Shown here: in pieces, positions 1-64,000 of the stretch
How positions within the stretch are numbered: the stretch's first letter is position 1
How the letters are laid out: the number at the start of each line of letters is the position of its first letter
From: Micropruina sonneratiae
GTDB lineage: Bacteria; Actinomycetota; Actinomycetes; Propionibacteriales; Propionibacteriaceae
Reading direction: 5' to 3'
Assembly (NCBI RefSeq): GCF_025972045.1
Contig: NZ_JAPDHX010000001.1
Coordinates: forward strand, 147,181 to 211,180
Length of the DNA: 64,000 bases
Program-made: the position numbers and the translations under genes
Notes under the pieces: model-generated
The model's input: only the letters and a program-made list of their open reading frames with translations
Told to the model about the DNA's origin: nothing
Databases searched by the model: none

Positions 1-43
1 CCCTGTTTCCCGCTAGTACCTCAACGACCTTCTCGGAGACCTC

Positions 44-1735
44 ATGACCTACACACCGCAGATCTCGCCGCTCGGGCCGCTGTGGCTCTCGGCGATCGTG
101 GCGCTGTTACCCCTGCTCACGATCTTCATCACGCTGGGCTGGCTGCGCTGGAAGGCGCACTGGGCCGGCCTGACCGCGGTCGCCGTCGCGATCCTGGTCG
201 CCATCTTCGCCTGGCAGATGCCGCCGGTACTGGCGCTGCTGTCGGCGACCCAGGGTGGCGTCTTCGGCCTGTTCCCGATCATGTGGATCGTGTTCACGGC
301 CATCCTGCTCTATCAGATCACCGTCGTCAGTGGTCGCTTCGAGGACCTGCGTGCGGTGTTCGCCCTGGTGAGCGACGATCCCCGGATCCAGGCCATGCTG
401 ATCGCCTTCTGCTTCGGCGGCCTGCTCGAGGCGCTGGCCGGTTTCGGCGCCCCGGTGGCAATCACCGGTGTGATGCTGATGGCGATCGGCTTCTCGGCGC
501 TGCGCGCCGCGGTGGTCGTCCTGGTCGCCAACACCGCCCCGGTCGCCTTCGGCGCCATCGCGATCCCGATCATCACCGCCGGCAACCTGACCAAGATCCC
601 CTACCAGCAGATCGGCGCCTACGTCGGACACCAGACCCCGCTGCTGGCCTTCCTGGTGCCGCTGATCCTGGTCTTCCTGGCCGACGGCAAGCGCGGCTTC
701 AGGCAGTTGTGGCCGGTGGCGCTGGTCACCGGTGTCGCCTTCGCCATCGCCCAGTGGGTGTCGGCGACCTGGCTGTCGGTCGAGCTGACCGACATCATCG
801 CCTCGCTGGTCGGCCTGGCTGCCGCGGTGGTCTTCATGCGGTTCTGGAAGCCCGAGGGCGGCGCGGACGCCCTCGCTTCGCTGCACGCCGACCGGGACGC
901 CGAGCTGGCGTCCATGAGCGAGAAGGAGCGGGCGGCGCTGCCGAAGCTGCACGACGAGCAGATCGACCCCAAGAGCCTGACCGGTGGCCGCATCTTCATG
1001 GCACTGTTCCCCTACCTGCTGGTGATCGCGGTGTTCTCCGTGACCAAGCTGATCCCGTCGGTGAGTGCCTGGCTGGCGTCCACCGACATCAAGATCCACT
1101 GGCCGGGCCTGGACGGGAACATCCTGAAGGCGGACGGCACCGCCAGCGCGTCCACGATCTACAACTTCCAGTGGCTGTCGTCGCCGGGCACCTCGCTGCT
1201 CATCTCCATGGTGATCGTGGCGATCGTCTACCGGGTGGCCGCGGGGGACGTGTTCAAGGAGATCTGGGCCACGTTGGTCAAGCTGCGGTTCTCCATCCTC
1301 ACCGTGGCCTCGGTGCTGGCGCTGGCGTACGTGATGAACCTGTCGGGCCAGACCATCACCATCGGCACCTGGATCGCCGGCACGGGTGCAGCGTTCGCCT
1401 TCTTCTCGCCCGTCCTGGGCTGGATCGGCACCGCGGTGACCGGCTCGGACACCTCCGCCAACGCGCTGTTCTCCACCCTTCAGCAGACCGCCGCCAACCA
1501 CGCCGGCATCGACCCGACCCTGCTGGTCGCGGCCAACACCTCCGGTGGCGTGGTCGGCAAGATGATCAGCCCGCAGAACCTGACCATCGCGGCCACCGCG
1601 GTCGGCCTGCTCGGACGCGAGTCCGACATCCTGCGCAAGGTGCTGTGGTGGAGCATCGGCATGCTGGTCGCGCTGTGCCTGCTGGTCGGCCTGCAGTCCA
1701 CTCCGGTGCTGTCCTGGATGCTGCCGGTGTTCTGA
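44..1735 (+). CDS. lldP: L-lactate permease (LctP/LldP family)
   Basis: A 563-residue, almost wholly hydrophobic protein with the length and layout of the LctP family, which takes up lactate (and often glycolate) with protons across the cytoplasmic membrane. Multiple membrane helices fill residues 10-270 and 325-560, with one charged cytoplasmic loop near residues 280-315. The glycine-rich stretch GGLLEALAGFGAPVAITG (about residue 125-142) and the C-terminal SGGVVGKMISPQNL segment are typical of the family. The start ATG follows GGAG-like sequence in the last bases before position 44. The gene is followed by a strong stem-loop and then an unrelated gene, so it probably ends a transcript. What lies upstream is outside the window. 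With actP near 59.4 kb it suggests growth on short organic acids. Confidence 0.95.
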   Translation: MTYTPQISPLGPLWLSAIVALLPLLTIFITLGWLRWKAHWAGLTAVAVAILVAIFAWQMPPVLALLSATQGGVFGLFPIMWIVFTAILLYQITVVSGRFEDLRAVFALVSDDPRIQAMLIAFCFGGLLEALAGFGAPVAITGVMLMAIGFSALRAAVVVLVANTAPVAFGAIAIPIITAGNLTKIPYQQIGAYVGHQTPLLAFLVPLILVFLADGKRGFRQLWPVALVTGVAFAIAQWVSATWLSVELTDIIASLVGLAAAVVFMRFWKPEGGADALASLHADRDAELASMSEKERAALPKLHDEQIDPKSLTGGRIFMALFPYLLVIAVFSVTKLIPSVSAWLASTDIKIHWPGLDGNILKADGTASASTIYNFQWLSSPGTSLLISMVIVAIVYRVAAGDVFKEIWATLVKLRFSILTVASVLALAYVMNLSGQTITIGTWIAGTGAAFAFFSPVLGWIGTAVTGSDTSANALFSTLQQTAANHAGIDPTLLVAANTSGGVVGKMISPQNLTIAATAVGLLGRESDILRKVLWWSIGMLVALCLLVGLQSTPVLSWMLPVF

Positions 1736-1818
1736 CCCGATCACAACGGCCGGGCGCCCCCCAACCTGCCCGGCCCGTCCCACTGATCGGCGGGTGCCCC
1801 CCACCCGTCCCGGTCCCC

Positions 1819-1860
1819 AGTGAAGAAGAGCGCCCCGGTCCCACCGGGGCGCTCGTCACT
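1819..1860. terminator. stem-loop after lldP
   Basis: A 12-bp perfect stem (1828-1839 with 1843-1854) closed by a three-base loop. It is extended by a second outer pairing of 1819-1823 with 1856-1860. There is no long T run, as is common in high-GC actinomycetes. Its place between lldP and the next gene on the same strand fits intrinsic termination of lldP. Confidence 0.75.
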
Positions 1861-1944
1861 TCCGGGGGTTGGTGACGGGGTCGCGCCCGACATACCGCGT
1901 CGATAGTGCGCTCCTGTGGTTGTCCGGTCGGGCAGGATGGGCAC

Positions 1945-2427
1945 ATGGTGACCTCAGTCCTCCCCGACGGTGCCCGGCGGGTCCAGGCCCGGCTGGCCGA
2001 GCTGGGCCATCCGCACGAGCCGGTCATGCTCGCCGACAGTGCCCGCACCGCCCAGGACGCCGCCGACGCGCTGGGCGTCGAACTGGGCCAGATCGTGAAG
2101 AGCATCATCTTCCGGCGACGGGTGGACGACGCGGCCGTCCTGGTCATGACGTCGGGCGACCGGCGCGTCGACGAGGAAAAGGTCGCCATGAAGGTCGGTG
2201 AACTGTCCCGCGCCGACGCCGCCTTCGTGAAGAAGTCGACGGGCTTCTCGATCGGCGGCGTTTCGCCGGTCGCGCACGCCAACCCGAGCGTGGAACTGAT
2301 CGACACCGAACTGTTCCGTTTCGACGTGATCTGGGCCGCCGCCGGCCACCCCCACGCTGTGTTCAAGTTGACCCCCGACGACCTGATCCGCCTCACCGGG
2401 GCCCCGGTCGCCGACGTCACCGCCTGA
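1945..2427 (+). CDS. YbaK/EbsC-type aminoacyl-tRNA deacylase
   Basis: A 160-residue protein of the YbaK/ProX/EbsC superfamily, which hydrolyses wrongly charged aminoacyl-tRNA (for example Ala- or Cys-tRNAPro) in trans. It has the conserved lysine in IVKSIIFR (Lys52), the GGVSP loop at residues 104-108 that contacts the aminoacyl group, and the length of a stand-alone editing domain. The ATG at 1945 is chosen because the box CAGGAT sits exactly six bases upstream (1933-1938), a leaderless arrangement repeated across this window. An in-frame GTG at 1906 would add an unconserved extension that crosses this box. Which tRNA it edits cannot be read from sequence. Confidence 0.88.
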   Translation: MVTSVLPDGARRVQARLAELGHPHEPVMLADSARTAQDAADALGVELGQIVKSIIFRRRVDDAAVLVMTSGDRRVDEEKVAMKVGELSRADAAFVKKSTGFSIGGVSPVAHANPSVELIDTELFRFDVIWAAAGHPHAVFKLTPDDLIRLTGAPVADVTA

Positions 2428-2483
2428 ACCGTCACCCCGGGCGGACCGTCATCCCGGGCCCGACCCGGATCCCCGCGCCGTGC

Positions 2484-2858
2484 TCAGGCCTCCATCCACA
2501 GGCAGAACGGGTGCCCGGCCGGGTCGAGGCAGACCCGGACGTCGGCCTGGGGCTGGAAGGGTGCCATCCGGGCGCCGCACTGCAGGGCGTGCCGCAGGCC
2601 GGACTGCAGGTCGTCCACCTGGATCTCCAGGTGCACCTGCATCTGCTGCTCGCCGGGCTTGGCCGGCCAGGCCGGCCGGGCGTGCTTCTTCTCCAGCTGG
2701 CAGGCGATGCCGACCCCGCCGTCGGGGTTGCGGACGCCCACCCAGGTGGGGTCGTCGGTGGGACCGAGTTGCCAGCCGAGCAGCCGCGCGTAGAACCGCG
2801 CCAGCGACGCCGGGTCGGGCGCATCCAGGGTCACGGTGCTCAATCGGATGCCCTGCAT
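2484..2858 (-). CDS. VOC (glyoxalase/bleomycin resistance-like) protein
   Basis: A 124-residue single vicinal-oxygen-chelate protein. Two beta-alpha-beta-beta-beta halves are visible: residues 1-55 begin LSTVTLDAPDPASLARFY, and residues 65-120 contain MQVHLEIQVDDLQ and end in DPAGHPFCLWM. Candidate metal-ligand residues are the histidine in VHLEI and residues near the C-terminus. Family members include glyoxalases, dioxygenases and antibiotic-binding proteins, and the glyoxalase_6-like actinobacterial group has no assigned substrate. The ATG at 2858 is preferred over one seven codons upstream because GAGGCT lies six bases before it. Confidence 0.85.
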   Translation of the reverse strand: MQGIRLSTVTLDAPDPASLARFYARLLGWQLGPTDDPTWVGVRNPDGGVGIACQLEKKHARPAWPAKPGEQQMQVHLEIQVDDLQSGLRHALQCGARMAPFQPQADVRVCLDPAGHPFCLWMEA

Positions 2859-2898
2859 GCGCCCAGCCTCCCACCCCACGCCCGGCGGGTCGAGCCGC

Positions 2899-3704
2899 TC
2901 AGGCCCTGATCAGCAGCTCGCCGTGCAGCAGCGTGAACCAGCCGTCCTCAGCGGCCGCCCAGGTGCGCCAGGCGTCCGCGATCTTCTCCAGCTCGGATGC
3001 CTCGGCGAGCCCCGCGGCCAGCAACTGTTCGGCCACCGCCGAATGCAGGATGCGCTCGGCCAGCCCACCCCCCAGGCGGCCCGGGACTCCTCGTCGGCGT
3101 AGCACCACACCGAGGCGGTGGCCGTCACCCGCGTGGGGTCGGCGCCGGCCGCCAACGCCCAGCCCAACAGCCGTCGTCCGGCCTCCGGCTCGCCACCGTT
3201 GCGCCTGGCCAGGTCACGGTACAGGGCCAGCCAGCGATCGATCCCGTCGGCCTCGGGGAACCAGGTGAAGGCCGCATAGTCGGCGTCCCGGACCGCCACG
3301 ACGCCGCCGGGCCGGCAGACCCGCAGCATCTCGCCCAGGGCTGCGACCGGATCGGCCAGGTGCTGCAGCACCTGATGCGCGTGCACCACGTCGAAGCTGT
3401 CGTCGGGCACGTCCAGGGCGTGGATGTCGCCGGCCAGGTACTCCACCCCGTCCACCCCGGACGCCTCCACGCCGGCCCGGGTGTGGACCAGCACCTCCTC
3501 GGACGTCTCCAGGGCCACAACCCGACCGGGGGCCACCAGCCGCGCCAGGTCGGCCGTGATGCTGCCCGGGCCGGCTCCGACGTCCAGCACCGACAACCCC
3601 GGCCGCAGCGCCGGCAGCAGGTACGCGGCCGAGTTGGCGGCGGTGCGGGTGCGGTGCGAACGCAGCACGCTCTCGGCGTGGCCATGGGTGTAGCTGGGGG
3701 GCAT
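2899..3704 (-). pseudogene. class I SAM-dependent methyltransferase, frameshifted
   Basis: The first about 215 codons encode a normal UbiE-like methyltransferase: motif I VLDVGAGPGSIT (residues 38-49), an acidic strand end around ALETS, and a motif near HVLQHLADP. The frame then runs on into arginine- and tryptophan-rich nonsense to 2910. The expected C-terminus (GGGLAERILHSAVAEQ through DGWFTLLHGE) is encoded in another frame ending at 2899. The switch lies at a run of six C at 3068-3073 (six G on the coding strand), where one more base would restore the protein. The promoter box TAGCGT lies six bases before the ATG. It may be a real loss of function, a phase-variable tract, or a homopolymer sequencing error. 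Confidence 0.8.
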
Positions 3705-3877
3705 GCCCGCACGCTATCCAGCCGGTCGGCGTCGGTGGCTCGAAGCGGGCCGCGGTGGATGCTCGATGCCGCGCGTGGACGGGGGAGAGGCTGATCCGCA
3801 TCGTCCTGCCACTACCAAGCTATAGCCCACCCGGGGGCTTGCCGCAAGGCCCCCCACCGGCCCCACAATCGTGCGCT

Positions 3878-6025
3878 ATGCCCTCTGTGAACCACGCCTT
3901 CGACCTTCCGCCACGGCTGTCCGGCAAGGCCGATGCCCGGCTGATCGGAGCCGACGAACAGCACTTCGCCGCCATCGCGGCCACCCTGGCCGAGCAGGTC
4001 CGCAGGCTGAGCGACGACCTGGCCGAGTTGCGGCTCGCTCCGGCCGGCAGGGGTCGCGGGGCACTCGACCGCGACCTCGAGATCCACCGGCTCAGTGCCC
4101 GGCTGCGGCTGCTGCGTCGCTACGGGCTGGATGCCTGCCTGGGCCGGCTCAGCTTCGCCGACGGTTCCGCCGAGGCGTACGTGGGGCGCCTCGGGCTGAC
4201 CGACGCGGCCGGAGGGCACCTGCTGGTGGATTGGCGCACGCCGGCCGCCGAGCCGTTCTTCGCCGCCACCCAGGCCCACCCGCAGGGGGTGACCGTGCGG
4301 CGCCGCTACCGGTGGTCGGCCGGCCGGGTCACCGACTACCACGACGAGGTGCTCGACCCCGGCGAGCTGCGGACGCCGGTCGCACCCGACGACGACTCGG
4401 CCCTGCTCGCCGACCTCGCCGCCAGCCGTTCCCCCCGGATGCGCGACGTGCTCTCCACCATCGCCGCCGATCAGGACGCCGTGATCCGCGCCGGCTCGCG
4501 TGGTGCGCTGGTGGTCGACGGGGGACCGGGCACGGGCAAGACGGTGGTCGCCCTGCACCGCGCCGCCTACCTGACCTACGCCGACCCCCGGCTGGGTGCC
4601 GGCCGGGGCGGCGTGCTGGTGGTCGGTCCGCACGAGCGGTACCTCGCCTACGTCAGCGACGTCCTGCCCAGCCTGGGTGAGGAGGGCGTCCGCACCTGCA
4701 CGATGCGTGAACTGGTGCCCGAGGGTGCCGAGGCGGTCGACGAGGCCGACCCGGAGGTGGCCCGGCTCAAGGCGTCCGGCCGGCTGGTCGAGGCGGTCGA
4801 GCCTGCCGTGGCGCTGTACGAGGAGCCGCCGACGCAGACGTTCCTGGTCGAGACCTACTGGGCCGACCTGCCGGTGGCGGCGGCGGACTGGACGGAGGCG
4901 TTCGCCGCGGTGGACGCCGGGACGCCGCACAACGAGGCCCGCGACCAGGTCTGGGAGGCGTTGCTGGAGATCCTGCTCGACCGGCGCCCCGACGATGTCG
5001 AGCCGGACACCCTGCGCCGCGCACTGGAGACGCACGCGGAGCTGCACCGGGCGTTCAGCCGGGCCTGGCCGATCCTGGAACCCACCGACCTGGTCGCCGA
5101 CCTGTGGGCGGTGCCGGCCTACCTGCGGCGCTGCGCCCCCTGGCTGGACGCCGATCAGCGCCGCGCGCTGAAACGACCCGAGGGATCGCCGTGGACCACG
5201 GCCGACCTGCCGTTGCTGGACACGATGCGGAGCCGGTTGGGCGACCCGGGGGCGTCGGCGAGGAATCGTCGCCGGCGCGCGCAGGAGGCCGCCGACCGTG
5301 CCTACATGGACGACGTGGTGCAGCGCATCCTGGAGGCCGACGACGACCCGGAGTCCGGCCTGAAACTGCTCAACCGCGGCAGCATCCGCGACACGCTGGT
5401 GCACGACGACGCCTTCGAGGATCTGGCCGCCGACCCGCTGGCCGGGCCGTTCGGGCACGTCATCGTCGACGAGGCCCAGGAGCTCACCGATGCCGAATGG
5501 CAGCTGCTGCTGCGACGCTGCCCGTCGCGCAGCTTCACCGTCGTCGGCGACCGGGCGCAGGCCCGGCGCGGGTTCACCGAGTCGTGGGCGGACCGGCTGA
5601 CCCGGGTGGGCTTCACCGACGTGCGGGTGGCGAGGCTCAGCATCAACTACCGCACGCCGGTGCAGGTGATGGCCGCCGCCGAGCCGGTGCTGCACGCCAT
5701 CCTGCCCGACGCCGAGTTGCCGACGTCGATCCGCAGCGACGGGCGGGAGGTGCTGCGCATCTCCCGCGCCGAGCTGCCGGCGCTGCTCACCCGCTGGCTG
5801 GCCACCGAGGACGGCATCGGCTGCCTGATCGGCGTCCCGGCGCCCAACGAGGTGGCGCCCTCGGAGCGGCTGGCGGTGCTCACCCCGACCACCGCCAAGG
5901 GCCTCGAGTTCGACCTGGTCGTGCTGCTCGAGCCGGACGGCTGGGGTGGCCGGCTCGAAGCGGCCGTCGACACCTACGTGGCGATGACCCGGGCCACCCA
6001 GCAGCTGGTGATCGTGCAGGGGTAG
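3878..6025 (+). CDS. HelD/HelR-type RNA polymerase recycling ATPase (UvrD-like)
   Basis: A 715-residue SF1 helicase-like ATPase. It has an N-terminal coiled coil (about residues 20-70), the insert typical of HelD proteins with GHLLVDWRTPAAEPFF, Walker A GGPGTGKTVVALHR with Lys221, a Walker B/DEAQ box at residues 531-534, and the C-terminal motifs TTAKGLEFD and YVAMTRATQ. HelD enters the channels of RNA polymerase and releases stalled polymerase from nucleic acid. In actinomycetes the HelR subgroup also displaces rifamycins. The ATG at 3878 follows CACAAT by eight bases and starts just before the coiled coil. An open frame reaching back to 3755 has no family sequence. HelR versus plain HelD cannot be decided without alignment of the channel loop. 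Confidence 0.88.
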   Translation: MPSVNHAFDLPPRLSGKADARLIGADEQHFAAIAATLAEQVRRLSDDLAELRLAPAGRGRGALDRDLEIHRLSARLRLLRRYGLDACLGRLSFADGSAEAYVGRLGLTDAAGGHLLVDWRTPAAEPFFAATQAHPQGVTVRRRYRWSAGRVTDYHDEVLDPGELRTPVAPDDDSALLADLAASRSPRMRDVLSTIAADQDAVIRAGSRGALVVDGGPGTGKTVVALHRAAYLTYADPRLGAGRGGVLVVGPHERYLAYVSDVLPSLGEEGVRTCTMRELVPEGAEAVDEADPEVARLKASGRLVEAVEPAVALYEEPPTQTFLVETYWADLPVAAADWTEAFAAVDAGTPHNEARDQVWEALLEILLDRRPDDVEPDTLRRALETHAELHRAFSRAWPILEPTDLVADLWAVPAYLRRCAPWLDADQRRALKRPEGSPWTTADLPLLDTMRSRLGDPGASARNRRRRAQEAADRAYMDDVVQRILEADDDPESGLKLLNRGSIRDTLVHDDAFEDLAADPLAGPFGHVIVDEAQELTDAEWQLLLRRCPSRSFTVVGDRAQARRGFTESWADRLTRVGFTDVRVARLSINYRTPVQVMAAAEPVLHAILPDAELPTSIRSDGREVLRISRAELPALLTRWLATEDGIGCLIGVPAPNEVAPSERLAVLTPTTAKGLEFDLVVLLEPDGWGGRLEAAVDTYVAMTRATQQLVIVQG

Positions 6026-6051
6026 GGCGCGCTGCCGCTAGCGTGCCTGGC

Positions 6052-7281
6052 ATGACCGCCGACCTGCTGATCACCGACGTCCGGCCCTGGGGCGGCCCCG
6101 CCTGCGATCTCGTCGTCACCGACGGCGTGATCGCCTCGACGCGGCCGGCCACGACGCACGCCGCCTCCGGGCCGCCGGCCGTCGATCCGTCCGCAACGGT
6201 GGTCGAGGGCCGCGGCCGGTTGGCGCTGCCCAGCTTCGCCGACGTGCACGTGCACCTCGATTCCACCCGGCTCGGGCTGCCGTTCCGGCCGCACACGGGG
6301 GCGCCGGGGGTGTGGGCGATGATGCTGAACGACCGTCGGAACTGGCGCGACGCCGAGGCGTCCATCACCGAGCGCACCACCTCGACGCTGGCGATGATGA
6401 TCGCGCGCGGCACCACCGCCGTCCGCAGCTATGCGCAGGTCGACGTCAACTGCCGGCTCGAGCGGTTGGACGCCGTGCTGGCCGCCCGTGAGGCGCACGC
6501 CGGTCGCGCCGAGGTGCAGGTCATCGCCTTCCCGCAGGCCGGGCTGCTGCGCGAGGCCGGCTCGACCGAGGTGCTGGCCGATGCGCTCGCCTCGGGCGCC
6601 GACGTGGTGGGCGGCATCGACCCGTGCGCGCTGGATCGCGACCCGGTGCGGCACCTCGACCTCGTCTTCGGCCTGGCCGATCGCTTCCAGGTGCCGATCG
6701 ACATTCACCTGCACGAGCCCGACCAGCTGGCGAAGTTCTCCACCGAATTGATCCTGGAGCGCATCCGGGCCCTGGACCTGCGCGGCCGGGTGACGATCTC
6801 GCACGGCTACGGGCTGGCCAAGCTGCCCGAGCCGGAGCTGCGGTCGCTGCTCGAGCAGTTCCGCGAGTGGGACGTCGCGATGGCGACGGTCGCCCCGCCG
6901 AGCGCGTTGCCGACGCTGCTGCTGGCCGAGTACGGCGTCCGGCTCGGCCTGGGCGAGGACGGCCAGCGCGACTACTGGTCGCCCTACGGCAACGCCGACA
7001 TGCTGGATCGCACCTGGCAGCTGGCGTTCACCAACGGCTTCCGGCAGGACCGGCTGATCGAACACTGCGTCGCGATCGCCACCCGCGGCGGACGGGCCGT
7101 GCTCGGAACCGACGCCCCGCTCGCCTCGCTCGACGACCGGCCGGGCGTGGCTGTGGGGGACCGGGCCGACCTGCTGCTGGTGCCGGGCGACACCGTCACC
7201 GCCGCCGTGATGGACCGCAGCCCCGACCGGACCGTGCTGCACCGCGGCGTCGTGGTCGCCGACGGCCTGCAACTTCTCTGA
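6052..7281 (+). CDS. amidohydrolase, cytosine deaminase-like
   Basis: A 409-residue metal-dependent hydrolase of the amidohydrolase superfamily. The metal site is visible as HVH (His66 and His68), HLHEPDQ (His219 and His221), a histidine in ISHGYGL near residue 252, and an aspartate in LGEDGQRDYWSPYG near residue 306. That last motif with the following NADML is characteristic of the CodA/cytosine deaminase group, which deaminates or hydrolyses cyclic amidine substrates in the cytosol. It starts 26 bases after the upstream ATPase gene but has its own TAGCGT box seven bases before the ATG, so it need not be co-transcribed. The substrate is not determined; nothing in the neighbourhood suggests pyrimidine salvage. 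Confidence 0.85.
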   Translation: MTADLLITDVRPWGGPACDLVVTDGVIASTRPATTHAASGPPAVDPSATVVEGRGRLALPSFADVHVHLDSTRLGLPFRPHTGAPGVWAMMLNDRRNWRDAEASITERTTSTLAMMIARGTTAVRSYAQVDVNCRLERLDAVLAAREAHAGRAEVQVIAFPQAGLLREAGSTEVLADALASGADVVGGIDPCALDRDPVRHLDLVFGLADRFQVPIDIHLHEPDQLAKFSTELILERIRALDLRGRVTISHGYGLAKLPEPELRSLLEQFREWDVAMATVAPPSALPTLLLAEYGVRLGLGEDGQRDYWSPYGNADMLDRTWQLAFTNGFRQDRLIEHCVAIATRGGRAVLGTDAPLASLDDRPGVAVGDRADLLLVPGDTVTAAVMDRSPDRTVLHRGVVVADGLQLL

Positions 7282-7302
7282 GTGGACCGTGGGAACGGTC
7301 CG

Positions 7303-8562
7303 CTACAGCTCGTCGGTCGGCTCGTAGTTCTCCGGGTCGGGCGGACAGCCCGGCTCGATCGCCGTCATCGTCAGGTGCCGCCGCCACAGCAGGTACCCGA
7401 TCAGGGTGAGCAGCAGCGAGGTGGCCGCAAGCGACGGCAGCGAGAACGCCACCGCCGGTGCCAGTGCGCCGGCAATGGCGGCGTTGGCCACCAGCGACAC
7501 GAAACTCTGCACCGAGGACGCGGCCCCGCGGTTGGCCGGGAACAGGTCGAGCATCGCCAGGGTCAACACCGGGAACGCCAGCGCCACGCCGAAGGTGACC
7601 ACCGGCAGCAGCGCCACGGCCCAGGGCAGTCGTTGGGCCGACGGCAGCAGCATCAGCGCCAGATTGACGGTGCCGCCGGCCAGGCTGATCAGGTAGCCGG
7701 CGGTGGCCATCCGGCGTCCGGTGACCCGGCCGGCGAGGCGTCCGGACACCCACGAGCCGAGCACCATGCCCGAGATCAACGGCACGAACAGCACCCAGAA
7801 GTCCTGCTCTCCCATGCCCAGCAGGGTGACCACCACCATCGGCGCCGCCGAGATGTAGACGAACATGCCGCCGAAGTTGACCATGCCGGCCAGCGCCAGC
7901 CGGCGTCCGTCCCGGTTGGTCCACACCGCCCACAGCGACGCGAACAGGGGGCCGACCCGCAGCGGCGTGCGGGCCTGCGCCGGATGCGTCTCGGGCAGGA
8001 ACAGCCACACCAGCCCGACCAGCACCACCCCCAGCCCGGTCAGGAACCAGAAGATGCCGCGCCAGTCGCCGTGCGCCAGCAGCCACCCGCCGACGATCGG
8101 GGCGAGCGCCGGGGCCAGGCCGAAGATCATCGCGATCTGCGACATCACCCGCTGCGCCACGTCGCCGCTGAAGATGTCGCGCACCATCGCCCGGCTGATG
8201 ATCTGGCCGGCGCCGGCGCTCAGGCCCTGGACGGCCCGGCCGACCAGCAACCAGCCGACGCTGGGTGCCACCGCGCAGGCCAGCGACGCCAGCACGAACA
8301 GGGCGCCGCCGGCCAGGATCACCGGCTTGCGGCCCACGGCGTCCGACAACGGACCGTGGAAGAGGCTCATCACCGCGAACGACAGCAGGTAGACGCTGAT
8401 CAGCTGCTGCAGCACCAGCGGCGAGGTCTGAAGGTCGGCAGCCATCTGGGTGAAGGCGGGAAAGATGGTGTCGATCGAGAACGGGCCCACCATGCCCAGC
8501 CCGGCGAGAATGGTCAGCAGCAGCGGCTGCGGGGGCAGGGTCTGGTGGGTGGCCTTCAACAC
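7303..8562 (-). CDS. Bcr/CflA-family drug resistance transporter (MFS)
   Basis: A 419-residue, 12-helix major facilitator transporter. Features of the Bcr/CflA group are the N-terminal GPFSIDTIFPAF in helix 1, motif A GPLSDAVGRKPV (about residues 69-80) between helices 2 and 3, the RAVQGLSAGAG sequence in helix 4, and MVRDIF after it. These pumps export drugs, cysteine or other amino acid derivatives using proton motive force. The GTG start at 8562 is preceded by CACAAT at exactly six bases, a leaderless arrangement. It faces the amidohydrolase gene and the two stops are 21 bases apart. Substrate cannot be inferred. Confidence 0.92.
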   Translation of the reverse strand: MLKATHQTLPPQPLLLTILAGLGMVGPFSIDTIFPAFTQMAADLQTSPLVLQQLISVYLLSFAVMSLFHGPLSDAVGRKPVILAGGALFVLASLACAVAPSVGWLLVGRAVQGLSAGAGQIISRAMVRDIFSGDVAQRVMSQIAMIFGLAPALAPIVGGWLLAHGDWRGIFWFLTGLGVVLVGLVWLFLPETHPAQARTPLRVGPLFASLWAVWTNRDGRRLALAGMVNFGGMFVYISAAPMVVVTLLGMGEQDFWVLFVPLISGMVLGSWVSGRLAGRVTGRRMATAGYLISLAGGTVNLALMLLPSAQRLPWAVALLPVVTFGVALAFPVLTLAMLDLFPANRGAASSVQSFVSLVANAAIAGALAPAVAFSLPSLAATSLLLTLIGYLLWRRHLTMTAIEPGCPPDPENYEPTDEL

Positions 8563-8590
8563 CGGGACATTGTGTCAGCCCCGGCCCGGG

Positions 8591-9349
8591 CTACCCGCTC
8601 CACCTCACGCCCGTGCGCAGCTGCAGCGGCTCGCGCTGGCCACCGACGTGAATGACGTCGCGGCCGTCCACCGTGAACTGGGACGCGTGGGCGTGCAGGG
8701 CCGGCAGTAGCTCGTCGTAGTGGTCGGCCAGGTCGAACCACTGCACGTTCGCCGACGTGGGCGCGCTGCCGTCGCGATGGATCGACACCACCTCGGCGAA
8801 CGCCACCGAGGCCACCGCGGCGGCGGCCCGCGCGACGTGGTGCGCATGCACGTGGTCGGGGTGGCCGTAGCCGCCGTCGGCTTCGTAGCTGATCACCAGG
8901 TCGGCGTCCCAGGCGGCCAGGAAGGCGGCCAGGTCGTCGGCGGCGTCGGCAACGGCGGCGCTGGTGAACGCGTCCGGTCCGGCGTCCGAACCAGGTCCGG
9001 CGACCGTCTCGGTGACCCAGCGCATGCCCGAATCGAGGTAGCGCCGCGGGGGCAGTCCCGGCGCCCGGGCCGGTGCCAGGCCGAGGAAGAACGGTCCGTC
9101 CGCGCCGAGCACGGCCAGGGCGGCGGCCAGCTCGCCCTCGCGGTGGGCGTCCAGTTCACGGCTGCCGGCCAGGTGGGACAGCGGCCCGGGGACCACCTCG
9201 CCGCGCTCGCCCCGGGTGGCGGTGACGACCGCGACGGCCACCCCCGAGCGGGTCAGATGCTGGATGAGCGCCCCGGTCGCCAGGGTTTCGTCGTCGGGGT
9301 GGGCGTGGAAGAACACCACCCGGGAGCGTCCCTCGAACACGTCGGTCAC
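8591..9349 (-). CDS. PIG-L family deacetylase, MshB-like
   Basis: A 252-residue zinc-dependent de-N-acetylase of the LmbE/PIG-L family. The zinc motif AHPDDE is at residues 16-21, and the second histidine-rich motif GGYGHPDHVHAHHV is in the middle. The segments TRGERGEV, RYLDSGM and ISYEADGGYGHPD resemble MshB, which deacetylates GlcNAc-inositol in mycothiol synthesis. The GTG start overlaps the stop of the upstream glycosyltransferase in a GTGA arrangement, so the two are translationally coupled. Since that partner is MshA-like, a joint pathway is likely. It may be mycothiol synthesis or a related glycoconjugate. No mshC or mshD lies nearby. Confidence 0.85.
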   Translation of the reverse strand: MTDVFEGRSRVVFFHAHPDDETLATGALIQHLTRSGVAVAVVTATRGERGEVVPGPLSHLAGSRELDAHREGELAAALAVLGADGPFFLGLAPARAPGLPPRRYLDSGMRWVTETVAGPGSDAGPDAFTSAAVADAADDLAAFLAAWDADLVISYEADGGYGHPDHVHAHHVARAAAAVASVAFAEVVSIHRDGSAPTSANVQWFDLADHYDELLPALHAHASQFTVDGRDVIHVGGQREPLQLRTGVRWSG

Positions 9350-10530
9350 CACAGCAGCCTCCGGTAGTTCAGGTCGAGCAGCAGGGCGGTCACGTCCCAC
9401 GAGAACCGCCGCGCGTGGATCTGGGCGACAGTCCCCATCCGCTGCAGCAGGGCGGGCCGGCCCAGCAGCCGGGTGATGGCGGTGCCCCAGTCCTGCGGCT
9501 GCCGGGAATCCATCAACTGCCCGGTCTCGCCGTGCACCACGGCCTCGCGCAGCCCGCCCGCCGCCGACGCGATGACCGGGGTGCCGCACGACTCGGCTTC
9601 GAGCGCGATCAGCCCGAAGGTCTCCGAATGCGACGGCACCAGCACGATGGATGCGCCGCGCATCAGCTCGGCGAGCTGCTCGCGCGGCTGCGGACCGATG
9701 AAGCGCACCTTGTCCTGCAACCCGTGCGTAGCCACCAGGGCGTGCAGGTCGGCCTCGTAGGCGGCGAAGTCGGCGGACACGTCGCCGGCGATCAGCAGGT
9801 CGGGACGCAGCGCGGCGGGCACCTCGGCCAGCGCCCCGATCGCCAGGTCGGGGCCCTTCAGCGGCTGCAGCCGGGCCGCGTACAACAGGTACCCGCCCGA
9901 GGCGGTCGGGTCGGACGCCCCGGCGTGGAACACCGTACGGTCGACCCCGGGTGGCACGATCACCACCCGGTCCGCCTCGGCGCCGCAGCGCTCCACCACG
10001 GTCCGCGCCTCGGCGGCGCTGATCGCGATCACCAGGTCGGACGCCGTGGCGACCAGTGCCTCGCCCGGCACCCGGGCCGGCGACTCGGGCGGTTCGCCCT
10101 CGGACAGCGCCGAGCCGGGCAGGGCCGCCACCGAATGGAAACTCTGCACGTGCGGGACGCCCCACGCGCGCGCCACCGGCAACGCCGCCACCCCCGACAT
10201 CCAGTGGTGCGAATGCAGCACGTCGTAACGCTCGAGACGGGCGAGCCCTTCGGAGAACTCGTCGATGTGGGCGTCGATCAGCGACTTGGCGAGTTTGGTG
10301 GCGGGGCCGGCGGGCAGGTGCCGCAGCCGCACGGCGTCCGACAGGTCGACGACGTCGGGCTGGTCGGGGTCGCTGCGCCGGGTGATCAGGTCGACCCGGT
10401 GCCCGAGTTCGGCCAGCGCGAACGCCTGGTGGTACTCGACCACGTTCATGCCGCCGGCGTCGCCCGAGCCGGGCAGGTCGGCCGGTGAAGTGTGCATCGA
10501 GACGAAGCCGATGCGTAGCGGGCCTGGCAC
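9346..10530 (-). CDS. GT4 glycosyltransferase, MshA-like
   Basis: A 394-residue retaining glycosyltransferase. The N-terminal Rossmann domain begins RIGFVSMHTSP followed by GSGDAGGMNV, a signature of MshA (UDP-GlcNAc:inositol-3-phosphate transferase) and close relatives. The C-terminal domain carries the nucleotide-sugar motif ETFGLIALEAESCG with the EX7E pair near residue 300. It would act in the cytosol on a UDP-sugar. The downstream gene is an MshB-like deacetylase with a 4-bp overlap, which is the expected next step. The GTG start at 10530 has TAGGGT six bases upstream, so it is probably leaderless. I am sure of the fold and family, less so that the product is mycothiol. Confidence 0.88.
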   Translation of the reverse strand: MPGPLRIGFVSMHTSPADLPGSGDAGGMNVVEYHQAFALAELGHRVDLITRRSDPDQPDVVDLSDAVRLRHLPAGPATKLAKSLIDAHIDEFSEGLARLERYDVLHSHHWMSGVAALPVARAWGVPHVQSFHSVAALPGSALSEGEPPESPARVPGEALVATASDLVIAISAAEARTVVERCGAEADRVVIVPPGVDRTVFHAGASDPTASGGYLLYAARLQPLKGPDLAIGALAEVPAALRPDLLIAGDVSADFAAYEADLHALVATHGLQDKVRFIGPQPREQLAELMRGASIVLVPSHSETFGLIALEAESCGTPVIASAAGGLREAVVHGETGQLMDSRQPQDWGTAITRLLGRPALLQRMGTVAQIHARRFSWDVTALLLDLNYRRLLW

Positions 10531-10536
10531 CCCCTC

Positions 10537-10542
10537 ACCCTA
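10537..10542 (-). promoter_or_regulatory. -10 box of the MshA-like gene
   Basis: TAGGGT on the minus strand, six bases before the GTG start. A -10 element this close puts transcription start at or near the first codon, so the message is probably leaderless. Confidence 0.55.
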
Positions 10543-10554
10543 GTGGCCGGACCG

Positions 10555-11373
10555 TCACCAGCCGAGTGCCGTCAGGTCGGCGTCCAGGGCGGGCAGGGCG
10601 CGGTCGCCGAAGTGCCGCACGTGCAGCAGCCGGTGATGCAGGCCGAGCACCAGCGCCCGGCGCTCGAAGTCGACCGGCAGCGGCAGGTCGGCGGTGTAGC
10701 CGGTCCAGAACTCCGCCGGCAACGGGTAGCGGCTCGGGCCCAGCATGTAGGCGAGGTCGAGTTCCCGGTCGGCGAAGCTGACCTCGGGGTCGACCACCCA
10801 GCGCCCGTCGACGATGTTGCCCGTCCACAGGTCGCCGTGGGTCAGCACCGGGATCGCCTCATCCGGGAGTTCGGCGGGCAGCGGCCCGTCGCAGGCGCGT
10901 TCCAGCCGGTGCCGGAAGTCGTCCGGCAGCCGCGGGTCGCTCAGATGCACCCGCACTCGGTGTTCGGTGAAGAACTCCGGCCATCGCGCACTGAACGGGT
11001 TGTGCTGCGGAAACCGGCCGGAGTAGTTGTCGCGGTGCCACCCGAACGCCTCGCCGGTCACCCGGTGCAGGCGGGCGATCGCGGCGCCCAGGGCGGGCCA
11101 GTCCGGCTCGCCGTGGACGTGCTCCAGCACCAGGACCCGGCTGCTCACCGCCAGCACGGACGGGGTGGGGACGCCCGCCGCGGCCAGCGCGGCCAACCCG
11201 TCGACCTCGCCGGCGACCGGGTACGGGCAGCGCTTCACCACCACGACCCGCCCGTCGGTCAGCACCGCCCGGCTGGTGCGGCCGACCAGGCCGCCGCCGA
11301 TGGGTTGCTCGGTCACCGGCGCGGGCAGGTCGGCCGGCCAGTCGGTGTCGTCGTCGCGCTGGGGTGCGTCCAC
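10555..11373 (-). CDS. fructosamine kinase family protein (APH-like)
   Basis: A 272-residue kinase-fold protein. The catalytic loop THGDLWTGN (Asp181) and the metal-binding DPE at residues 195-197 followed by ADRELDLAYM are diagnostic of the fructosamine-3-kinase/ketosamine kinase family. This family phosphorylates sugar adducts on lysine and thereby helps repair glycated proteins. VVVKR (Lys48) would be the ATP-binding lysine. The GTG start at 11373 has CATGCT six bases before it. It is 24 bases upstream of the MshA-like gene on the same strand but separated by that gene's own promoter. The acceptor in vivo is unknown. Confidence 0.85.
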   Translation of the reverse strand: MDAPQRDDDTDWPADLPAPVTEQPIGGGLVGRTSRAVLTDGRVVVVKRCPYPVAGEVDGLAALAAAGVPTPSVLAVSSRVLVLEHVHGEPDWPALGAAIARLHRVTGEAFGWHRDNYSGRFPQHNPFSARWPEFFTEHRVRVHLSDPRLPDDFRHRLERACDGPLPAELPDEAIPVLTHGDLWTGNIVDGRWVVDPEVSFADRELDLAYMLGPSRYPLPAEFWTGYTADLPLPVDFERRALVLGLHHRLLHVRHFGDRALPALDADLTALGW

Positions 11374-11473
11374 GGCCCAAGCATGGCCCCGGATGGCCCG
11401 TGGGGAGGCCTGGACGTCGCCGGTCGGGGTTCACGGTCGGTATCAGCACCGCCGGCCCCTTCTCCTGCTGGGC

Positions 11474-14400
11474 ATGGCTCTCATCACCGATGTCACCGAC
11501 GGTCTGGCCCTCTGCGTTCTCGGCGACGGCAGCGTTGCGCACCTCGACCGGCGCGGCCCGCGCACCTGGACGCTCGTCCACACCGCGGCCGACGGCACCA
11601 CGCTCGCCGTTCTCGACCAGCGCCGCCGGATGGCCGACCTGCTGCCGCACCCGGCCGAGCCCGCTCTGCTCATCGCCACCCCGAGCCGCGGCATCGAGCG
11701 CGTGGAGGTCGGTGCGGGCGTGCTTGCGATCCAACCGCTGGCCGCGCTGCCGTCGGCCCTCACCCTGGGTGCCGCGAACGACGGCACGGCCATCGCCGCC
11801 ACCGGCGGAGCGGGCCGTAGCCGCTATCTGCTCGACCCCACCACGGGCGCGCTCACCTCCGCCGGGAAGGCTCCGGCGGCGCTGCGCGACCTCTCCGCCC
11901 ACCCCGACGATCCGGGCGCATTGCTGGCGTTGGCCGGTTCGGCCGCGCGCGTGCGGCTGTACACGCTGCGCCCTGGGGCGCCCCCCGAGCCCGGGCCGCT
12001 GCTGCCCCGGGCCACTCGGATCGCCGCGGTCGGCGCGGGTGAGCCGGGGCTGCTGGTCGGTTACGACGACGGCCGGACCGAACTGACCACGGCGACGGCC
12101 GGTGCCGCCGCTGTCGTGCTGGACGCCGGGGCCGGGCCGGTCTGGGGGCTCGCCGTCCACGGAGGCGTCGCCCACATCGGCACCGGGCCCGAGGTGCGCA
12201 CGGTGCCGCTGGCCGCCCCGCCCGAATCCCCGGGTGTCGACCTGGCGCTCGACCCAACGCACTACCTCGGCTCGTGGACGCGGGTGCGGCTCACCTGCCA
12301 CGGCGGCGTCGACGCCGACCAGCTGACCTTCCTGGTCGACCCACCCGAGGGCGGCCTGGTGTCGGCCTCCCGCGACGCCAGCTACGACCCCGCCTCCCCC
12401 GACGTGCTGCTTGCGCTCGGCGGCCTGGTCGGCGACTACAAGCTGGTGGCCCTGGACGCCGCCACCGGCGACGTGCTCGGCGCCACCGGCTTCGCCGTGG
12501 TCGACGTCCACCCGGGACCGGACGGGCCGCCGGTCGCCCTGATCGGTCCGGCCGACGGTGCCGCTCCCGACGCCGCCTGGGGCGGCGGCGACCCGTACGT
12601 GCCGCAGAACACCGACGTCCGGCCCCGGCGCGGTGATTGGCGGGTCGCCGTCGTCGTGGTCGAGACGGCCGACCAGCCCACCCTGTCGGCGGCGGACGCG
12701 ACCGCCCTGGAGACCGAGCTGCGAGACGAGATCTTCAGCGGCGTGAACCGCGGCGGGGTGGTCGAGTCGACCCGGCTGTACTACCGGGAGGTGTCAGACA
12801 ACCAGTTGAACCTGGTCGAGACGGGCATCGTGGTGCCCGTCCGGCTACCGAACAACTGGGACAGCTACGTCACCCCCGAAGCAACCGGCCGCACCCAGGG
12901 TGACGGGCTGTCGAACTTCTCCGTGGCGGCAGTTGCCCAACTGGTGGCGCAGAACGTGGCCCGGGCGGCAATGGGGCAGGCTCCGGTGCTCGACCTGGAA
13001 GCCGTCGACTCGCTCGTGCTGGTGCTGCGGTCCATTCCCGCCGACCCGACCACCTCGTATCCCGGGCGTCACCAGTGGCCCTACGCCACCCGGCCCGGCG
13101 GGTACCAGCAGGACTTCATCGTCGGCTACAACTACCTGCCGGCCCCGCTGGGGTCGATCGGCATCCCGCGACTGCGCCGCCTGCAGGCACTCACCATGCC
13201 CACCACCTGGACGACGATCTCTAGCGGCCGGACGATAGCGGAGACCGTCGGCCACGAACTGGGGCACAACTTCGGCCTGCACGACGCCTACTGGAAGAGC
13301 ACCCACGAGGCGCAGTACCAGACTCGGGAGCTGGGCGGCTGGGACCTGATGGGCACCGAGAACGGCGCGCCCCAACCGTCCGCGGTCGAACGGATGATGC
13401 TGGGCTGGGTGCCCGCGGCACAGGTCCTCACGCTGTCGGTCGGGGTGGCCGGCTACGTCGACGAGGAGGTCACCCTGCACCCGGCCAGCGCCGGCGTCCC
13501 GGTGCCGCCCAGACGCCGACAGGCCGTCGAGCTGCGGATCGCCGACGGTCGCAACTACTACTTCGAATACCGCCGCGACCGGACCGCCGCGCTCAGCGAC
13601 CAGACCATCCCCGAGGATTTCGTGGTGGTCGGCACCGACTACATCTCGGGCGACACCCCGCCGACGCAGCGGCGTCCGCTGGTGCTGCTGCGCGACGATC
13701 CGGACGCCGACGGCGCGACCTTCGGCCTGGGTGACGACTACCGGGAATCGGACACCACCGACCCGTCGTACCCCAACGACTTCGCGATGACGGTGCTCGA
13801 GACGGCGGCCGACTTCGCCCGGGTGCGGCTGCGGTACGCCGATGCCAAGCCCGACCCGTCGATCCTGCCCTGGTCGCAGAGCTCGAACTGGAAGAGCCCC
13901 GACCTGCGGGTGGAGAACCACCGCAACCGGCAGAACGCCGACCCGCAGCTGCGCGACGTGCCCTGGGAGGATCACGACAACTGGATCGTGGCCAAGGTGC
14001 GAAACACCGGACGCGACGTCGCCCGGGACGTCGAGGTGTCGTTCGCAGTGAAGGACTTCACGCTGGGCGCCGGTGCGGAGAAGCCGCTGGGGTCGGTGGT
14101 CATCCCGCTGCTCAACGCGGGTCAGGAGGTCGAGGTCACCTCACCCGACGTGTGGAAGCCGCCGCCGCTGTCGTCGCTGCAGCCGTGGCTGACGATCCGT
14201 CCGCACTACTGCGTGCTGGCCCGGATCACCGCCCAGCCGGACGAGATCACCCGCGACAACAACGAGGCGCAGTCCAACCACACCCGGCTGATCTCGGCGT
14301 CCGCCTCGCCCTCGACCCGGGAGACCGGCGTCGTGCGGGTCACCAACCCGCACCCCGTCCCGGCCCGCTGCCGAGTGGTCGTGCAGCAGAGCGACCCGCT

Positions 14401-14929
14401 GTCCCGCAGCTACCTGGAGCACGCCTGGGTGCTGCTCGAGGCGGGCGGGGAACGCGAGGTGCGGTTCTGGACCGAGTCGATGATCGGCGACACCAGCCTG
14501 GACGCACTCACCCGGGAGCGCCGCAGCGCCGCGTGGGAGCTGCCCAACAGCCTGCGGCTGACCGGGGTGGCCGACACCGGCGAGGGGTGTCACGGCGACA
14601 CCACCGGTGGTGCCCATGTGACGGTGGCGGCCGGGCGCCGGACCCGATTCGTCGATCTCGAGATCGGCAGGGGTTACGCGCGCGGCCGCATCGAGGTCGA
14701 GGAGGACGGCAGCGGGGTGTGGGGCCGGGTGGTGATCAGCCTGCGCGACGACCCTCGCGGGGACGACGTGGGGGTGTTCACCGGCGAGGTGCGCGACGGC
14801 GACTTCGGTGTCGAGTTCGGCGACCGTGAACGGTGGCCGCGCATCGACGAAGCGCGGGTGGGGCAGGGCGAGTTCGCCGGCGGCTACTCGGTGGCGCCCT
14901 GCCTGAGCGACTGGGTCGAGGTGCGCTGA
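11474..14929 (+). CDS. large zinc metalloprotease (M6/metzincin-like) with beta-rich flanks
   Basis: An 1151-residue protein. Residues 1-245 look like repeated beta-strand blades, perhaps a propeller. Residues about 250-360 look Ig-like. The catalytic domain contains HELGHNFGLHD with zinc ligands His594, His598 and His603 and the general base Glu595. A downstream WDLMGTENG has the metzincin Met-turn at Met626. The C-terminal third has a CARDB-like segment (KVRNTGRDVARDVEVSF) and a second beta domain rich in RGRIEVEEDGSG. M6-type proteases are normally secreted, but the protein starts MALITDVTDGLALC with no signal peptide, TAT motif or membrane anchor. An upstream in-frame extension to 11027 overlaps the kinase gene and has no conserved features. 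The start is therefore moderately certain. Confidence 0.8.
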   Translation: MALITDVTDGLALCVLGDGSVAHLDRRGPRTWTLVHTAADGTTLAVLDQRRRMADLLPHPAEPALLIATPSRGIERVEVGAGVLAIQPLAALPSALTLGAANDGTAIAATGGAGRSRYLLDPTTGALTSAGKAPAALRDLSAHPDDPGALLALAGSAARVRLYTLRPGAPPEPGPLLPRATRIAAVGAGEPGLLVGYDDGRTELTTATAGAAAVVLDAGAGPVWGLAVHGGVAHIGTGPEVRTVPLAAPPESPGVDLALDPTHYLGSWTRVRLTCHGGVDADQLTFLVDPPEGGLVSASRDASYDPASPDVLLALGGLVGDYKLVALDAATGDVLGATGFAVVDVHPGPDGPPVALIGPADGAAPDAAWGGGDPYVPQNTDVRPRRGDWRVAVVVVETADQPTLSAADATALETELRDEIFSGVNRGGVVESTRLYYREVSDNQLNLVETGIVVPVRLPNNWDSYVTPEATGRTQGDGLSNFSVAAVAQLVAQNVARAAMGQAPVLDLEAVDSLVLVLRSIPADPTTSYPGRHQWPYATRPGGYQQDFIVGYNYLPAPLGSIGIPRLRRLQALTMPTTWTTISSGRTIAETVGHELGHNFGLHDAYWKSTHEAQYQTRELGGWDLMGTENGAPQPSAVERMMLGWVPAAQVLTLSVGVAGYVDEEVTLHPASAGVPVPPRRRQAVELRIADGRNYYFEYRRDRTAALSDQTIPEDFVVVGTDYISGDTPPTQRRPLVLLRDDPDADGATFGLGDDYRESDTTDPSYPNDFAMTVLETAADFARVRLRYADAKPDPSILPWSQSSNWKSPDLRVENHRNRQNADPQLRDVPWEDHDNWIVAKVRNTGRDVARDVEVSFAVKDFTLGAGAEKPLGSVVIPLLNAGQEVEVTSPDVWKPPPLSSLQPWLTIRPHYCVLARITAQPDEITRDNNEAQSNHTRLISASASPSTRETGVVRVTNPHPVPARCRVVVQQSDPLSRSYLEHAWVLLEAGGEREVRFWTESMIGDTSLDALTRERRSAAWELPNSLRLTGVADTGEGCHGDTTGGAHVTVAAGRRTRFVDLEIGRGYARGRIEVEEDGSGVWGRVVISLRDDPRGDDVGVFTGEVRDGDFGVEFGDRERWPRIDEARVGQGEFAGGYSVAPCLSDWVEVR

Positions 14930-14949
14930 GGCCGGGTCGGTCGGCGTCG

Positions 14950-15840
14950 CTAGCCGGGCGAGGAGTAGCCGACGATCGTGGTCTCCAGCTCGAATCCGAG
15001 CCGTCGGTACAGGGCGGTGGCCGCATCGCGTTGAGGCGTGGCCTGCACGGTCAGGTTCACGTTGCGTTGCGGCGCCGCCGCCATGATCGCCCGGCACACG
15101 GTGACCAGCAGGCCCAGTCCGCAGCCGGCGCCCCGGCCCTCGGGGGCAATTGCGAGGTAGTCGAGATAGCCCGCCCCGTCGGCCTGCACCCGACCGGAGG
15201 CGTAGCCCAGGAAGCGGTCGTCCTGCGCGGCCACCAGCGTGAGCAGGTCACCGCCCGGCCGGCTCTCGTGGACCAATTGCGTGGCGGTCGCGTAGGTGTC
15301 GGGGAACTCCGCAGCGTGCAGAGGCTCGATCGCGGCCAGGTCACCGGGCAGCGGCGTCCGCACCCGCGGGTCGTCGGCCGGCCAGGACGCGGCGGCGTCG
15401 GCCCCGACGACGAAGACGTGGTTCGGCACCGAGGCCGTCCAACCGAGTTGCGCGGCCAGGGCGGCCATACCCGTGTTGGCGACGTCGCCGGAGAACTCGT
15501 GCCGGGTGACGCCTGGCGGGCAGGCGCCGACCGCCGCCTCGAGCAGCGGACGCGCCAGGGCGTCCCAGCGCCCCGGAGCGACCCAGGGCCCGAGGATCCA
15601 GCTGCGCCCCAGCTCGGTGTCGCTGTCGGTCACGGTCGCACCCGCGATGAGGCCGCAGGCGTCGGTGACGATCAGCGCGGAGGCAGGCCACGCGTCGCCG
15701 AGTTCCTCCAGTTCGGCGAGCAGGCCGTCGCGTTCGGCGCCGATGTAGCAGGTGGCGTTGGCCGGCTCGGCCTGGCGCTGGGTGATGAAGTCGACCAGGG
15801 CGTCCAGTTCGTGCTCGCGCAGCGGCCGGGGCGTGACCAT
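14950..15840 (-). CDS. GNAT family acetyltransferase with two GNAT-like halves
   Basis: A 296-residue protein. The C-terminal half is a clear GNAT domain: YLDYLAIAPEGRGAGCGLGLL supplies strand beta4 and the acetyl-CoA pyrophosphate loop, and AATALYRRLGFELE supplies the terminal helix and strand. The N-terminal 140 residues appear to be a second, degenerate GNAT fold. Tandem GNATs include MshD of mycothiol synthesis. The active-domain motifs here do not match MshD well, so I do not name it so. The ATG at 15840 has CAGACT six bases upstream. It faces the protease gene and the stops lie 20 bases apart. The substrate is unknown. Confidence 0.83.
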   Translation of the reverse strand: MVTPRPLREHELDALVDFITQRQAEPANATCYIGAERDGLLAELEELGDAWPASALIVTDACGLIAGATVTDSDTELGRSWILGPWVAPGRWDALARPLLEAAVGACPPGVTRHEFSGDVANTGMAALAAQLGWTASVPNHVFVVGADAAASWPADDPRVRTPLPGDLAAIEPLHAAEFPDTYATATQLVHESRPGGDLLTLVAAQDDRFLGYASGRVQADGAGYLDYLAIAPEGRGAGCGLGLLVTVCRAIMAAAPQRNVNLTVQATPQRDAATALYRRLGFELETTIVGYSSPG

Positions 15841-15844
15841 GTGC

Positions 15845-16180
15845 TCAGTCTGGCAGGCCCATCAGGTTGCCGCCGATCTCCCAGGCGACGGCCCGCGCAA
15901 CTTCGACCGCCAGCGGTTCGTCGTACCTGATGACGCTCAGCTCGGTGCGCCACAGCCGCCCCCGCGGCAGTGTCGTCGCCGGCTGCGCGGCCCCGTCGTC
16001 CCCGTCCAGCTTCACCGAGGGCGTCGCCCGCAGGAGTGGCTGGTCGCAATGCAGCACCTCCAGCGCCCCGCCCGCGTCGGTGACCCGCCATGGCCTCCCC
16101 TGATGCACTGCCGAGATGCGCGCGGCGAGCGCGTCGGCAGTGAGCGCGCGCTCGCTCACGATCGTCAGATCGCGTGTCAT
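15845..16180 (-). CDS. hypothetical protein, 111 residues
   Basis: I do not recognise this family. The protein starts MTRDLTIVSERALTADAL and ends GGNLMGLPD; it is soluble, mixed alpha/beta and of average composition. The ATG at 16180 is chosen because GGGGGA lies about seven bases before it. An open frame continuing upstream to 16342 is only non-conserved read-through opposite the HIT gene. It ends four bases before the GNAT start and is likely in one transcript with it, although the GNAT gene also has its own promoter box. The GNAT promoter overlaps the end of this gene. Confidence 0.6.
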   Translation of the reverse strand: MTRDLTIVSERALTADALAARISAVHQGRPWRVTDAGGALEVLHCDQPLLRATPSVKLDGDDGAAQPATTLPRGRLWRTELSVIRYDEPLAVEVARAVAWEIGGNLMGLPD

Positions 16181-16310
16181 ATTAAGTTCCCCCGTTGCTC
16201 CAGGTCCGTCACTCGTGGCCCTGCCCGGCACAGTGTGCCAAGCCATGGGGTCGGCCGGGAAGTTCCCATGTGGGGGACACGGCCGTGCGCCCGGCTGCCA
16301 CAATGGCGCG

Positions 16311-16733
16311 ATGGCCGAATCCGACATCGCCTGCGCCATCATCGAGGGCCGCCTGGCGGCCGAGGTGGTGCTGCGGACCGACGAGGTGATCGGCTTCCTC
16401 GATCACCGTCCGGTGTTCAAGGGTCACGTCCTGGTCTGCCCGACGCGGCACGTCGACACCCTGCTCGACCTGCCCGACGAACTCGTCCTGCCGCTGATCG
16501 GAGCCTGCCGCCGGATCGCCGCCGCGATGGGCCCCGCGCTGGGCGCCCAGGGCACCTTCGTCGCCATCAACAACGTGGTCAGCCAGTCGGTGCCGCACCT
16601 GCACGTCCATGTCGTGCCGCGCTCGAAGGGGGACGGGCTACGCGGGTTCTTCTGGCCCCGCACGAAATACGCCGACGACGAGGCGGCGACGTACGCCACC
16701 CTGCTGCGTGAGGCGCTGGCGGCAGCCGGCTGA
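16311..16733 (+). CDS. HIT family nucleotide-binding hydrolase
   Basis: A 140-residue protein with the histidine triad HLHVHVV (His96, His98, His100). His98 is the expected nucleophile. KGHVLVCPTRHVDT is the other family hallmark. HIT proteins hydrolyse nucleotide phosphoramidates or dinucleoside polyphosphates in the cytosol; the size fits the HINT/Fhit-like group. The ATG at 16311 has CACAAT six bases upstream. The gene ends four bases before a perfect palindrome that separates it from the facing glpD. Confidence 0.92.
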   Translation: MAESDIACAIIEGRLAAEVVLRTDEVIGFLDHRPVFKGHVLVCPTRHVDTLLDLPDELVLPLIGACRRIAAAMGPALGAQGTFVAINNVVSQSVPHLHVHVVPRSKGDGLRGFFWPRTKYADDEAATYATLLREALAAAG

Positions 16734-16737
16734 GCGG

Positions 16738-16766
16738 CCTGAAATGGGGACTGTCCCCATTTCAGG
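16738..16766. repeat. palindromic repeat, copy 1
   Basis: A perfect palindrome with 14-base arms (CCTGAAATGGGGAC and its complement) around a single T. It fills nearly the whole gap between the converging HIT gene and glpD and could serve as a bidirectional terminator. Related copies occur at 21289, 21372, 31393 and 41697. Confidence 0.85.
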
Positions 16767-18488
16767 TCAGGCGTGCACCGCGTCCGTCACCTCGGGGGCG
16801 GCGGCGCGGGCCTGGGCAGCGGACGCGTCGTCCGGCTGCTCGGCGGCGGCCCGCTCGGCCTCGACCCGGTCGCCGTAGGCGTCGAGTTCGGCCTGCCGGC
16901 GGGCGTCGTCCCAGCCCAGCCGCTCGGCCGCCAGGGCGGCGATCTCGGGCAGCGCGGCAAGCCCCGAATCGGCGATCTCGTAGGTGAGCCTGGTCCGGTT
17001 GACCAGCAGGTCCTCCAGGTGCAGCGCGCCCTCGTGACTGCAGCCGTAGGCGATCTCGACCCGCAGATAGTCGGGGGCGTACTCCAGCGGCCGGGCCAGG
17101 TCGGCCTGCTCGCGGCACAGCGCCATCAGGGTGTGCAGCTCGCTGCCGTAGCGGTCGAGCAGGTGCAGCACCCGGGCCTCGTCCCAGCCGAACTCGGCAC
17201 CCAGCGCGGCCGCCCGCGGCACCAACGCCCGGTAGCCGGACCCCCCCAGCAGCGGGGTGCTCGCGGTCCGCGACGGGGACGTCCGCGCAGCCTCGCCCAA
17301 GGCGAAGTCGACGGCGTCCTGCGCCATCACCCGGTAGGTGGTCAGCTTGCCGCCGGCGATGGTGACCAGTCCCGGCGCCGCCTCGGTGACGGTGTGCTCG
17401 CGCGACACCTTGGTGGACGCCGTCCCGTCGCCCTTGGTGGCCGGCTGCAGCAGCGGGCGCAGGCCCGCCCAGGTGCCGATCACGTCGTCGCGGGTCAACG
17501 GACGTGACAGCACCACGTTGGCGTGCTCGAGCACGTAGTCGATGTCGGACGCCGAGGCGACCGGGTGGGTGAAGTCCTGGTGGTAGGGCGTGTCGGTGGT
17601 GCCGATCACCCAGTAGCGCTGCCACGGAATGATGAACAGCACCGACTTCTCGGTCTGCAGGATGAACCCGACCTCGCCGTCGAGGCGGTCCTTCGGCACC
17701 ACGATGTGGATGCCCTTGGACGCCAGCACCTTCAGCCCGCCCTCGGCCTCGGCGAGATCCTGGGTGGTCTCGGTCCACACCCCCGCGGCCGCGATCACGT
17801 GCCGGGCCCGGACGGTGAACTGCTCACCGCTCTCCAGGTCGGTGACCAGCGCCCCGCTGACCCGCCCGCCCGTCTTCACGAAGTCGGTCACCTTCGTGCG
17901 GCTGGCGGCCAACGCGCCGTTCTGGACGGCGGTGCGCACCAGGGTCAGGGTGAGCCGCGAGTCGTCCACCCGGCCGTCCCAGTACTGGATCGCACCCACC
18001 ATCACGTCGGGCCGGACGTCGGGGAACAGTCGCCGCACGCCGGCCAGGGTGTGGTGCCGGTGGAACGGCGACGTCGCCTTCGCGCCGAGCCGCGCCAGCA
18101 GGTCGTACAGCGTGATGCCGGCGGCGACGTAGGGGCGCTCGACGAACCGCTTGGTCAGCGGGTACAGGAACGACACCGGCTTGACCAGGTGCGGGGCGAT
18201 CGTGTCGAGCAGCAACTCGCGCTCGTGCAACGCCTCGTTAACCAGCTTGAAGTCGAGTGCCTGCAGGTAGCGCAACCCGCCGTGCACCAGCTTGCTCGAG
18301 CGTGAGGAGGTGCCGCTGGCCCAGTCCTGGGCCTCGACGATGCCGGTGCGCAGGCCTCGGGTGACGGCGTCCAGGGCTATGCCGGCTCCGGTCACGCCGC
18401 CGCCGACGACGAGCACGTCGAGTTCGTCGGCCGCCAGCCACCGCAGGGCGTCGGCGCGGCTGGCGGGGTTCATGGCGGTGACGGACAT
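16767..18488 (-). CDS. glpD: aerobic glycerol-3-phosphate dehydrogenase
   Basis: A 573-residue FAD enzyme that oxidises sn-glycerol-3-phosphate to dihydroxyacetone phosphate at the membrane and passes electrons to quinone. The N-terminal dinucleotide fold is VLVVGGGVTGAGIALDA (about residues 25-41). It is followed by the family signature SSRSSKLVHGGLRYL, then the substrate-site region IIPWQRYWVIGTTDTPY, AGGKLTTYR, and a C-terminal cap domain. The ATG at 18488 is preceded by AGGAGGG at good spacing. An in-frame start 25 codons further up is not supported. No glycerol kinase or facilitator is adjacent. The gene is divergent from hppA. Confidence 0.95.
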   Translation of the reverse strand: MSVTAMNPASRADALRWLAADELDVLVVGGGVTGAGIALDAVTRGLRTGIVEAQDWASGTSSRSSKLVHGGLRYLQALDFKLVNEALHERELLLDTIAPHLVKPVSFLYPLTKRFVERPYVAAGITLYDLLARLGAKATSPFHRHHTLAGVRRLFPDVRPDVMVGAIQYWDGRVDDSRLTLTLVRTAVQNGALAASRTKVTDFVKTGGRVSGALVTDLESGEQFTVRARHVIAAAGVWTETTQDLAEAEGGLKVLASKGIHIVVPKDRLDGEVGFILQTEKSVLFIIPWQRYWVIGTTDTPYHQDFTHPVASASDIDYVLEHANVVLSRPLTRDDVIGTWAGLRPLLQPATKGDGTASTKVSREHTVTEAAPGLVTIAGGKLTTYRVMAQDAVDFALGEAARTSPSRTASTPLLGGSGYRALVPRAAALGAEFGWDEARVLHLLDRYGSELHTLMALCREQADLARPLEYAPDYLRVEIAYGCSHEGALHLEDLLVNRTRLTYEIADSGLAALPEIAALAAERLGWDDARRQAELDAYGDRVEAERAAAEQPDDASAAQARAAAPEVTDAVHA

Positions 18489-18705
18489 CGGCCCTCCTGG
18501 GATCGCGTGCGGGGATGGAACACCCCGACTTCCGATCAAACTAGAGGCCACAGATTTACGCAACCGGACCGTTCACATATTCGTGGCGTGGAAGTCGCCG
18601 GTCTGGTGTGCGACCGCACAGGTTCACCCGTAGACTCCGACAATCTCCCGCACCGAAGGGGGAGAGACATGAGCCGGGCCACAAGCCGCGGGTCGAGGAG
18701 GATGC

Positions 18706-21039
18706 ATGCTGCAGTTGGGCGCGACCAGCCTGGCGATCGTCGCCACCATCGCCGCCATAGCGTTGGTGAGCCTGTTGTACGCGGTCTGGCTGCGACGCAA
18801 GGTGCTCGCCGAGGACGAGGGCACCAGCCGCATGCAGGAGATCGCCCAGGCGGTGCAAGAGGGTGCCTCGGCCTATCTCAACCGCCAGTTCCGCACCCTC
18901 GGTGTGTTCGCGGTGATCGCTTTCGGGTTGCTCTTCCTGCTGCCCGGAGACCTGTCGGTGAAGATCGGCAGGTCTCTTTTCTTCCTGCTCGGTGCGGGCT
19001 TCTCTGCCGCGATCGGTTACCTCGGCATGTGGCTGGCGGTGCGCGCCAACGTGAGGGTCGCGGCAGCCGCGATGCAGCCCGACGGACGCCGGCACGGCGC
19101 CAAGATCGCCTTCAACACCGGCGGCGTGGTCGGCATGTCGGTGGTCGGCCTGGGCCTGCTGGGGGCTGCCGCGGTGGTGCTGATCTACCGCGACCAGGCC
19201 CCCTCGGTGCTCGAGGGCTTCGGTTTCGGCGCAGCGATGCTGGCCATGTTCATGCGGGTCGGCGGCGGCATCTTCACCAAGGCCGCCGACGTCGGCGCCG
19301 ACCTGGTCGGCAAGGTCGAGCAATCGATCCCCGAGGATGACCCCCGCAACGCTGCCACGATCGCCGACAACGTCGGTGACAACGTCGGCGACTGCGCCGG
19401 CATGGCCGCCGACCTGTTCGAGTCCTACGCCGTCACCCTGGTCGCGGCGCTCATCCTGGGCCGGGCCGCCTTCGGCGAGCAGGGCCTGGTGTTCCCGCTG
19501 CTGGTGCCGGCGATCGGCGCCCTGACCGCGGTGCTGGGCATCGCCACGACGAAGATCCGCGGTGAGGAGTCCGGGCTGAGCGCCATCTACCGCGGCTTCT
19601 ACACCTCGGCCGTCGCCGGCGCCCTGCTGGCCGCCCTGGCCGCGTTCATCTACCTGCCGTCCACCTTCGCCGCCCTGCCCGCGGTTCCGGACGCCGTCCG
19701 CGACCTGCCGGGCGACCCGCGGCTGATGGCCGCGGCGTCCGTCGCCATCGGGATCGTGTTGGCCGGCGTCATCCTGTGGCTGACCGGCTACTTCACCGGC
19801 ACCGATTCCAAACCGACCATCCACGTCGCCCGTACCTCGCTGACGGGCCCGGCCACGGTGGTGCTGTCCGGCATCGGCGTCGGCTTCGAGTCGGCCGTCT
19901 ACACCGCCGGCATCATCGCCGCCGCGATCTGCGGAGTGTTCCTGATCTCGGGCGGCTCGATGATCCTGTCGCTGTTCATGATCGCCCTGGCCGGCTGCGG
20001 GCTGCTCACCACCGTCGGCGTCATCGTCGCCATGGACACCTTCGGTCCGGTCAGCGACAACGCGCAGGGCATCGCGGTGATGAGCCACGACGTCGACGAA
20101 GAGGGGGAGGCGATCCTCACCGCCCTGGACGCCGACGGAAACACCACCAAGGCGATCACCAAGGGCATCGCGATCGCCACCGCAGTACTGGCCGCGACGG
20201 CGTTGTTCGGTTCCTACACCGACGCCGTGAACCACTCGCTGGGCTCGCTCACCGAGCTGGCCGGTGGCGCCATCGTCCAATCGATGCTCACCTACGAGAT
20301 CGTGTCGCCGATCACGCTGGTCGGGGTCATCCTCGGGGCGGCGACGGTGTTCCTGTTCTCCGGCCTGGCCATCGACGCCGTCACCCGGGCCGCCGGGGCG
20401 ATCGTGTTCGAGGTGCGGCGGCAGTTCGCCGAGATCCCCGGCATCATGACCCACGAGGCGCGCCCCGAGTACGGCAGGGTCGTCGACATCTGCACCCGCG
20501 ACTCGCTGCGCGAGCTGGCGACGCCCGGCCTGCTGGCGGCGTCCGCCCCGATCGCGGTCGGGTTCGGTCTGGGTGTCGGACCGCTGGCCGGGTTCCTCGG
20601 CGGGGCGATCACCGCCGGGGTGCTGATGGCGGTGTTCCTGGCCAACTCCGGCGGTGCCTGGGACAACGCCAAGAAGATCGTGGAGGACGGACGCTTCGGC
20701 GGCAAGAGCTCGCCCGCGCATGAGGCGACCGTGATCGGCGACACCGTCGGCGACCCGTTCAAGGACACCGCCGGTCCGGCGATCAACCCGCTGATCAAGG
20801 TGATGAACCTGGTGGCGGTGCTGATCGCCCCCGCCGTGGTGGCCCTGTCGGTCGGCGAGGGCGCCAACCCGGTGCTGCGGATCGCCATCGGCACCGTGGC
20901 CGGCCTGATCGCCATGGGCGGCGTCGTCTGGTCGCGGGTGAGGGCCGCTAAGGTCGACGTCGAGGGCCGCCTCGAGCACGAGATGCACCTGGTCGACGAC
21001 CAGCCGGACGCCGCCGAGGTCAGCAGCGCAGACCGCTGA
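18706..21039 (+). CDS. hppA: membrane H+-translocating pyrophosphatase, K+-independent type
   Basis: A 777-residue membrane pump with about 16 helices that couples hydrolysis of pyrophosphate to proton export. The catalytic motif DVGADLVGKVE is at about residues 195-205; the acidic NVGDNVGDCAGMAADLFE and the C-terminal DTVGDPFKDTAGPAINPL supply further metal and PPi ligands. The segment GNTTKAITKG has lysine at residue 482 and threonine at 485, where potassium-dependent pumps have alanine and glycine, so it should be potassium-independent. The ATG follows GAGGAGG. A TAGACT box at 18631-18636 could be its -10 element. It is monocistronic by spacing. Confidence 0.95.
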   Translation: MLQLGATSLAIVATIAAIALVSLLYAVWLRRKVLAEDEGTSRMQEIAQAVQEGASAYLNRQFRTLGVFAVIAFGLLFLLPGDLSVKIGRSLFFLLGAGFSAAIGYLGMWLAVRANVRVAAAAMQPDGRRHGAKIAFNTGGVVGMSVVGLGLLGAAAVVLIYRDQAPSVLEGFGFGAAMLAMFMRVGGGIFTKAADVGADLVGKVEQSIPEDDPRNAATIADNVGDNVGDCAGMAADLFESYAVTLVAALILGRAAFGEQGLVFPLLVPAIGALTAVLGIATTKIRGEESGLSAIYRGFYTSAVAGALLAALAAFIYLPSTFAALPAVPDAVRDLPGDPRLMAAASVAIGIVLAGVILWLTGYFTGTDSKPTIHVARTSLTGPATVVLSGIGVGFESAVYTAGIIAAAICGVFLISGGSMILSLFMIALAGCGLLTTVGVIVAMDTFGPVSDNAQGIAVMSHDVDEEGEAILTALDADGNTTKAITKGIAIATAVLAATALFGSYTDAVNHSLGSLTELAGGAIVQSMLTYEIVSPITLVGVILGAATVFLFSGLAIDAVTRAAGAIVFEVRRQFAEIPGIMTHEARPEYGRVVDICTRDSLRELATPGLLAASAPIAVGFGLGVGPLAGFLGGAITAGVLMAVFLANSGGAWDNAKKIVEDGRFGGKSSPAHEATVIGDTVGDPFKDTAGPAINPLIKVMNLVAVLIAPAVVALSVGEGANPVLRIAIGTVAGLIAMGGVVWSRVRAAKVDVEGRLEHEMHLVDDQPDAAEVSSADR

Positions 21040-21141
21040 TCGACGACCGCAGGTCACAAAGCGGTAAAGGCGTCGCCGCGACGGGTACGAAAACGCCGGG
21101 TGGGTGTTTCCTAGTGGTGAACATCAACCACGGGGGGGACC

Positions 21142-21288
21142 ATGTTCAGCAACGAACCCGCAGCGATCACCGCCGCGATCCGCAACGGCAGCCTTCAACA
21201 GGTGCAGGCCGAACCGCGCCAGCAGCCCACCGGGCGTGCACTCGAGGTGGGCCGCAGCCAACCGGTCGGGGCCCTCATCCGCCGCTGA
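21142..21288 (+). CDS. small hypothetical protein, 48 residues
   Basis: A short open frame starting MFSNEPAAITAAIRNG and ending GALIRR. It has a G-rich ribosome-binding site (seven G ending four bases before the ATG), actinomycete-like third-position GC, and stands in an otherwise empty gap after hppA. It is glutamine- and arginine-rich in the middle, with no membrane helix. It is directly followed by palindromic repeat copy 2. I recognise no family, so translation is likely but unproven. Confidence 0.45.
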   Translation: MFSNEPAAITAAIRNGSLQQVQAEPRQQPTGRALEVGRSQPVGALIRR

Positions 21289-21318
21289 CCTGAAATGGGG
21301 ACGGTTCCATTTCAGGCC
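21289..21318 (+). repeat. palindromic repeat, copy 2
   Basis: CCTGAAATGG, then GGACGGTT, then CCATTTCAGG. This is an imperfect palindrome of the same family as copy 1, followed by GCCATTCTCA as in copy 4. It is the inverted partner of copy 3, about 55 bases away. Confidence 0.8.
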
Positions 21319-21371
21319 ATTCTCATCGGAAGTCCCTGGACGACGCCGAGCTCGGCTCTCTCAGCCCGGCC

Positions 21372-21403
21372 GGCCTGAAAAGGAACCGTCCCCATTTCAG
21401 GCC
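21372..21403 (-). repeat. palindromic repeat, copy 3
   Basis: It reads GGCCTGAAAAGGAACC then GTCCCCATTTCAGGCC. Its reverse complement differs from copy 2 at one position over the 28-base core. Copies 2 and 3 therefore form an inverted pair enclosing about 53 bases, like a REPIN. It ends four bases before the stop of the DUF1992 gene. Confidence 0.8.
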
Positions 21404-21407
21404 GATC

Positions 21408-21779
21408 TCAGCGCGTGCGGCGCTGCCGCCAGGTGGCGAGCTCGGTCTCGACGTCGACGAGCCGGACGACGACCGTCGGCCCGAGCGCGGGCCGCAGGTA
21501 GTGCTCGCGAATCCGGCTGTTGAGGTCCTCGACGATGGCGCGCGCGGTGCTCTCGTCGCGGACGTCGTCGAGCGTCTGCTGGATGCGCTCGGCCTCGCGC
21601 CGCAGCATCAGCGGCCCAGGCAGCACGGGCTCCAGGTTCTCCCGCTTCAGCTTCGCCTTGATCCACCAATCCTCATCGGGATCCAGTTGCAGCGGCTGCC
21701 CGGCGCCCGGCAGGTTGTCGAACTCCCCGCGCTCGATCGCCTCGCGGATTTGCCGGTCGATCCAGGACTCGTACTGCAC
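21408..21779 (-). CDS. DUF1992 (DnaJ-homologue C28-like) protein
   Basis: The product begins VQYESWIDRQIREAIERGEF and continues with DNLPGAGQPL, the DUF1992 signature, then a helical, arginine-rich C-terminus (AERIQQTLDDVRDESTARAI). The family is small, cytosolic and without a firmly assigned function, and is sometimes annotated as DnaJ-related although it lacks the HPD motif. The GTG at 21779 is chosen because the domain starts at once. The frame stays open to an ATG at 21851, which would add 24 mostly basic residues with no conservation I can recognise, so the start is uncertain. Confidence 0.75.
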   Translation of the reverse strand: MQYESWIDRQIREAIERGEFDNLPGAGQPLQLDPDEDWWIKAKLKRENLEPVLPGPLMLRREAERIQQTLDDVRDESTARAIVEDLNSRIREHYLRPALGPTVVVRLVDVETELATWRQRRTR

Positions 21780-21940
21780 GGCGTCCAGCGTAGGCGTCGA
21801 CCACCTCCCACGCCGTCGGCGGGATTGCGCGCTCGCCCGGCCCAAGGTCACAGGCGGGTCTCAATCGGCGCTCCGCATTGTCGCTGTAACAATGCTGCGC
21901 CAGTATGCCGAGCAGTTGTTCGCTCAATCGAGGAGAGATC

Positions 21941-22777
21941 GTGTTTTCGAGTCACAAGCGCGTTCGCGCCGCCCTGGCGGGTGTCGCGGCGCTCGGCCTG
22001 ACCGGCCTGGCCGCCTGCGCCAACTACAGCACCCCGACCACCGCGGCCCCCGAGGGCTCCGCGTCCGGCGGAGCGGTGTCGCTGATCGAGCCGGGCAAGC
22101 TGCTGGTCTGCACCCACCTGTCCTACAAGCCGTTCCAGTTCAAGGACGACTCGGGCACGGTTGTCGGCTTCGACGTCGACATGATGGACCTGGTGGCCAA
22201 GAAGCTGGGGGTCACCCAGGAGATCGTCGACATCGACTTCTCCCAGATCACCTCGGGTGCGGTCTTCGCGGCCAAGAAGTGTGACGTCGGGGCCGCGGCC
22301 GTGACGATCACCGACGAGCGCAAGCAGGCCGTCGACTTCTCCGACGCGTACTTCAAGGCCACCCAGGCGCTACTGGTGAAGTCCGACGCAACGATCACCG
22401 ACCTGGCTGGGCTCAAGGGCAAGGTGCTCGGCGTCCAGACCGACACCACCGGCCAGATCTACGCCGAGAAGAACAAGGACGCCAACGGCTACACCATCAA
22501 GGTGTTCGACGACATGCCCTCGCAGCTCGCCGCCGTGCAGGCCGGCACCGTCGACGGCGCGGTCAACGACAACGGCGTCGTCTTCGACTACGCCAAGGAG
22601 AATCCCACCACCAAGGTGGTCACCGAGTTCGACACCGGTGAGCAGTACGGCTTCCTGACCCAAAAGGGCAACACCGCCATGGTGGACACGATGAACGAGG
22701 TGATCACCGCGGCGAAGTCCGACGGCAGCTACAACGACATCTACAAGAAGTGGCTCGGCTCGGAGCCCCAGGCCTGA
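21941..22777 (+). CDS. polar amino-acid ABC transporter, substrate-binding lipoprotein
   Basis: A 278-residue extracytoplasmic solute-binding protein of the GlnH/FliY family (SBP_bac_3). The basic n-region and hydrophobic core end in the lipobox LTGLAAC, so Cys26 would be lipid-anchored. The mature part begins with a serine- and threonine-rich tether, then LLVCTHLSYKPFQFKDDSG and VGFDVDMMDLVAKKLGV, both typical of the family. The GTG follows AGGAGAG by four bases. It heads a three-gene operon with the permease and ATPase and is separated from them by a stable stem-loop. Ligand is probably glutamate, glutamine, cystine or similar, but this cannot be fixed by reading. Confidence 0.92.
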   Translation: MFSSHKRVRAALAGVAALGLTGLAACANYSTPTTAAPEGSASGGAVSLIEPGKLLVCTHLSYKPFQFKDDSGTVVGFDVDMMDLVAKKLGVTQEIVDIDFSQITSGAVFAAKKCDVGAAAVTITDERKQAVDFSDAYFKATQALLVKSDATITDLAGLKGKVLGVQTDTTGQIYAEKNKDANGYTIKVFDDMPSQLAAVQAGTVDGAVNDNGVVFDYAKENPTTKVVTEFDTGEQYGFLTQKGNTAMVDTMNEVITAAKSDGSYNDIYKKWLGSEPQA

Positions 22778-22786
22778 TCCGTGAGC

Positions 22787-22819
22787 GGCTGCCCGCGTCC
22801 GACCTGGACGCGGGCAGCC
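22787..22819 (+). terminator. intercistronic stem-loop in the amino-acid ABC operon
   Basis: A 14-bp perfect stem (22787-22800 with 22806-22819) and five-base loop between the binding-protein and permease genes. Such structures allow partial termination or protect the upstream mRNA, giving excess binding protein over membrane subunits. Confidence 0.7.
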
Positions 22820-22853
22820 CCGTCAGTAGTCCCCACCACCGCCAGGAGGCCAC

Positions 22854-23678
22854 GTGACCACCACCACCGCGGATGCGCCCGCCCGCAAGCGGCTGTCGCC
22901 GAGGAAGCGCGCCCAGCGCGCCCGGATCATCCAGTACGCCGGCCTGGGACTGATCGTGCTGCTCGGCGTCCTGTTCGTCGACGGGCGTCAGATGGTCAAC
23001 GTGTTCTTCCGGCCGGACGTGATCGCCAAGACGATCGCCCCCGAGCTCGGTCGGGCACTCCTGAACACCGTCATCTACACGATCGGCGCGTTCATCTTCG
23101 GCCTGATCCTGGGCACGGTGCTCGCCCTGATGCGGTTGTCGTCGGTGGCCGTCAACCGCTGGCTGGCCAGCATCTACATCGAGTTCTTCCGCGGTGTTCC
23201 GGCGATCATCGTGTTCATGGCGTTCAGCCTGCTGCCGCTGGCGATCCCGGGCCTGCGGCTACCGCTCGATCCCTACGGCGCGGTGTGGATGGCGTTGGGG
23301 CTGGTGGCGGCCGCCTACATGGCCGAGACCATCCGGGCCGGCATCCAGGCCGTGCCCAAGGGGCAGTTGGAGGCGGCCAGGTCGCTGGGCATGCCGGCCG
23401 GCATGGCCACCCAGAAGATCGTGTTGCCGCAGGCGTTCCGGATCGTCACACCGCCGCTGACCAACGAGTTGATCCTGCTCACCAAGGACTCCTCGCTGGT
23501 CTACGTGCTGGGCCTGACCAGCGAGGCGTACGAGCTGACCAAGTACGGCCGTGAGCTCGCCACCACCTATGCGAACCTGACGCCGCTGGTTATCGCCGGC
23601 CTGTCGTATCTGATCATCACGCTGCCGCTGACCTTCCTGGTTCGGCGGCTGGAAGCCCAAGCTACGAAGGCACGGTGA
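22854..23678 (+). CDS. polar amino-acid ABC transporter permease
   Basis: A 274-residue inner-membrane subunit of the HisM/GlnP family. A basic N-terminus is followed by about five helices. The conserved EAA loop is seen as [24 protein letters not shown], the contact site with the ATPase, and the region [19 protein letters not shown] is the usual family signature. The GTG start at 22854 has GGAGG six bases upstream. The gene ends two bases before the ATPase start, so the pair is tightly coupled. A single permease implies a homodimer. Confidence 0.93.
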
Positions 23679-23679
23679 C

Positions 23680-24555
23680 ATGACCACGACAACGATTCCG
23701 ACTGGTCTGCGCGACGACGAGATCCAGATCTACGACCTGCACAAGAGCTTCGGCGACGTCGAGGTGCTGAAGGGCATCTCGACGATCATCCACCGCGGCG
23801 AGGTGGTGTGCGTGATCGGTCCGTCCGGCTCGGGCAAGTCGACCCTGCTGCGCTGCGTGAACCTGCTCGAACAGCCGACCAAGGGCCGGATCTTCATCCT
23901 CAACGAGGAGATCACCGACCCGGACGCCTTCTTCGACGACCTGCGCACCAAGATGGGCATGGTCTTCCAGCAGTTCAACCTCTTCCCGCACCTGACCGTG
24001 CTGGACAACTGCACGATCGCGCCGATCAACGTGCTCAAGAAGAAGAAGACCGACGTCGAGAAGTTCGCACTGGAGAACCTCGCGAAGGTCGGCTTGGAAG
24101 ACCGCGGTCACTCCTACCCCGCCCAGCTGTCCGGCGGCCAGCAGCAGCGGGTGGCGATCGCACGGGCGCTCACCATGGACCCCGAGCTGATGCTGTTCGA
24201 CGAGCCCACCTCGGCGCTCGACCCCGAACTGGTCGGCGACGTGCTGTCGGTCATGCGCGACCTGGCCAACTCGGGCATGACCATGATGGTGGTCACCCAC
24301 GAGATGGCGTTCGCCCGCGAGGTCGCCGACCGCGTGATTTTCATGGACGGCGGCGTGATCGTCGAGGAGGGCCCGCCCGACGAGGTGATCGGCAACCCGC
24401 GGCACGAGCGGACCAAGACCTTCCTGCGCCGGGTGCTCGACCCGACCCACGCCGACCCGGGCGAAGAGGACGCCGCCTACGCCAAGCGACACGAGGTCGA
24501 CGGTGTCCGTGACTCCGAGGGCTCGTCGCAGGACCTGCACCCGCCGACGCACTGA
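23680..24555 (+). CDS. polar amino-acid ABC transporter ATPase
   Basis: A 291-residue ABC ATPase of the GlnQ/HisP class. Walker A is GPSGSGKST, the Q-loop is [17 protein letters not shown], the signature is [15 protein letters not shown], Walker B is [13 protein letters not shown], and the H-loop histidine is in [12 protein letters not shown]. The N-terminal 15 and C-terminal 40 residues are longer than in E. coli GlnQ; the acidic tail ends [10 protein letters not shown]. It lies two bases after the permease and completes the importer. Confidence 0.95.
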
Positions 24556-24688
24556 CGCCCCGGCGTCCGGTCCACATTGCGTTCCGACGCCGAGTCGGCC
24601 CCTGCCGAGCCCGCCGCCGGGCCTGTGCCTGCCCGCGGCGTCCCGGCGATAGGGTGCTGGGCGGAAGCCGTCCACAGCGAGGAGACCC

Positions 24689-25834
24689 ATGGCTGAGCCG
24701 TCTGCGCGCAAGCGGGTGCTCTTCCTGTTCTCCGACACCGGGGGCGGGCATCGCTCGGCGACCCTGGCGCTGATCGAGGCGCTCGGCCTGGAGTTCCCCG
24801 ACACCTTCGACTGCAAGATGGTGGACGTCTTCCGCGACTACCTGCCGGCGCCGCTGCGCTACGCCCCAGAGATGTACCCGCCGATGACGAAGTTCCCCGA
24901 GACGTGGGCGATCTCGTACCGGACGACGGACGGCAAGCGCCGCTCGCGCGCGGTGATACGGGTGCTGTTCCCCTACGTGGCGCGGTCGATCCGCCGGCTG
25001 TACCGGGAGAACCAGGCCGACATCATCGTCTCGGTCCACCCGCTGGTGAACACTGCGATGCTGCGCACGATGAAGTCGAACCCGACACCGTTCATGACGG
25101 TGGTCACCGACATGGTCACCACCCACGCCTTCTGGTTCGACCGGCGCGCCGACCTGGTCGTGGTGCCCACCGAGGAGGCCCGCGAGGTGGCCGAGGAGTA
25201 CGGCATCCCCGAGGGGAACGTCCGGGTGGTGGGGCTGCCGACCGCCGAACGGTTCCGCGTCCCGCCCGCCGACCCGATGGAGTTCCGCGACGAGCAGGGC
25301 TGGCGTCGCGACCTGCCGGTGATCCTGGTGGTCGGCGGCGGTGACGGCATGGGTCCGATGGAGGCCGTGGTCAAGGCGATCAACGAAGCCGGGCTCAAGG
25401 CCACCCTGGTCGCCATCTGCGGCCGCAACGAGGCCCTGCAGCAGCGCCTGCGTGATCTCGACTGGACCATGCCGCACCACATCTACGGCTTCACCACGCA
25501 GATGCCCGACTTCATGGCGGCGTCCGACATGCTGGTCACCAAGGCCGGCCCGGGCACGATCAGCGAGGGCTTCATCGCCGGCCTGCCGCTGGTCATCTAC
25601 GCCCGGCTGCCCGGCCAGGAGGACGGCAACGTCGCCTACGTGGTCAAGAAGAAGGCGGGCGTGTGGGCGCCACGTCCGCACCAGGTGGTGGACGCCGTCC
25701 GCCGCTGGGTCGAGGACCCGGCAGCGCTGGCCAAGGCCGCCGAGGCGAGCCGCCGGGTCGCCAAGCCGGACGCCGCCCGCCAAATCGCCCGGATCATCGC
25801 GGACCGCGTCGGGGTGTACAGCCCGGCGCGGTGA
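24689..25834 (+). CDS. MurG/MGDG synthase-like glycosyltransferase (GT28)
   Basis: A 381-residue glycosyltransferase. The N-terminal domain begins VLFLFSDTGGGHRSAT, the signature of the MGDG synthase family that includes processive diacylglycerol glucosyltransferases. The C-terminal GT28 domain has VVGGGDGMGP, the acceptor/UDP motif TKAGPGTISEGFIAGLPL, and GQEDGNVAYV. It would work at the inner membrane face, adding sugar from a UDP donor to a lipid. The ATG follows GAGGAG, and TAGGGT at 24651-24656 could be the -10 element. It stands alone. The acceptor lipid is not known; glycolipid synthesis is the usual role. Confidence 0.85.
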   Translation: MAEPSARKRVLFLFSDTGGGHRSATLALIEALGLEFPDTFDCKMVDVFRDYLPAPLRYAPEMYPPMTKFPETWAISYRTTDGKRRSRAVIRVLFPYVARSIRRLYRENQADIIVSVHPLVNTAMLRTMKSNPTPFMTVVTDMVTTHAFWFDRRADLVVVPTEEAREVAEEYGIPEGNVRVVGLPTAERFRVPPADPMEFRDEQGWRRDLPVILVVGGGDGMGPMEAVVKAINEAGLKATLVAICGRNEALQQRLRDLDWTMPHHIYGFTTQMPDFMAASDMLVTKAGPGTISEGFIAGLPLVIYARLPGQEDGNVAYVVKKKAGVWAPRPHQVVDAVRRWVEDPAALAKAAEASRRVAKPDAARQIARIIADRVGVYSPAR

Positions 25835-25934
25835 CGGCTCGTCCCTCATCCCGGGGGATGCCGGGGATCCCTTTCGGCGCGTCGGGCAGAGATCCCGGGG
25901 CACGCAGGAATGACAAGGCACCGGGCCCGTCGGG

Positions 25935-26321
25935 TCACTCGTCGAAGGCGTTCACCATGAACTGCGCGGCCCGGACGAGGTAGTCTCGCATCGCCTCGTC
26001 GGCCTCGGCGTCCAGGTGCAGGCCGTCGAGGGCGGCCAGCATGTGACGCAGCCAGCGGTCGCGCTGGTCGGGGGTCACGGCGAACGGCAGGTGGCGCATC
26101 CGCAGCCGGGGGTGGCCGCGCTGCTCGCCGTAGGTCTTGGGCCCGCCCCAGTACTGTTCGAGGAACATCCGCAGCCGGTCGGCGGCCGGGCCGAGATCAT
26201 CCTCCGGGTAGAGCGCGCGCAGCGGCGGGTCGGTCGCCACCCCGGCATAGAAGGCGTCCACCAACGCGACGAAGGTCTCGTGCCCGCCCACCCGGTCGTA
26301 CATGCTCTGCGCCGTCTCCAC
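25935..26321 (-). CDS. glbO: group II truncated hemoglobin
   Basis: A 128-residue group II truncated hemoglobin. All diagnostic positions of GlbO are present: Tyr25 (B10), Tyr38 (CD1), His77 (F8, the proximal haem ligand, in RMRHLPF) and Trp90 (G8). The spacing is as in mycobacterial GlbO shifted by two residues. The family binds oxygen tightly and is linked to respiration and to peroxide or nitrosative stress at the membrane. The GTG start at 26321 has TAGGCT exactly six bases before it, so the mRNA is probably leaderless. Confidence 0.94.
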   Translation of the reverse strand: METAQSMYDRVGGHETFVALVDAFYAGVATDPPLRALYPEDDLGPAADRLRMFLEQYWGGPKTYGEQRGHPRLRMRHLPFAVTPDQRDRWLRHMLAALDGLHLDAEADEAMRDYLVRAAQFMVNAFDE

Positions 26322-26327
26322 CCGACC

Positions 26328-26333
26328 AGCCTA
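26328..26333 (-). promoter_or_regulatory. -10 box of glbO
   Basis: TAGGCT on the minus strand, six bases from the GTG start of glbO. It has the same hexamer and spacing as the Nudix gene at 35308. Confidence 0.6.
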
Positions 26334-26415
26334 GAACCTGAGAAACACGCCCATGAACCTGTGAGCGACACACCAGGCTTTGGGATTATTGGTCGCATTG
26401 ACTACTCTGGAAGAG

Positions 26416-27255
26416 GTGTCCGAAAGAACTTCCCCGGCACCATCCGGCAGAGTGCAGACGAGTGAACCAGTGACTGAGACCAAGACAGACAAGACCGAGA
26501 CCGCAGCGACGACGGCCGACGAGAAATCGAAGCTGTTCAACCCGATCCAGCTGGCCGGTGGCGCCCTGGCGGCGGTGACCAGTGCCGCCGTCGGCTCGAA
26601 CCTGGGCGTGGCCGGCACCCTGGGCGGCGCCGCGGTGGCCAGTGTGGTCGCCGGTGTCGCCGGCGCCCTCTACACCCGGGGGCTGGAGAACACCCGCGAC
26701 GGCGTGAAGAAGATCGTGCTGCGCGACCCGGACGGCAATACCGAGGTGATCACCGTCACCGACGAGGGCGACACCCAGGAGTCGTCCCTACAGCAGACCG
26801 CCATCGCGTCCGACAGTGACCGTCCCGCCACGACGAGCGGCCCCGCCACGCCGGTCCGGGGTGCCGCGGCCAAGCGGCCCGCCGGCTGGAAGCGCCCGGT
26901 GGCCATCGCCGGCGGCGTCCTGGTCACCGCCGCCACCACCTTCGTCATCGCGATGGGCCTGATCACCGGCTGGGAGGTCAGCACGGGCCAGACCCTGGAC
27001 GGGCAGAGCGGCACCACGATCGGGCAGCGCCGGTCCTCGGCGACGCCGAGCGCGACCCCCAGCGCGACCCCCAGCGCGAGCGCCAGCGCCACCCCGACCG
27101 AGAGCACCAGCACCGAGCCCTCGGCGACGCCCACCGCGTCCGAGACGCCCACGGCGACGCCGACCGAGTCCGCGACGACCGAGCCCAGCGCCGAGCCGTC
27201 CGAGACCGAGGTGGCCCAGGAGGCTGCGACGGAGGCCGCGCCCGTAGGGGAGTGA
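26416..27255 (+). CDS. membrane protein with Ser/Thr/Pro-rich tail
   Basis: I recognise no family. The 279-residue product has a charged N-terminus, a long glycine- and alanine-rich amphipathic or membrane segment (about residues 50-95), a linker with RDPDGNTEVITVTDEG, a clear transmembrane helix (VAIAGGVLVTAATTFVIAMGLI), and an outside tail of about 85 residues built from SATP/SATPTES-type repeats ending in glutamate-rich sequence. Such tails are often surface spacers or O-mannosylated. Start choice is uncertain: the GTG at 26416 has TACTCT seven bases before it and TTGGGA 17 bases further up; a GTG at 26470 is the alternative. Confidence 0.65.
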   Translation: MSERTSPAPSGRVQTSEPVTETKTDKTETAATTADEKSKLFNPIQLAGGALAAVTSAAVGSNLGVAGTLGGAAVASVVAGVAGALYTRGLENTRDGVKKIVLRDPDGNTEVITVTDEGDTQESSLQQTAIASDSDRPATTSGPATPVRGAAAKRPAGWKRPVAIAGGVLVTAATTFVIAMGLITGWEVSTGQTLDGQSGTTIGQRRSSATPSATPSATPSASASATPTESTSTEPSATPTASETPTATPTESATTEPSAEPSETEVAQEAATEAAPVGE

Positions 27256-27276
27256 CAAACTGTCGGAGCCGTCGGC

Positions 27277-27282
27277 GATGCT
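27277..27282 (+). promoter_or_regulatory. -10 box of the AlkA-like gene
   Basis: GATGCT six bases before the ATG, with TGACAA at 27253-27258 about 18 bases upstream. This is the best -35/-10 pair in the window for a leaderless gene. Confidence 0.55.
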
Positions 27283-27288
27283 GACGCC

Positions 27289-28191
27289 ATGACGCAGCCA
27301 GTGCTGGTCAGCCTGCCCACCCATGGGCCGTTCTCGCTTCGCGAGTCGGCCCTGTTCGGGTTCGGGCATCGTGACGAACAGTCCTTCGACGGGGTGCTCC
27401 GGCTCGCCTTCCGCGTCGACGGCGACTACGAAACCGCCGCCGGGGTGGCCGTGCGCCAGCACGGCGACACCCTCGAGCTCACCATCGAGTCGGACGCCGA
27501 CCCCGCCGTCATCGCCGCCCAGGTGGGCCGGATCATCTCCTGCACGCCGGCCGCGGAGAACTTCGCCGCCCTGGGCGCCCGCGACAGTGTGATCGGTGCC
27601 CTGCAGGCGGCCGCACCCGGGCTGCGGCCGGTGCTGTTCCATTCGCCCTACGAGGCGGCGGTATGGGCGATCATCAGCGCCCGCCGCGCCCGCGGCCAGG
27701 GCATCAGGCTGCGCGAGCGGCTGAACCGCGAACAGGGCCGCGTCCTCGACGTTGCAGGGGCCGAGGTGAGCTGCCTGCCCGGCCCCCGGCGGCTGCTCGA
27801 ACTGGACGCCCTGCCCGGGCTGCCCGCCGACCGGCTGCCCAGGCTGCACGCAGTGGCGCGGCGGGCGATCGAGGGGGGCCTCGGAGTCGACCACCTCACC
27901 GCCCTCGGCCAGCAGGCCGCCGAGGCCGAGTTGCAGACGCTGCCCGGCATCGGGCCCTTCTACAGCCAGCTGATCAGCGTGCGGGCCACCGGCCTCGACG
28001 ACGCCCTGCCGACCGCCGAACCGACCAGCCGAGCCCTGATCGCCGACCTGTACGGCGTCGACGCGGGCGCCGACGAGGCGCTGCGCACGCTGGCCGAGGG
28101 CTGGCGGCCGGTGCGTGCCTGGGCGATGGTGCTCATCCGCGCGGCCGCCCAGCGTCTGCCCTCCGGGGGGCTGACACACTTGGCCGGGTGA
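27289..28191 (+). CDS. AlkA-like HhH-GPD DNA glycosylase
   Basis: A 300-residue protein like DNA-3-methyladenine glycosylase II. The helix-hairpin-helix LPGIGPFYSQL is preceded by HSPYEAAVWAIISARRARGQG, the usual start of the HhH-GPD domain. After the hairpin, the position of the catalytic aspartate (as in DAFPATD of typical relatives) appears to be glutamate (DALPTAE). I recall related actinobacterial proteins with the same glutamate, so it may be a subfamily feature. Strict AlkA activity is therefore unproven. The ATG has GATGCT six bases upstream and GTGACA/TGACAA as a plausible -35. It overlaps the next gene by four bases. Confidence 0.8.
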   Translation: MTQPVLVSLPTHGPFSLRESALFGFGHRDEQSFDGVLRLAFRVDGDYETAAGVAVRQHGDTLELTIESDADPAVIAAQVGRIISCTPAAENFAALGARDSVIGALQAAAPGLRPVLFHSPYEAAVWAIISARRARGQGIRLRERLNREQGRVLDVAGAEVSCLPGPRRLLELDALPGLPADRLPRLHAVARRAIEGGLGVDHLTALGQQAAEAELQTLPGIGPFYSQLISVRATGLDDALPTAEPTSRALIADLYGVDAGADEALRTLAEGWRPVRAWAMVLIRAAAQRLPSGGLTHLAG

Positions 28192-28697
28192 CCATCCACG
28201 ACACGCACCCCTTCGCGACGGGCCAGCCGCGGCGTCCGCTGCGCCGGTTCCGCGGCCGGCTCCCGGCGCCGGTGACCATCTGGGCGGCGCACAACGAGCC
28301 ACGCCCGGCCGGCCTGACGGTCTCGTCGGTGGTCGTTGCCGACGGCGAACCGGGCGAGGTGATCGGCCTTATCGACCCCGCCTCGGAACTGTTCGAGGCG
28401 GTCATCGGGCAGCACCGGTGGGCGGTCAGCCTGCTGGCGCACGACGACCGTCAACTGGCGGACGCGATGGCCGGCCTGGCCCCCGCCCCCGGCGGTCCGT
28501 TCCGGCTGGCGCAGTGGCGCGACACCGACTGGGGTCCCGTGCTCGCCACGTCGCCGGGGTGGTTGGGTGCACGGCTCGCCGCCGAACCGGTCGAGACGGG
28601 GTGGTCGATGCTCGTCCGGGGGGTGGTCGAGGCGATCGAGATCGACGAAGGAGTCGCACCCGTCGCCTATGTGCGCGGAAATTACCGACAATTGTGA
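28188..28697 (+). CDS. flavin reductase-like FMN-binding protein
   Basis: A 169-residue split-barrel flavoprotein. It contains the typical early strand pattern PAPVTIWAAHNEPRPAGLTVSS (read as two pieces) that binds FMN, followed by VIGLIDPASELFEAV and FRLAQWRDTDWG. Members use NAD(P)H to reduce free flavin for partner monooxygenases or act as flavin-dependent oxidoreductases. The GTG start overlaps the stop of the glycosylase gene (GTGA), so it is translated by coupling. No monooxygenase partner is adjacent. A link between a base-repair glycosylase and this enzyme is not established. Confidence 0.82.
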   Translation: MTIHDTHPFATGQPRRPLRRFRGRLPAPVTIWAAHNEPRPAGLTVSSVVVADGEPGEVIGLIDPASELFEAVIGQHRWAVSLLAHDDRQLADAMAGLAPAPGGPFRLAQWRDTDWGPVLATSPGWLGARLAAEPVETGWSMLVRGVVEAIEIDEGVAPVAYVRGNYRQL

Positions 28698-28801
28698 ATA
28701 TCCGTCCGACGAGCGGCAATGCGGCGAATTCGCGATGATGAGAACGCGAACATCGGGGTTTAGTGCACTCGATGGGTTTGCCGAAAGGACGCGGCTCAAC
28801 G

Positions 28802-28807
28802 TAAATT
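28802..28807 (+). promoter_or_regulatory. possible promoter of the 95-residue membrane protein gene
   Basis: TAAATT with TTGCCG 18 bases upstream (28778-28783), in the most AT-rich stretch of this part of the window. It is followed by a leader of about 35 bases and a strong GGAAGGAG site before the ATG at 28848. Confidence 0.4.
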
Positions 28808-28847
28808 TGACGACATCGGGCCAACGGGGGGAACCGGAAGGAGACTG

Positions 28848-29135
28848 ATGGATCCCATCGGCATGCTCGTCGCCGCACTGGGTGCCGTCGCCGCGTTGAG
28901 CGTGGTCTTCGCCCTTCAGGCAGCACTGCGCCGCCGTCGGCTCCTGAAGCGACGCGAGCCCGCCCAGTGGGTCGCGTTCGAACTCGGCGCTTCCCAGGGT
29001 CGTGGCCCGATCGCCGGCCCGGACGCCGTCGACAGCGGCTCGGCGGTCGAGTTGGACGGCATCTTCCGAGGCGACCCCGATGCCGCGAAGGAGACGCCCT
29101 ACGCGGGCAGCCCGGACCGGCGTCCGCCGCGCTGA
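28848..29135 (+). CDS. small membrane protein, 95 residues
   Basis: A single N-terminal transmembrane helix (GMLVAALGAVAALSVVFALQ) is followed by a very basic stretch (RRRRLLKRR), so the rest of the protein (about residues 35-95) should be cytoplasmic. The tail is acidic to neutral and glycine-rich with ELDGIFRGDPDAAKE. No known domain was recognised. The ribosome-binding site GGAAGGAG five bases before the ATG makes this a convincing gene despite its size. It is not obviously part of a longer operon. Confidence 0.68.
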   Translation: MDPIGMLVAALGAVAALSVVFALQAALRRRRLLKRREPAQWVAFELGASQGRGPIAGPDAVDSGSAVELDGIFRGDPDAAKETPYAGSPDRRPPR

Positions 29136-29151
29136 CGCGCAGGGCTTTTCG

Positions 29152-30246
29152 TCACTGCGGCCGCAGCGTCGGGCCGACCGTATTGACCGGCCCCTCCGAG
29201 ACGGGGCCGAAGGCGTCCGGCACCCACAACAGGTAGAGCGCCACCACCGTCATCAACGCCACCAGCCCCACCGGTGGCCCGGCCACCGCGAGCAGCAGCG
29301 GCAACAACCCGTCGCGGCGCACCGGCGACAGGGCGAGGAAGCCCGAACCGGCCACGAACACCAGAGCCCCCAGCACCGCCACGAAGCCCGGCACCCCGTT
29401 GCCGATCAGCGGCGGCAGGGGCATCGCCGACCAGGCGCCCCAAGCCAGCAGCAGCACCGCCCCGGCCACCATCGCGCGCACCACCCAACGATCGGCTGGA
29501 CGCCCCACCTCGCCGCTGCTGCCGGGCATGAACCCGGCCGCGGCCTGCAATCTGGTCGGCTCGACCGCGCGTTCGGCCGGGTTCGCGGCCACGCCGCGCG
29601 GCCGCGTCCGGGCCAGCCGGGTCGCGAACAGTCCGGCCATCACCAACAGCGCGAGGCCCACGACGAACAGGATCCAGCCGGCCACCGGGAACGGCTGGCC
29701 GCCCGCATTCTGCGCGACCCACGCGCCGGCCAGCCAGCCGCCGACGGTGGCGGCGACCAACGTCCCGAAGCCGAACCGGTGATGGCCGAAGTAGCGGGCC
29801 ACCGACACCCCGCCCCAGAGCACCAGGCTGCGGAACCGGCCGGCCCGGTACTGGCCGGCCCCGGGGTCGCCCAGCGCGGCATAAAAAACCTCGTCGGCGG
29901 CGCATTGCCGGGCGAAGCGTTCGGGTCGCGCGGCAGTACTGGCCCGGTCGGTCAGGTGGTCGTGCACCAGCACGGCCAGGGTGTGCCGGCCGTAGCTGGC
30001 CACCAGTCCCCACAGCACTCCGGGCACGCTGCCCAGGTCGGTGCTGCCGGCCGGAACCCTCACCCAGCGGTGCTCGGCGTCCGGCGGGGTCGGGTCGGTG
30101 GGCAGCAGCGCGTCCAGCTTCGGCGGCAGCGGCTGGTGCGGGGCGTAGGCGAATGGCGTCGTCAGGGTGAACAGCCTGGGCGTGTCCACCCGCAACGTCA
30201 CGCCGGTGGTGTCCGGGCCCGAACCGGGCGGCAGCGCGTAGGGCAT
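29152..30246 (-). CDS. DUF1353 domain membrane protein
   Basis: A 364-residue protein. Residues about 1-150 match the DUF1353 pattern: a phage-related fold with VPAGSTDLGSVPGVLW, VLVHDHLTD and ADEVFYAAL. The remaining 210 residues carry about five transmembrane helices (for example GWILFVVGLALLVMAGLFATR and LLLAVAGPPVGLVALMTVV). DUF1353 is found in phage and bacterial proteins without a firm function; its fusion to a membrane domain suggests a membrane-attached role. The ATG at 30246 has GATAGT six bases before it. The frame stays open to 30477, but that part lies opposite the tdh start and looks non-coding. Confidence 0.72.
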   Translation of the reverse strand: MPYALPPGSGPDTTGVTLRVDTPRLFTLTTPFAYAPHQPLPPKLDALLPTDPTPPDAEHRWVRVPAGSTDLGSVPGVLWGLVASYGRHTLAVLVHDHLTDRASTAARPERFARQCAADEVFYAALGDPGAGQYRAGRFRSLVLWGGVSVARYFGHHRFGFGTLVAATVGGWLAGAWVAQNAGGQPFPVAGWILFVVGLALLVMAGLFATRLARTRPRGVAANPAERAVEPTRLQAAAGFMPGSSGEVGRPADRWVVRAMVAGAVLLLAWGAWSAMPLPPLIGNGVPGFVAVLGALVFVAGSGFLALSPVRRDGLLPLLLAVAGPPVGLVALMTVVALYLLWVPDAFGPVSEGPVNTVGPTLRPQ

Positions 30247-30320
30247 GGGCCGACTATCGACCGCCACGGCGTCCACGGCAAGTGGTTGGATGGTTGGTGG
30301 GTCGAGCACGAGGAGGACGG

Positions 30321-31358
30321 GTGCGCGCGCTGGCCAAGACGACGGCTGCCGAGGGGCTGGAACTGATCGACCGGCCCGAACCTGAGTGCGGCGCCTGGGA
30401 GGTGAAGATCCGGGTGTTGCGGGCGGGGCTGTGCGGCACCGACCTGCACCTGCAGCAGTGGGACGAGTGGGCGGCATCCCAGGTGAGGGTGCCGCAGACC
30501 ATCGGGCACGAGTTCTACGGCGAGATCGTCGAGGTGGGCCACGAGGTCAAGGAGCTGCAACCCGGCGACACCTGCTCGGCCGAGGGACACATCGTGTGCG
30601 GCTACTGCCGCAACTGCCGGGCCGGACGCCGGCATCAGTGCATCCGCACCGTCGGGCTGGGCGTCAACACCGACGGCGCCTTCGCCGACTATGTGGTGGT
30701 GCCGGTCGAGAACGTCTGGAAGCACGCCGACTGGGTGGACCCCGACCTGGGAGCGATCTTCGACCCGCTCGGCAACGCCACCCACACCGCTCTGCAGTGG
30801 CCGCTGGTCGGCGAGGACGTGCTGATCACCGGCGCCGGGCCGATCGGGGTGATGGCCTCGGCGATCGCCCGGCACGCCGGCGCCCGGCACGTCGTCACCA
30901 CCGACGTGTCCGACGTCCGGCTCGAACTGGCCAAGGCGGCCGGCGCCGACCTGACCGTCAACGTCGCCACCACCCGGCTCGCCGACGCGCAACGCGACCT
31001 GGGCATGCGCGAGGGGTTCGACGTGGCGCTGGAGATGTCCGGCTCGCCGCAGGCGGTCGCCGAACTGATCGACAACATGAACCACGGCGGCAAGGTCGCC
31101 ATGTTGGGGCTGCCGCAGAGCCCCTACCCGATCGACTGGGGCAAGGTGATCACCCACATGCTCACCATCAGGGGCATCTACGGCCGCGAGATGTTCGAAA
31201 CCTGGTACCTGATGACGTCGATGCTCTCCACCTCGCCCGCGCTGGTCGAGGCGGTGCGCTCGGTGATCACCCACCGCTTCGCGGCCGAGGACTGGGAGCA
31301 GGCCTTCGCCGTGGCCCGTTCGGGCCGCTGCGGAAAGGTGATCCTGGACTGGAGCTGA
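30321..31358 (+). CDS. tdh: L-threonine 3-dehydrogenase
   Basis: A 345-residue zinc-dependent medium-chain dehydrogenase that oxidises L-threonine to 2-amino-3-ketobutyrate with NAD+. It has the catalytic zinc site [14 protein letters not shown] and GHEFYGEI, the structural zinc cluster [15 protein letters not shown], and the Rossmann motif [13 protein letters not shown]. The segment [15 protein letters not shown] is typical of Tdh rather than other alcohol dehydrogenases. The GTG start is set by AGGAGG five bases upstream. The next gene, kbl, supplies the following enzyme. The two are separated by 146 bases containing palindromic repeat copy 4, and kbl has its own promoter box. Confidence 0.93.
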
Positions 31359-31392
31359 ACACCGGGCTGCCGCGCCGCGTCCTGCCGCGTCC

Positions 31393-31435
31393 AGAATGGC
31401 CTGAAATGGGGACTGTCCCCATTTCAGGCCATTCT
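31393..31435. repeat. palindromic repeat, copy 4 (longest)
   Basis: A perfect 43-base palindrome with 21-base arms centred on the T at 31414. It has the same core as copy 1 with extra AGAATGGC and GCCATTCT flanks. It lies between tdh and kbl and may reduce read-through between them. Confidence 0.88.
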
Positions 31436-31504
31436 CACAGGGCGCGGCGGGCCGCACGGCCGGTGGCTTCCCGCGCGGCCGCGGCAACGAGTAGCGTCGC
31501 AGGC

Positions 31505-32666
<1,162 letters not shown>

Positions 32667-32692
<26 letters not shown>

Positions 32693-33440
32693 GCAGCGTC
32701 CCGCCGGCGGTCGCGATCGGGAACACCAGCAGCGCCACCAGCGGGACCGACAGCAACAGGAAGGCGGGGACGCCGAAGCCGAGCGCCCGCCACGGGTCCC
32801 GGCGCAGCAGTGCGTGTCGCTGCCCCAGGGTGCGGATGCCGCGGCGACCGGCGGGGGAGCCGATCATCTCCAGGGCGATCATCCAGCCGCCGAAGATGGC
32901 GGACCCGACGGCGGCCAGGAAACTGCCGACGCCTGGGATCAACCCGACCAGCAGGAACACCGCACCGACCGGCACGGTGATGGCCGCCACCTTGGCGAGG
33001 TGCTTGAGCGTCGACCACAGCGAACGCAGCAACGTCTCCTCGGACGCCGCGGCGTAGCTGCCCGCGTAGGCGTCGACCTCCTCGGAGATGCGGTCGTACA
33101 GCGGCGCGCCCAGCGCCAGCGTCGTGGCCGTGAACATCAGCACCAGCAGCAGACCGCTGACCGCCACCATCAGCAGCGCGACGAACCCCCGCAGCGCTTC
33201 GGCGCCGTCCCAGCCCTCGGCGAACGGGGTGGCCCAGATCGCGAATCGGGGAGACAGCCAGCTGGCGGTGACGAACAGCACCAGGAACAGCACCGAGGTG
33301 ATCAGGGGCGGAATCAGGCCGAGGCCGAACAGCCGGGCGCGGCGCAGCACCAGGCCGGCGCCCTTGATCAGCGTCCCGATACCGGACGCCAGTCCGGACA
33401 CCGGGTTGCTGCGGGCGCGCACACGCGACTGATCAGCCAC
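32667..33440 (-). CDS. EI24 domain membrane protein (CysZ-like)
   Basis: A 257-residue protein with four to six membrane segments and the EI24/CysZ pattern: a short basic N-terminus, [18 protein letters not shown], the [11 protein letters not shown] motif between helices, and [19 protein letters not shown]. CysZ proteins move sulfate; many actinobacterial relatives have no tested substrate. The GTG at 33440 follows GGAGGAG at good spacing; an ATG 30 codons upstream is not supported. It overlaps the end of kbl on the opposite strand by 26 bases. There are no cysteine synthesis genes nearby, so sulfate transport is only one option. Confidence 0.82.
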
Positions 33441-33519
33441 GGCCTCTCCTCCCCTTGGGCCGAATGCTGCGTGACACTGTAGGCACGTTCTGGTCGCCTG
33501 ACCAATCAACTGTGTCGTT

Positions 33520-34344
33520 TCACAGCGCATTCACAAGGTCGGACAGGGTCTCCGAGCAGCCGGCGTCGAGCCTCAGCAGGGCCAGGTCGTCGCCACGGGT
33601 GGCGCCGCGGTTGACGATGGCCACCGGTGTGCCGGCCTTGGCGGCGTGCCGCACGAAGCGCAGGCCGGACATCACCGTGAGTGACGAACCGGCCACCAGC
33701 AGTGCCTCGGCCGCATCGACCTGCGCATAGGCGTCGGCGACCCGGCCCCGGGGTACGGATTCGCCGAAGAACACCACGTCCGGTTTCAGCACCCCGCCGC
33801 AGCGCTCGCACGGCAGCACCACGAAGTCGTCCCAGTTCTCCACCACGGCGTCCCCGTCGGGCCGCAGCCGGGCGTCGTCCAGTTCGGCCCGGCCCGCCGC
33901 AACCTCGCCCTCCAGGCCGGGGTTGGCGGCCTCGAGCCGACGCTGCAGGTCGGTGCGTGAGGACACCTCGGCGCAGCCCAGGCAGATCACCCGGTCGATC
34001 CTGCCGTGCAGTTCGAGCACGTCGCGGCTGCCGCCGGCGCCGTGCAGGCCGTCCACGTTCTGGGTGATCACCGTGCTCAGCCCGCGGCCGGCCAGCGCGG
34101 CCAGGGCGCGGTGGCCGGGGTTGGGCAGCGCCCTGCCGAAGCTGCGGAAGCCGAGCAGCGAGCGTGCCCAGTAGCGGCGCCGCACCTGCTCGGACCGGAC
34201 GAAATCGTCGTACTGGATGGGGCTGGTCGGCCGGGCGCCGGCACCGCGGTAGTCGGGGATGCCCGAGTCGGTGCTCATCCCGGCCCCGGTGAGGGCCACG
34301 AAGCGGCGGCCGCGCAGCAGGTCGGCCAGGCGCTCGATGCTCAC
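33520..34344 (-). CDS. Sir2-family NAD-dependent protein deacylase
   Basis: A 274-residue sirtuin. GAGMSTDSGIPDYRG is the NAD-binding loop, TQNVDGLH holds the catalytic Asn/Asp region, and LELHGRI supplies the catalytic histidine. Four cysteines (CLGCAE and CERCGG) form the zinc site, and VFFGESVP and GSSLTV complete the fold. It removes acetyl or other acyl groups from lysines using NAD+. The GTG start overlaps the stop of the rhomboid gene by four bases (GTGA), so its translation depends on that gene. A functional link between the two is not known to me. Confidence 0.93.
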   Translation of the reverse strand: MSIERLADLLRGRRFVALTGAGMSTDSGIPDYRGAGARPTSPIQYDDFVRSEQVRRRYWARSLLGFRSFGRALPNPGHRALAALAGRGLSTVITQNVDGLHGAGGSRDVLELHGRIDRVICLGCAEVSSRTDLQRRLEAANPGLEGEVAAGRAELDDARLRPDGDAVVENWDDFVVLPCERCGGVLKPDVVFFGESVPRGRVADAYAQVDAAEALLVAGSSLTVMSGLRFVRHAAKAGTPVAIVNRGATRGDDLALLRLDAGCSETLSDLVNAL

Positions 34345-35264
34345 CCCAGCATTATCGCCCGCGACCCAACCGCTGCGAGCAGCAGCAGGGTCAGCGCCGC
34401 CAGCCCGGCCCACTGCCACCCGGCCCGGTGCTCGCCCCGCGGCGCGGCCAGCAGGACGCCGGCCGCGGCCAGGCCGGCCAGCAGGCCGCCCAGGTGTCCC
34501 TGCCAGGAGATCTCGGCCGTGTTGGCCACGGTGATCACGATGTTCAGCACCAGCAGGCCGCCGATCAGCTGGTAGTTGCCGCCGAAGCGTCGGGCCAGCA
34601 GCAGCAGCGAGCCGAGCAGGGCGAAGATCGCACCGGACGCCCCCAGTGCGGACGAAGCCGGGTCGGCCAGCCACATCACCGCCGCCGAGCCGCCCAGCGC
34701 GCCGATCAGGTAGACCGCCAGGAACCGGGCCCGGCCCAGCACCCGCTCGACCGGAGGGCCGAGGAAGAACAGGCTGAGCAGGTTGCTGCCCAGATGCAGC
34801 GGGTCGGTGTGGGCGAAGGCGCTGGTCAGCACCTGCCACCAGGCGCCGGCACCGACCCCGGCCACCCACCCGGTGGCCTGTGACAGCTGGGCGCAGGTCA
34901 CGGCGTCCGGCACGTCGGGGTAGTACTGGCCCGGCCCGGCCAGGCACGTGCCCAGCGGTGAGATCGCGAGCACGTCGGCCCACGGGCTGTCGTCGCCGCC
35001 GGTGAGCAGCAGGAACACGAACACGGCGACGTTGAGCCCGATCAGCACCATTGAGGTGACCAGCGGGTTGGCCGAGCGGCGTCCGCCCAGGGGCCCGAGG
35101 CCGGTGCGGGTGACCCGGTGACCCTCCCGGACGCACTCGGGGCACTGGACGCCGACCGGCGCCGGCACCATGCACGCGGGGCAGATCGGACGCCGGCACC
35201 GCTGGCAGGCGATGTTGGTGGCGCGCTCGCGGTGCCGGTAGCAGGACTGGACGCCGGGCTGCAT
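34341..35264 (-). CDS. rhomboid family intramembrane serine protease with N-terminal zinc finger
   Basis: A 307-residue protein. Residues 8-45 hold six cysteines and a histidine arranged as a small zinc-binding finger (CYRHRERA...CQRC...CPAC...CPEC). The rhomboid domain follows with about six to seven helices. The catalytic serine is in GASGAIF (Ser210) and the catalytic histidine is in WQGHLGG (His257); the HLGSN motif gives the oxyanion asparagine. It cleaves membrane substrates within the bilayer. The ATG has TACGGT six bases upstream. Finger-plus-rhomboid is a common actinobacterial layout. Confidence 0.92.
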   Translation of the reverse strand: MQPGVQSCYRHRERATNIACQRCRRPICPACMVPAPVGVQCPECVREGHRVTRTGLGPLGGRRSANPLVTSMVLIGLNVAVFVFLLLTGGDDSPWADVLAISPLGTCLAGPGQYYPDVPDAVTCAQLSQATGWVAGVGAGAWWQVLTSAFAHTDPLHLGSNLLSLFFLGPPVERVLGRARFLAVYLIGALGGSAAVMWLADPASSALGASGAIFALLGSLLLLARRFGGNYQLIGGLLVLNIVITVANTAEISWQGHLGGLLAGLAAAGVLLAAPRGEHRAGWQWAGLAALTLLLLAAVGSRAIMLG

Positions 35265-35295
35265 GGCCCCACCGTAGCGGCGCCGCCCTCACCAG

Positions 35296-35301
35296 TAGGC
35301 T
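35296..35301 (+). promoter_or_regulatory. -10 box of the Nudix gene
   Basis: TAGGCT exactly six bases before the GTG start at 35308. It also lies close to the divergent rhomboid gene's box (35271-35276), so the two start points are only about 45 bases apart. Confidence 0.58.
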
Positions 35302-35307
35302 GGCCGG

Positions 35308-35820
35308 GTGCCAGTGCCCGACTTCATCATCGCCCTGCGGGCCCGGATCGGCCACGAGATGCTGTGGTTGTCGGGCGCGACCGCCGTCATCCTGCGCGAC
35401 GACCCGGCCGGCCGGCAGGTGCTGCTGATCAAGCGCAGCGACGACGGCGACTGGTCGCCGGTCAGCGGCATCGTCGACCCGGGCGAGGACCCGCACGTCA
35501 CGGCCGTCCGGGAGGCGCAGGAGGAGGCGTGTGTCGAGATCGAGGTGGAGCGCCTGGCCTGGATGAGCGTCACCGAGCCGGTCACCTACCCCAACGGCGA
35601 CATCACCCAGTACATCGACCACACGTTCCGCTGCCGGTGGCTCTCCGGCGTCCCGGTGCCGGGTGACGGAGAGGCGACCGAGGCCGGGTTCTTTCCGCTG
35701 GACGCGCTGCCCGACATGCCGGCGCACTATCGGGAACGCATCGACGTGGCGCTTCAGGATCGGCCGGACACGGTCCTGGGCCGGAGCTGGCTGAGCGGAG
35801 CCGACCCGGAGGCGTCCTGA
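35308..35820 (+). CDS. Nudix hydrolase
   Basis: A 170-residue protein with a complete Nudix box: G at the start of GIVDPGEDPHVTAVREAQEE (about residues 55-74) with the REXXEE core. Nudix enzymes cleave nucleoside diphosphate derivatives using magnesium. The N-terminus begins VPVPDFIIALRARIGHEMLWL, typical of an actinobacterial group of unknown substrate. Its stop overlaps the start of the next gene by one base (TGATG), so the two form an operon. Confidence 0.9.
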   Translation: MPVPDFIIALRARIGHEMLWLSGATAVILRDDPAGRQVLLIKRSDDGDWSPVSGIVDPGEDPHVTAVREAQEEACVEIEVERLAWMSVTEPVTYPNGDITQYIDHTFRCRWLSGVPVPGDGEATEAGFFPLDALPDMPAHYRERIDVALQDRPDTVLGRSWLSGADPEAS

Positions 35821-36233
35821 TGCGGTTCGATCCGCAGACGCTCCTGGAACGGTTACTGGTCCGGGCGCAGGACGCCCCCACGGACCCCAACGCCTACCGT
35901 GCCTTTGCCGCCGAACTGATGTCGACGACGCTGGGCGTGGTGGCCAGGCCGGCGCCGCACGGTTTCCAGCCGGAACTGGTCGCGGCCGGTGGGCCGACCG
36001 GTTCGTCCACCCCCGGCGTATGCGTGTTCAGCCATCCGCTGCGCTTCGATACCTTCACCAACGACGTGATGCTGCCCGGACCCGATTGGCAGGTGCGGCC
36101 CGAGCCGGCCCGCGCGCTGTTCGAGTGGGCGGTGCACAACGACCTCACGGTGCGGCTGAATCCTGGCAGCAGTTACGGAAAGGAATTTCCGCCGGCGGAA
36201 TTGTTTGCTTTCCTGCGCGGCCAATGGGTGTGA
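35820..36233 (+). CDS. SseB-like protein
   Basis: A 137-residue soluble protein. The C-terminal LNPGSSYGKEFPPAEL resembles the SseB N-terminal domain (enhanced serine sensitivity protein), and the middle contains a VCVFSHPLRFDTF strand. I am fairly, not fully, sure of this family. It is translationally coupled to the Nudix gene. SseB proteins have no settled biochemical activity. Codon use drops in GC towards the 3' end (ttgtttgctttc), unlike its neighbours. Confidence 0.62.
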   Translation: MRFDPQTLLERLLVRAQDAPTDPNAYRAFAAELMSTTLGVVARPAPHGFQPELVAAGGPTGSSTPGVCVFSHPLRFDTFTNDVMLPGPDWQVRPEPARALFEWAVHNDLTVRLNPGSSYGKEFPPAELFAFLRGQWV

Positions 36234-36260
36234 ACCCCTGCAATGGGGTAAATCCATGTC

Positions 36261-36371
36261 ATGAGCGTTCTTCCCACCCCCGCCACCCAGACGCTGCTTC
36301 GAGTCGTGACCCTCGGCATCGCCACCACGATGGCAGCCGTGTTGCTGCTGGCCAGCCTGTTCATCCACTAG
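36261..36371 (+). CDS. candidate 36-residue membrane microprotein
   Basis: A short frame MSVLPTPATQTLLRV followed by a clear hydrophobic helix (LGIATTMAAVLLLASLFI) and stop. It lies 27 bases after the SseB-like gene and 12 bases before the stop of the facing gene. The ribosome-binding site is weak (a GGGG about 14 bases upstream). Single-helix microproteins of this size are common regulators of membrane complexes, but nothing shows its target. Confidence 0.42.
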   Translation: MSVLPTPATQTLLRVVTLGIATTMAAVLLLASLFIH

Positions 36372-36383
36372 ACCCGACATCGG

Positions 36384-37343
36384 TCAACGACGCGCGATCT
36401 CCCATCGGAAGCCCACCACGGTGCGCTCCGCGGCCGGCAGGTAGCGGTGCACGGTCTTGTCGGCGTCCAGTTCGACCGGTTCGGAGACCGCCGGTTCGGC
36501 GTCCAGGGCCGGCCACTCGCTCCACCACACCCGCGTCGGCAGCCGCAGGTGGTGGAACTGCACCCGCAGGTCGAGGTTCTCGATCAGTCCGGCGGTGCCG
36601 CGGCGGAACTCCTGCGGCGGCGGCGTCCGGTACCAGAACGTCGTCTCGTACTCCATGGACGCCGTCTCGCCGGCCCGTAACGGGCGGGTGAGTATGATGT
36701 CCACCGCGAACAGCCCGTCGTCGAGGGCGTAGGGCTCGCCGCAGCGTCCGCCGTGCACGACCCGGACGCCGGCGGCGTCGGTGTCGAAGATGTACGGATA
36801 GCGATCCAGCGGCTCGTTGGCCCGGATCACGTGCACGGTGCGGTGCGACTCGGGCAGGCCGTCCGGCCCCACCCGGTGCCGCTCGCGCAACGACACGGTC
36901 CGGTGCCGGCGGGGCGGCAGCACACCGGGTGCGGCGATGCCGCGGCCGACCACCGCGTCCCCGGCGCCGCTGGAGCTCGCCAGCCTCAGCAGTGCCGCGG
37001 TGTCGGCGGCGCTCATCTCGAAGGCTTCGATGAACCACCGCAGCGTGCCGAGGCTCAGCGAGCGGCCGCCCAGTGCCCGATGCACCCGGTCCTTCAGCTT
37101 GCGCGGCAGTTCTTCGTCCTCGACCGGCTGCAGGCCGTTGGCCCACAGGTACTCGGCGATCACCTGGCACACGCCGCTCTGGTGCAGGACGTGCGCCTGC
37201 CGGCGTCCGATCCGAGCCTGCCACAGGGGGGCGTAATTGTCGTCGAGCAGTAACTCGCGAAGTTTTCGCGAGGTTTCCTCGATCGCTCGTCTATCCAAAG
37301 GGGGCCTACTTCTGGGGGTGGTGCTCTCGCTGATGCTAGTCAT
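36384..37343 (-). CDS. hypothetical protein, 319 residues
   Basis: No family recognised with confidence. Residues about 25-125 are helical and include LKDRVHRALGGRSLSLGTLRWFIEAF, which reads like a helix-turn-helix segment, so a regulatory role is possible. Residues about 145-319 are beta-rich with RTVSLRERHRVGPDG, MEYETTFWYRTPPPQEFR and many aromatic residues, suggesting a ligand-binding or sensor domain. It is soluble and has no signal peptide. The start is uncertain; no clear ribosome-binding site or -10 box was seen at 37343. It is divergent from serA, 46 bases apart. Confidence 0.6.
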   Translation of the reverse strand: MTSISESTTPRSRPPLDRRAIEETSRKLRELLLDDNYAPLWQARIGRRQAHVLHQSGVCQVIAEYLWANGLQPVEDEELPRKLKDRVHRALGGRSLSLGTLRWFIEAFEMSAADTAALLRLASSSGAGDAVVGRGIAAPGVLPPRRHRTVSLRERHRVGPDGLPESHRTVHVIRANEPLDRYPYIFDTDAAGVRVVHGGRCGEPYALDDGLFAVDIILTRPLRAGETASMEYETTFWYRTPPPQEFRRGTAGLIENLDLRVQFHHLRLPTRVWWSEWPALDAEPAVSEPVELDADKTVHRYLPAAERTVVGFRWEIARR

Positions 37344-37377
37344 GCGAAGTTCGGCGGCAAAAGTGGCACCGGCGGCC

Positions 37378-37383
37378 TAGGTT
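37378..37383 (+). promoter_or_regulatory. -10 box of serA
   Basis: TAGGTT exactly six bases before the ATG of the phosphoglycerate dehydrogenase gene. Confidence 0.55.
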
Positions 37384-37389
37384 TGATCC

Positions 37390-38592
37390 ATGCGTGTACT
37401 TGTCGCCGACAGTTTCGAAGCCTCCGGACTGGACGCCCTCGCCGCGGCCGGCTGCGAGGTGACCCACAGCCCGCAAGCCAAGGACGACGAACTGGTCCGC
37501 CAGGTGGCCGCCACCGGTGCCGACGTGCTGATCGTGCGCTCCACGAAGGTGCCCGAGGCAGTGCTCGCGGCGGGCCCGCTGAAGCTGGTGGTGCGGGCCG
37601 GGGCCGGCTACAACACCATCGACGTTGGCGCGGCCTCACGGCGCGGCATCTACGTCGCGAACTGTCCCGGCAAGAACTCCGTCGCCGTCGCCGAACTCGC
37701 CTTCGGCCTGATCGCCGCCCTCGATCGGCGGATCGCGGACAACGTCGCCGATCTGCGCGCCGGACGCTGGAACAAGGCCGAGTACGGCAAGGCCCGGGGT
37801 CTGGCCGGTCGAACGCTCGGCCTGATCGGACTCGGCGGCATCGGCTCGGCGATGGTGCCGCGGGCGCAGGCGTTCGGGTTGGACGTGCTGGCCTGGAGCC
37901 GCAGCCTGACCGAGGCGAGGGCCGCCGAGCTCGGCGTGCGACGGGCCGGTTCCCTGCTCGAGGTGGCGGCCGGCGCCGACATCGTCAGCGTGCACCTGGC
38001 GCTGACCGACGACACCCGCGGGCTGCTCGGCCGGGAGTTCTTCGCCGCGATGCGTGACGGCGCGTACTTCGTCAACACCTCGCGCGGCGAGGTTGTCGAC
38101 GAGGCCGCCCTGGCCGCCGCGGTCGAACTGAAGGGCCTGCGCGCCGGGCTGGACGTGTTCGCCAGTGAGCCCGCCGGTGGTTCCGGGGAGTTCCATCCGG
38201 CGATCGTCGACCTGCCGGGGGTGTACGGCACCCATCACATCGGGGCGTCCACCGAGCAGGCGCAGCTGGCGATCGCCGACGAGGCGGTGCGCATCGTCCG
38301 GGTCTTCGCCGAGACGGGCACGGTGCCGAACGTGGTCAACCTCGCCGCGGCCACGCCGGCGGAGGCGTCCGTGATCGTGCGGCACCTGGACCGGCCCGGC
38401 GTCCTGGCGGCGGTGCTGGACGCCATCGGCGGCGCCGGGTTGAACGTCCAGGAGATGGAGAACGTGGTGTTCGCCGGGGGTGAGGCGGCGGTGGCCCGGA
38501 TCAACGTCGAGGGCGCCCTGTCGGACGACGTGCTGGCGGCCATCAAGGGTCACGAGCAGGTGCTGGACGTCCAGGTGGTCGCGCTCACCTGA
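37390..38592 (+). CDS. serA: D-3-phosphoglycerate dehydrogenase with C-terminal ACT domain
   Basis: A 400-residue 2-hydroxyacid dehydrogenase. It has the Rossmann motif GLGGIGSAMVPRA, the catalytic arginine in NTSRGEVVDE, a conserved glutamate in ASEPAGGSGEF, and the catalytic histidine in YGTHHIGAST. A C-terminal ACT domain (about residues 325-400, HLDRPGVLAAVLDAIG) senses an amino acid. The length fits the short SerA type without the intervening domain of mycobacterial SerA. It starts serine synthesis from 3-phosphoglycerate. The ATG has TAGGTT exactly six bases upstream, so the transcript is likely leaderless. No serB or serC lies nearby; a related hydroxyacid dehydrogenase role cannot be excluded. 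Confidence 0.88.
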   Translation: MRVLVADSFEASGLDALAAAGCEVTHSPQAKDDELVRQVAATGADVLIVRSTKVPEAVLAAGPLKLVVRAGAGYNTIDVGAASRRGIYVANCPGKNSVAVAELAFGLIAALDRRIADNVADLRAGRWNKAEYGKARGLAGRTLGLIGLGGIGSAMVPRAQAFGLDVLAWSRSLTEARAAELGVRRAGSLLEVAAGADIVSVHLALTDDTRGLLGREFFAAMRDGAYFVNTSRGEVVDEAALAAAVELKGLRAGLDVFASEPAGGSGEFHPAIVDLPGVYGTHHIGASTEQAQLAIADEAVRIVRVFAETGTVPNVVNLAAATPAEASVIVRHLDRPGVLAAVLDAIGGAGLNVQEMENVVFAGGEAAVARINVEGALSDDVLAAIKGHEQVLDVQVVALT

Positions 38593-38716
38593 CCCCCCTC
38601 CCCCCGGCGAGCGGTGACGGGGCGGCGCCGGGGACCGGGGGGCGTCCCACCCGGCGGGGGGTTGCCGCCTGCGGCCGCCCGCCGGACAATCGGGGGACCC
38701 TGCCAAAGGAGGCACC

Positions 38717-38899
38717 ATGACCACGCAGCCGCCCATCCCGCCCGCAGAAGGCTTCCTGGACCAACCGGACTCGCCGGAGTCGGCGCCCAGTGCCGACAGC
38801 GCTCAGGAGGGCATGAACGTCCAGGGCACGCAGGTCATCGACGCCACCAAGGTCGACCCGGACCGGATCGGCGAGACCGAGGCCGCGCCCGAACAGTGA
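38717..38899 (+). CDS. small acidic hypothetical protein, 60 residues
   Basis: Sixty residues rich in Pro, Glu, Asp and Ser, with no hydrophobic segment, so probably disordered in the cytosol. Segments are EGFLDQPDSPESAPSAD and TQVIDATKVDPDRIGE. AAAGGAGG six bases before the ATG is one of the best ribosome-binding sites in the window, which argues for real translation. A GC-rich inverted repeat (CCGGCGGG with CCCGCCGG) lies upstream. No family recognised. Confidence 0.62.
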   Translation: MTTQPPIPPAEGFLDQPDSPESAPSADSAQEGMNVQGTQVIDATKVDPDRIGETEAAPEQ

Positions 38900-38908
38900 C
38901 GGCGAGCG

Positions 38909-39652
38909 CTAGCCGCCGACGCGCTCGATGAACTCCACCGACTCGCCGAAGATCAGCTCGGCGTCGTTGTCGAGGGTGGCGACGTGGTAGCTGTCCTCGA
39001 GCATCACGTGGGTGACGTCGCCGGAACCGGCGCGGTCGAGGAACAACTGCCACGACATGGCGGGCACGACGTGGTCCTCGCGTGAGGTGAACAGCAGCAC
39101 CGGCAGCCGCAACTGCGGCAGGTCCTCGACGACGATCCGCCACAGCCGGGTCTGGCTGTACATCGACTTCAACGGGTTGCGGTCGTAGGCCAGTTCGACG
39201 ACGCCCGGCTTCTTGATGTCGCCGGCGATGCCGCCCAACGACGGGATCAGGTGCTGCAGCAGCGGCAGCACCCGCAGCGCCGGGTTGGTGTGGGCGAACA
39301 CCGGGTTGACCAGGATCAGCCCGGCCAGCCCCGGATGGTCCTGGGCCAGCTTGGTGGCCAGCAGCCCGCCCATCGACAGCCCGCCGGCGAACACCCGCTC
39401 GCAGCGCCGGCTGAGTTCGTCGTGGGCGGCTGCGACCTCGCCGTACCAGTCCTGCCAGCCGGTCGCGTTCAGGTCGCGCCAGTCGGTGCCCATGCCCGGC
39501 AGTAGGGGCACCCGCACCGTGTAGCCCGCGGCTGCCAGGTGTTCGGCCCAGCCCCGCATCGACTGCGGCGTGCTGGGGTAGCCGTGGCACAACAGCACCC
39601 CGGTCGATGAACCGTCGACACTGATCGGCTCCGCACCCGGCATCATCGTCAT
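38909..39652 (-). CDS. carboxylesterase/monoacylglycerol lipase-like alpha/beta hydrolase
   Basis: A 247-residue hydrolase resembling Est30-type carboxylesterases. The oxyanion loop LLCHGYPSTPQSM is followed by the nucleophile elbow GGLSMGG (Ser93), the acid in SREDHVV (Asp193) and the base in DSYHVATLD (His223). It acts on short ester or monoglyceride substrates in the cytosol. The ATG at 39652 overlaps the TGA of a four-codon leader ORF (39663-39649), which itself sits six bases after CAGACT. The start could therefore be reached by coupling. Confidence 0.9.
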   Translation of the reverse strand: MTMMPGAEPISVDGSSTGVLLCHGYPSTPQSMRGWAEHLAAAGYTVRVPLLPGMGTDWRDLNATGWQDWYGEVAAAHDELSRRCERVFAGGLSMGGLLATKLAQDHPGLAGLILVNPVFAHTNPALRVLPLLQHLIPSLGGIAGDIKKPGVVELAYDRNPLKSMYSQTRLWRIVVEDLPQLRLPVLLFTSREDHVVPAMSWQLFLDRAGSGDVTHVMLEDSYHVATLDNDAELIFGESVEFIERVGG

Positions 39653-39712
39653 GGCGCCATCATGGCGCAAGTCTGCGGCCCCCGAGGTCCGCGAGCTGGC
39701 AGGCTGGGCGGC

Positions 39713-39772
39713 ATGCAGCAGCCCGCCCGCACGGCGGTGGCCGACGTGCACGACGGGGTCGCACCGCGATGA
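39713..39772 (+). CDS. 19-residue leader ORF before the sensor-kinase-like gene
   Basis: ATG at 39713 encodes MQQPARTAVADVHDGVAPR and its TGA overlaps the next gene's ATG by ATGA. CAGGCT lies seven bases before the start, so the mRNA may begin here. The peptide has no recognised family; it may serve only to couple translation, or be the remnant of a lost partner gene such as a response regulator. Confidence 0.35.
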   Translation: MQQPARTAVADVHDGVAPR

Positions 39773-41136
39773 CCCTTCGTCGCCGGATGCTGGTCGCGCT
39801 GTTCGTGCTGGCGCTGACCTTCGGGGTGTTCGGCGCCGGCGTGGTGGCGGTGCAGCGCAGTTACCTGATCGGCCGGCTGGACGCCCAGTTGGCCGGCTAC
39901 GCGGCGTCGCCCCTGCTGGTGGTCAACCTGCCCGGGATGGAGAGCGACCGGGTGGCGCTGTCGGACGTCTACGTCGGACGGCTGGCCTCCGACGGCGGGC
40001 TGCGGACCGTCTTCGCACCCACCGGCGACCCGCAGCTGTTGCCCGACGTGCGTGCCGGGGAGGAACTGACGGTGGCGGTCGGACGTGGCACGACCGCCGG
40101 GCTGGCTCGCGGCGTCCGGGTGGTGACGGCGCGGCTGTCGGCCGACGAACAGGTCGTGTTCGCGTTGCCCACCACCGCTGTCGACGAGGCCCTGCTGCAC
40201 CTCACGGCCACGTTGACCGCCGGCTGGCTCGCGGTGTTGCTGGTGGTGGCTCTCCTGGTCGGCTGGTTCTACCGGCAGGCGCTGCGCCCGTACGCATCGC
40301 TGGTAGACACCGCGCGGGCGGTCAACCGGGGCGAGCTCCGGCGGCCGGACCCGGCGCCCCTGGGCAGCGAGGCGGCCGACCTCACACAAGCCTTCAGCAC
40401 GCTGCTGGACGAGCGCGACGCCGCCACGGCCCGGGCCGGACGGTTCGCCCGCGACGCAGCCCGGGAGCTGCGCGAACCGCTGGCCGAGCTGGCCCGCGAG
40501 TCTGGACGCTACGCCGGACCCGGCAACGCCAGCGACGCCTACGGGCTGGTCGAGTCGCAGGGCGTCGGTGCGGCACTCCGCCGGATCGACGGCGGCCTGC
40601 GACGGGTCAGCGGCACCCTCGACGACCTGTTCGTGCTCAACCGGCTGGACGCCCGCGGCGGCCGGCCCGGCGGCGAGGTCGATCTGGGCGAGCTGGTGCG
40701 CGACCGCGGTGCGGCCCTGGCGCATGCGCAACCCGGGCGTCCGCTCACCGTCGAGGCGCCCGAGGGGCTGGTGGTCACCGGGGACGCCGCCCTGCTCGAG
40801 CGGGCCGTGGCGGCGCTGGTCGACAATGTCGCGGCACACACCGGACCGGACGTCGCGGTGCGGCTGAGCGCGCGGGCGGTGGGCAAGCGGGTCAGTGTCG
40901 AGGTGCATGACGAGGGGCCGGGCATCGCGCCCGAGGATCAGCAGACGGTGTTCGAGCAGCTGCACCATGGTGCGGCGTCCGACGCGGGGGGAGTCGATGA
41001 CGCCGACGAGGTCGGGGGCGGCTCAGGGATGGGACTGGCGGTGGTCGCCGCGGTCGTCACCACGCACGGCGGCCAGTACGGCCTCAGTTCGGCGCCGCAG
41101 CGGGGCAGCCTGTTCTGGTTCGAGCTGCCCCGCTGA
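39769..41136 (+). CDS. histidine kinase-like sensor lacking the phospho-acceptor His
   Basis: A 455-residue membrane sensor. It has an N-terminal helix (about 7-29), an extracytoplasmic domain (30-145), a second helix (about 148-168), a HAMP-like segment, then a dimerisation region and an ATPase domain. The H-box, normally like SHELRTPL, reads ARELREPL: the histidine is replaced by Arg232. The ATP-binding half looks intact, with N box ALVDNVAAHT, G1 DEGPGIAP and G2 GSGMGLAV. It therefore probably binds ATP but cannot autophosphorylate in the usual way. No response regulator lies next to it. It may act as a pseudokinase or regulate another kinase. Confidence 0.85.
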   Translation: MTLRRRMLVALFVLALTFGVFGAGVVAVQRSYLIGRLDAQLAGYAASPLLVVNLPGMESDRVALSDVYVGRLASDGGLRTVFAPTGDPQLLPDVRAGEELTVAVGRGTTAGLARGVRVVTARLSADEQVVFALPTTAVDEALLHLTATLTAGWLAVLLVVALLVGWFYRQALRPYASLVDTARAVNRGELRRPDPAPLGSEAADLTQAFSTLLDERDAATARAGRFARDAARELREPLAELARESGRYAGPGNASDAYGLVESQGVGAALRRIDGGLRRVSGTLDDLFVLNRLDARGGRPGGEVDLGELVRDRGAALAHAQPGRPLTVEAPEGLVVTGDAALLERAVAALVDNVAAHTGPDVAVRLSARAVGKRVSVEVHDEGPGIAPEDQQTVFEQLHHGAASDAGGVDDADEVGGGSGMGLAVVAAVVTTHGGQYGLSSAPQRGSLFWFELPR

Positions 41137-41148
41137 GCGCGGCCGGCG

Positions 41149-41577
41149 TCAGGAGACGAACTGGGCGTCCAGGGTGATCGGGATGCCGGTCAGCGCGGCG
41201 GAGACCGGGCAGCCGGTCTTGGCCTCGGCGGCGAACTTCTGGAACTCGTCCTCGGTGAGGCCGGGCACCTTGGCGACGACGGTCAGGTCGCTGCCGGTGA
41301 TGCCCTGTCCGGGCTGGAAGCCCACCACGGCGGTGGTGTCGATCGACTCGGCGGGGGTGCCGTTGCCGGCCAGGGCGTGCGACAGCGCCATCGAGTAGCA
41401 GGACGCGTGCGCCGCCGCGATCAGCTCCTCGGGGTTGGTGGCCCCGGCCGAAGCCTCGGCACGCTTGGCCCACTTCAACTCGAACGTGCCCACCCCGGAG
41501 GTGGCCAGCTCGACCTGGCCGGCACCCTCCATCAGGCTGCCTTCCCAGTGCGCCTGTGCGGTGCTCTTGGTTGCCAT
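41149..41577 (-). CDS. OsmC/Ohr family peroxiredoxin-like protein
   Basis: A 142-residue protein of the OsmC group. The two redox cysteines are Cys60 (AAAHASCYSMAL) and Cys123 (AKTGCPVS), at the spacing expected for reduction of organic hydroperoxides by a thiol cycle. The start MATKSTAQAHWEGSL is typical of OsmC. AAGGAG lies about six bases before the ATG. It faces the sensor-kinase-like gene and the stops are 12 bases apart. Confidence 0.93.
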   Translation of the reverse strand: MATKSTAQAHWEGSLMEGAGQVELATSGVGTFELKWAKRAEASAGATNPEELIAAAHASCYSMALSHALAGNGTPAESIDTTAVVGFQPGQGITGSDLTVVAKVPGLTEDEFQKFAAEAKTGCPVSAALTGIPITLDAQFVS

Positions 41578-41696
41578 CTACTGCTCCTTCGGTTGCTCCG
41601 GGGTGGCGCCTCGCCGCCCTCGGCTCCCCACGTTAGCGGGGCAGTCAGACCGTGCCGAGACCCCCGCGGACCGTTTTGTCACGCTCCGGACGGCCT

Positions 41697-41728
41697 GGCC
41701 TGAAATGGAACCGTCCCCATGTCAGGCC
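41697..41728 (-). repeat. palindromic repeat, copy 5
   Basis: GGCCTGAAATGGAACC then GTCCCCATGTCAGGCC, in the same orientation as copy 3 with one arm base changed. It lies alone in the gap after the OsmC gene. Confidence 0.75.
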
Positions 41729-41867
41729 AGCCCGGTTGTGGATCGTCAAGGGCCGGCGCCTTTATCCGGCGTTTACAGCTCGCGAAGAGGCTGAAGGCAC
41801 TCCAGCGGGCACTGAGGACGCGCCGGGGGCGCGTATCGGTGAGCCGGTGCCGACGCGGAGTAGGTGA

Positions 41868-41900
41868 GGGCGGGGAGGTGTCCCGGGGGGCTCCCCGCCC
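41868..41900 (+). promoter_or_regulatory. stem-loop upstream of the SARP gene
   Basis: Ten-base perfect arms GGGCGGGGAG (41868-41877) and CTCCCCGCCC (41891-41900). It lies before the likely start point at about 41949, so it would act as a terminator of upstream transcription or as a DNA site rather than an mRNA leader. Confidence 0.45.
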
Positions 41901-41975
41901 CTACCGGAACGGAGACGCTGATGGGTCGCGAGCGACTAGGGTGCAGACAGGTTCCACTCACCCTCTGGAGGCCCG

Positions 41976-44900
41976 ATGGCGGCGGTCGACTTCCGCGTCC
42001 TCGGGTCGGTCGGGGTGGCCGTGGCCGACGAGCCGCAACGGCTTCGTCCGATGGAGACCACGGTGCTGGCCGTCCTGTTGGCCGACCACAACCGACCGGT
42101 CAGCGTGGACGTGCTGATCGACCGGGTCTGGCGAGGCGAACCGCCCCGCACCGCGCAGGCCGCGTTGCGCGTCCATGTCGACCGGTTGCGCGCCGCCATG
42201 CGGCGCCGCGACGTGTCCAGGCTGGTCTCGGTGCCCGGCGGCTACCGGCTGGTGGTCGAGGACGATGAACTCGACGCCCTGCGTTTCGAGGAGGCCTTGC
42301 GCCGTGGCCGCGAGCTGGCCCCGACCGACCCGGCCGGGGCGTCGGCGTTGCTGCGCACCGCCCTCCACGAGTGGGGCGGGGTGCCGTTCGGCGACATCGA
42401 CGGCATCGAGACGATCGACATGAGCCGCAGCTACCTGGAGAGCCGTCGCGCCGAGCTGCTGGTGCAGTTGGCCGAGGTCGAACTGGCGGCGGGCCGGCAC
42501 GGCGCCGTCGTCGCCGACCTGCGCCGCTGGTGCGCGGAGTTCCCCGAGTCCGAGGCGCTGGCCTCGTCGCTGGTGCTGGCGTTGTACCGCGGCGGCGACC
42601 AGGTGGCGGCACTCGACGAGTGCCGCGCCTTCATCGAACGGTTCTCCGACGAGTTCGGGCTGGACGCCGGACGCGCCTTCCGCCGTCTCGAGGCCGACCT
42701 GCTCAACCAGGATCCCCGGCTGGACGCGCCCGACCCCGTTGAGGTGGCGACGGCGCCCGCCCCGACCGGTCGCTCCGAGCTGATCGAGGCGATCACCCGC
42801 GTGCTGTCGGGTACCCGCCCACCCGCCCTGGTGGCCCTCGCGGGGCGTCCGGGCAGCGGCGTGAGCACCGTGCTGGCACATCTGGCCGCGACCCTGCCGG
42901 GCGCGCACACCCTGGGTGACGGCGCCGGGGCCGTCGCCGAGTTGGCACAGCGGCTGGGCGTGGCGGCGACCGGCCAGACCGCCGCCGACGCGGCGGCCGC
43001 CCTGGCCCCGGCGCTGGGCGGACCCGGCGCGCTGCTGATCGTGGACGACATCGACACGCTGGCTCCCGACGGCATCGCCTTCCTGCGCGCCCTGGTCAGG
43101 TTCGGCGGCGTGGGTCCGATCGTCACCGGGGGACGCCGGGCCGGGCTCGCCGGGCATCCCCTGCTGGCCGACGGCCGGTTGCCCCCCGCCGACTGCGTGA
43201 CGTTCGACGTCCCACCGCTCACCGATGCCCCTGCCCGGGCGGTGGTGGCGGGGCTGCTGTCGGCCCGGCTGCCCGATCGTGAGGCGCTCATCGACCGGGT
43301 GGTCGCCTCGGCGGGCGGCGATGCGTTCCTGCTCACCGCGCTGTCGCGGGAGGTGGACGCCAACGCCGGCTGGGTGGACGCGCCGGCCAGCCTGACCGCC
43401 TTCGTCCAGCGCACCCTGGCCGCGCTGCCGGCCGAATGCGCGGCGCTGCTCGCGCTGGCCGCCGTCGACCCGGTCGACCACGTCGACCTGCCCGCTCTCG
43501 CCGCCGCCCTCGAGCTGGACGCCGAGCAGGCCGCCGGCGCCGCCGAGCAGGCCCTGGCGGCCGGGCTGCTGGTCGAGGCCGAGCGGGGCCTGGCGTTCCG
43601 GCACGGCGGCTTCCGCCGGGCGCTCGCCGAATCCGGCCCGCCGGCCGGCCCGCACCGCCGGCTGGTGGACGCCCTCGCAGCAGCGGCGCCACCCGACCCC
43701 GCCCGGGTCGCGCACCACGTCCGGATGGTGGAGGGGGCGAGCCCGCGGGCGGCGGAGTGGACGGCGCGCGAGGCGTCCGCCCTGCACGACGAGGGCACTC
43801 CGCTGGCGGCGGCGGAACGGTACGGCCTCGCCGTCGAGCTCGGCCGCGCCGCCGGCGTCCCGGCCGCCCGGTGGCTGGCCTGGGAGCTGCGTCAGGTGAC
43901 CGCACTCAGCCTGGGCGGGCGGATCGAGCAGGCGATGGTCCGTGCCGACTCGGTCGCGGTGGCGGCCAGGCGGGCCGGTGAGCCGGAACTGTTCGCCGAG
44001 GCGGCCATCGCCACGGCCAGCCCGTGGGTGCCACTCGGCGCGGACGCCCGCCGCTCGCAGCTGCTGATCGGCGAGGCCCTGGACCGCACGCCGGCCGGCT
44101 CGGGCGCGTTGCGGATCAGGTTGGTGGAGGCCTACCTGAGGGCCGGCAAGGCCGGCGACCCGACCCTGCTGGGCAGGGTGGGGCAGGTCGAGCCCGAGCT
44201 GCTGGCCGAGGCGGACGGCCCCGATCCCGCCACGGCCCTGGATGCGCTGAGGGCCTTGCACTCGCTGACCTGGCCGCGGCACGAGCCGGCGCAACGCCGG
44301 CTCGAGCTGGGGCAGCGGATGATGGTGGCCGCCACCAGGGTCGGGAACGTCGAGGCAGGCCTGGACGCCACGAGCCTGGTCGTCGGGGCGCACATCGAGG
44401 CGGCGGACCGGTTGGGGGCCACCGCCGCCGCCCAGTACTACGGCCAGCAGGCCGAGGCCGCCGGCTCGGCGCTGCACCAGTGGTTCGCCGCGCTGCGGTC
44501 GGAGCTGCTGGCCGGCCTGGCCCAGCGACCCGCGGTCGCCCGCCGGCACGCTGAGCGGGCCGAGGCGCTGCAGGCCGGGGTCGACCCCGAAACGGTCCGG
44601 GTCGCGGTCCACGAACGGATGCTCAGCGACGCCGTTCGGGATGGCACGGTGGCCGCACTGGCCGCTGCCCTGGACGGACTGGAGGACGACATGTCCGGCA
44701 CCGACCCGCTGTACCAGCTCGCCGCGACGGTGATCGGTGCGGCCGTCGACCGGCCGGCCGAACTGGACTACCTGGCCCACCTCGTCGGCATCGTGCGCGG
44801 CACCTTCCGCGGGGTCGCCGGGGCGGGACTGGCCGTGCTGGCGCTGGCCGGGCGCGACCCGGGCGCCCGCTTCGGCGACGAGCTGGCCCAGGAACTGGTG

Positions 44901-45086
44901 GTGCACTCGCGCGGGTGGGTGCCGATCGGCGCCTCGGCCGGGATCGGCCCCACCGACGCCCACCTGTCGCGCCTGTACCGGCTGCGCGGCGACGTGGCCG
45001 CGGCCTCCCGGCACGCGGCCCTGGCGACCTCGGTCGCCCACAGGTTCGCACCCGCCTGGGTGCGATTCACCAGAGAGGAGAACTAG
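41976..45086 (+). CDS. SARP/AfsR-type transcriptional regulator with degenerate ATPase and TPR region
   Basis: A 1036-residue regulator. Residues 1-95 are an OmpR-like winged helix (FRVLGSVGVAVADEPQRL, VDVLIDRVWRGE, RVHVDRLRAAM), followed by the BTAD domain (about 100-250) typical of SARP/AfsR proteins. An ATPase-like segment has GRPGSGVST where Walker A needs GxxxxGK[ST]; the lysine is Val296. A Walker B-like LLIVDDIDTL is present. Residues 570-1030 are alpha-helical repeats. Such proteins activate secondary-metabolite or stress genes. No obvious target cluster lies beside it; the carotenoid cluster begins 3 kb away. The stop is directly followed by the next ATG, so that gene is coupled. Confidence 0.88.
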   Translation: MAAVDFRVLGSVGVAVADEPQRLRPMETTVLAVLLADHNRPVSVDVLIDRVWRGEPPRTAQAALRVHVDRLRAAMRRRDVSRLVSVPGGYRLVVEDDELDALRFEEALRRGRELAPTDPAGASALLRTALHEWGGVPFGDIDGIETIDMSRSYLESRRAELLVQLAEVELAAGRHGAVVADLRRWCAEFPESEALASSLVLALYRGGDQVAALDECRAFIERFSDEFGLDAGRAFRRLEADLLNQDPRLDAPDPVEVATAPAPTGRSELIEAITRVLSGTRPPALVALAGRPGSGVSTVLAHLAATLPGAHTLGDGAGAVAELAQRLGVAATGQTAADAAAALAPALGGPGALLIVDDIDTLAPDGIAFLRALVRFGGVGPIVTGGRRAGLAGHPLLADGRLPPADCVTFDVPPLTDAPARAVVAGLLSARLPDREALIDRVVASAGGDAFLLTALSREVDANAGWVDAPASLTAFVQRTLAALPAECAALLALAAVDPVDHVDLPALAAALELDAEQAAGAAEQALAAGLLVEAERGLAFRHGGFRRALAESGPPAGPHRRLVDALAAAAPPDPARVAHHVRMVEGASPRAAEWTAREASALHDEGTPLAAAERYGLAVELGRAAGVPAARWLAWELRQVTALSLGGRIEQAMVRADSVAVAARRAGEPELFAEAAIATASPWVPLGADARRSQLLIGEALDRTPAGSGALRIRLVEAYLRAGKAGDPTLLGRVGQVEPELLAEADGPDPATALDALRALHSLTWPRHEPAQRRLELGQRMMVAATRVGNVEAGLDATSLVVGAHIEAADRLGATAAAQYYGQQAEAAGSALHQWFAALRSELLAGLAQRPAVARRHAERAEALQAGVDPETVRVAVHERMLSDAVRDGTVAALAAALDGLEDDMSGTDPLYQLAATVIGAAVDRPAELDYLAHLVGIVRGTFRGVAGAGLAVLALAGRDPGARFGDELAQELVVHSRGWVPIGASAGIGPTDAHLSRLYRLRGDVAAASRHAALATSVAHRFAPAWVRFTREEN

Positions 45087-45479
45087 ATGCCGAAGACCGG
45101 CTTTCCCGAGGACTACCCCGATGACCCGGTGACCCAGTTCGTGTTGCAGTGGAACCTGTGGTCGACCTCGCAGCAACGGCGCTCGCTGTACCGCAAGGCG
45201 TGGAAGGGTGCGGCCAAACGGACGCCGCTGGCGTTCATCACAGCGGTCGCGGAGGCGCAGGGCGTGCCCGTGCCCGAGCACATCGTGCACTACCTGCTGA
45301 AGAACCCGCAGACCTGGTCACCGTTGATGAAGGGATTCGCGAAGGTGCGCAAGCGCAACTGGCGGCTGGGCGCGGTGATCGACCAGACCAATTTCGACTT
45401 CAAGCCCAGCGTGACGGTGATGACGTCGTGCCGGCGCCGCATCGTGATGCTCTACGTGGTCGGCGACCCGGCCGCTTGA
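45087..45479 (+). CDS. hypothetical protein coupled to the SARP gene
   Basis: A 130-residue, basic, soluble protein (MPKTGFPEDYPDDPVTQF at the start, RKRNWRLGAVIDQTNFDF near the end). I recognise no family. The ATG follows the SARP TAG with no gap and GAGGAG is well placed inside the upstream coding sequence, so the two are made together. It is conserved-looking in composition, with several tryptophans and a hydrophobic C-terminal strand RRIVMLYVVGD. It may modulate the regulator, which is inference from arrangement alone. Confidence 0.65.
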   Translation: MPKTGFPEDYPDDPVTQFVLQWNLWSTSQQRRSLYRKAWKGAAKRTPLAFITAVAEAQGVPVPEHIVHYLLKNPQTWSPLMKGFAKVRKRNWRLGAVIDQTNFDFKPSVTVMTSCRRRIVMLYVVGDPAA

Positions 45480-45487
45480 GGCGGGCG

Positions 45488-45661
45488 TCAGCCGCCCGAC
45501 TTGCGCCGGAACTCCCGCCTGCCGCCCTGGGCGTGGGTGTTCCTGGCGGAGCCACGATCGGCGTCGGTGTGGTCGGTGCCGGCCTGCTGGCCCTGCTTCT
45601 TGCGCTCCAGTGCGGCCCGGAAGGCGGCCTTGGTGTCGGCGTTCGGATCGGGATCCGGCAT
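45488..45661 (-). CDS. DUF5302 family small protein
   Basis: A 57-residue basic protein: MPDPDPNADTKAAFRAAL at the start and GGRREFRRKSGG at the end, which matches the actinobacterial DUF5302 pattern (a short helix, a hydrophilic linker and an FRRKSG tail). The function is unknown. GCAGGAGG lies six bases before the ATG. It is too short to appear in a long-ORF scan but is a real gene by family and ribosome-binding site. It lies 36 bases downstream of the pentapeptide-repeat gene. Confidence 0.82.
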   Translation of the reverse strand: MPDPDPNADTKAAFRAALERKKQGQQAGTDHTDADRGSARNTHAQGGRREFRRKSGG

Positions 45662-45697
45662 GCGGGTACCTCCTGCTGGGCTGTTGGTGCTGACAAT

Positions 45698-46426
45698 CTA
45701 GCTGGCGGCCCATCGCCACGGCGGCGGTTCGGGGGGGCGGACGCCGGGCGTCCAGGTGCTGACGGTGGCGCCGTGCCGGGTCAGGGCGTCCAGGAACTCC
45801 GCCAGCGACACCGCCCGTTCCGCGCCGTCGCCGACGAGCGCCACCGTTTCGGCGAAGGGACTGACGGCCCCGGCCGCCCCGCCCACCGCCGAGGCGTCGA
45901 AACGGCTTTCGTCGACGGCGAGCTGGTCGATGTCGGCCTCGTCGAACCGCGCGCCGGCGGCGTCCGCCCGGATCAGCGAGGCGACCACCAGGTGGGCGCG
46001 GGTGAAGTCCGCACCGGTCAGATCGGCGCCGTAGAAGTCGGCGTCGGCGCAGTCGGCCCGCCGGAGCACCGCATGCGGGAGCCGGGCTCGGGTCAGGTCG
46101 GCCTTGCGCAGGTCGGCACCGGCCAGCCTGGCGCCCTCCAGGCGCGCTCCGGCCGCGAACGTCCTGACCAGGTCGGCGCCGGTCAGGTCGGCATCGGTGA
46201 GCACCGCCTCGGGCAGCTCGGCCCCGTACAGCACCGCGCCGGCCAGCCGGGCACCGCTCAGGTCGGCCCCGGCGAGGTCGGCGCCCTCGAGGTTCGCCCC
46301 GCTCAGGTCGGCCCCCGGCAGCCTGAGCCCGCGCAGGTCGGCGCCGGGCAGCGCCAGCTGCGCGCCCCGCTCGTGGTCGGCCAGCCATTCGGCGTGCGCC
46401 GCGAGGCGCGCCGTCCAGTCGGTCAT
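45698..46426 (-). CDS. pentapeptide-repeat protein
   Basis: A 242-residue protein. Residues about 25-165 consist of some 25 consecutive A(D/N)LXX repeats (for example GADLRGLRL, GADLSGANL, GADLAGADL), which fold as a right-handed square beta-helix. The last 75 residues are a non-repeat tail ending WTPGVRPPEPPPWRW. Such proteins can mimic DNA and protect gyrase (Qnr, MfpA), or serve as immunity or scaffold proteins. Its start lies 28 bases after a toxin-like nuclease ORF on the same strand, so it could be that protein's immunity partner, which is inference. Confidence 0.88.
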   Translation of the reverse strand: MTDWTARLAAHAEWLADHERGAQLALPGADLRGLRLPGADLSGANLEGADLAGADLSGARLAGAVLYGAELPEAVLTDADLTGADLVRTFAAGARLEGARLAGADLRKADLTRARLPHAVLRRADCADADFYGADLTGADFTRAHLVVASLIRADAAGARFDEADIDQLAVDESRFDASAVGGAAGAVSPFAETVALVGDGAERAVSLAEFLDALTRHGATVSTWTPGVRPPEPPPWRWAAS

Positions 46427-46454
46427 CGCGTCCTCCTGCTCCGGCTCGGTTCGG

Positions 46455-47006
46455 TCACGGCCACCACAGCACCCTTCTGCCCCAGCCGGCCCGTTCGACC
46501 GCGTCGGTGAGCTTCGCGACCTGATCGGCGTTGAGGTGCCGGCTGTCCATCATGACGTCGATCCCGCCGTCGAGCTTGCGGCGCATGTTGGCCATGGCCG
46601 TGTCCAGGTCGAAATTGTTGCTCCGGAACGCCTTCACGTCCCAGCTGCGGCGCGCCCCGTCGACGAACTCCTCGCCCGGATGCGTCGACCGCTGCAGCCC
46701 CCGCACGGCGCCACTCTTCTCCAGTCCGAGGCCGACCTCGGCCTCCTCCCAGGAGCCCTTGGTGACGCGTCCGCCGTGGGCGGCGTCCTTCGCCAGTTCG
46801 CGCAGCCTCGGCAGTTCGGCCTCGGTGAACCGGCCCGATCGGACACTTGCCGCCTCCCAGTCGCTCTGGGTGCCCCTGGAGGTGCCCGAGCCGCGTCCGG
46901 AGCCGCCGGAGGAGCCGCTCGACGAGTCGCCGCCCTGGCTCGCCATCTGCAGCAGACCCTGGGCGATCAGGCTGGTGCCGACGCGACGCCGCGGGTCAGC
47001 AGCCAC
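46455..47006 (-). CDS. CdiA_C-type nuclease domain protein (toxin-like), probably 5'-truncated
   Basis: A 183-codon frame. Residues 20-50 are a glycine- and serine-rich linker (MASQGGDSSSGSSGG). Residues 50-183 resemble the C-terminal tRNase domain of CdiA contact-dependent inhibition proteins: GEEFVDGARRSWDVKAF has a Glu, Asp and Lys as in PD-(D/E)XK nucleases, and DLDTAMANMRRKLDGGIDVMMD leads to the final RVLWWP. The family call is from memory of its pattern. The frame starts with a GTG that has no ribosome-binding site, and an upstream hydrophobic region in other frames suggests that the true N-terminus is membrane-bound and has been cut off by frameshifts. The neighbouring pentapeptide protein could be its immunity protein. 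Confidence 0.55.
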   Translation of the reverse strand: MAADPRRRVGTSLIAQGLLQMASQGGDSSSGSSGGSGRGSGTSRGTQSDWEAASVRSGRFTEAELPRLRELAKDAAHGGRVTKGSWEEAEVGLGLEKSGAVRGLQRSTHPGEEFVDGARRSWDVKAFRSNNFDLDTAMANMRRKLDGGIDVMMDSRHLNADQVAKLTDAVERAGWGRRVLWWP

Positions 47007-47157
47007 TGGAGGCAGACGGTGACCGGCGCACAGACCAGGAAGCCGACCCCGACGGCCTGCAGCAGGGTGCCGATCCGCAGCGTCCGCGAACCCGACCCGA
47101 GGATGGTCAGCGCTGAGCGACCGAGACGACGGCCGCGAACACCATCAGAACGATCAC
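46967..47157 (-). pseudogene. frameshifted membrane N-terminus of the nuclease gene
   Basis: GTG at 47157 has GGAGG five bases upstream and encodes VIVLMVFAAVVSVA, then meets a stop (TGA at about 47107). In another frame the hydrophobic sequence resumes as ALTILGSGSRTLRIGT, then LLQAVGVGFLVCAPV and TVCLQWLLTR, ending at 46967. A third frame then gives the nuclease ORF. Read with two one-base corrections, this gives a protein with two or three membrane helices, a Gly/Ser linker and a nuclease domain. Confidence 0.55.
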
Positions 47158-47207
47158 TCGCACCTCCCGGACTCGCCGGTCACGGTACGCGAGGGAGGGT
47201 TCGGGCC

Positions 47208-48089
47208 TCAGTCGTCCGGCTCGAGGCGGGCGGTGAGCGTGTCCCGCAGTTCCTCGGCGGCCGCGGTCAGCGAATGGCCGAGCCCGGGCGCCAGGTCGGC
47301 GACGTCGGCCTGGCGTCCGCCGCCGGCCAGCAGCAACGGTGGGGTCTGCAGGGCGTCCGTCCGGCTCAGGCGGCCCAGCGCGCTCAGCGCGGCCCGCGCG
47401 CCGGCGACATCGTCCTGCGTGGGAACGGCGATCACCACGGCCGCCGGCGGATGCGCCGGGACGGCGCCGACCCAGGCGTCCTCGGGCAGATCCGGGCCGA
47501 GATAGACCACCTGCAGGCCTGCCAGCCGGGCCAGCACGTTGAACGCCGCGAGGCCGACCTCGTGGTGGCAGCCGCTGGGCAGACCGGTCAGCACCAGCGG
47601 GCCGTCGGCCGGGTTGGGGGTGTTCTCGAAGGCGACGTGCAGCCGGCGCAGCACCGTGGAGGCCACGGCGTGCTCCTGCCAGACCGTCACCCGGCCCTGC
47701 GCCCAGGCATTGCCCAACTCGGTCAGCATCGGCATCAGCCAGCCCTCGATGACCTCGGGCAACGGTTGCGCCCGGAAGCGGGCGGCGACCAGGGCCTGCC
47801 GGCGGACGGGGGACAGCCCGGCGCCCACGGCGGCCACGAACTCCTGCGGGCTGGGCAGGTCGGCGGCGTGCCCGGCGCCGTCCAGCGCGACCGCTGCGGC
47901 GTTGCGCGGTGCCCAGCCGGCTTGCACCAGTTGTCGCATGAACCGGAAGCGCGCCACCGCGGCCTCGTCGTACAACCGGTAGCCCGAGGCCGATCGGGTG
48001 GCCGCCGGAAGTTCGTAGCGGCGCTCCCAGGCCCGCAGGGTCGCGGTGGGCACGCCGCTCAACTGCGCCACCTGCTTGATCGTGTACAC
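47208..48089 (-). CDS. CarH/LitR-type MerR regulator with B12-binding domain
   Basis: A 293-residue regulator. Residues 1-70 are a MerR winged helix (VYTIKQVAQLSGVPTATLRA then WERRYELP). Residues about 85-175 form the helical cobalamin-cap domain with the Wx9EH signature of CarH (W...WQEH in NAWAQGRVTVWQEH). The Rossmann-like B12 domain has the xHxxG lower-ligand motif GCHHEVG, although the Glu/Asp two residues before the histidine is Cys here, and the final LLLAGGG. CarH proteins bind DNA as tetramers in the dark with adenosylcobalamin and release it in light, so carotenoid genes are induced by light. The GTG start follows AGAAGGG by nine bases. It is divergent from idi-crtE. Confidence 0.87.
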   Translation of the reverse strand: MYTIKQVAQLSGVPTATLRAWERRYELPAATRSASGYRLYDEAAVARFRFMRQLVQAGWAPRNAAAVALDGAGHAADLPSPQEFVAAVGAGLSPVRRQALVAARFRAQPLPEVIEGWLMPMLTELGNAWAQGRVTVWQEHAVASTVLRRLHVAFENTPNPADGPLVLTGLPSGCHHEVGLAAFNVLARLAGLQVVYLGPDLPEDAWVGAVPAHPPAAVVIAVPTQDDVAGARAALSALGRLSRTDALQTPPLLLAGGGRQADVADLAPGLGHSLTAAAEELRDTLTARLEPDD

Positions 48090-48137
48090 CGCACAAACCC
48101 TTCTGGGATCTTCTGCGCATGGTACCGAAGGGCTAAC

Positions 48138-48159
48138 CTTATACAAAGCTTGTACAGTC
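48138..48159. promoter_or_regulatory. CarH-type operator in front of idi-crtE
   Basis: Two adjacent 11-base units: cTTATACAaag (48138-48148) and cTTGTACAgtc (48149-48159). Both fit the TnTACA core of known CarH sites, repeated at one helical turn. The region is also an inverted repeat (TACAA and TTGTA around AGC). It lies between the divergent regulator and idi-crtE genes and would overlap either promoter. Confidence 0.65.
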
Positions 48160-48199
48160 TGGTTTTCACACGCCGCAGTCGGCCGAGGAGGGATCGTCC

Positions 48200-49828
48200 G
48201 TGCTGGACCGCCTGTCGTTTGTCGAGGACGCCGTCGTGCTGCTCAGCGACCAGGGACGCCCGATCGGCACCGCCCCCCGGCTGGCGGTGCACACCACCCA
48301 CACCCCCCTGCACCTGGCCTTCTCGTGCTACCTGTTCGACGCCGACGGACGCCTGCTGCTGACCCGGCGCTCGTTGGCCAAGAGGACCTGGCCGGGGGTG
48401 TGGACGAACTCGTGCTGTGGCCATCCACTGCCCGGTGAGGACGCCCCGTCCGCCGTCCGGCGTCGCGTCGCCGAAGAGCTCGGCGTCGACATCGAGGAGT
48501 TGTCGCTGGTGCTGCCCGACTTCCGCTACCGGGCGGTCGACGCCGGCGGCGTGGTCGAGAACGAGCTGTGCCCGGTCTGGGTCGGCCGGGTGAACGGCGC
48601 CCGGCTGCAGCCGGACGCCGACGAGGTCGCCGAGCACGCCTGGGTCGACTGGCCGGACTTCGTCGCCGCCGCCCGCGCGACGCCGCAGGCGTTCAGCCCC
48701 TGGTCGGTGCTGCAGGCGGCCGAGCTGGCCGAACGGCTCGACGACGCCGGACGCCCGGCCGAGGCCTGGGCCGACGATGGGGCCGGCGTCCCTCTCGAGA
48801 GCGAAACGGTGGCCGCGGTCCAGGCGTCCGTCGCCGACGAGCTGGACGGGCTGACCGATGCGTGGCAGTCCTGGGTGCCCGACGTCGAGGTGTTGCCGGT
48901 CGACCTGCCGCAGTGGCTCGCCGGCCTGTCGACGCTGGGCGGCAAGCGGTTCCGGCCCCGGCTGGGGCACTGGGGCTATGTGTCGGTGGGCGGACGCCGC
49001 GGCGTGCGGCACGACACCCTGGTCACCGCCGCTGCGGCCCTTGAACTGCTGCACCTGTTCGCCCTGGTGCACGACGACGTGATGGACGAGTCCGGCTCTC
49101 GGCGGGGTGCCCCGGCCGCGCACGTCCAGGCGGCGACCTGGCACCGCGAGCAGGGCGCGGCGGGGCGACCGGAGGTGTTCGGCCGCAACCTGGCCATCCT
49201 GCTCGGAGATCTGGCGCACGCCCGGGCCGACCGACTCGCGGACACGCTGCCCGCCGCCCTGCGCTCGACCTGGCACGAACTCTGCCTGGAACTGATCGCC
49301 GGTCAGCGCGCCGACCTCACCGGTGCGGCCGCAGGCCGCCGCGACCGGGAGCATGCCGAGCGGATCGCCCAACTCAAGTCCGGCTCGTACTCGGTCACCC
49401 GCCCCCTGCAGTTGGGCGCGCTGGCCGGCGGGGCGTCCGCCGGCCAGCGAGCCGTGCTGGACCGGTACGGACGGCACGTGGGCAGGGCGTTCGCCCTGCG
49501 CGACGACCTGCTGGGGCTGTGGGGCGACCCTTCGGTCACCGGCAAGCCCGCCGGCGACGACCTGGCCGACGGCAAGGCGACGGTGATCCTCGCGCTGGCG
49601 GGCGAGACCCTGACCGGCGCGGACGTCGCCCTGCTGGCCGAGCCGGTGATGGACGTGCCCGCCGTGCTCGCCGCATTCGAGCGAGCCGGGATCCCGCAAC
49701 GCGTCGAGGAGTTGATCGCCACCGAGGTGCGGGCCGCCCGGGACGTCCTGACCGACGCCCCGCTCACCCGGGCCGGCGTGGCGGGTCTGCACGAGATGGC
49801 CGCCGCGATCGCCTGGCGCCGGGCATGA
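48200..49828 (+). CDS. idi-crtE: fused isopentenyl-diphosphate isomerase and geranylgeranyl diphosphate synthase
   Basis: A 542-residue natural fusion. Residues 1-180 are a type I IPP isomerase: Nudix-like fold with TNSCCGHP (catalytic Cys) and VVENELCPVW (catalytic Glu). Residues 200-542 are a trans-prenyltransferase with the first aspartate-rich motif HDDVMDESGSRRG (about residue 291), GGKRFRPRL, and the second motif RDDLLGLWGD followed by GKPAGDDLADGK. One polypeptide would isomerise IPP to DMAPP and condense them to GGPP for carotenoids. The GTG start follows GAGGAGGG. It heads idi-crtE, crtI, crtB with ATGA overlaps, next to a CarH-type operator. Confidence 0.92.
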   Translation: MLDRLSFVEDAVVLLSDQGRPIGTAPRLAVHTTHTPLHLAFSCYLFDADGRLLLTRRSLAKRTWPGVWTNSCCGHPLPGEDAPSAVRRRVAEELGVDIEELSLVLPDFRYRAVDAGGVVENELCPVWVGRVNGARLQPDADEVAEHAWVDWPDFVAAARATPQAFSPWSVLQAAELAERLDDAGRPAEAWADDGAGVPLESETVAAVQASVADELDGLTDAWQSWVPDVEVLPVDLPQWLAGLSTLGGKRFRPRLGHWGYVSVGGRRGVRHDTLVTAAAALELLHLFALVHDDVMDESGSRRGAPAAHVQAATWHREQGAAGRPEVFGRNLAILLGDLAHARADRLADTLPAALRSTWHELCLELIAGQRADLTGAAAGRRDREHAERIAQLKSGSYSVTRPLQLGALAGGASAGQRAVLDRYGRHVGRAFALRDDLLGLWGDPSVTGKPAGDDLADGKATVILALAGETLTGADVALLAEPVMDVPAVLAAFERAGIPQRVEELIATEVRAARDVLTDAPLTRAGVAGLHEMAAAIAWRRA

Positions 49829-51315
49829 GCCACGTGGTGGTGGTCGGGGCCGGGCTGTCCGGCCTGGCGGCGGCCTGTCACCTGCTGGGCCGCGGCCACC
49901 GGGTGACCGTGCTCGAGGCGTCCGACCGGCCGGGTGGACGGGCCGGCGCGCTGCAGGCCGACGGTTTCACCTTCGACACCGGCCCGGTGGTGCTCACCAT
50001 GCGCGGGCTGCTGGCGCGCGTCTTCGCCGCCGCCGGCACCCGGCTGGAGGACCACCTGCGACTGATCCGGATCGACCCCGCCTACCGGGCGGTGTTCGAC
50101 GACGGCTCGGTGCTGCACGTGCGGCACGGACACGAGGCGATGCGGGACGAGATCGCGACCCACTGCGGGGGCAGGGACGCCGCCGCCTTCGACGGCTTCG
50201 TGACCTGGCTGAAGGCGCTGCACGACGTCGAGGTGCCGCACTTCATCGACCGCAACTTCGACTCTCCGCTACAACTGGCGGCCAACCCGATGGCGGCGCT
50301 GAAACTGGCGGCGCTGGGCGGGTTCGGACGCCTCGGGCGGGCCATCGAGCGACGCTTCGACGATCCTCGGCTGCACCGGCTTTTCTCGTTCCAGGCGATG
50401 TACGCCGGGCTGGCGCCCTCGCAGGCCCTGGCGCTCTACGCGGTGATCACCTACATGGATTCGATCGAGGGCGTCTGGTTCCCGGTCGGCGGCATGCGGG
50501 CGATCGGGCCGGCGCTGGCGCAGGCGGTGACGGCGGCCGGCGGCGAGGTGTGCTGCTCGACCCCGGTGCAGCGGGTGCTGAGACGCGACGACGGGGCGGT
50601 CACCGGCGTCCGGCTGTCCGACGGTTCGACGATCACGGCGGACGCCGTCGTGCTCACCCCCGACCTGCCGTACGCCTACGACACGCTGCTCGACCTCGAA
50701 CCACCGGGGGTGCTGGGTGCGAAGTGGCCCGGACGGCGTCCGCGCTGGTCGCCCTCGTGCGTGGTGTGGCACGCCGGGGTCGAGGGGACGCCCGAGCCCG
50801 ACGCCGCGCACCACACCATCCACTTCGGGCGGGACTGGGACGGGGCCTTCGACGACCTGCTGAAGCGCGGTGTGTTGATGCGCGACCCGAGCCGGTTCGT
50901 GTGCCGGCCCAGTGTGGACGACCCGGACGCCGCCCCCGAGGGCCGCCAGACTCTCTACGTGCTCGAGCCCACCCCCAACCTGGCCGACGGTGACCTGGAC
51001 TGGACCGCGTCCGGGCGGTCCGCGATGCGCGAGCGGCTGCACGGCTTCGTCGCCGGGGCCGGCTATCCGGCCGACGTGGTGACCGAGGCGCTGGTGACGC
51101 CGCTGGACTGGCAGCAGCAGGGCATGGCGGCCGGGACGCCGTTCGCTCTCGCCCACACCTTCGGCCAGACCGGCCCGTTCCGGCCGGCCAACGTCCGCGC
51201 CGATGCCCCGGGGCTGGTGTTTGCCGGGTCGGGGACGACCCCCGGCGTGGGCATCCCGATGGTGCTGATCTCGGGCCGGCTCGCCGCCGACCGGGTCGAC
51301 GAGATGCTGCGATGA
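49825..51315 (+). CDS. crtI: phytoene desaturase
   Basis: A 496-residue flavoprotein of the CrtI family. It has the N-terminal FAD fold VVVVGAGLSGLAAACHLL, the family motif SDRPGGRAGALQADGF, and the C-terminal FAGSGTTPGVGIPMVLISG that forms the FAD-site signature. CrtI desaturates phytoene stepwise to lycopene. Starts with ATGA overlap on idi-crtE and overlaps crtB in the same way, so the three are translated together. Confidence 0.94.
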   Translation: MSHVVVVGAGLSGLAAACHLLGRGHRVTVLEASDRPGGRAGALQADGFTFDTGPVVLTMRGLLARVFAAAGTRLEDHLRLIRIDPAYRAVFDDGSVLHVRHGHEAMRDEIATHCGGRDAAAFDGFVTWLKALHDVEVPHFIDRNFDSPLQLAANPMAALKLAALGGFGRLGRAIERRFDDPRLHRLFSFQAMYAGLAPSQALALYAVITYMDSIEGVWFPVGGMRAIGPALAQAVTAAGGEVCCSTPVQRVLRRDDGAVTGVRLSDGSTITADAVVLTPDLPYAYDTLLDLEPPGVLGAKWPGRRPRWSPSCVVWHAGVEGTPEPDAAHHTIHFGRDWDGAFDDLLKRGVLMRDPSRFVCRPSVDDPDAAPEGRQTLYVLEPTPNLADGDLDWTASGRSAMRERLHGFVAGAGYPADVVTEALVTPLDWQQQGMAAGTPFALAHTFGQTGPFRPANVRADAPGLVFAGSGTTPGVGIPMVLISGRLAADRVDEMLR

Positions 51316-52205
51316 CCCCGGGTGGTGGGCCGCCCGCCGACACGAAGGCCCTGGTGGCGAGGGGGTTGCGGCGAAGCCGGGCGATCACCCGCCGGCACGG
51401 CACCACCTACTGGTGGGGGACGCTGCTGCTGTCCCGCACGCAGGCGCACGACGTGGCCGCCGTGTACGCGATCTGCCGCCTCGCCGACGACCTCGTCGAC
51501 GAACAAGCCGACCCGGTGCGCGCCGAGGCCGACCTGGAGCAGTTCCGGGACCGCTTCTACGCGGCCTGGGACGGCGCCGGCTCCACCCAGAACGAGTCCG
51601 ACGCCGAGATCCTGGCCGCCGGCGCCGAGGTGGTCCGGCGGCGGGGGATCTCCCGGGAGTGCTTCGACCGCTTCTTCGACGCGATGGCGCTCGACCTGAC
51701 CCGGACGTCGTGGGCGTCCTGGCCGGACCTGCGTGACGGCTACATGGAGGGCTCCGCGGCCGTCATCGGCGAAATGATGCTGCCGGTCCTGGAACCGCTG
51801 ACCCCGGCGGCGATGGAACCGGCCCGCCAGCTCGGGCTCGCCTTCCAGCTCACCAACTTCATCCGCGACGTAGGCGAGGATCTCGACCGCGGCCGGGTGT
51901 ACCTGCCGGCCGACGAACTGGCGGCGTCCGGGGCGGACCCGTGGCTGCGCCGGGTCACCCCGCAGTGGCGCGACTTCCTGGCCGGCCAGATCGCCCGCAA
52001 CCGCGAGCTCTACGCGGCGGCCCGGCCCGGCATCTCGATGCTGCCCACCCGCTCGTCCCGGTGCGTCGCCGCAGCGCACGCCCTGTACGCGCAGATCCTC
52101 GACCGGATCGAGGCGTCCGGGTATGACGTGTTCAGTGGCCGCGTCCGGGTGCCGGGGTGGACGAAGGCGCGCACCGTCGCGGCGCTGCTGACCGCGGCAC
52201 GATAA
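51312..52205 (+). CDS. crtB: phytoene synthase
   Basis: A 297-residue squalene/phytoene synthase. The two aspartate-rich motifs are RLADDLVDEQAD (about residue 57) and FIRDVGEDLDRGRVYLP (about residue 180). It condenses two GGPP to phytoene. Coupled by ATGA to crtI. The stop TAA lies within the -10 box of the following dcd gene, where this transcription unit probably ends. Confidence 0.94.
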   Translation: MTPGGGPPADTKALVARGLRRSRAITRRHGTTYWWGTLLLSRTQAHDVAAVYAICRLADDLVDEQADPVRAEADLEQFRDRFYAAWDGAGSTQNESDAEILAAGAEVVRRRGISRECFDRFFDAMALDLTRTSWASWPDLRDGYMEGSAAVIGEMMLPVLEPLTPAAMEPARQLGLAFQLTNFIRDVGEDLDRGRVYLPADELAASGADPWLRRVTPQWRDFLAGQIARNRELYAAARPGISMLPTRSSRCVAAAHALYAQILDRIEASGYDVFSGRVRVPGWTKARTVAALLTAAR

Positions 52206-52208
52206 TCT
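52203..52208 (+). promoter_or_regulatory. -10 box of dcd
   Basis: TAATCT six bases before the GTG start of dcd (or GATAAT two bases further up). It overlaps the crtB stop codon, so dcd need not be in the crt transcript. Confidence 0.5.
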
Positions 52209-52214
52209 CGGCGC

Positions 52215-52790
52215 GTGCTGCTTTCCGATCGCGACATCCGCGCCCAGATCGACGCGGGGCGGGTGCAGTTCGACCCGTGGGATCCTGCGATGCTGCAGCC
52301 CAGCAGCGTCGACGTCCGGCTGGACCGGTTCTTCCGGCTGTTCGACAACCACAAGTACCCGGTGATCGACCCGGCGCAGGACCAGCCGGAGCTCACCCGG
52401 CTGGTCGAGGTCGACCCGGCGGAGGGTTTCGTCCTGCACCCGGGCGAGTTCGTGCTCGGCAGCACCTGGGAGACCGTCACCCTGCCCGACGACCTGGCCG
52501 CTCGGGTCGAGGGCAAGTCGAGCCTGGGACGCCTCGGGCTGCTCACCCACGCCACCGCCGGCTTCGTCGACCCCGGCTTCAGCGGGCACGTGACACTGGA
52601 GCTGTCCAACGTGGCGACGTTGCCGATCATGCTCTGGCCGGGCATGAAGATCGGCCAGCTGGCGTTCTTCCAGCTCACCTCGCCGTCGGAGAATCCGTAC
52701 GGCTCGGCCGTCTACGGCTCGCACTACCAGGGCCAGCGCGGACCGACCGCCTCGCGCAGCTTCCAGAACTTCAGCCGCGCCGACGTCTGA
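52215..52790 (+). CDS. dcd: dCTP deaminase
   Basis: A 191-residue nucleotide deaminase of the trimeric dUTPase fold. [15 protein letters not shown] and the following [18 protein letters not shown] are the active-site signature. It converts dCTP to dUTP, and actinobacterial members are often bifunctional, giving dUMP. It stands between the two carotenoid arms with its own leaderless promoter and is unlikely to be functionally related to them. Confidence 0.95.
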
Positions 52791-52904
52791 GGGCCCACTG
52801 CACCACCGTTTCAGGGTGTGCCACCCGGGAGCCCGAACCCCCGGCGGACTTGTCGTGGCACCGGAGCAGCGGATCCGCTCAGCCGGGGTCCTGCGGAATC
52901 GAGG

Positions 52905-53527
52905 GGGCGGACGCTGAACGCCCTGTTCGACGATCTGGAGCGGCTGCCACGGGTCGAGATCGTGCAGTTGGCGGGGCGGTTCGGTGGCGACCTCAACAAC
53001 TCCCAGGGCGAGTTGACCCGGCGCACGGTGGCGCTGGCCGGCGGGGCGGCGCGCGCCATTCCGGCGCCGTTCTTCATCGACGACGCACGCGCCGCGAACG
53101 CGTTGCGCCGGCGGCCCGAGGTGGCATCGGTGGTGGCCGAGTTCGACCGGATCGGCACCGCGGTGGTCGGCATCGGGGCCGTCCACCCCAGGCCGGTCTC
53201 CATCGCCTACTCGGACATGCCGGCCAGGTTCACCGAGCGAGTGCTGCAGTCCGGCGCGGTGGGCGAGGGGCAGGGCACCTGTTCGCCGATGACGGGCACA
53301 GCGTCGACGCCGTCCTGTGGCGGCACACCCTGACGGTCACCCCCGAGCAGTTGCGCCGGGTCGACCGGGTGGTCGCCGCCGCCGCACACCCGCTCAAGGC
53401 ACGGGCGGTGCGCTCGGTGATCTGTTCGGGCATCCTCACCGACGTGGTGGTCGGCATCGAGTTGGCCCACGCCCTGCTGGCCATGCCCCGGGTGGCCCGC
53501 GACGAGATGTACGCCGCGCGCGCCTGA
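52905..53527 (+). pseudogene. remnant of a SorC/DeoR-type sugar-binding regulator
   Basis: The sugar-binding domain of the SorC family is recognisable in two frames. The first (TLNALFDDLERLPRVEIVQL, then AVVGIGAVHP and QSGAVGE) runs to about 53268. The second (GHLFADDGHSVDAVLWRH through SVICSGILTDVVVGI) continues to 53527. A one-base change at the GGGCAGGGC stretch near 53268-53277 separates them. The N-terminal helix-turn-helix domain is missing and no start codon is present. No sugar operon lies nearby, so this is a decayed gene. Confidence 0.78.
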
Positions 53528-53558
53528 GCGGGCATCCACCGCACGGGCGGGGTCGGGA

Positions 53559-55013
53559 TCAACCGACCAGCCCGCGCATCGGCGCCGACCAGACCTCCTC
53601 GCCGGCCACCCCCCACTGCGCGAGCAGGGCGTTCGCAGCGAGGACGCCGGTGGTGGCGGCCCGCTCCATCAGCGCGACCGGCAGGTCGCAGCGCACCCAG
53701 TCGCCGGCCAGCACCAGGTTCGGCCACCGGGTCTGGACGCCGGGGCGGTCGGCGTAGGGGGAGGGGTCGACCAGCGGGCAGTCGTCGGCGACCAGTAGGT
53801 GACGATCGACGATGCCGGCGACGCGGGTCTCGGGCCACGCCCGGTGCAGCTCGGCCAGCAGGCGCGCATCGACGTCGTCGGTGGTGGTGAGCGCGTAGCC
53901 GTGCAGTTCCACCACCGATCCGCCGGTCGCCGCCGCCCACCCTGTCGCGCCGGCCTCGAACCGGTCCAGCACCGAGATGTTGTCCAGCGGGCCGAAGCCA
54001 CTTGTACCCACGAAGGCCGGCCGCTCGTCGGCCACGGGACGGTCCAACCACAGCCGCAGCACGGCGAATGGTGGCGCGTTGCGCGTGGCGGCGACGCGGG
54101 GGTCGACCTTGCCGATCAGCTCGCGGGCCGTGCGCGGGTCGGCGGCGAGCACGACGCCGTCGGCCACCAACTCCTCGCCGCCGGCCACGACCCGGCCGGC
54201 GGCGGCGTCCACCTCGTCAACCCGGACGCCGGTGCGCACCGCGACACCGAGCGACGCCAGGTAGCGCCCCAGCGGGGCCCACAACGCGGTGTCGTAGTCG
54301 TCGTCGGGCACGTCGAACAGCAGTCCCTCGGCCGAGCCGAGGAAGTAGCTGTGGAACATGGCGACCAGTTCGCCGGCGGCGAAGTCGGTCGGATCCGCGA
54401 AGAAGCTGCGGGCGAACACCTCCAGGGCCAGGTCGCGGGCGGCCGGTGGGAACCGCAGTCGGTCGAGGAAGGCCGCGGCCGATTCCCCGTCGTAGCGGCT
54501 GTAGCCACCGGGGAAGCGGACCCGCACCAGCTCGAGCGCGGCCCGGACATCGACCCGGGTCAGGTCGCGCAACCGGAAGGTGGGACTGGTCAGGACGAAC
54601 CCGATGATGCTCCACGGCGGCGTCCGGGGCAGCGAGCTGAACGAGTCGGTCAGCCCGTCGGGCCTGGTCAGCGGGTAGTCGTCGATCGCGACGAGCCGGT
54701 CGAGGGTGGGGTCGGTGCGGCGCAGCAGGGCGCGCAGGTTGTAGTACTGCCGGAAGAAGGCGTGGAAGCCGCGGCTCATCGTCCGGCCATCGCCCAAGGG
54801 CCACGCCCGGACCCGCCCGCCCAGTTGCTGCTGGGCCTCCAGCAGGGTGACCCGGACGCCGCGCTCGGCCAGCACGGTGGCCGCGGCCAGCCCAGCGATG
54901 CCGCCGCCGACGACCACGACGTGCCGGTCCTCGCGGGCCTTGACCGCGCCGCCGTGGGCGGGGTGCCGGACGGCGCGGCGATCGCGCCCCGGCAGCCGGC
55001 GGGCGCGCCTCAC
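53559..55013 (-). CDS. crtU: carotene desaturase/methyltransferase (isorenieratene synthase)
   Basis: A 484-residue FAD protein resembling CrtU. The FAD fold is VVVVGGGIAGLAAATVLAER near residue 32, followed by GGRVRAWPLGDG and SRGFHAFFRQYYNLRALLRR, characteristic of CrtU. The C-terminus PNLVLAGDWVRCDLPVALME completes the flavin site. CrtU desaturates and shifts a methyl group on beta-carotene rings to give aromatic isorenieratene. Its GTG start overlaps the crtT stop (GTGA). The first 24 residues are basic and low in conservation. Confidence 0.87.
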   Translation of the reverse strand: MRRARRLPGRDRRAVRHPAHGGAVKAREDRHVVVVGGGIAGLAAATVLAERGVRVTLLEAQQQLGGRVRAWPLGDGRTMSRGFHAFFRQYYNLRALLRRTDPTLDRLVAIDDYPLTRPDGLTDSFSSLPRTPPWSIIGFVLTSPTFRLRDLTRVDVRAALELVRVRFPGGYSRYDGESAAAFLDRLRFPPAARDLALEVFARSFFADPTDFAAGELVAMFHSYFLGSAEGLLFDVPDDDYDTALWAPLGRYLASLGVAVRTGVRVDEVDAAAGRVVAGGEELVADGVVLAADPRTARELIGKVDPRVAATRNAPPFAVLRLWLDRPVADERPAFVGTSGFGPLDNISVLDRFEAGATGWAAATGGSVVELHGYALTTTDDVDARLLAELHRAWPETRVAGIVDRHLLVADDCPLVDPSPYADRPGVQTRWPNLVLAGDWVRCDLPVALMERAATTGVLAANALLAQWGVAGEEVWSAPMRGLVG

Positions 55014-55768
55014 GACTGCGTCCGAGGGTCAGGGGTCCCGGCAGCCTCGCCCGGCGGGGTCTGGCCGGAGAGGGGCTTGCGGGCCCGGATCACGTGCAGG
55101 ATGCCGCGCTGCCAGCCGGACACGGTGCGCGACTCGACCCCGGTGAAGCCGGCCGCCACCAGCCGGTCGCAGAACCCGGGCACGGTGTCGAAGTCGAGCA
55201 CGCTGCGCTCAAGGTATTCATACAGCCCGCGGTTGCCGCCGGTCAGGGTGGCCAGCGGCAGGATGACGCACCGGCACACGCCGCGCCAGGTCCAGGCCGC
55301 CCGGCGGGAACCGGCCACCGAGTACTCCAGCACAACCAGCGCGCCGCCCGGCTCGAGCGCGGCGAACGCGTCGGCCAGGGCGGCGTCCCGCTGCGACTCC
55401 GGAACGTTGCGGAACAGGTAGGCGGCCAGCACCCCGCCGACCAGGGCGGTCAGTGTCGGGGCCAGCGAACCGGCCAGCCCATGCCGGAACTCCACCCCTG
55501 CCGGCCACCGCTTGGCCCTGGCCTGGGCGAGCATGCCCGCCGAGGCGTCCATCCCGAGCACCTCGACGTCGCCGAACGCCCGCAGCAGGGCCGCCGTCGA
55601 GGCTCCCGAGCCGCAGCCGAGGTCGACCAGGGAGGCACCGGGGCGTACCCCCTGCCGCAGTGCGCGGGCCGCGGCGTCCAGATGGTCGTGGTAGCCGGGA
55701 TTGAGGCCGACCAGCAGGTCGTAGCGCCCCGCCCCGGCGTCGAACGCGGCCGTGACCGCCTCACTCAT
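55010..55768 (-). CDS. crtT: CrtT-like SAM methyltransferase
   Basis: A 252-residue class I methyltransferase. It has motif I LVDLGCGSGASTAALL (about residues 47-62), the acidic strand end LGMDAS, and AAYLFRNVPESQRDAAL, as in the CrtT proteins that lie between crtY and crtU in Streptomyces griseus-type clusters. CrtT is not known to be essential for isorenieratene. Gene order here (crtYc, crtYd, crtT, crtU) matches that arrangement, so the name rests partly on context. Confidence 0.78.
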   Translation of the reverse strand: MSEAVTAAFDAGAGRYDLLVGLNPGYHDHLDAAARALRQGVRPGASLVDLGCGSGASTAALLRAFGDVEVLGMDASAGMLAQARAKRWPAGVEFRHGLAGSLAPTLTALVGGVLAAYLFRNVPESQRDAALADAFAALEPGGALVVLEYSVAGSRRAAWTWRGVCRCVILPLATLTGGNRGLYEYLERSVLDFDTVPGFCDRLVAAGFTGVESRTVSGWQRGILHVIRARKPLSGQTPPGEAAGTPDPRTQS

Positions 55769-56091
55769 GCCTTCTCCTCGCTGGTGGGCCGGGGGCGGGT
55801 GAGCCGGTGCCAGGTCAGCAGGGTGAGCGTCACCATGGCGAACCCGAAGCCGAAGTCCTCGATCGGGATGTCGAACGGGAACCGGACGCCGAGGAACTCA
55901 TCGGGGGAGTAGATCACGATCGGGTCGGACAGTTTGGTCAGCCAGCCGTCCACCCAGATCTGGAAGAAGAACACCAGCGCCATCGCGAGCCAGTACTGCG
56001 CGGTGCGGAAGATGCCGGTGCGCAGCCACCAGACCTCCACGGCGATCACGCCCAGTACCGCGACGACGGTGAGCAGCGTGTACTCAGGCAT
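55765..56091 (-). CDS. crtYd: lycopene cyclase subunit CrtYd
   Basis: A 108-residue protein with three membrane helices and the lycopene-cyclase-domain motif PFDIPIEDFGFGFAMV. It pairs with the neighbouring CrtYc to form the heterodimeric cyclase found in actinomycetes that closes the ends of lycopene to beta rings. It overlaps crtT by four bases and crtYc by eight. Confidence 0.88.
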   Translation of the reverse strand: MPEYTLLTVVAVLGVIAVEVWWLRTGIFRTAQYWLAMALVFFFQIWVDGWLTKLSDPIVIYSPDEFLGVRFPFDIPIEDFGFGFAMVTLTLLTWHRLTRPRPTSEEKA

Positions 56092-56425
56092 CGGCGTCCT
56101 TCGAGCCGGCGCCGCGCAACCGGCGCAGCACGGTGCCCACCGCCTCGTAGGTGAGCAGCCCGCAGATGCCGATGGTGACGAAGAACACCAACTCCTCCAC
56201 CGGCATCACCCCCAGGTGCACTCCGGTGACGAAGGCTGGGTTGTAGGTCCAGTGATCGCGGACGATGCCCACCACGTCCCACACCGAGAACACCACCAGC
56301 ATCGGCAGCAGGGCCAGCAGCATCAGCCTCCAGCGGGCGTAGACCCGGGCGCCGAGCAGCAGCTCCAACGGCAGCGTGATCACCAGGCACCCCGCCATCA
56401 ACAGCAGGTACTGGTAGTGGTTCAT
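56084..56425 (-). CDS. crtYc: lycopene cyclase subunit CrtYc
   Basis: A 113-residue protein with three membrane helices. It has the motif VWDVVGIVRDHWTYNP and the conserved MPVEELVFFVTIG, both typical of CrtYc. It is the first gene of the crtYc-crtYd-crtT-crtU arm. GGAGG is five bases before the ATG. An 11-base repeated TTGGAC motif lies directly upstream and may be a CarH-type operator. Confidence 0.88.
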   Translation of the reverse strand: MNHYQYLLLMAGCLVITLPLELLLGARVYARWRLMLLALLPMLVVFSVWDVVGIVRDHWTYNPAFVTGVHLGVMPVEELVFFVTIGICGLLTYEAVGTVLRRLRGAGSKDADA

Positions 56426-56433
56426 GCGCCTCC

Positions 56434-56450
56434 GTCCAAGGTTTGTCCAA
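56434..56450 (-). promoter_or_regulatory. possible CarH-type operator in front of crtYc
   Basis: On the minus strand, TTGGACaaacc and TTGGACggagg stand in tandem with 11-base spacing. The first (TTGGACA) differs by one base from the TTGTACA half-site before idi-crtE. On the plus strand AAGGTT and AACCTT also form an inverted repeat around TGTCC. It lies just before the crtYc ribosome-binding site, the second repeat touching the GGAGG. Confidence 0.45.
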
Positions 56451-56480
56451 CCTTAGCGGTCGGCCGGCGGCCCGCCGTGC

Positions 56481-57599
56481 TCAGTCCAGCACGCTGCGCA
56501 CCGACGTCGACGGCAGGTCGGTGAACGCCGCACTCACCCCCGAGCAGGTCACCGCCCCGCCGACCGTGTTCAAGCCGAGCGCGAGCGGCTGCGACTCGTC
56601 GCAGGCCCGGCGCCACCCCTTCTCGGCCAGCTGCACGGCATAGGGCAGGGTCGCGTTGGTGAGCGCCCAGGTCGAGGTGTTCGGCACCGCACCGGGCATG
56701 TTGGCCACGCAGTAGAAGACCGACTGATGCACGGTGAAAGTGGGATCGGCGTGAGTGGTCGGCCGGGAATCCTCGAAGCAGCCGCCCTGGTCGATCGCCA
56801 CGTCGACCAGCACCGAACCCGGCTTCATCTGAGCCACCATGTCATGGGTGACCAGCTTGGGCGCCCTGGCCCCGGGGATCAGCACGGTACTGATGACCAG
56901 ATCGGCGGCCAGCACCTGCTCGCGCACGCTCAGCGCCGTCGAGACGATGCCCTGGATGCGGTTGTCGTAGCGCCAGAACGTCATCCGCAGCTTCTCCAGG
57001 TCGGTGTCCAGGATCGTGACGTTGGCGCCCATGCCGAGCGCGATGTTGGCGGCATTCTGCCCGGCCACACCGCCGCCCAGCACCACCACCCGGGCGTTCG
57101 GCACGCCGCCGACCGCACCCATCAGCACCCCGCGGCCACCCGCGGCCTTCATCATCGAGTGCGCCCCCACCTGCGGCGCGAGACAGCCGGCCACCTCGGA
57201 CATCGGGTAGAGCAGCGGCAGCATTCCGCTGGGCAGCTGCACGGTCTCGTAGGCGAGCGACGTGGTGCCGGCGGCGAGCAGCGCCTCGGTCAGAGCCCGG
57301 TCGGCGGCCAAGTGCAGATAGGTGAACAGCAGCAGGTCGTCGCGCAGGTAGCCGTACTCGGGTTCGACCGGTTCCTTCACCTTCATCACCATCTCGCCCG
57401 CCGACCAGGTGGTGGCGGCGTCCGGCAGGATCGTCGCGCCCTGCGCGGCGTACTCCTCATCGGTGATGGACGACCCCAGGCCGGCCCCGGCCTGGACGAA
57501 CACCTGGTGTCCGCGGCGGGTCAGCTCGTTGACCCCGACCGGGGTGATGGCGACGCGGTACTCGTGGTTCTTCACCTCGGTGGGCACTGAGATCCTCAT
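56481..57599 (-). CDS. ald: alanine dehydrogenase
   Basis: A 372-residue enzyme that interconverts alanine and pyruvate with NADH. It carries the catalytic Lys75 (KVKEP) and His96 (TYLHLAAD), a conserved aspartate in [10 protein letters not shown], and the Rossmann motif [16 protein letters not shown]. It is close to the normal length. GAAGGAG is five bases before the ATG. It starts alone, with a degraded gene divergent from it. Links lactate/pyruvate metabolism with nitrogen supply. Confidence 0.95.
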
Positions 57600-57711
57600 G
57601 GCTCTCCTTCGACGCGCGCGCCGGCCGCGACCTGGGTGTACCGCTGACCGGCAGAACTGGGTGGTGGGCAGCAGTGTAAGGCCGCGCGTCCCCCACGTTT
57701 AGGCTGGCGGG

Positions 57712-58821
57712 GGACGAGCTGGCGGCCCGGACGCCGGCCCGCCAGTTCCCGGCCGGACTCGAGCCGGGAGACGTGGCCGGCATGGTGCGCCAGATCGGTC
57801 GATCCAGTCCCAGAGCGCCGGCTCGGTCTTCGTCGGGGCGGCGGCCCGGATGCCCGGTCCTCACCCGTGACCAACTCACGGACGCCTACCGCGGCGCCGC
57901 GATCGTCCGGGGCAGCACGCTGCGCGGCACCGTCCACACCAGCACCGCGGCCGCCCACCCACTCCTCGAGGCGATTACCCGACTGGGGCAGCGGGCCCTG
58001 TGGTCCGCACCCTGAAGCCGTCCGAGGCGACCCTCGAACAGGTCTGGGAGGCCCTGGAGTCCCATGCTTGGGAACACTGGCGGACCGCGGCCGAGCCGGC
58101 CGGGTTCTTGCTGGACTGGCTGGCCGAGCACGATCCGGCGGCGGCGCCGAGGCTCGCCGGCCAGCAGGGACGCCATGTCGCCTTCGGCCACGGCGGCCTG
58201 CTACGGCGTCCGGTCAACGGCTACTGGGCCGGACAGGGGACCGCCGAGTACCGCACCGCGGCCGCCCTGCTCGGTGACCGGGCGGCCCGCAGCCGGGCCG
58301 TGGGCAACCCCGACGAGGCCATCGACGAAGCCTTCCGGCGGCAGATCGCGGCAGCCGGGCCGCTCAGTCGCCACGACCTGGCCTGGTGGTCGGGGCTGGG
58401 GCTGACCCGGGTGGACGCCTGTCTGGCCCGGCTCGACCTTCGCGGCGATCGGACCCGACGGCCGCAGCTACCACGACCTGCCGGACGCCCACCGCCGGCG
58501 GTCCTGGCCGGCGTCCGGCTGTTGCCCGAGTACGACGCACTGCTGTGCGCCTTCGACCCCTCAGCCCGCGCGCGGTTCGTCAGCCCCGAGCACTACGAGG
58601 TGCTGTGGGCGCAGGCCAACGGAGCCCTGCGGCCACCGGTGTTGCTGAACGGCCGGCTGAGCGGGCATTGGCGACTCGCCGGCAGCGGTACCCGCCGCGC
58701 CCTGCACCTGACCATGTTCCGGGGCTCGCGGATCGACCGCGGCGACTCCACGCTGGGAGGTGCCGTGGCAGCCCTCGACGCCGCGCTGGACGTGCGGATC
58801 GGCACCGTCGCGTTCGGCTGA
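57712..58821 (+). pseudogene. winged-helix DNA-binding (HTH_42/AlkZ-like) protein, multiply frameshifted
   Basis: A decayed gene. In-frame pieces are LEPGDVAGMVRQIG, then VLTRDQLTDAYRGAAIVRGS, then RTLKPSEATLEQVWEALESH and the C-terminal VLAGVRLLPEYDALLCAFDP. Between them the conserved segments IQSQSAGSVFVGAAARMPG (57804-57860) and GPDGRSYHDLPDA (58451-58489) are only in other frames, so two compensating pairs of shifts are needed, plus one near 57999. TAGGCT at 57700-57705 is intact but no start codon follows. Family members include DNA glycosylases that unhook interstrand crosslinks. Confidence 0.75.
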
Positions 58822-58837
58822 GCTTGCGTCGCACGGC

Positions 58838-58851
58838 TGAAAGCGCTTGCA
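58838..58851. promoter_or_regulatory. cre-like palindrome upstream of the acetate operon
   Basis: TGAAAGCGCTTGCA matches 13 of 14 positions of the catabolite-responsive element TGWAANCGNTNWCA bound by LacI/CcpA-family regulators. It lies about 40 bases before a TATGCT box (58893-58898) and 100 bases before the first gene. Confidence 0.5.
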
Positions 58852-58892
58852 GCCACGCCGCACGAAAAGCTCACCGCCACCGGGATCACGTT

Positions 58893-58898
58893 TATGCT
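58893..58898 (+). promoter_or_regulatory. -10 box of the DUF485-actP operon
   Basis: TATGCT within ACGTTTATGCTCCC, 54 bases before the GTG of the DUF485 gene. No clear -35 is seen at 17 bases; activation by a regulator is possible. Confidence 0.45.
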
Positions 58899-58952
58899 CC
58901 CGGCAAGCCGACGCCGAGCCGGTGTCGGCGCCACCAGGAGTCAGGAGTCACC

Positions 58953-59366
58953 GTGGCCTCCCCCAACGAGCCCTCCCCGCCCACCGACCCCGAGCGGCGG
59001 TTGCCGCCGCACCACAATCCACTGCCCGAACTGAGCGGACAGGACGCCGGCGTCATCAGCCAGGCCGACTTCGAGCGCGTCCAGGCGTCCGACGAGTTCG
59101 TCGAACTGCGCCGCCGGTTCCGCAGCTTCGCCTTCCCGATGACCGTGGCGTTCATCGTCTGGTACTTCCTGTACGTGCTGCTGTCCACCTACGCGGTGGG
59201 CTTTATGTCGATCCCGTTGATCGGCTACATCAACGTCGGCATGGCGATGGGCCTGGCCCAGTTCGTCACCACCTTCCTGCTGACCTGGCTGTACGTCCGG
59301 CACGCCAACCGCCAACTGGACCCCCTCGCCGAGCAGCTGCGCAATGACCTGGAAGGCGGTGCCTGA
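58953..59366 (+). CDS. DUF485 membrane protein (YjcH-like)
   Basis: A 137-residue protein. A disordered, proline-rich N-terminus is followed by the DUF485 core: RRFRSFAFPMTVAFIVWYFL and a second helix GLAQFVTTFLLTWLYV, with YINVGMAMG between them. YjcH-type proteins are nearly always next to the acetate permease ActP and may assist it. The GTG start follows AGGAGTC at six bases. It ends one base before the actP start. Confidence 0.88.
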   Translation: MASPNEPSPPTDPERRLPPHHNPLPELSGQDAGVISQADFERVQASDEFVELRRRFRSFAFPMTVAFIVWYFLYVLLSTYAVGFMSIPLIGYINVGMAMGLAQFVTTFLLTWLYVRHANRQLDPLAEQLRNDLEGGA

Positions 59367-59367
59367 C

Positions 59368-60945
59368 ATGCAGATGGGCAATCCCCTGCTGAACATGGGC
59401 ATCTTCGCCCTCTTCGTGCTGATCACCCTGGTCATCGTCGTCCGGGTCGCTTCGCGGGCCAACCGGACCGCGACCGACTTCTACGCCGGCGGCCGGGCCT
59501 TCAGCGGACGCCAGAACGGCATCGCGATCGCCGGCGACTACCTGTCGGCGGCGTCCTTCCTCGGCATCGCCGGGGCGGTCGCGGTGTACGGCTACGACGG
59601 CCTGCTCTACTCGATCGGCTTCCTGGTGGCGTGGCTGGTCGCGCTGCTGCTGGTGGCCGAGCCGCTGCGCAACACCGGCAAGTACACGATGGCCGACGTG
59701 CTGAGCTTCCGGATGAAGCAGCGCCCGGTGCGCACGGCCGCCGCCACCTCGACGATGGCGGTGTCGTTCTTCTACCTGCTCGCCCAGATGGCGGGCGCCG
59801 GTGGACTGGTGGCGCTGCTGATGGGCATCACCGACCACACCCAGCAGGGCCTCGTGATCGCGCTGGTGGGCGTGCTGATGATCGTCTATGTGCTGGTGGG
59901 CGGCATGAAGGGAACCACCTGGGTGCAGATCATCAAGGCGGTGCTGCTGATCCTGGGCGCCGGCGTGATCTGCATCATGGTGATGTTCCACTTCGGCTTC
60001 AACCTGTCCGCGCTACTGGGCGAGGCGGTTGCCGCCAGCCCCGACGGCGTCCGGGTGATCGAGCCGATGCTGCAGTACGGCAAGGACCCGCTCAGCTTCG
60101 TGTCGCTGTCGATCGCGCTGATCTTCGGCGCCGCCGGCCTGCCGCACGTGCTGATGCGGTTCTACACGGTGCCGACCGCCAAGGAGGCCCGGCGCTCGGT
60201 GTCGTGGGCGATCGGGCTGATCGGGGCCTTCTACCTGTTCACGCTGATCCTCGGCTACGGCGCGGCGATCTTCGTGGGCAAGGAGGCCATCCTGGCTGCC
60301 CCGGGCGGCGTCAACGCGGCCGCCCCGGCGCTCGCCTTCAAGCTGGGCGGCGAGATCCTGCTCGGCGTGATCGCGGGCGTCGCCTTCGCCACCATCCTGG
60401 CGGTGGTCGCCGGCCTGACGATCACCGCGGCGGCGTCGTTCGCGCACGACATCTACAACTCGGTGCTCAAGGACGGCACGGCCACCCCGGAGAACGAGGT
60501 GAAGGTGGCGCGGATCACCGCGGTCGTGATCGGCGTCATCTCGATCGTCGGCGGCGTGGCGGCCAACGGCCAGAACATCGCCTTCCTGGTGTCGCTGGCG
60601 TTCGCCGTGGCGGCCAGCGCCAACCTGCCGTCGATCCTGTACTCGCTGTACTGGAAGCGGTTCAACACCCGCGGGTCGGTGTGGTCGATCTACGGCGGCC
60701 TGATCTCGGCGGTCGGCCTGATCGCGTTCTCGCCTGTGGTGTCGGGGCTGAAGTCGTCGATGTTCCCGATGGTCAACTTCGCCTGGTTCCCGCTGACCAA
60801 TCCGGCGCTGATCTCGGTGCCGCTCGGCTTCTTCCTCGGCTGGCTCGGCACGGTCACCAGCAAGGAGTTCGACGCCGCCAAGCAGTCCGAGATGGAGGTC
60901 CGGTCGATGACGGGCGCGGGCGCCGAGAAGGCCGTCGCGCACTAG
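59368..60945 (+). CDS. actP: cation/acetate symporter
   Basis: A 525-residue sodium:solute symporter family protein with about 13 helices that takes up acetate (and glycolate or propionate in some species). SSS hallmarks include RTATDFYAGGRAFSG, IAIAGDYLSAASFLG, and AAGLPHVLMRFYTVP. It follows the DUF485 gene with a two-base gap, and GGAAGG inside that gene provides the ribosome-binding site. The ATG at 59368 is chosen; one two codons later is possible. A large stem-loop follows. Confidence 0.94.
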   Translation: MQMGNPLLNMGIFALFVLITLVIVVRVASRANRTATDFYAGGRAFSGRQNGIAIAGDYLSAASFLGIAGAVAVYGYDGLLYSIGFLVAWLVALLLVAEPLRNTGKYTMADVLSFRMKQRPVRTAAATSTMAVSFFYLLAQMAGAGGLVALLMGITDHTQQGLVIALVGVLMIVYVLVGGMKGTTWVQIIKAVLLILGAGVICIMVMFHFGFNLSALLGEAVAASPDGVRVIEPMLQYGKDPLSFVSLSIALIFGAAGLPHVLMRFYTVPTAKEARRSVSWAIGLIGAFYLFTLILGYGAAIFVGKEAILAAPGGVNAAAPALAFKLGGEILLGVIAGVAFATILAVVAGLTITAAASFAHDIYNSVLKDGTATPENEVKVARITAVVIGVISIVGGVAANGQNIAFLVSLAFAVAASANLPSILYSLYWKRFNTRGSVWSIYGGLISAVGLIAFSPVVSGLKSSMFPMVNFAWFPLTNPALISVPLGFFLGWLGTVTSKEFDAAKQSEMEVRSMTGAGAEKAVAH

Positions 60946-60977
60946 CGGACCATCGGAGACGACCCCGCACAAGCGCC

Positions 60978-61043
60978 GTGCGCGATGCCCGGCGGCCAGG
61001 CCCCACCCCCCGAAAGGGCCTGGCTCGCCGGTGCATCGCGCAC
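60978..61043. terminator. large stem-loop after actP
   Basis: Left arm 60978-61003 and right arm 61016-61043 pair over 26 bp with two one-base bulges and a 12-base loop. No T run. It lies 32 bases after the actP stop and could terminate the operon or stabilise its 3' end. Confidence 0.7.
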
Positions 61044-61132
61044 CATCGTTCCCCCCGTGAGTCGCACCGCCGGCTCGTCCCCCCGAACTGCCGGGATCAG
61101 CGACTTCAACCACTAGGTGACCGCACCCACCA

Positions 61133-61166
61133 TCCTGATACAGGGCACTGACGGTTCCTTTTCACC
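61133..61166 (+). repeat. degenerate palindromic repeat, relic copy 6
   Basis: GACGGTTCCTTTTCA (61150-61164) matches half of copy 3 (reverse complement) exactly; the other arm (CCTGATACAGGG) is only partly preserved. It is no longer a good palindrome. Confidence 0.45.
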
Positions 61167-61230
61167 GGTCGTGGCCGCCCTGATCGAGCGTGGTGGTGGG
61201 ACCCTGGGCCACCTCTCGTGGGGGTCGGGC

Positions 61231-61330
61231 GTTCTCAGCAGCGCCCACTACTTTCGGGAACCCCGTCTGCTCTCGTGTTGCAACACGAAAGTAGCCACCG
61301 TTCCTGCGAGTAGTGGGCGTTGCTGAGAAC
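61231..61330. repeat. 100-base nested inverted repeat
   Basis: Outer arms 61231-61260 and 61301-61330 pair at 26 of 30 positions. Within the 40-base centre lies TCGTGTTGCAACACGA (61273-61288), a perfect palindrome. A competing pairing CTACTTTCG (61248-61256) with CGAAAGTAG (61286-61294) shares bases with both. It resembles a small mobile or regulatory element, or a bidirectional terminator. Confidence 0.72.
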
Positions 61331-61352
61331 GGCCCCTCCCCGGGAGCAGCCC

Positions 61353-63011
61353 TCAGGCGCGCAGCCAGGCCGTGGTGTCCGGCGGCAGCATCACGCCGGC
61401 CAGCGGGCCGGACGCCAGCAGCACCTCGCCCTCGGGCAGCGCCACGGCGTCCGGGCCGAAGTTCGTCCACGACCGGACGCCGGGCTCGCCCGCCCTTCCC
61501 GGCCGGGTGAACGCCAGGACGCCGTCGGGGGCGTCCAGCCAGGCGAAGTCACCGTCACCGAAGGCGGCCAGCTCGCGACGCAGCCCCAGCGCCGCCCGGT
61601 ACAGCTCCAGGGTCGAACCCTCGACGCCGTCCTGGGCGTCGGCGGCCAACGGTGCCCAGTCGTCCGGCTGCGGCAGCCACGGGGCCGCGCCACCGGCGGG
61701 GGAGAAGCCGTAGGAGGTGCCGGACGCCGTCCACGGCAGCGGCACGCGGCAGCCGTCGCGGCCCTTGTCGGTGCCGTTGGACTGCACCCATACCGGATCC
61801 TGCAGCGCCTCGACGGGAATGTGCTCGGCCTCGGGAAGGCCCAATTCCTCGCCCTGGTAGACGTAGGCCCCGCCCGGCAGCGCAAGCATCAGCAGGGCTG
61901 CCGCCCGCGCCCGGCGAAGCCCCAGCTCGAAGTCGGCCGGCCGGCCCTCGAAGTGGACCAGGTTGCGGGCCATCTTCACCAGGCCCTGCTGCTCACGGGC
62001 ATAGCGGGAGACGGGACGGGCCACGTCGTGGTTGCCCAGCACCCAGGTCGGCGGGGCGCCGACGGATGCGTGCGAGTCGATGGTCCGGTCGATCACCGCC
62101 CGGAGGTCGCCGGGCAGCCATGGCGCGGTCAGGAAGTCGAAGTTGAACGCGGTGTGCAGTTCGTCGGGCCGCAGGTACGCCACCAGCCGATGTGCCCGGC
62201 CGACCCAGATCTCGCCGCAGAACGCCCGGGACGGGCTGTACTCGTCGGCCACCGTGCGCCACTCGCGGAAGATGTCGTGCACCCTCGGCTGGTCCCAGTG
62301 CGGGTGGTCGTGCTCGGCGTCGTCCTCGAGCGGGAACTCCAGGCCGTTGAGGTCGGGCAGCGCCCAGTCCTTCTCCAGCCCGTGCGCGACGTCGATCCGG
62401 AAGCCGTCGATCCCCCGGTCGAACCAGAACCGCAGGCTGGTCTCGAACTCGGCCCTGATCGCCGGACTGCGCCAGTTCACGTCCGGCTGCTCGGGGGTGA
62501 ACAGGTGCAGATACCACTGGCCGTCGGCGACGCGCGTCCAGGCCGGACCGCCGAACGTGCTCTGCCAGTCGTTCGGCGGCAGTTCGCCGCCGGCGCCGCG
62601 GCCGTCGCGGAAGATGAACAGGTCGCGCTCCGGCGAGCCCGGACCCGCGGCGAGGGCCCGCTGGAACAGCACGTGCTGGTCGGAGGTGTGGTTCGGGACG
62701 ATGTCAATGATCACCTTGATGCCGGCTTCGTGGGCCTCGGCGATCAGGGCGTCGGCCTCGGCCAGGGTGCCGAAGACAGGCTCGATGTCGCGGTAGTCGC
62801 TGACGTCGTAGCCGGCGTCCTTCATCGGTGAGGGGTACCACGGGCTGATCCAGATGGCGTCGACGCCCAGCGCCGCCAGGTGGGGAAGCTTCGACCGGAT
62901 GCCGGCGACATCGCCCACCCCGTCACCGTCGGCGTCGGCGAAGCTGCGCGGATACACCTGATACACCACCGCGTGCCGCCACCAGTCGTCGTCTGCGTTC
63001 CGACCCTGCAT
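61353..63011 (-). CDS. GH13 alpha-glucosidase (oligo-1,6-glucosidase-like)
   Basis: A 552-residue cytosolic glycoside hydrolase. The catalytic triad is Asp207 (GFRIDVAHG), Glu267 (FCGEIWVG) and Asp329 (LGNHDVARP); QPDVNW near residue 175-180 is the region V motif (QPDLNW) of alpha-1,6/1,4-glucosidases. Start MQGRNADDDWWRHAVVYQVY is typical. Ribosome-binding GGGG lies eight bases before the ATG. Divergent from a LacI regulator, with a perfect inverted-repeat operator between them at 63023-63049. Substrate is probably an alpha-glucoside such as isomaltose, sucrose or maltose. Confidence 0.93.
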   Translation of the reverse strand: MQGRNADDDWWRHAVVYQVYPRSFADADGDGVGDVAGIRSKLPHLAALGVDAIWISPWYPSPMKDAGYDVSDYRDIEPVFGTLAEADALIAEAHEAGIKVIIDIVPNHTSDQHVLFQRALAAGPGSPERDLFIFRDGRGAGGELPPNDWQSTFGGPAWTRVADGQWYLHLFTPEQPDVNWRSPAIRAEFETSLRFWFDRGIDGFRIDVAHGLEKDWALPDLNGLEFPLEDDAEHDHPHWDQPRVHDIFREWRTVADEYSPSRAFCGEIWVGRAHRLVAYLRPDELHTAFNFDFLTAPWLPGDLRAVIDRTIDSHASVGAPPTWVLGNHDVARPVSRYAREQQGLVKMARNLVHFEGRPADFELGLRRARAAALLMLALPGGAYVYQGEELGLPEAEHIPVEALQDPVWVQSNGTDKGRDGCRVPLPWTASGTSYGFSPAGGAAPWLPQPDDWAPLAADAQDGVEGSTLELYRAALGLRRELAAFGDGDFAWLDAPDGVLAFTRPGRAGEPGVRSWTNFGPDAVALPEGEVLLASGPLAGVMLPPDTTAWLRA

Positions 63012-63022
63012 TTTCCAACCCC

Positions 63023-63049
63023 TTTACCGGTATAGTCTGTACCGGTAAA
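63023..63049. promoter_or_regulatory. LacI-family operator between glucosidase and regulator genes
   Basis: TTTACCGGTA (63023-63032) and TACCGGTAAA (63040-63049) are perfect inverted repeats around seven bases. Each arm also contains the palindrome ACCGGT. It lies 12 bases upstream of the glucosidase start. Confidence 0.8.
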
Positions 63050-63111
63050 GTATCGTCGCGGTAGCAGCAGCGCAAGTCCCGCGGAGAGCTCGATCACAGG
63101 AGGGGGTGCCG

Positions 63112-64000
63112 GTGCCTAAGGTGACCCTGCAGTCCATCGCCGCCCGGCTGGGCGTCAGCCGGATGACGGTCTCGAACGCCTTCTCGCGCCCCGACCAGCT
63201 GTCGGCGCAACTGCGCGAGCGCATCCTGGCCGAGGCGGCGCAACTGGGCTACACGGGCCCCGACCCGGCCGCCCGCTCGCTGGCCCGCGGGACGTCGGGA
63301 GCGATCGGCGTGCTCTGGACGGAACCGTTGCGCCTCGCCCTCTCGGACGCCGTCACCGCCGGTTTCCTGGGCGCCCTTGCCGACGAGCTGAGCGGCGACG
63401 GACTGGCCCTGACCCTGCTGCCACCCACCGTGCCCGCCCACGACATCGCCATGGACGGCGCAATCGCCTACTCATCCCCCCTGGACTCGCCCAGCATGCG
63501 CTGGCTGCGCCGGCGCAGGGTGCCGGTCGTCGGAGTCGACATGGCTTGGCCGGACGGCCCGTCGGTGACCATCCACGACCGCGAGGGGGCCAGGGACGCC
63601 GCCGCCCACCTGCTGGGGCTCGGCCATCGCCGCATCGCCGTCCTCACCCAGGCCGGCGGGGGCGATGCGGGACCGGGAGAACGCGTCGCCGGCTGGCTGG
63701 AGGGGCTCGGCGGGATCAAGCCGGTGGTGAGCCTCGTCCACGTCTATGCCGACAACCGGGCCGTGATCGTCGACCTGCTCCGCCGGGTCAGGCCCACGGC
63801 CGTGCTGTGCCTGACCGACCTGGTCGCGGCCCAGGTGCTGGCCGTCGCCGCCGAACTGGAACTCAGCGTGCCCGGCGAGTTGTCGGTGATCGGCTTCGAC
63901 GACCATCCGATCGCGGCCGGGCTCGGCCTGACCACGGTCGCGCAGGACGTGGACGCCAAGGGCCGGGCCGCCGCCCAGCTCATGCGCGACCTGCTGGCGA
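63112..64000 (+). CDS. LacI family transcriptional regulator (partial, cut by window end)
   Basis: The N-terminal 296 residues of a LacI-type repressor. The helix-turn-helix is VTLQSIAARLGVSRMTVSNA with the hinge helix PAARSLARGTSGAIGV; the ligand domain follows with VVGVDMAWPDG, HRRIAVLTQ and VIGFDDHPIAAGL. The GTG start has AGGAGGGG five bases upstream. It is divergent from the alpha-glucosidase gene and very likely represses it at the 63023-63049 site. The protein should run some 30-40 residues beyond the window. Confidence 0.9.
   Translation, partial: MPKVTLQSIAARLGVSRMTVSNAFSRPDQLSAQLRERILAEAAQLGYTGPDPAARSLARGTSGAIGVLWTEPLRLALSDAVTAGFLGALADELSGDGLALTLLPPTVPAHDIAMDGAIAYSSPLDSPSMRWLRRRRVPVVGVDMAWPDGPSVTIHDREGARDAAAHLLGLGHRRIAVLTQAGGGDAGPGERVAGWLEGLGGIKPVVSLVHVYADNRAVIVDLLRRVRPTAVLCLTDLVAAQVLAVAAELELSVPGELSVIGFDDHPIAAGLGLTTVAQDVDAKGRAAAQLMRDLLA

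Follow-up and report, generated by a model that had tools for sequence, protein, structure and literature searches.

The locus

The window, which is the whole stretch of 64,000 nucleotides that was analysed, contains a carH/litR-like regulator gene, two carotenoid (crt) operons and two short repeated sites:

47208..48089, minus strand: carH/litR-like gene, encoding a MerR DNA-binding domain, a four-helix B12 cap and a Rossmann B12 domain
47570-47568, minus strand: codon of Cys193, two residues before the axial histidine, at the position of Glu175 in Thermus thermophilus CarH (TtCarH)
48135..48156, plus strand: operator 1, AACCTTATACA followed directly by AAGCTTGTACA, two tandem 11-bp repeats identical at 9/11 positions, between carH and idi-crtE
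48200..49828, plus strand: idi-crtE, NUDIX isomerase and polyprenyl (GGPP) synthase, head of crt operon 1
49825..51315, plus strand: crtI-like phytoene desaturase
51312..52205, plus strand: crtB phytoene synthase
53559..55013, minus strand: crtU-like FAD oxidoreductase of the isorenieratene type, named by gene order
55010..55768, minus strand: crtT-like methyltransferase
55765..56091, minus strand: crtYd lycopene cyclase subunit (Lycopene_cyc)
56084..56425, minus strand: crtYc-like lycopene cyclase subunit, 113 aa, head of crt operon 2
56454-56433, minus strand: operator 2, AAGGTTGGACA followed directly by AACCTTGGACG, 7 bp upstream of the crtYc ATG

The idi and crtE parts form a single fused ORF of 542 aa. 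The same fusion recurs in Micropruina SSC1 (L035 10480-12081) and apparently in Tessaracoccus OS52 (L046). The second operon has the order crtYc-crtYd-crtT-crtU, and its crtYc-like gene, named by its position next to crtYd, is conserved in relatives. A regulator that appears SorC-like by eye (52818-53530, plus strand) is apparently split over two frames near 53300, a possible frameshift or sequencing error.

Identity and fold of the regulator

The reading frame of the regulator ends with a stop at 47208 and is open to a TTG at 48146 (47208-48146, minus strand), which lies inside operator 1. Translation more probably begins at the GTG at 48089, which gives a protein of 293 aa, or at 48098, because the homologues begin at [MV]YT. 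Residue numbers given here (W148, H195, Cys193 and so on) follow the translation P0001, counted from the TTG at 48146.

The preliminary description assigned the protein to the MerR family as a CarH/LitR-type regulator, and domain matches, the closest PDB sequence and the predicted fold all bear this out. The protein has a MerR_1 domain (Pfam, E 3e-16) with the RxWERRY motif and a B12-binding_2 domain that scores above its cut-off (E 8e-7); its PF02310 match is sub-threshold at 18.7 bits against a cut-off of 32.1. The best model in the library is the NCBIfam CarH equivalog NF052513, at 113.9 bits and thus below its cut-off of 400, and the best phmmer match in the PDB is TtCarH (5c8d, E 1e-21). 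In a Foldseek search of the PDB with the AF2 model (mean pLDDT 93), the top 12 matches are all full-length TtCarH, followed by CtMerR and then by B12-domain structures of TtCarH. Over the full length the agreement is modest (TM-scores of about 0.5-0.6, large rmsd), as a difference in domain orientation would lead one to expect, and the B12-domain targets align mostly at a TMt of 0.72-0.81. Other PF02310 matches in the genome fall in enzyme-sized ORFs (760 to 1288 aa), which leaves the window protein as the one small MerR-B12 protein observed there. The genome also holds three cobalamin adenosyltransferase genes, one CobA-type and two PduO-type, which together with the predicted fold and the full photoreceptor signature described below strengthen the CarH/LitR-like identity. 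A single photolyase-family gene is found elsewhere than at the regulator locus.

The cofactor site

The adenosyl-contact motif Wx9EH is present as W148-x9-E158-H159 and the axial histidine lies in the expected HxxG/P context as H195-E-V-G198, in agreement with the cap signature and C-terminal HxxG noticed earlier. Four short motifs, GxxW, EH, GxxH and GxxxP, constitute an experimentally supported signature of light-responsive cobalamin domains, as defined with SignatureFinder (PMC11796333), and the window protein has the complete set as G145NAW148, E158H159, G192CHH195 and G217PDLP221.

The classic B12 motif, D/ExHx2G/Px41SxT/Vx22-27GG, includes both an acidic and an SxT/V element (PMC9304148), and the window protein departs from it at each. 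Alignment with the structurally known CarH (5c8d) places Cys193 where TtCarH has Glu175, two residues before the axial histidine. The SxT/V element is replaced by A240-V-P, and the GG at 275-276 follows at a spacing of 32 residues instead of the classic 22-27. With these three alterations the affinity for the cofactor could differ from that of classic B12 proteins. An alanine stands at the position of His132 of TtCarH, which becomes the upper ligand in the light state (bis-His) and whose replacement in H132A hampers tetramer disassembly (PMC10442372). This position is variable in nature. His is found in 16/74 sequences outside the clade described below, most natural homologues are without it, and CtMerR, whose light response is confirmed, has Arg there (PMC11796333).

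A clade without the acidic residue

In a tree of 102 rows, for which the relatives were chosen by search patterns so that pattern choice and sampling bias the sequences seen, a single branch with an SH-aLRT of 99 unites 38 actinobacterial sequences, drawn from Propionibacteriaceae, Nocardioidaceae, Intrasporangiaceae and related groups. Glu or Asp two residues before the axial histidine is found in none of the 38 (0/38) and in 63/64 sequences outside, the single outside sequence without it being a gammaproteobacterial one with Ser. Over all 102 rows the states are E 62, D 1, S 12, A 9, V 7, G 4, I 4 and C 3, and two changes on the tree account for the whole distribution, compared with about 31 in shuffles. 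Judged from this tree, the acidic residue was lost once, in the ancestor of the actinobacterial clade, and Cys is one of several states that replaced it. The Cys described earlier as an unusual variant is thus real and is shared in kind by its relatives: all 38 members lack Glu/Asp and three carry Cys. The Ser of SxT/V has likewise changed in most of the clade (A 20, G 12, S 5, T 1), compared with Ser in 46/64 sequences outside. Within the collection of papers searched, none was found on the loss of the acidic residue or on the 38-member clade.

The absence of two classic elements across the clade would suit a B12-independent derivative with a decaying B12 site, which would repress the crt genes without adenosylcobalamin (AdoCbl), as Myxococcus xanthus CarA does, or through redox chemistry at Cys193. 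M. xanthus CarA has lost the Trp of Wx9EH (PMC9304148). Against such decay, the equivalents of Trp131, Glu141, His142, His177, Gly199 and Pro203, that is the Trp, the Glu-His pair, the axial His and the Gly and Pro of GxxxP, are conserved in 38/38 members, Wx9EH among them, which implies that the adenosyl-side contacts are constrained; all four signature motifs occur together in 37/38. We therefore regard B12 independence as improbable. A Cys193 redox switch as a mechanism shared by the clade was considered and is ruled out, Cys occurring in just 3/38 members. The reading that we prefer is that the clade consists of AdoCbl photoreceptors with an altered lower-ligand face rather than of decayed ones, as the pattern of conserved residues suggests.

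Two operators at two carotenoid operons

Operator 1 contains TATACA (48140) and TGTACA (48151) at a pitch of 11 bp, and TNTACAN5TNTACA matches once in the window, against no match in 100 shuffles, and once in the 3.5-Mb genome. The pair of tandem 11-base units announced upstream of idi-crtE, with its pitch, is therefore real. The core TnTACA proposed for it is replaced by TTnnACA, in a different register: across 18 sites from nine genomes the repeat unit is AASNTTRKACA, present twice, with nothing conserved outside. With this unit the site comes to lie at 48135-48156, which corrects the earlier 48138-48159. Both halves of operator 1 are full repeats by the published CarH consensus nnnnTnnACAn (PMC9304148). 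Inspection by eye of the flanking positions at +/-11 bp (48124-48134 and 48157-48167) found no extra repeat, and a scan of the carH/idi-crtE intergenic region for a sigma-70 consensus promoter found none.

A second operator, missed in the preliminary description, completes the regulon. It also fits the CarH repeat, with two repeats of which the second ends in ACG. Within the window the pattern TTNNACANNNNTTNNACR matches exactly twice (never in 100 shuffles), and the refined pattern TTNNACAAANNTTNNACR has exactly two matches in the 3.5-Mb genome, one before the first gene of each crt operon; TTNNACAAANNTTNNACR was written after both sites were known, and the informative part of this count is its exclusivity, together with the sister genomes. 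In the sister genome G005 the same pattern occurs exactly twice, at idi-crtE and at crtYc. The proposed control of the carotenoid genes gains strength because the genome has just these two sites and each is at a crt operon, and because the operator is conserved in relatives.

A less direct route is known from Streptomyces, where LitR reportedly activates the litS promoter in the light and represses it in the dark (PMC12705666). On that model LitR would act on litS and sigma-LitS on crtE, and the operator at idi-crtE would be mainly autoregulatory. The chances of such an activator cascade here are slim, as the sites, here and in G005 alike, stand directly before each of the two crt operons, direct control suffices, and inspection of the window by eye shows no sigma gene adjoining the regulator.

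Sites and gene layout in relatives

In the divergent regulator/idi regions of relatives the site is kept and the flanks drift. The same element is found with different filling as AACCTTAGACAAAGCTTCGACA, AACCTTATACAAACATTGGACG, AACCTTAGACAAACATTGGACA, AACATTAGACAAACATTCGACA and AACATTAAACAAACATTGGACA, and in relatives the sites accompany idi-crtE, the regulator gene and a TspO-like gene. In a set of 77 named loci that spans several phyla, the 24.6 kb just upstream of MerR-B12 genes hold 19 sites and the 1,121 kb elsewhere hold 5, an enrichment of about 170-fold (Fisher P 8e-28). The site is upstream of the MerR-B12 gene in only 15/77 loci, so it must be spelled differently in other CarH lineages.

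The notion that the site is an ordinary MerR palindrome of inverted repeats draws on AAGCTT in operator 1 and AAGGTT...AACCTT in operator 2, each with partial dyad symmetry. It is scarcely credible in view of a comparison of 18 sites, which were found with a pattern biased towards direct repeats. In 18/18 the direct repeat equals or surpasses the best dyad in identity, and in 12/18 it surpasses it; the positions that the pattern left free also obey the 11-bp direct-repeat register (A at -4/+7, A at -3/+8, C or G at -2/+9).

Gene names of neighbours in Micropruina SSC1 and in the genome G011 (PNPOx-, photolyase- and TspO-like) come from a reading of the sequences and not from a family search. 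In Micropruina SSC1 the sites precede the regulator, idi-crtE and a PNPOx-like gene, and a photolyase-like gene lies between the regulator and idi-crtE. The three CarH-type sites there fall within 5.5 kb (L035 4887-10397), in a photoprotection island that also holds an FAD oxidoreductase. In G011 a two-repeat CarH-type site stands 17 bp upstream of the TspO-like gene (L146 5733-6558, G011:C21), which is away from the crt cluster and is likely an extra member of the regulon. These other targets, the photolyase-like cluster and the TspO-like gene, fit a role in photoprotection.

Two further arrangements were seen. Three regulator/idi intergenic regions (L046, L147 and L148) each hold a pair of operators, one nearer the regulator and the other nearer idi. 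The two are separated by 61-62 bp, close to six turns of the helix, and cooperative or looped binding is possible there. Two loci of same-order genomes (L155 and L156; G091:C13 and G083:C14) carry tandem adjacent MerR-B12 paralogues about 1-2 kb apart.

Proposed mechanism

The window protein is, very probably, an AdoCbl-dependent dark repressor that is released by light and acts on two-repeat operators at both crt operons. In the dark, AdoCbl would be held by the four-helix cap (W148, E158, H159) on one side and the Rossmann domain, with its axial H195, on the other, and the AdoCbl-bound protein would be locked as an oligomer. Its DNA-binding domains would occupy the two tandem 11-bp repeats before idi-crtE-crtI-crtB and before crtYc-crtYd-crtT-crtU and so block transcription. 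Light would break the Co-C bond, the oligomer would disassemble, and both operons would be freed for carotenoid production. AdoCbl binding, the response to light, the sign of regulation and the oligomeric state are predicted here from CarH, and on this analogy carotenoids are probably made mainly in the light. Since operator 1 is also within the upstream region of carH itself, the gene probably autoregulates. One dimer per operator is the simplest fit, because each site has two repeats only and no recognisable flanking repeat.

A more specific proposal is put forward tentatively and with clearly less confidence: that the actinobacterial CarH clade without the carboxylate and the SxT Ser binds its two-repeat operator as a dimer, and that its axial tuning and light release are unlike those of TtCarH. 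The loss of the carboxylate amounts to a natural experiment, with 38 putative photoreceptors in which the Asp/Glu usual in His-on B12 proteins is gone and the adenosyl contacts are kept; comparing the clade with TtCarH would reveal the role of the carboxylate in axial ligation and light release. Light-controlled carotenoid synthesis in the lineage offers a concrete and cheap test. Being short and confined to two places in the genome, the operator would lend itself well to a compact green-light gene switch for actinobacteria.

Comparison with known systems

TtCarH/LitR (5C8D/5C8E) shares with the window protein the domain order, Wx9EH, the axial HxxG, GxxxP and the predicted fold, as well as a tandem 11-bp operator and the link to carotenogenesis. 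The two proteins are about 28% identical and differ in that Glu175 of TtCarH is replaced by Cys, His132 by Ala, SxT/V by AVP and Arg176 by His; the TtCarH operator has three repeats, compared with two here. CtMerR of Chloracidobacterium thermophilum (8JBS), whose structure matches, has GxxW, EH, GxxH and GxxxP and is likewise without His132, but it retains the Asp two residues before the axial histidine. The operators of myxobacterial CarH proteins vary in design and, like operator 1, are also found between divergent genes (PMC9304148). Unlike the present system, they contain additional repeats, full or degenerate, and their proteins retain D/ExHx2G/P...SxT/V (PMC9304148). Known CarH operators comprise three to five repeats, whether full or degenerate, compared with two here, and the CarH of Cystobacter (CarHCfu) is a dimer that forms a stable complex with two tandem repeats (PMC9304148), the number found at the present sites. 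Class I LitR of Streptomyces is also an actinobacterial AdoCbl LitR that controls carotenoid genes, but acts via the sigma factor LitS (PMC12705666), and the LitR-like sequences sampled from large actinobacterial genomes (L024 and L025) keep Glu where the window protein has Cys193. The system is best called one that works like CarH, and its proteins a CarH-like variant clade, ordinary in kind and departing from the classic motif in the D/E and SxT/V elements. To the known picture of CarH it adds the second operator and the clade-wide loss of the carboxylate near the axial histidine.
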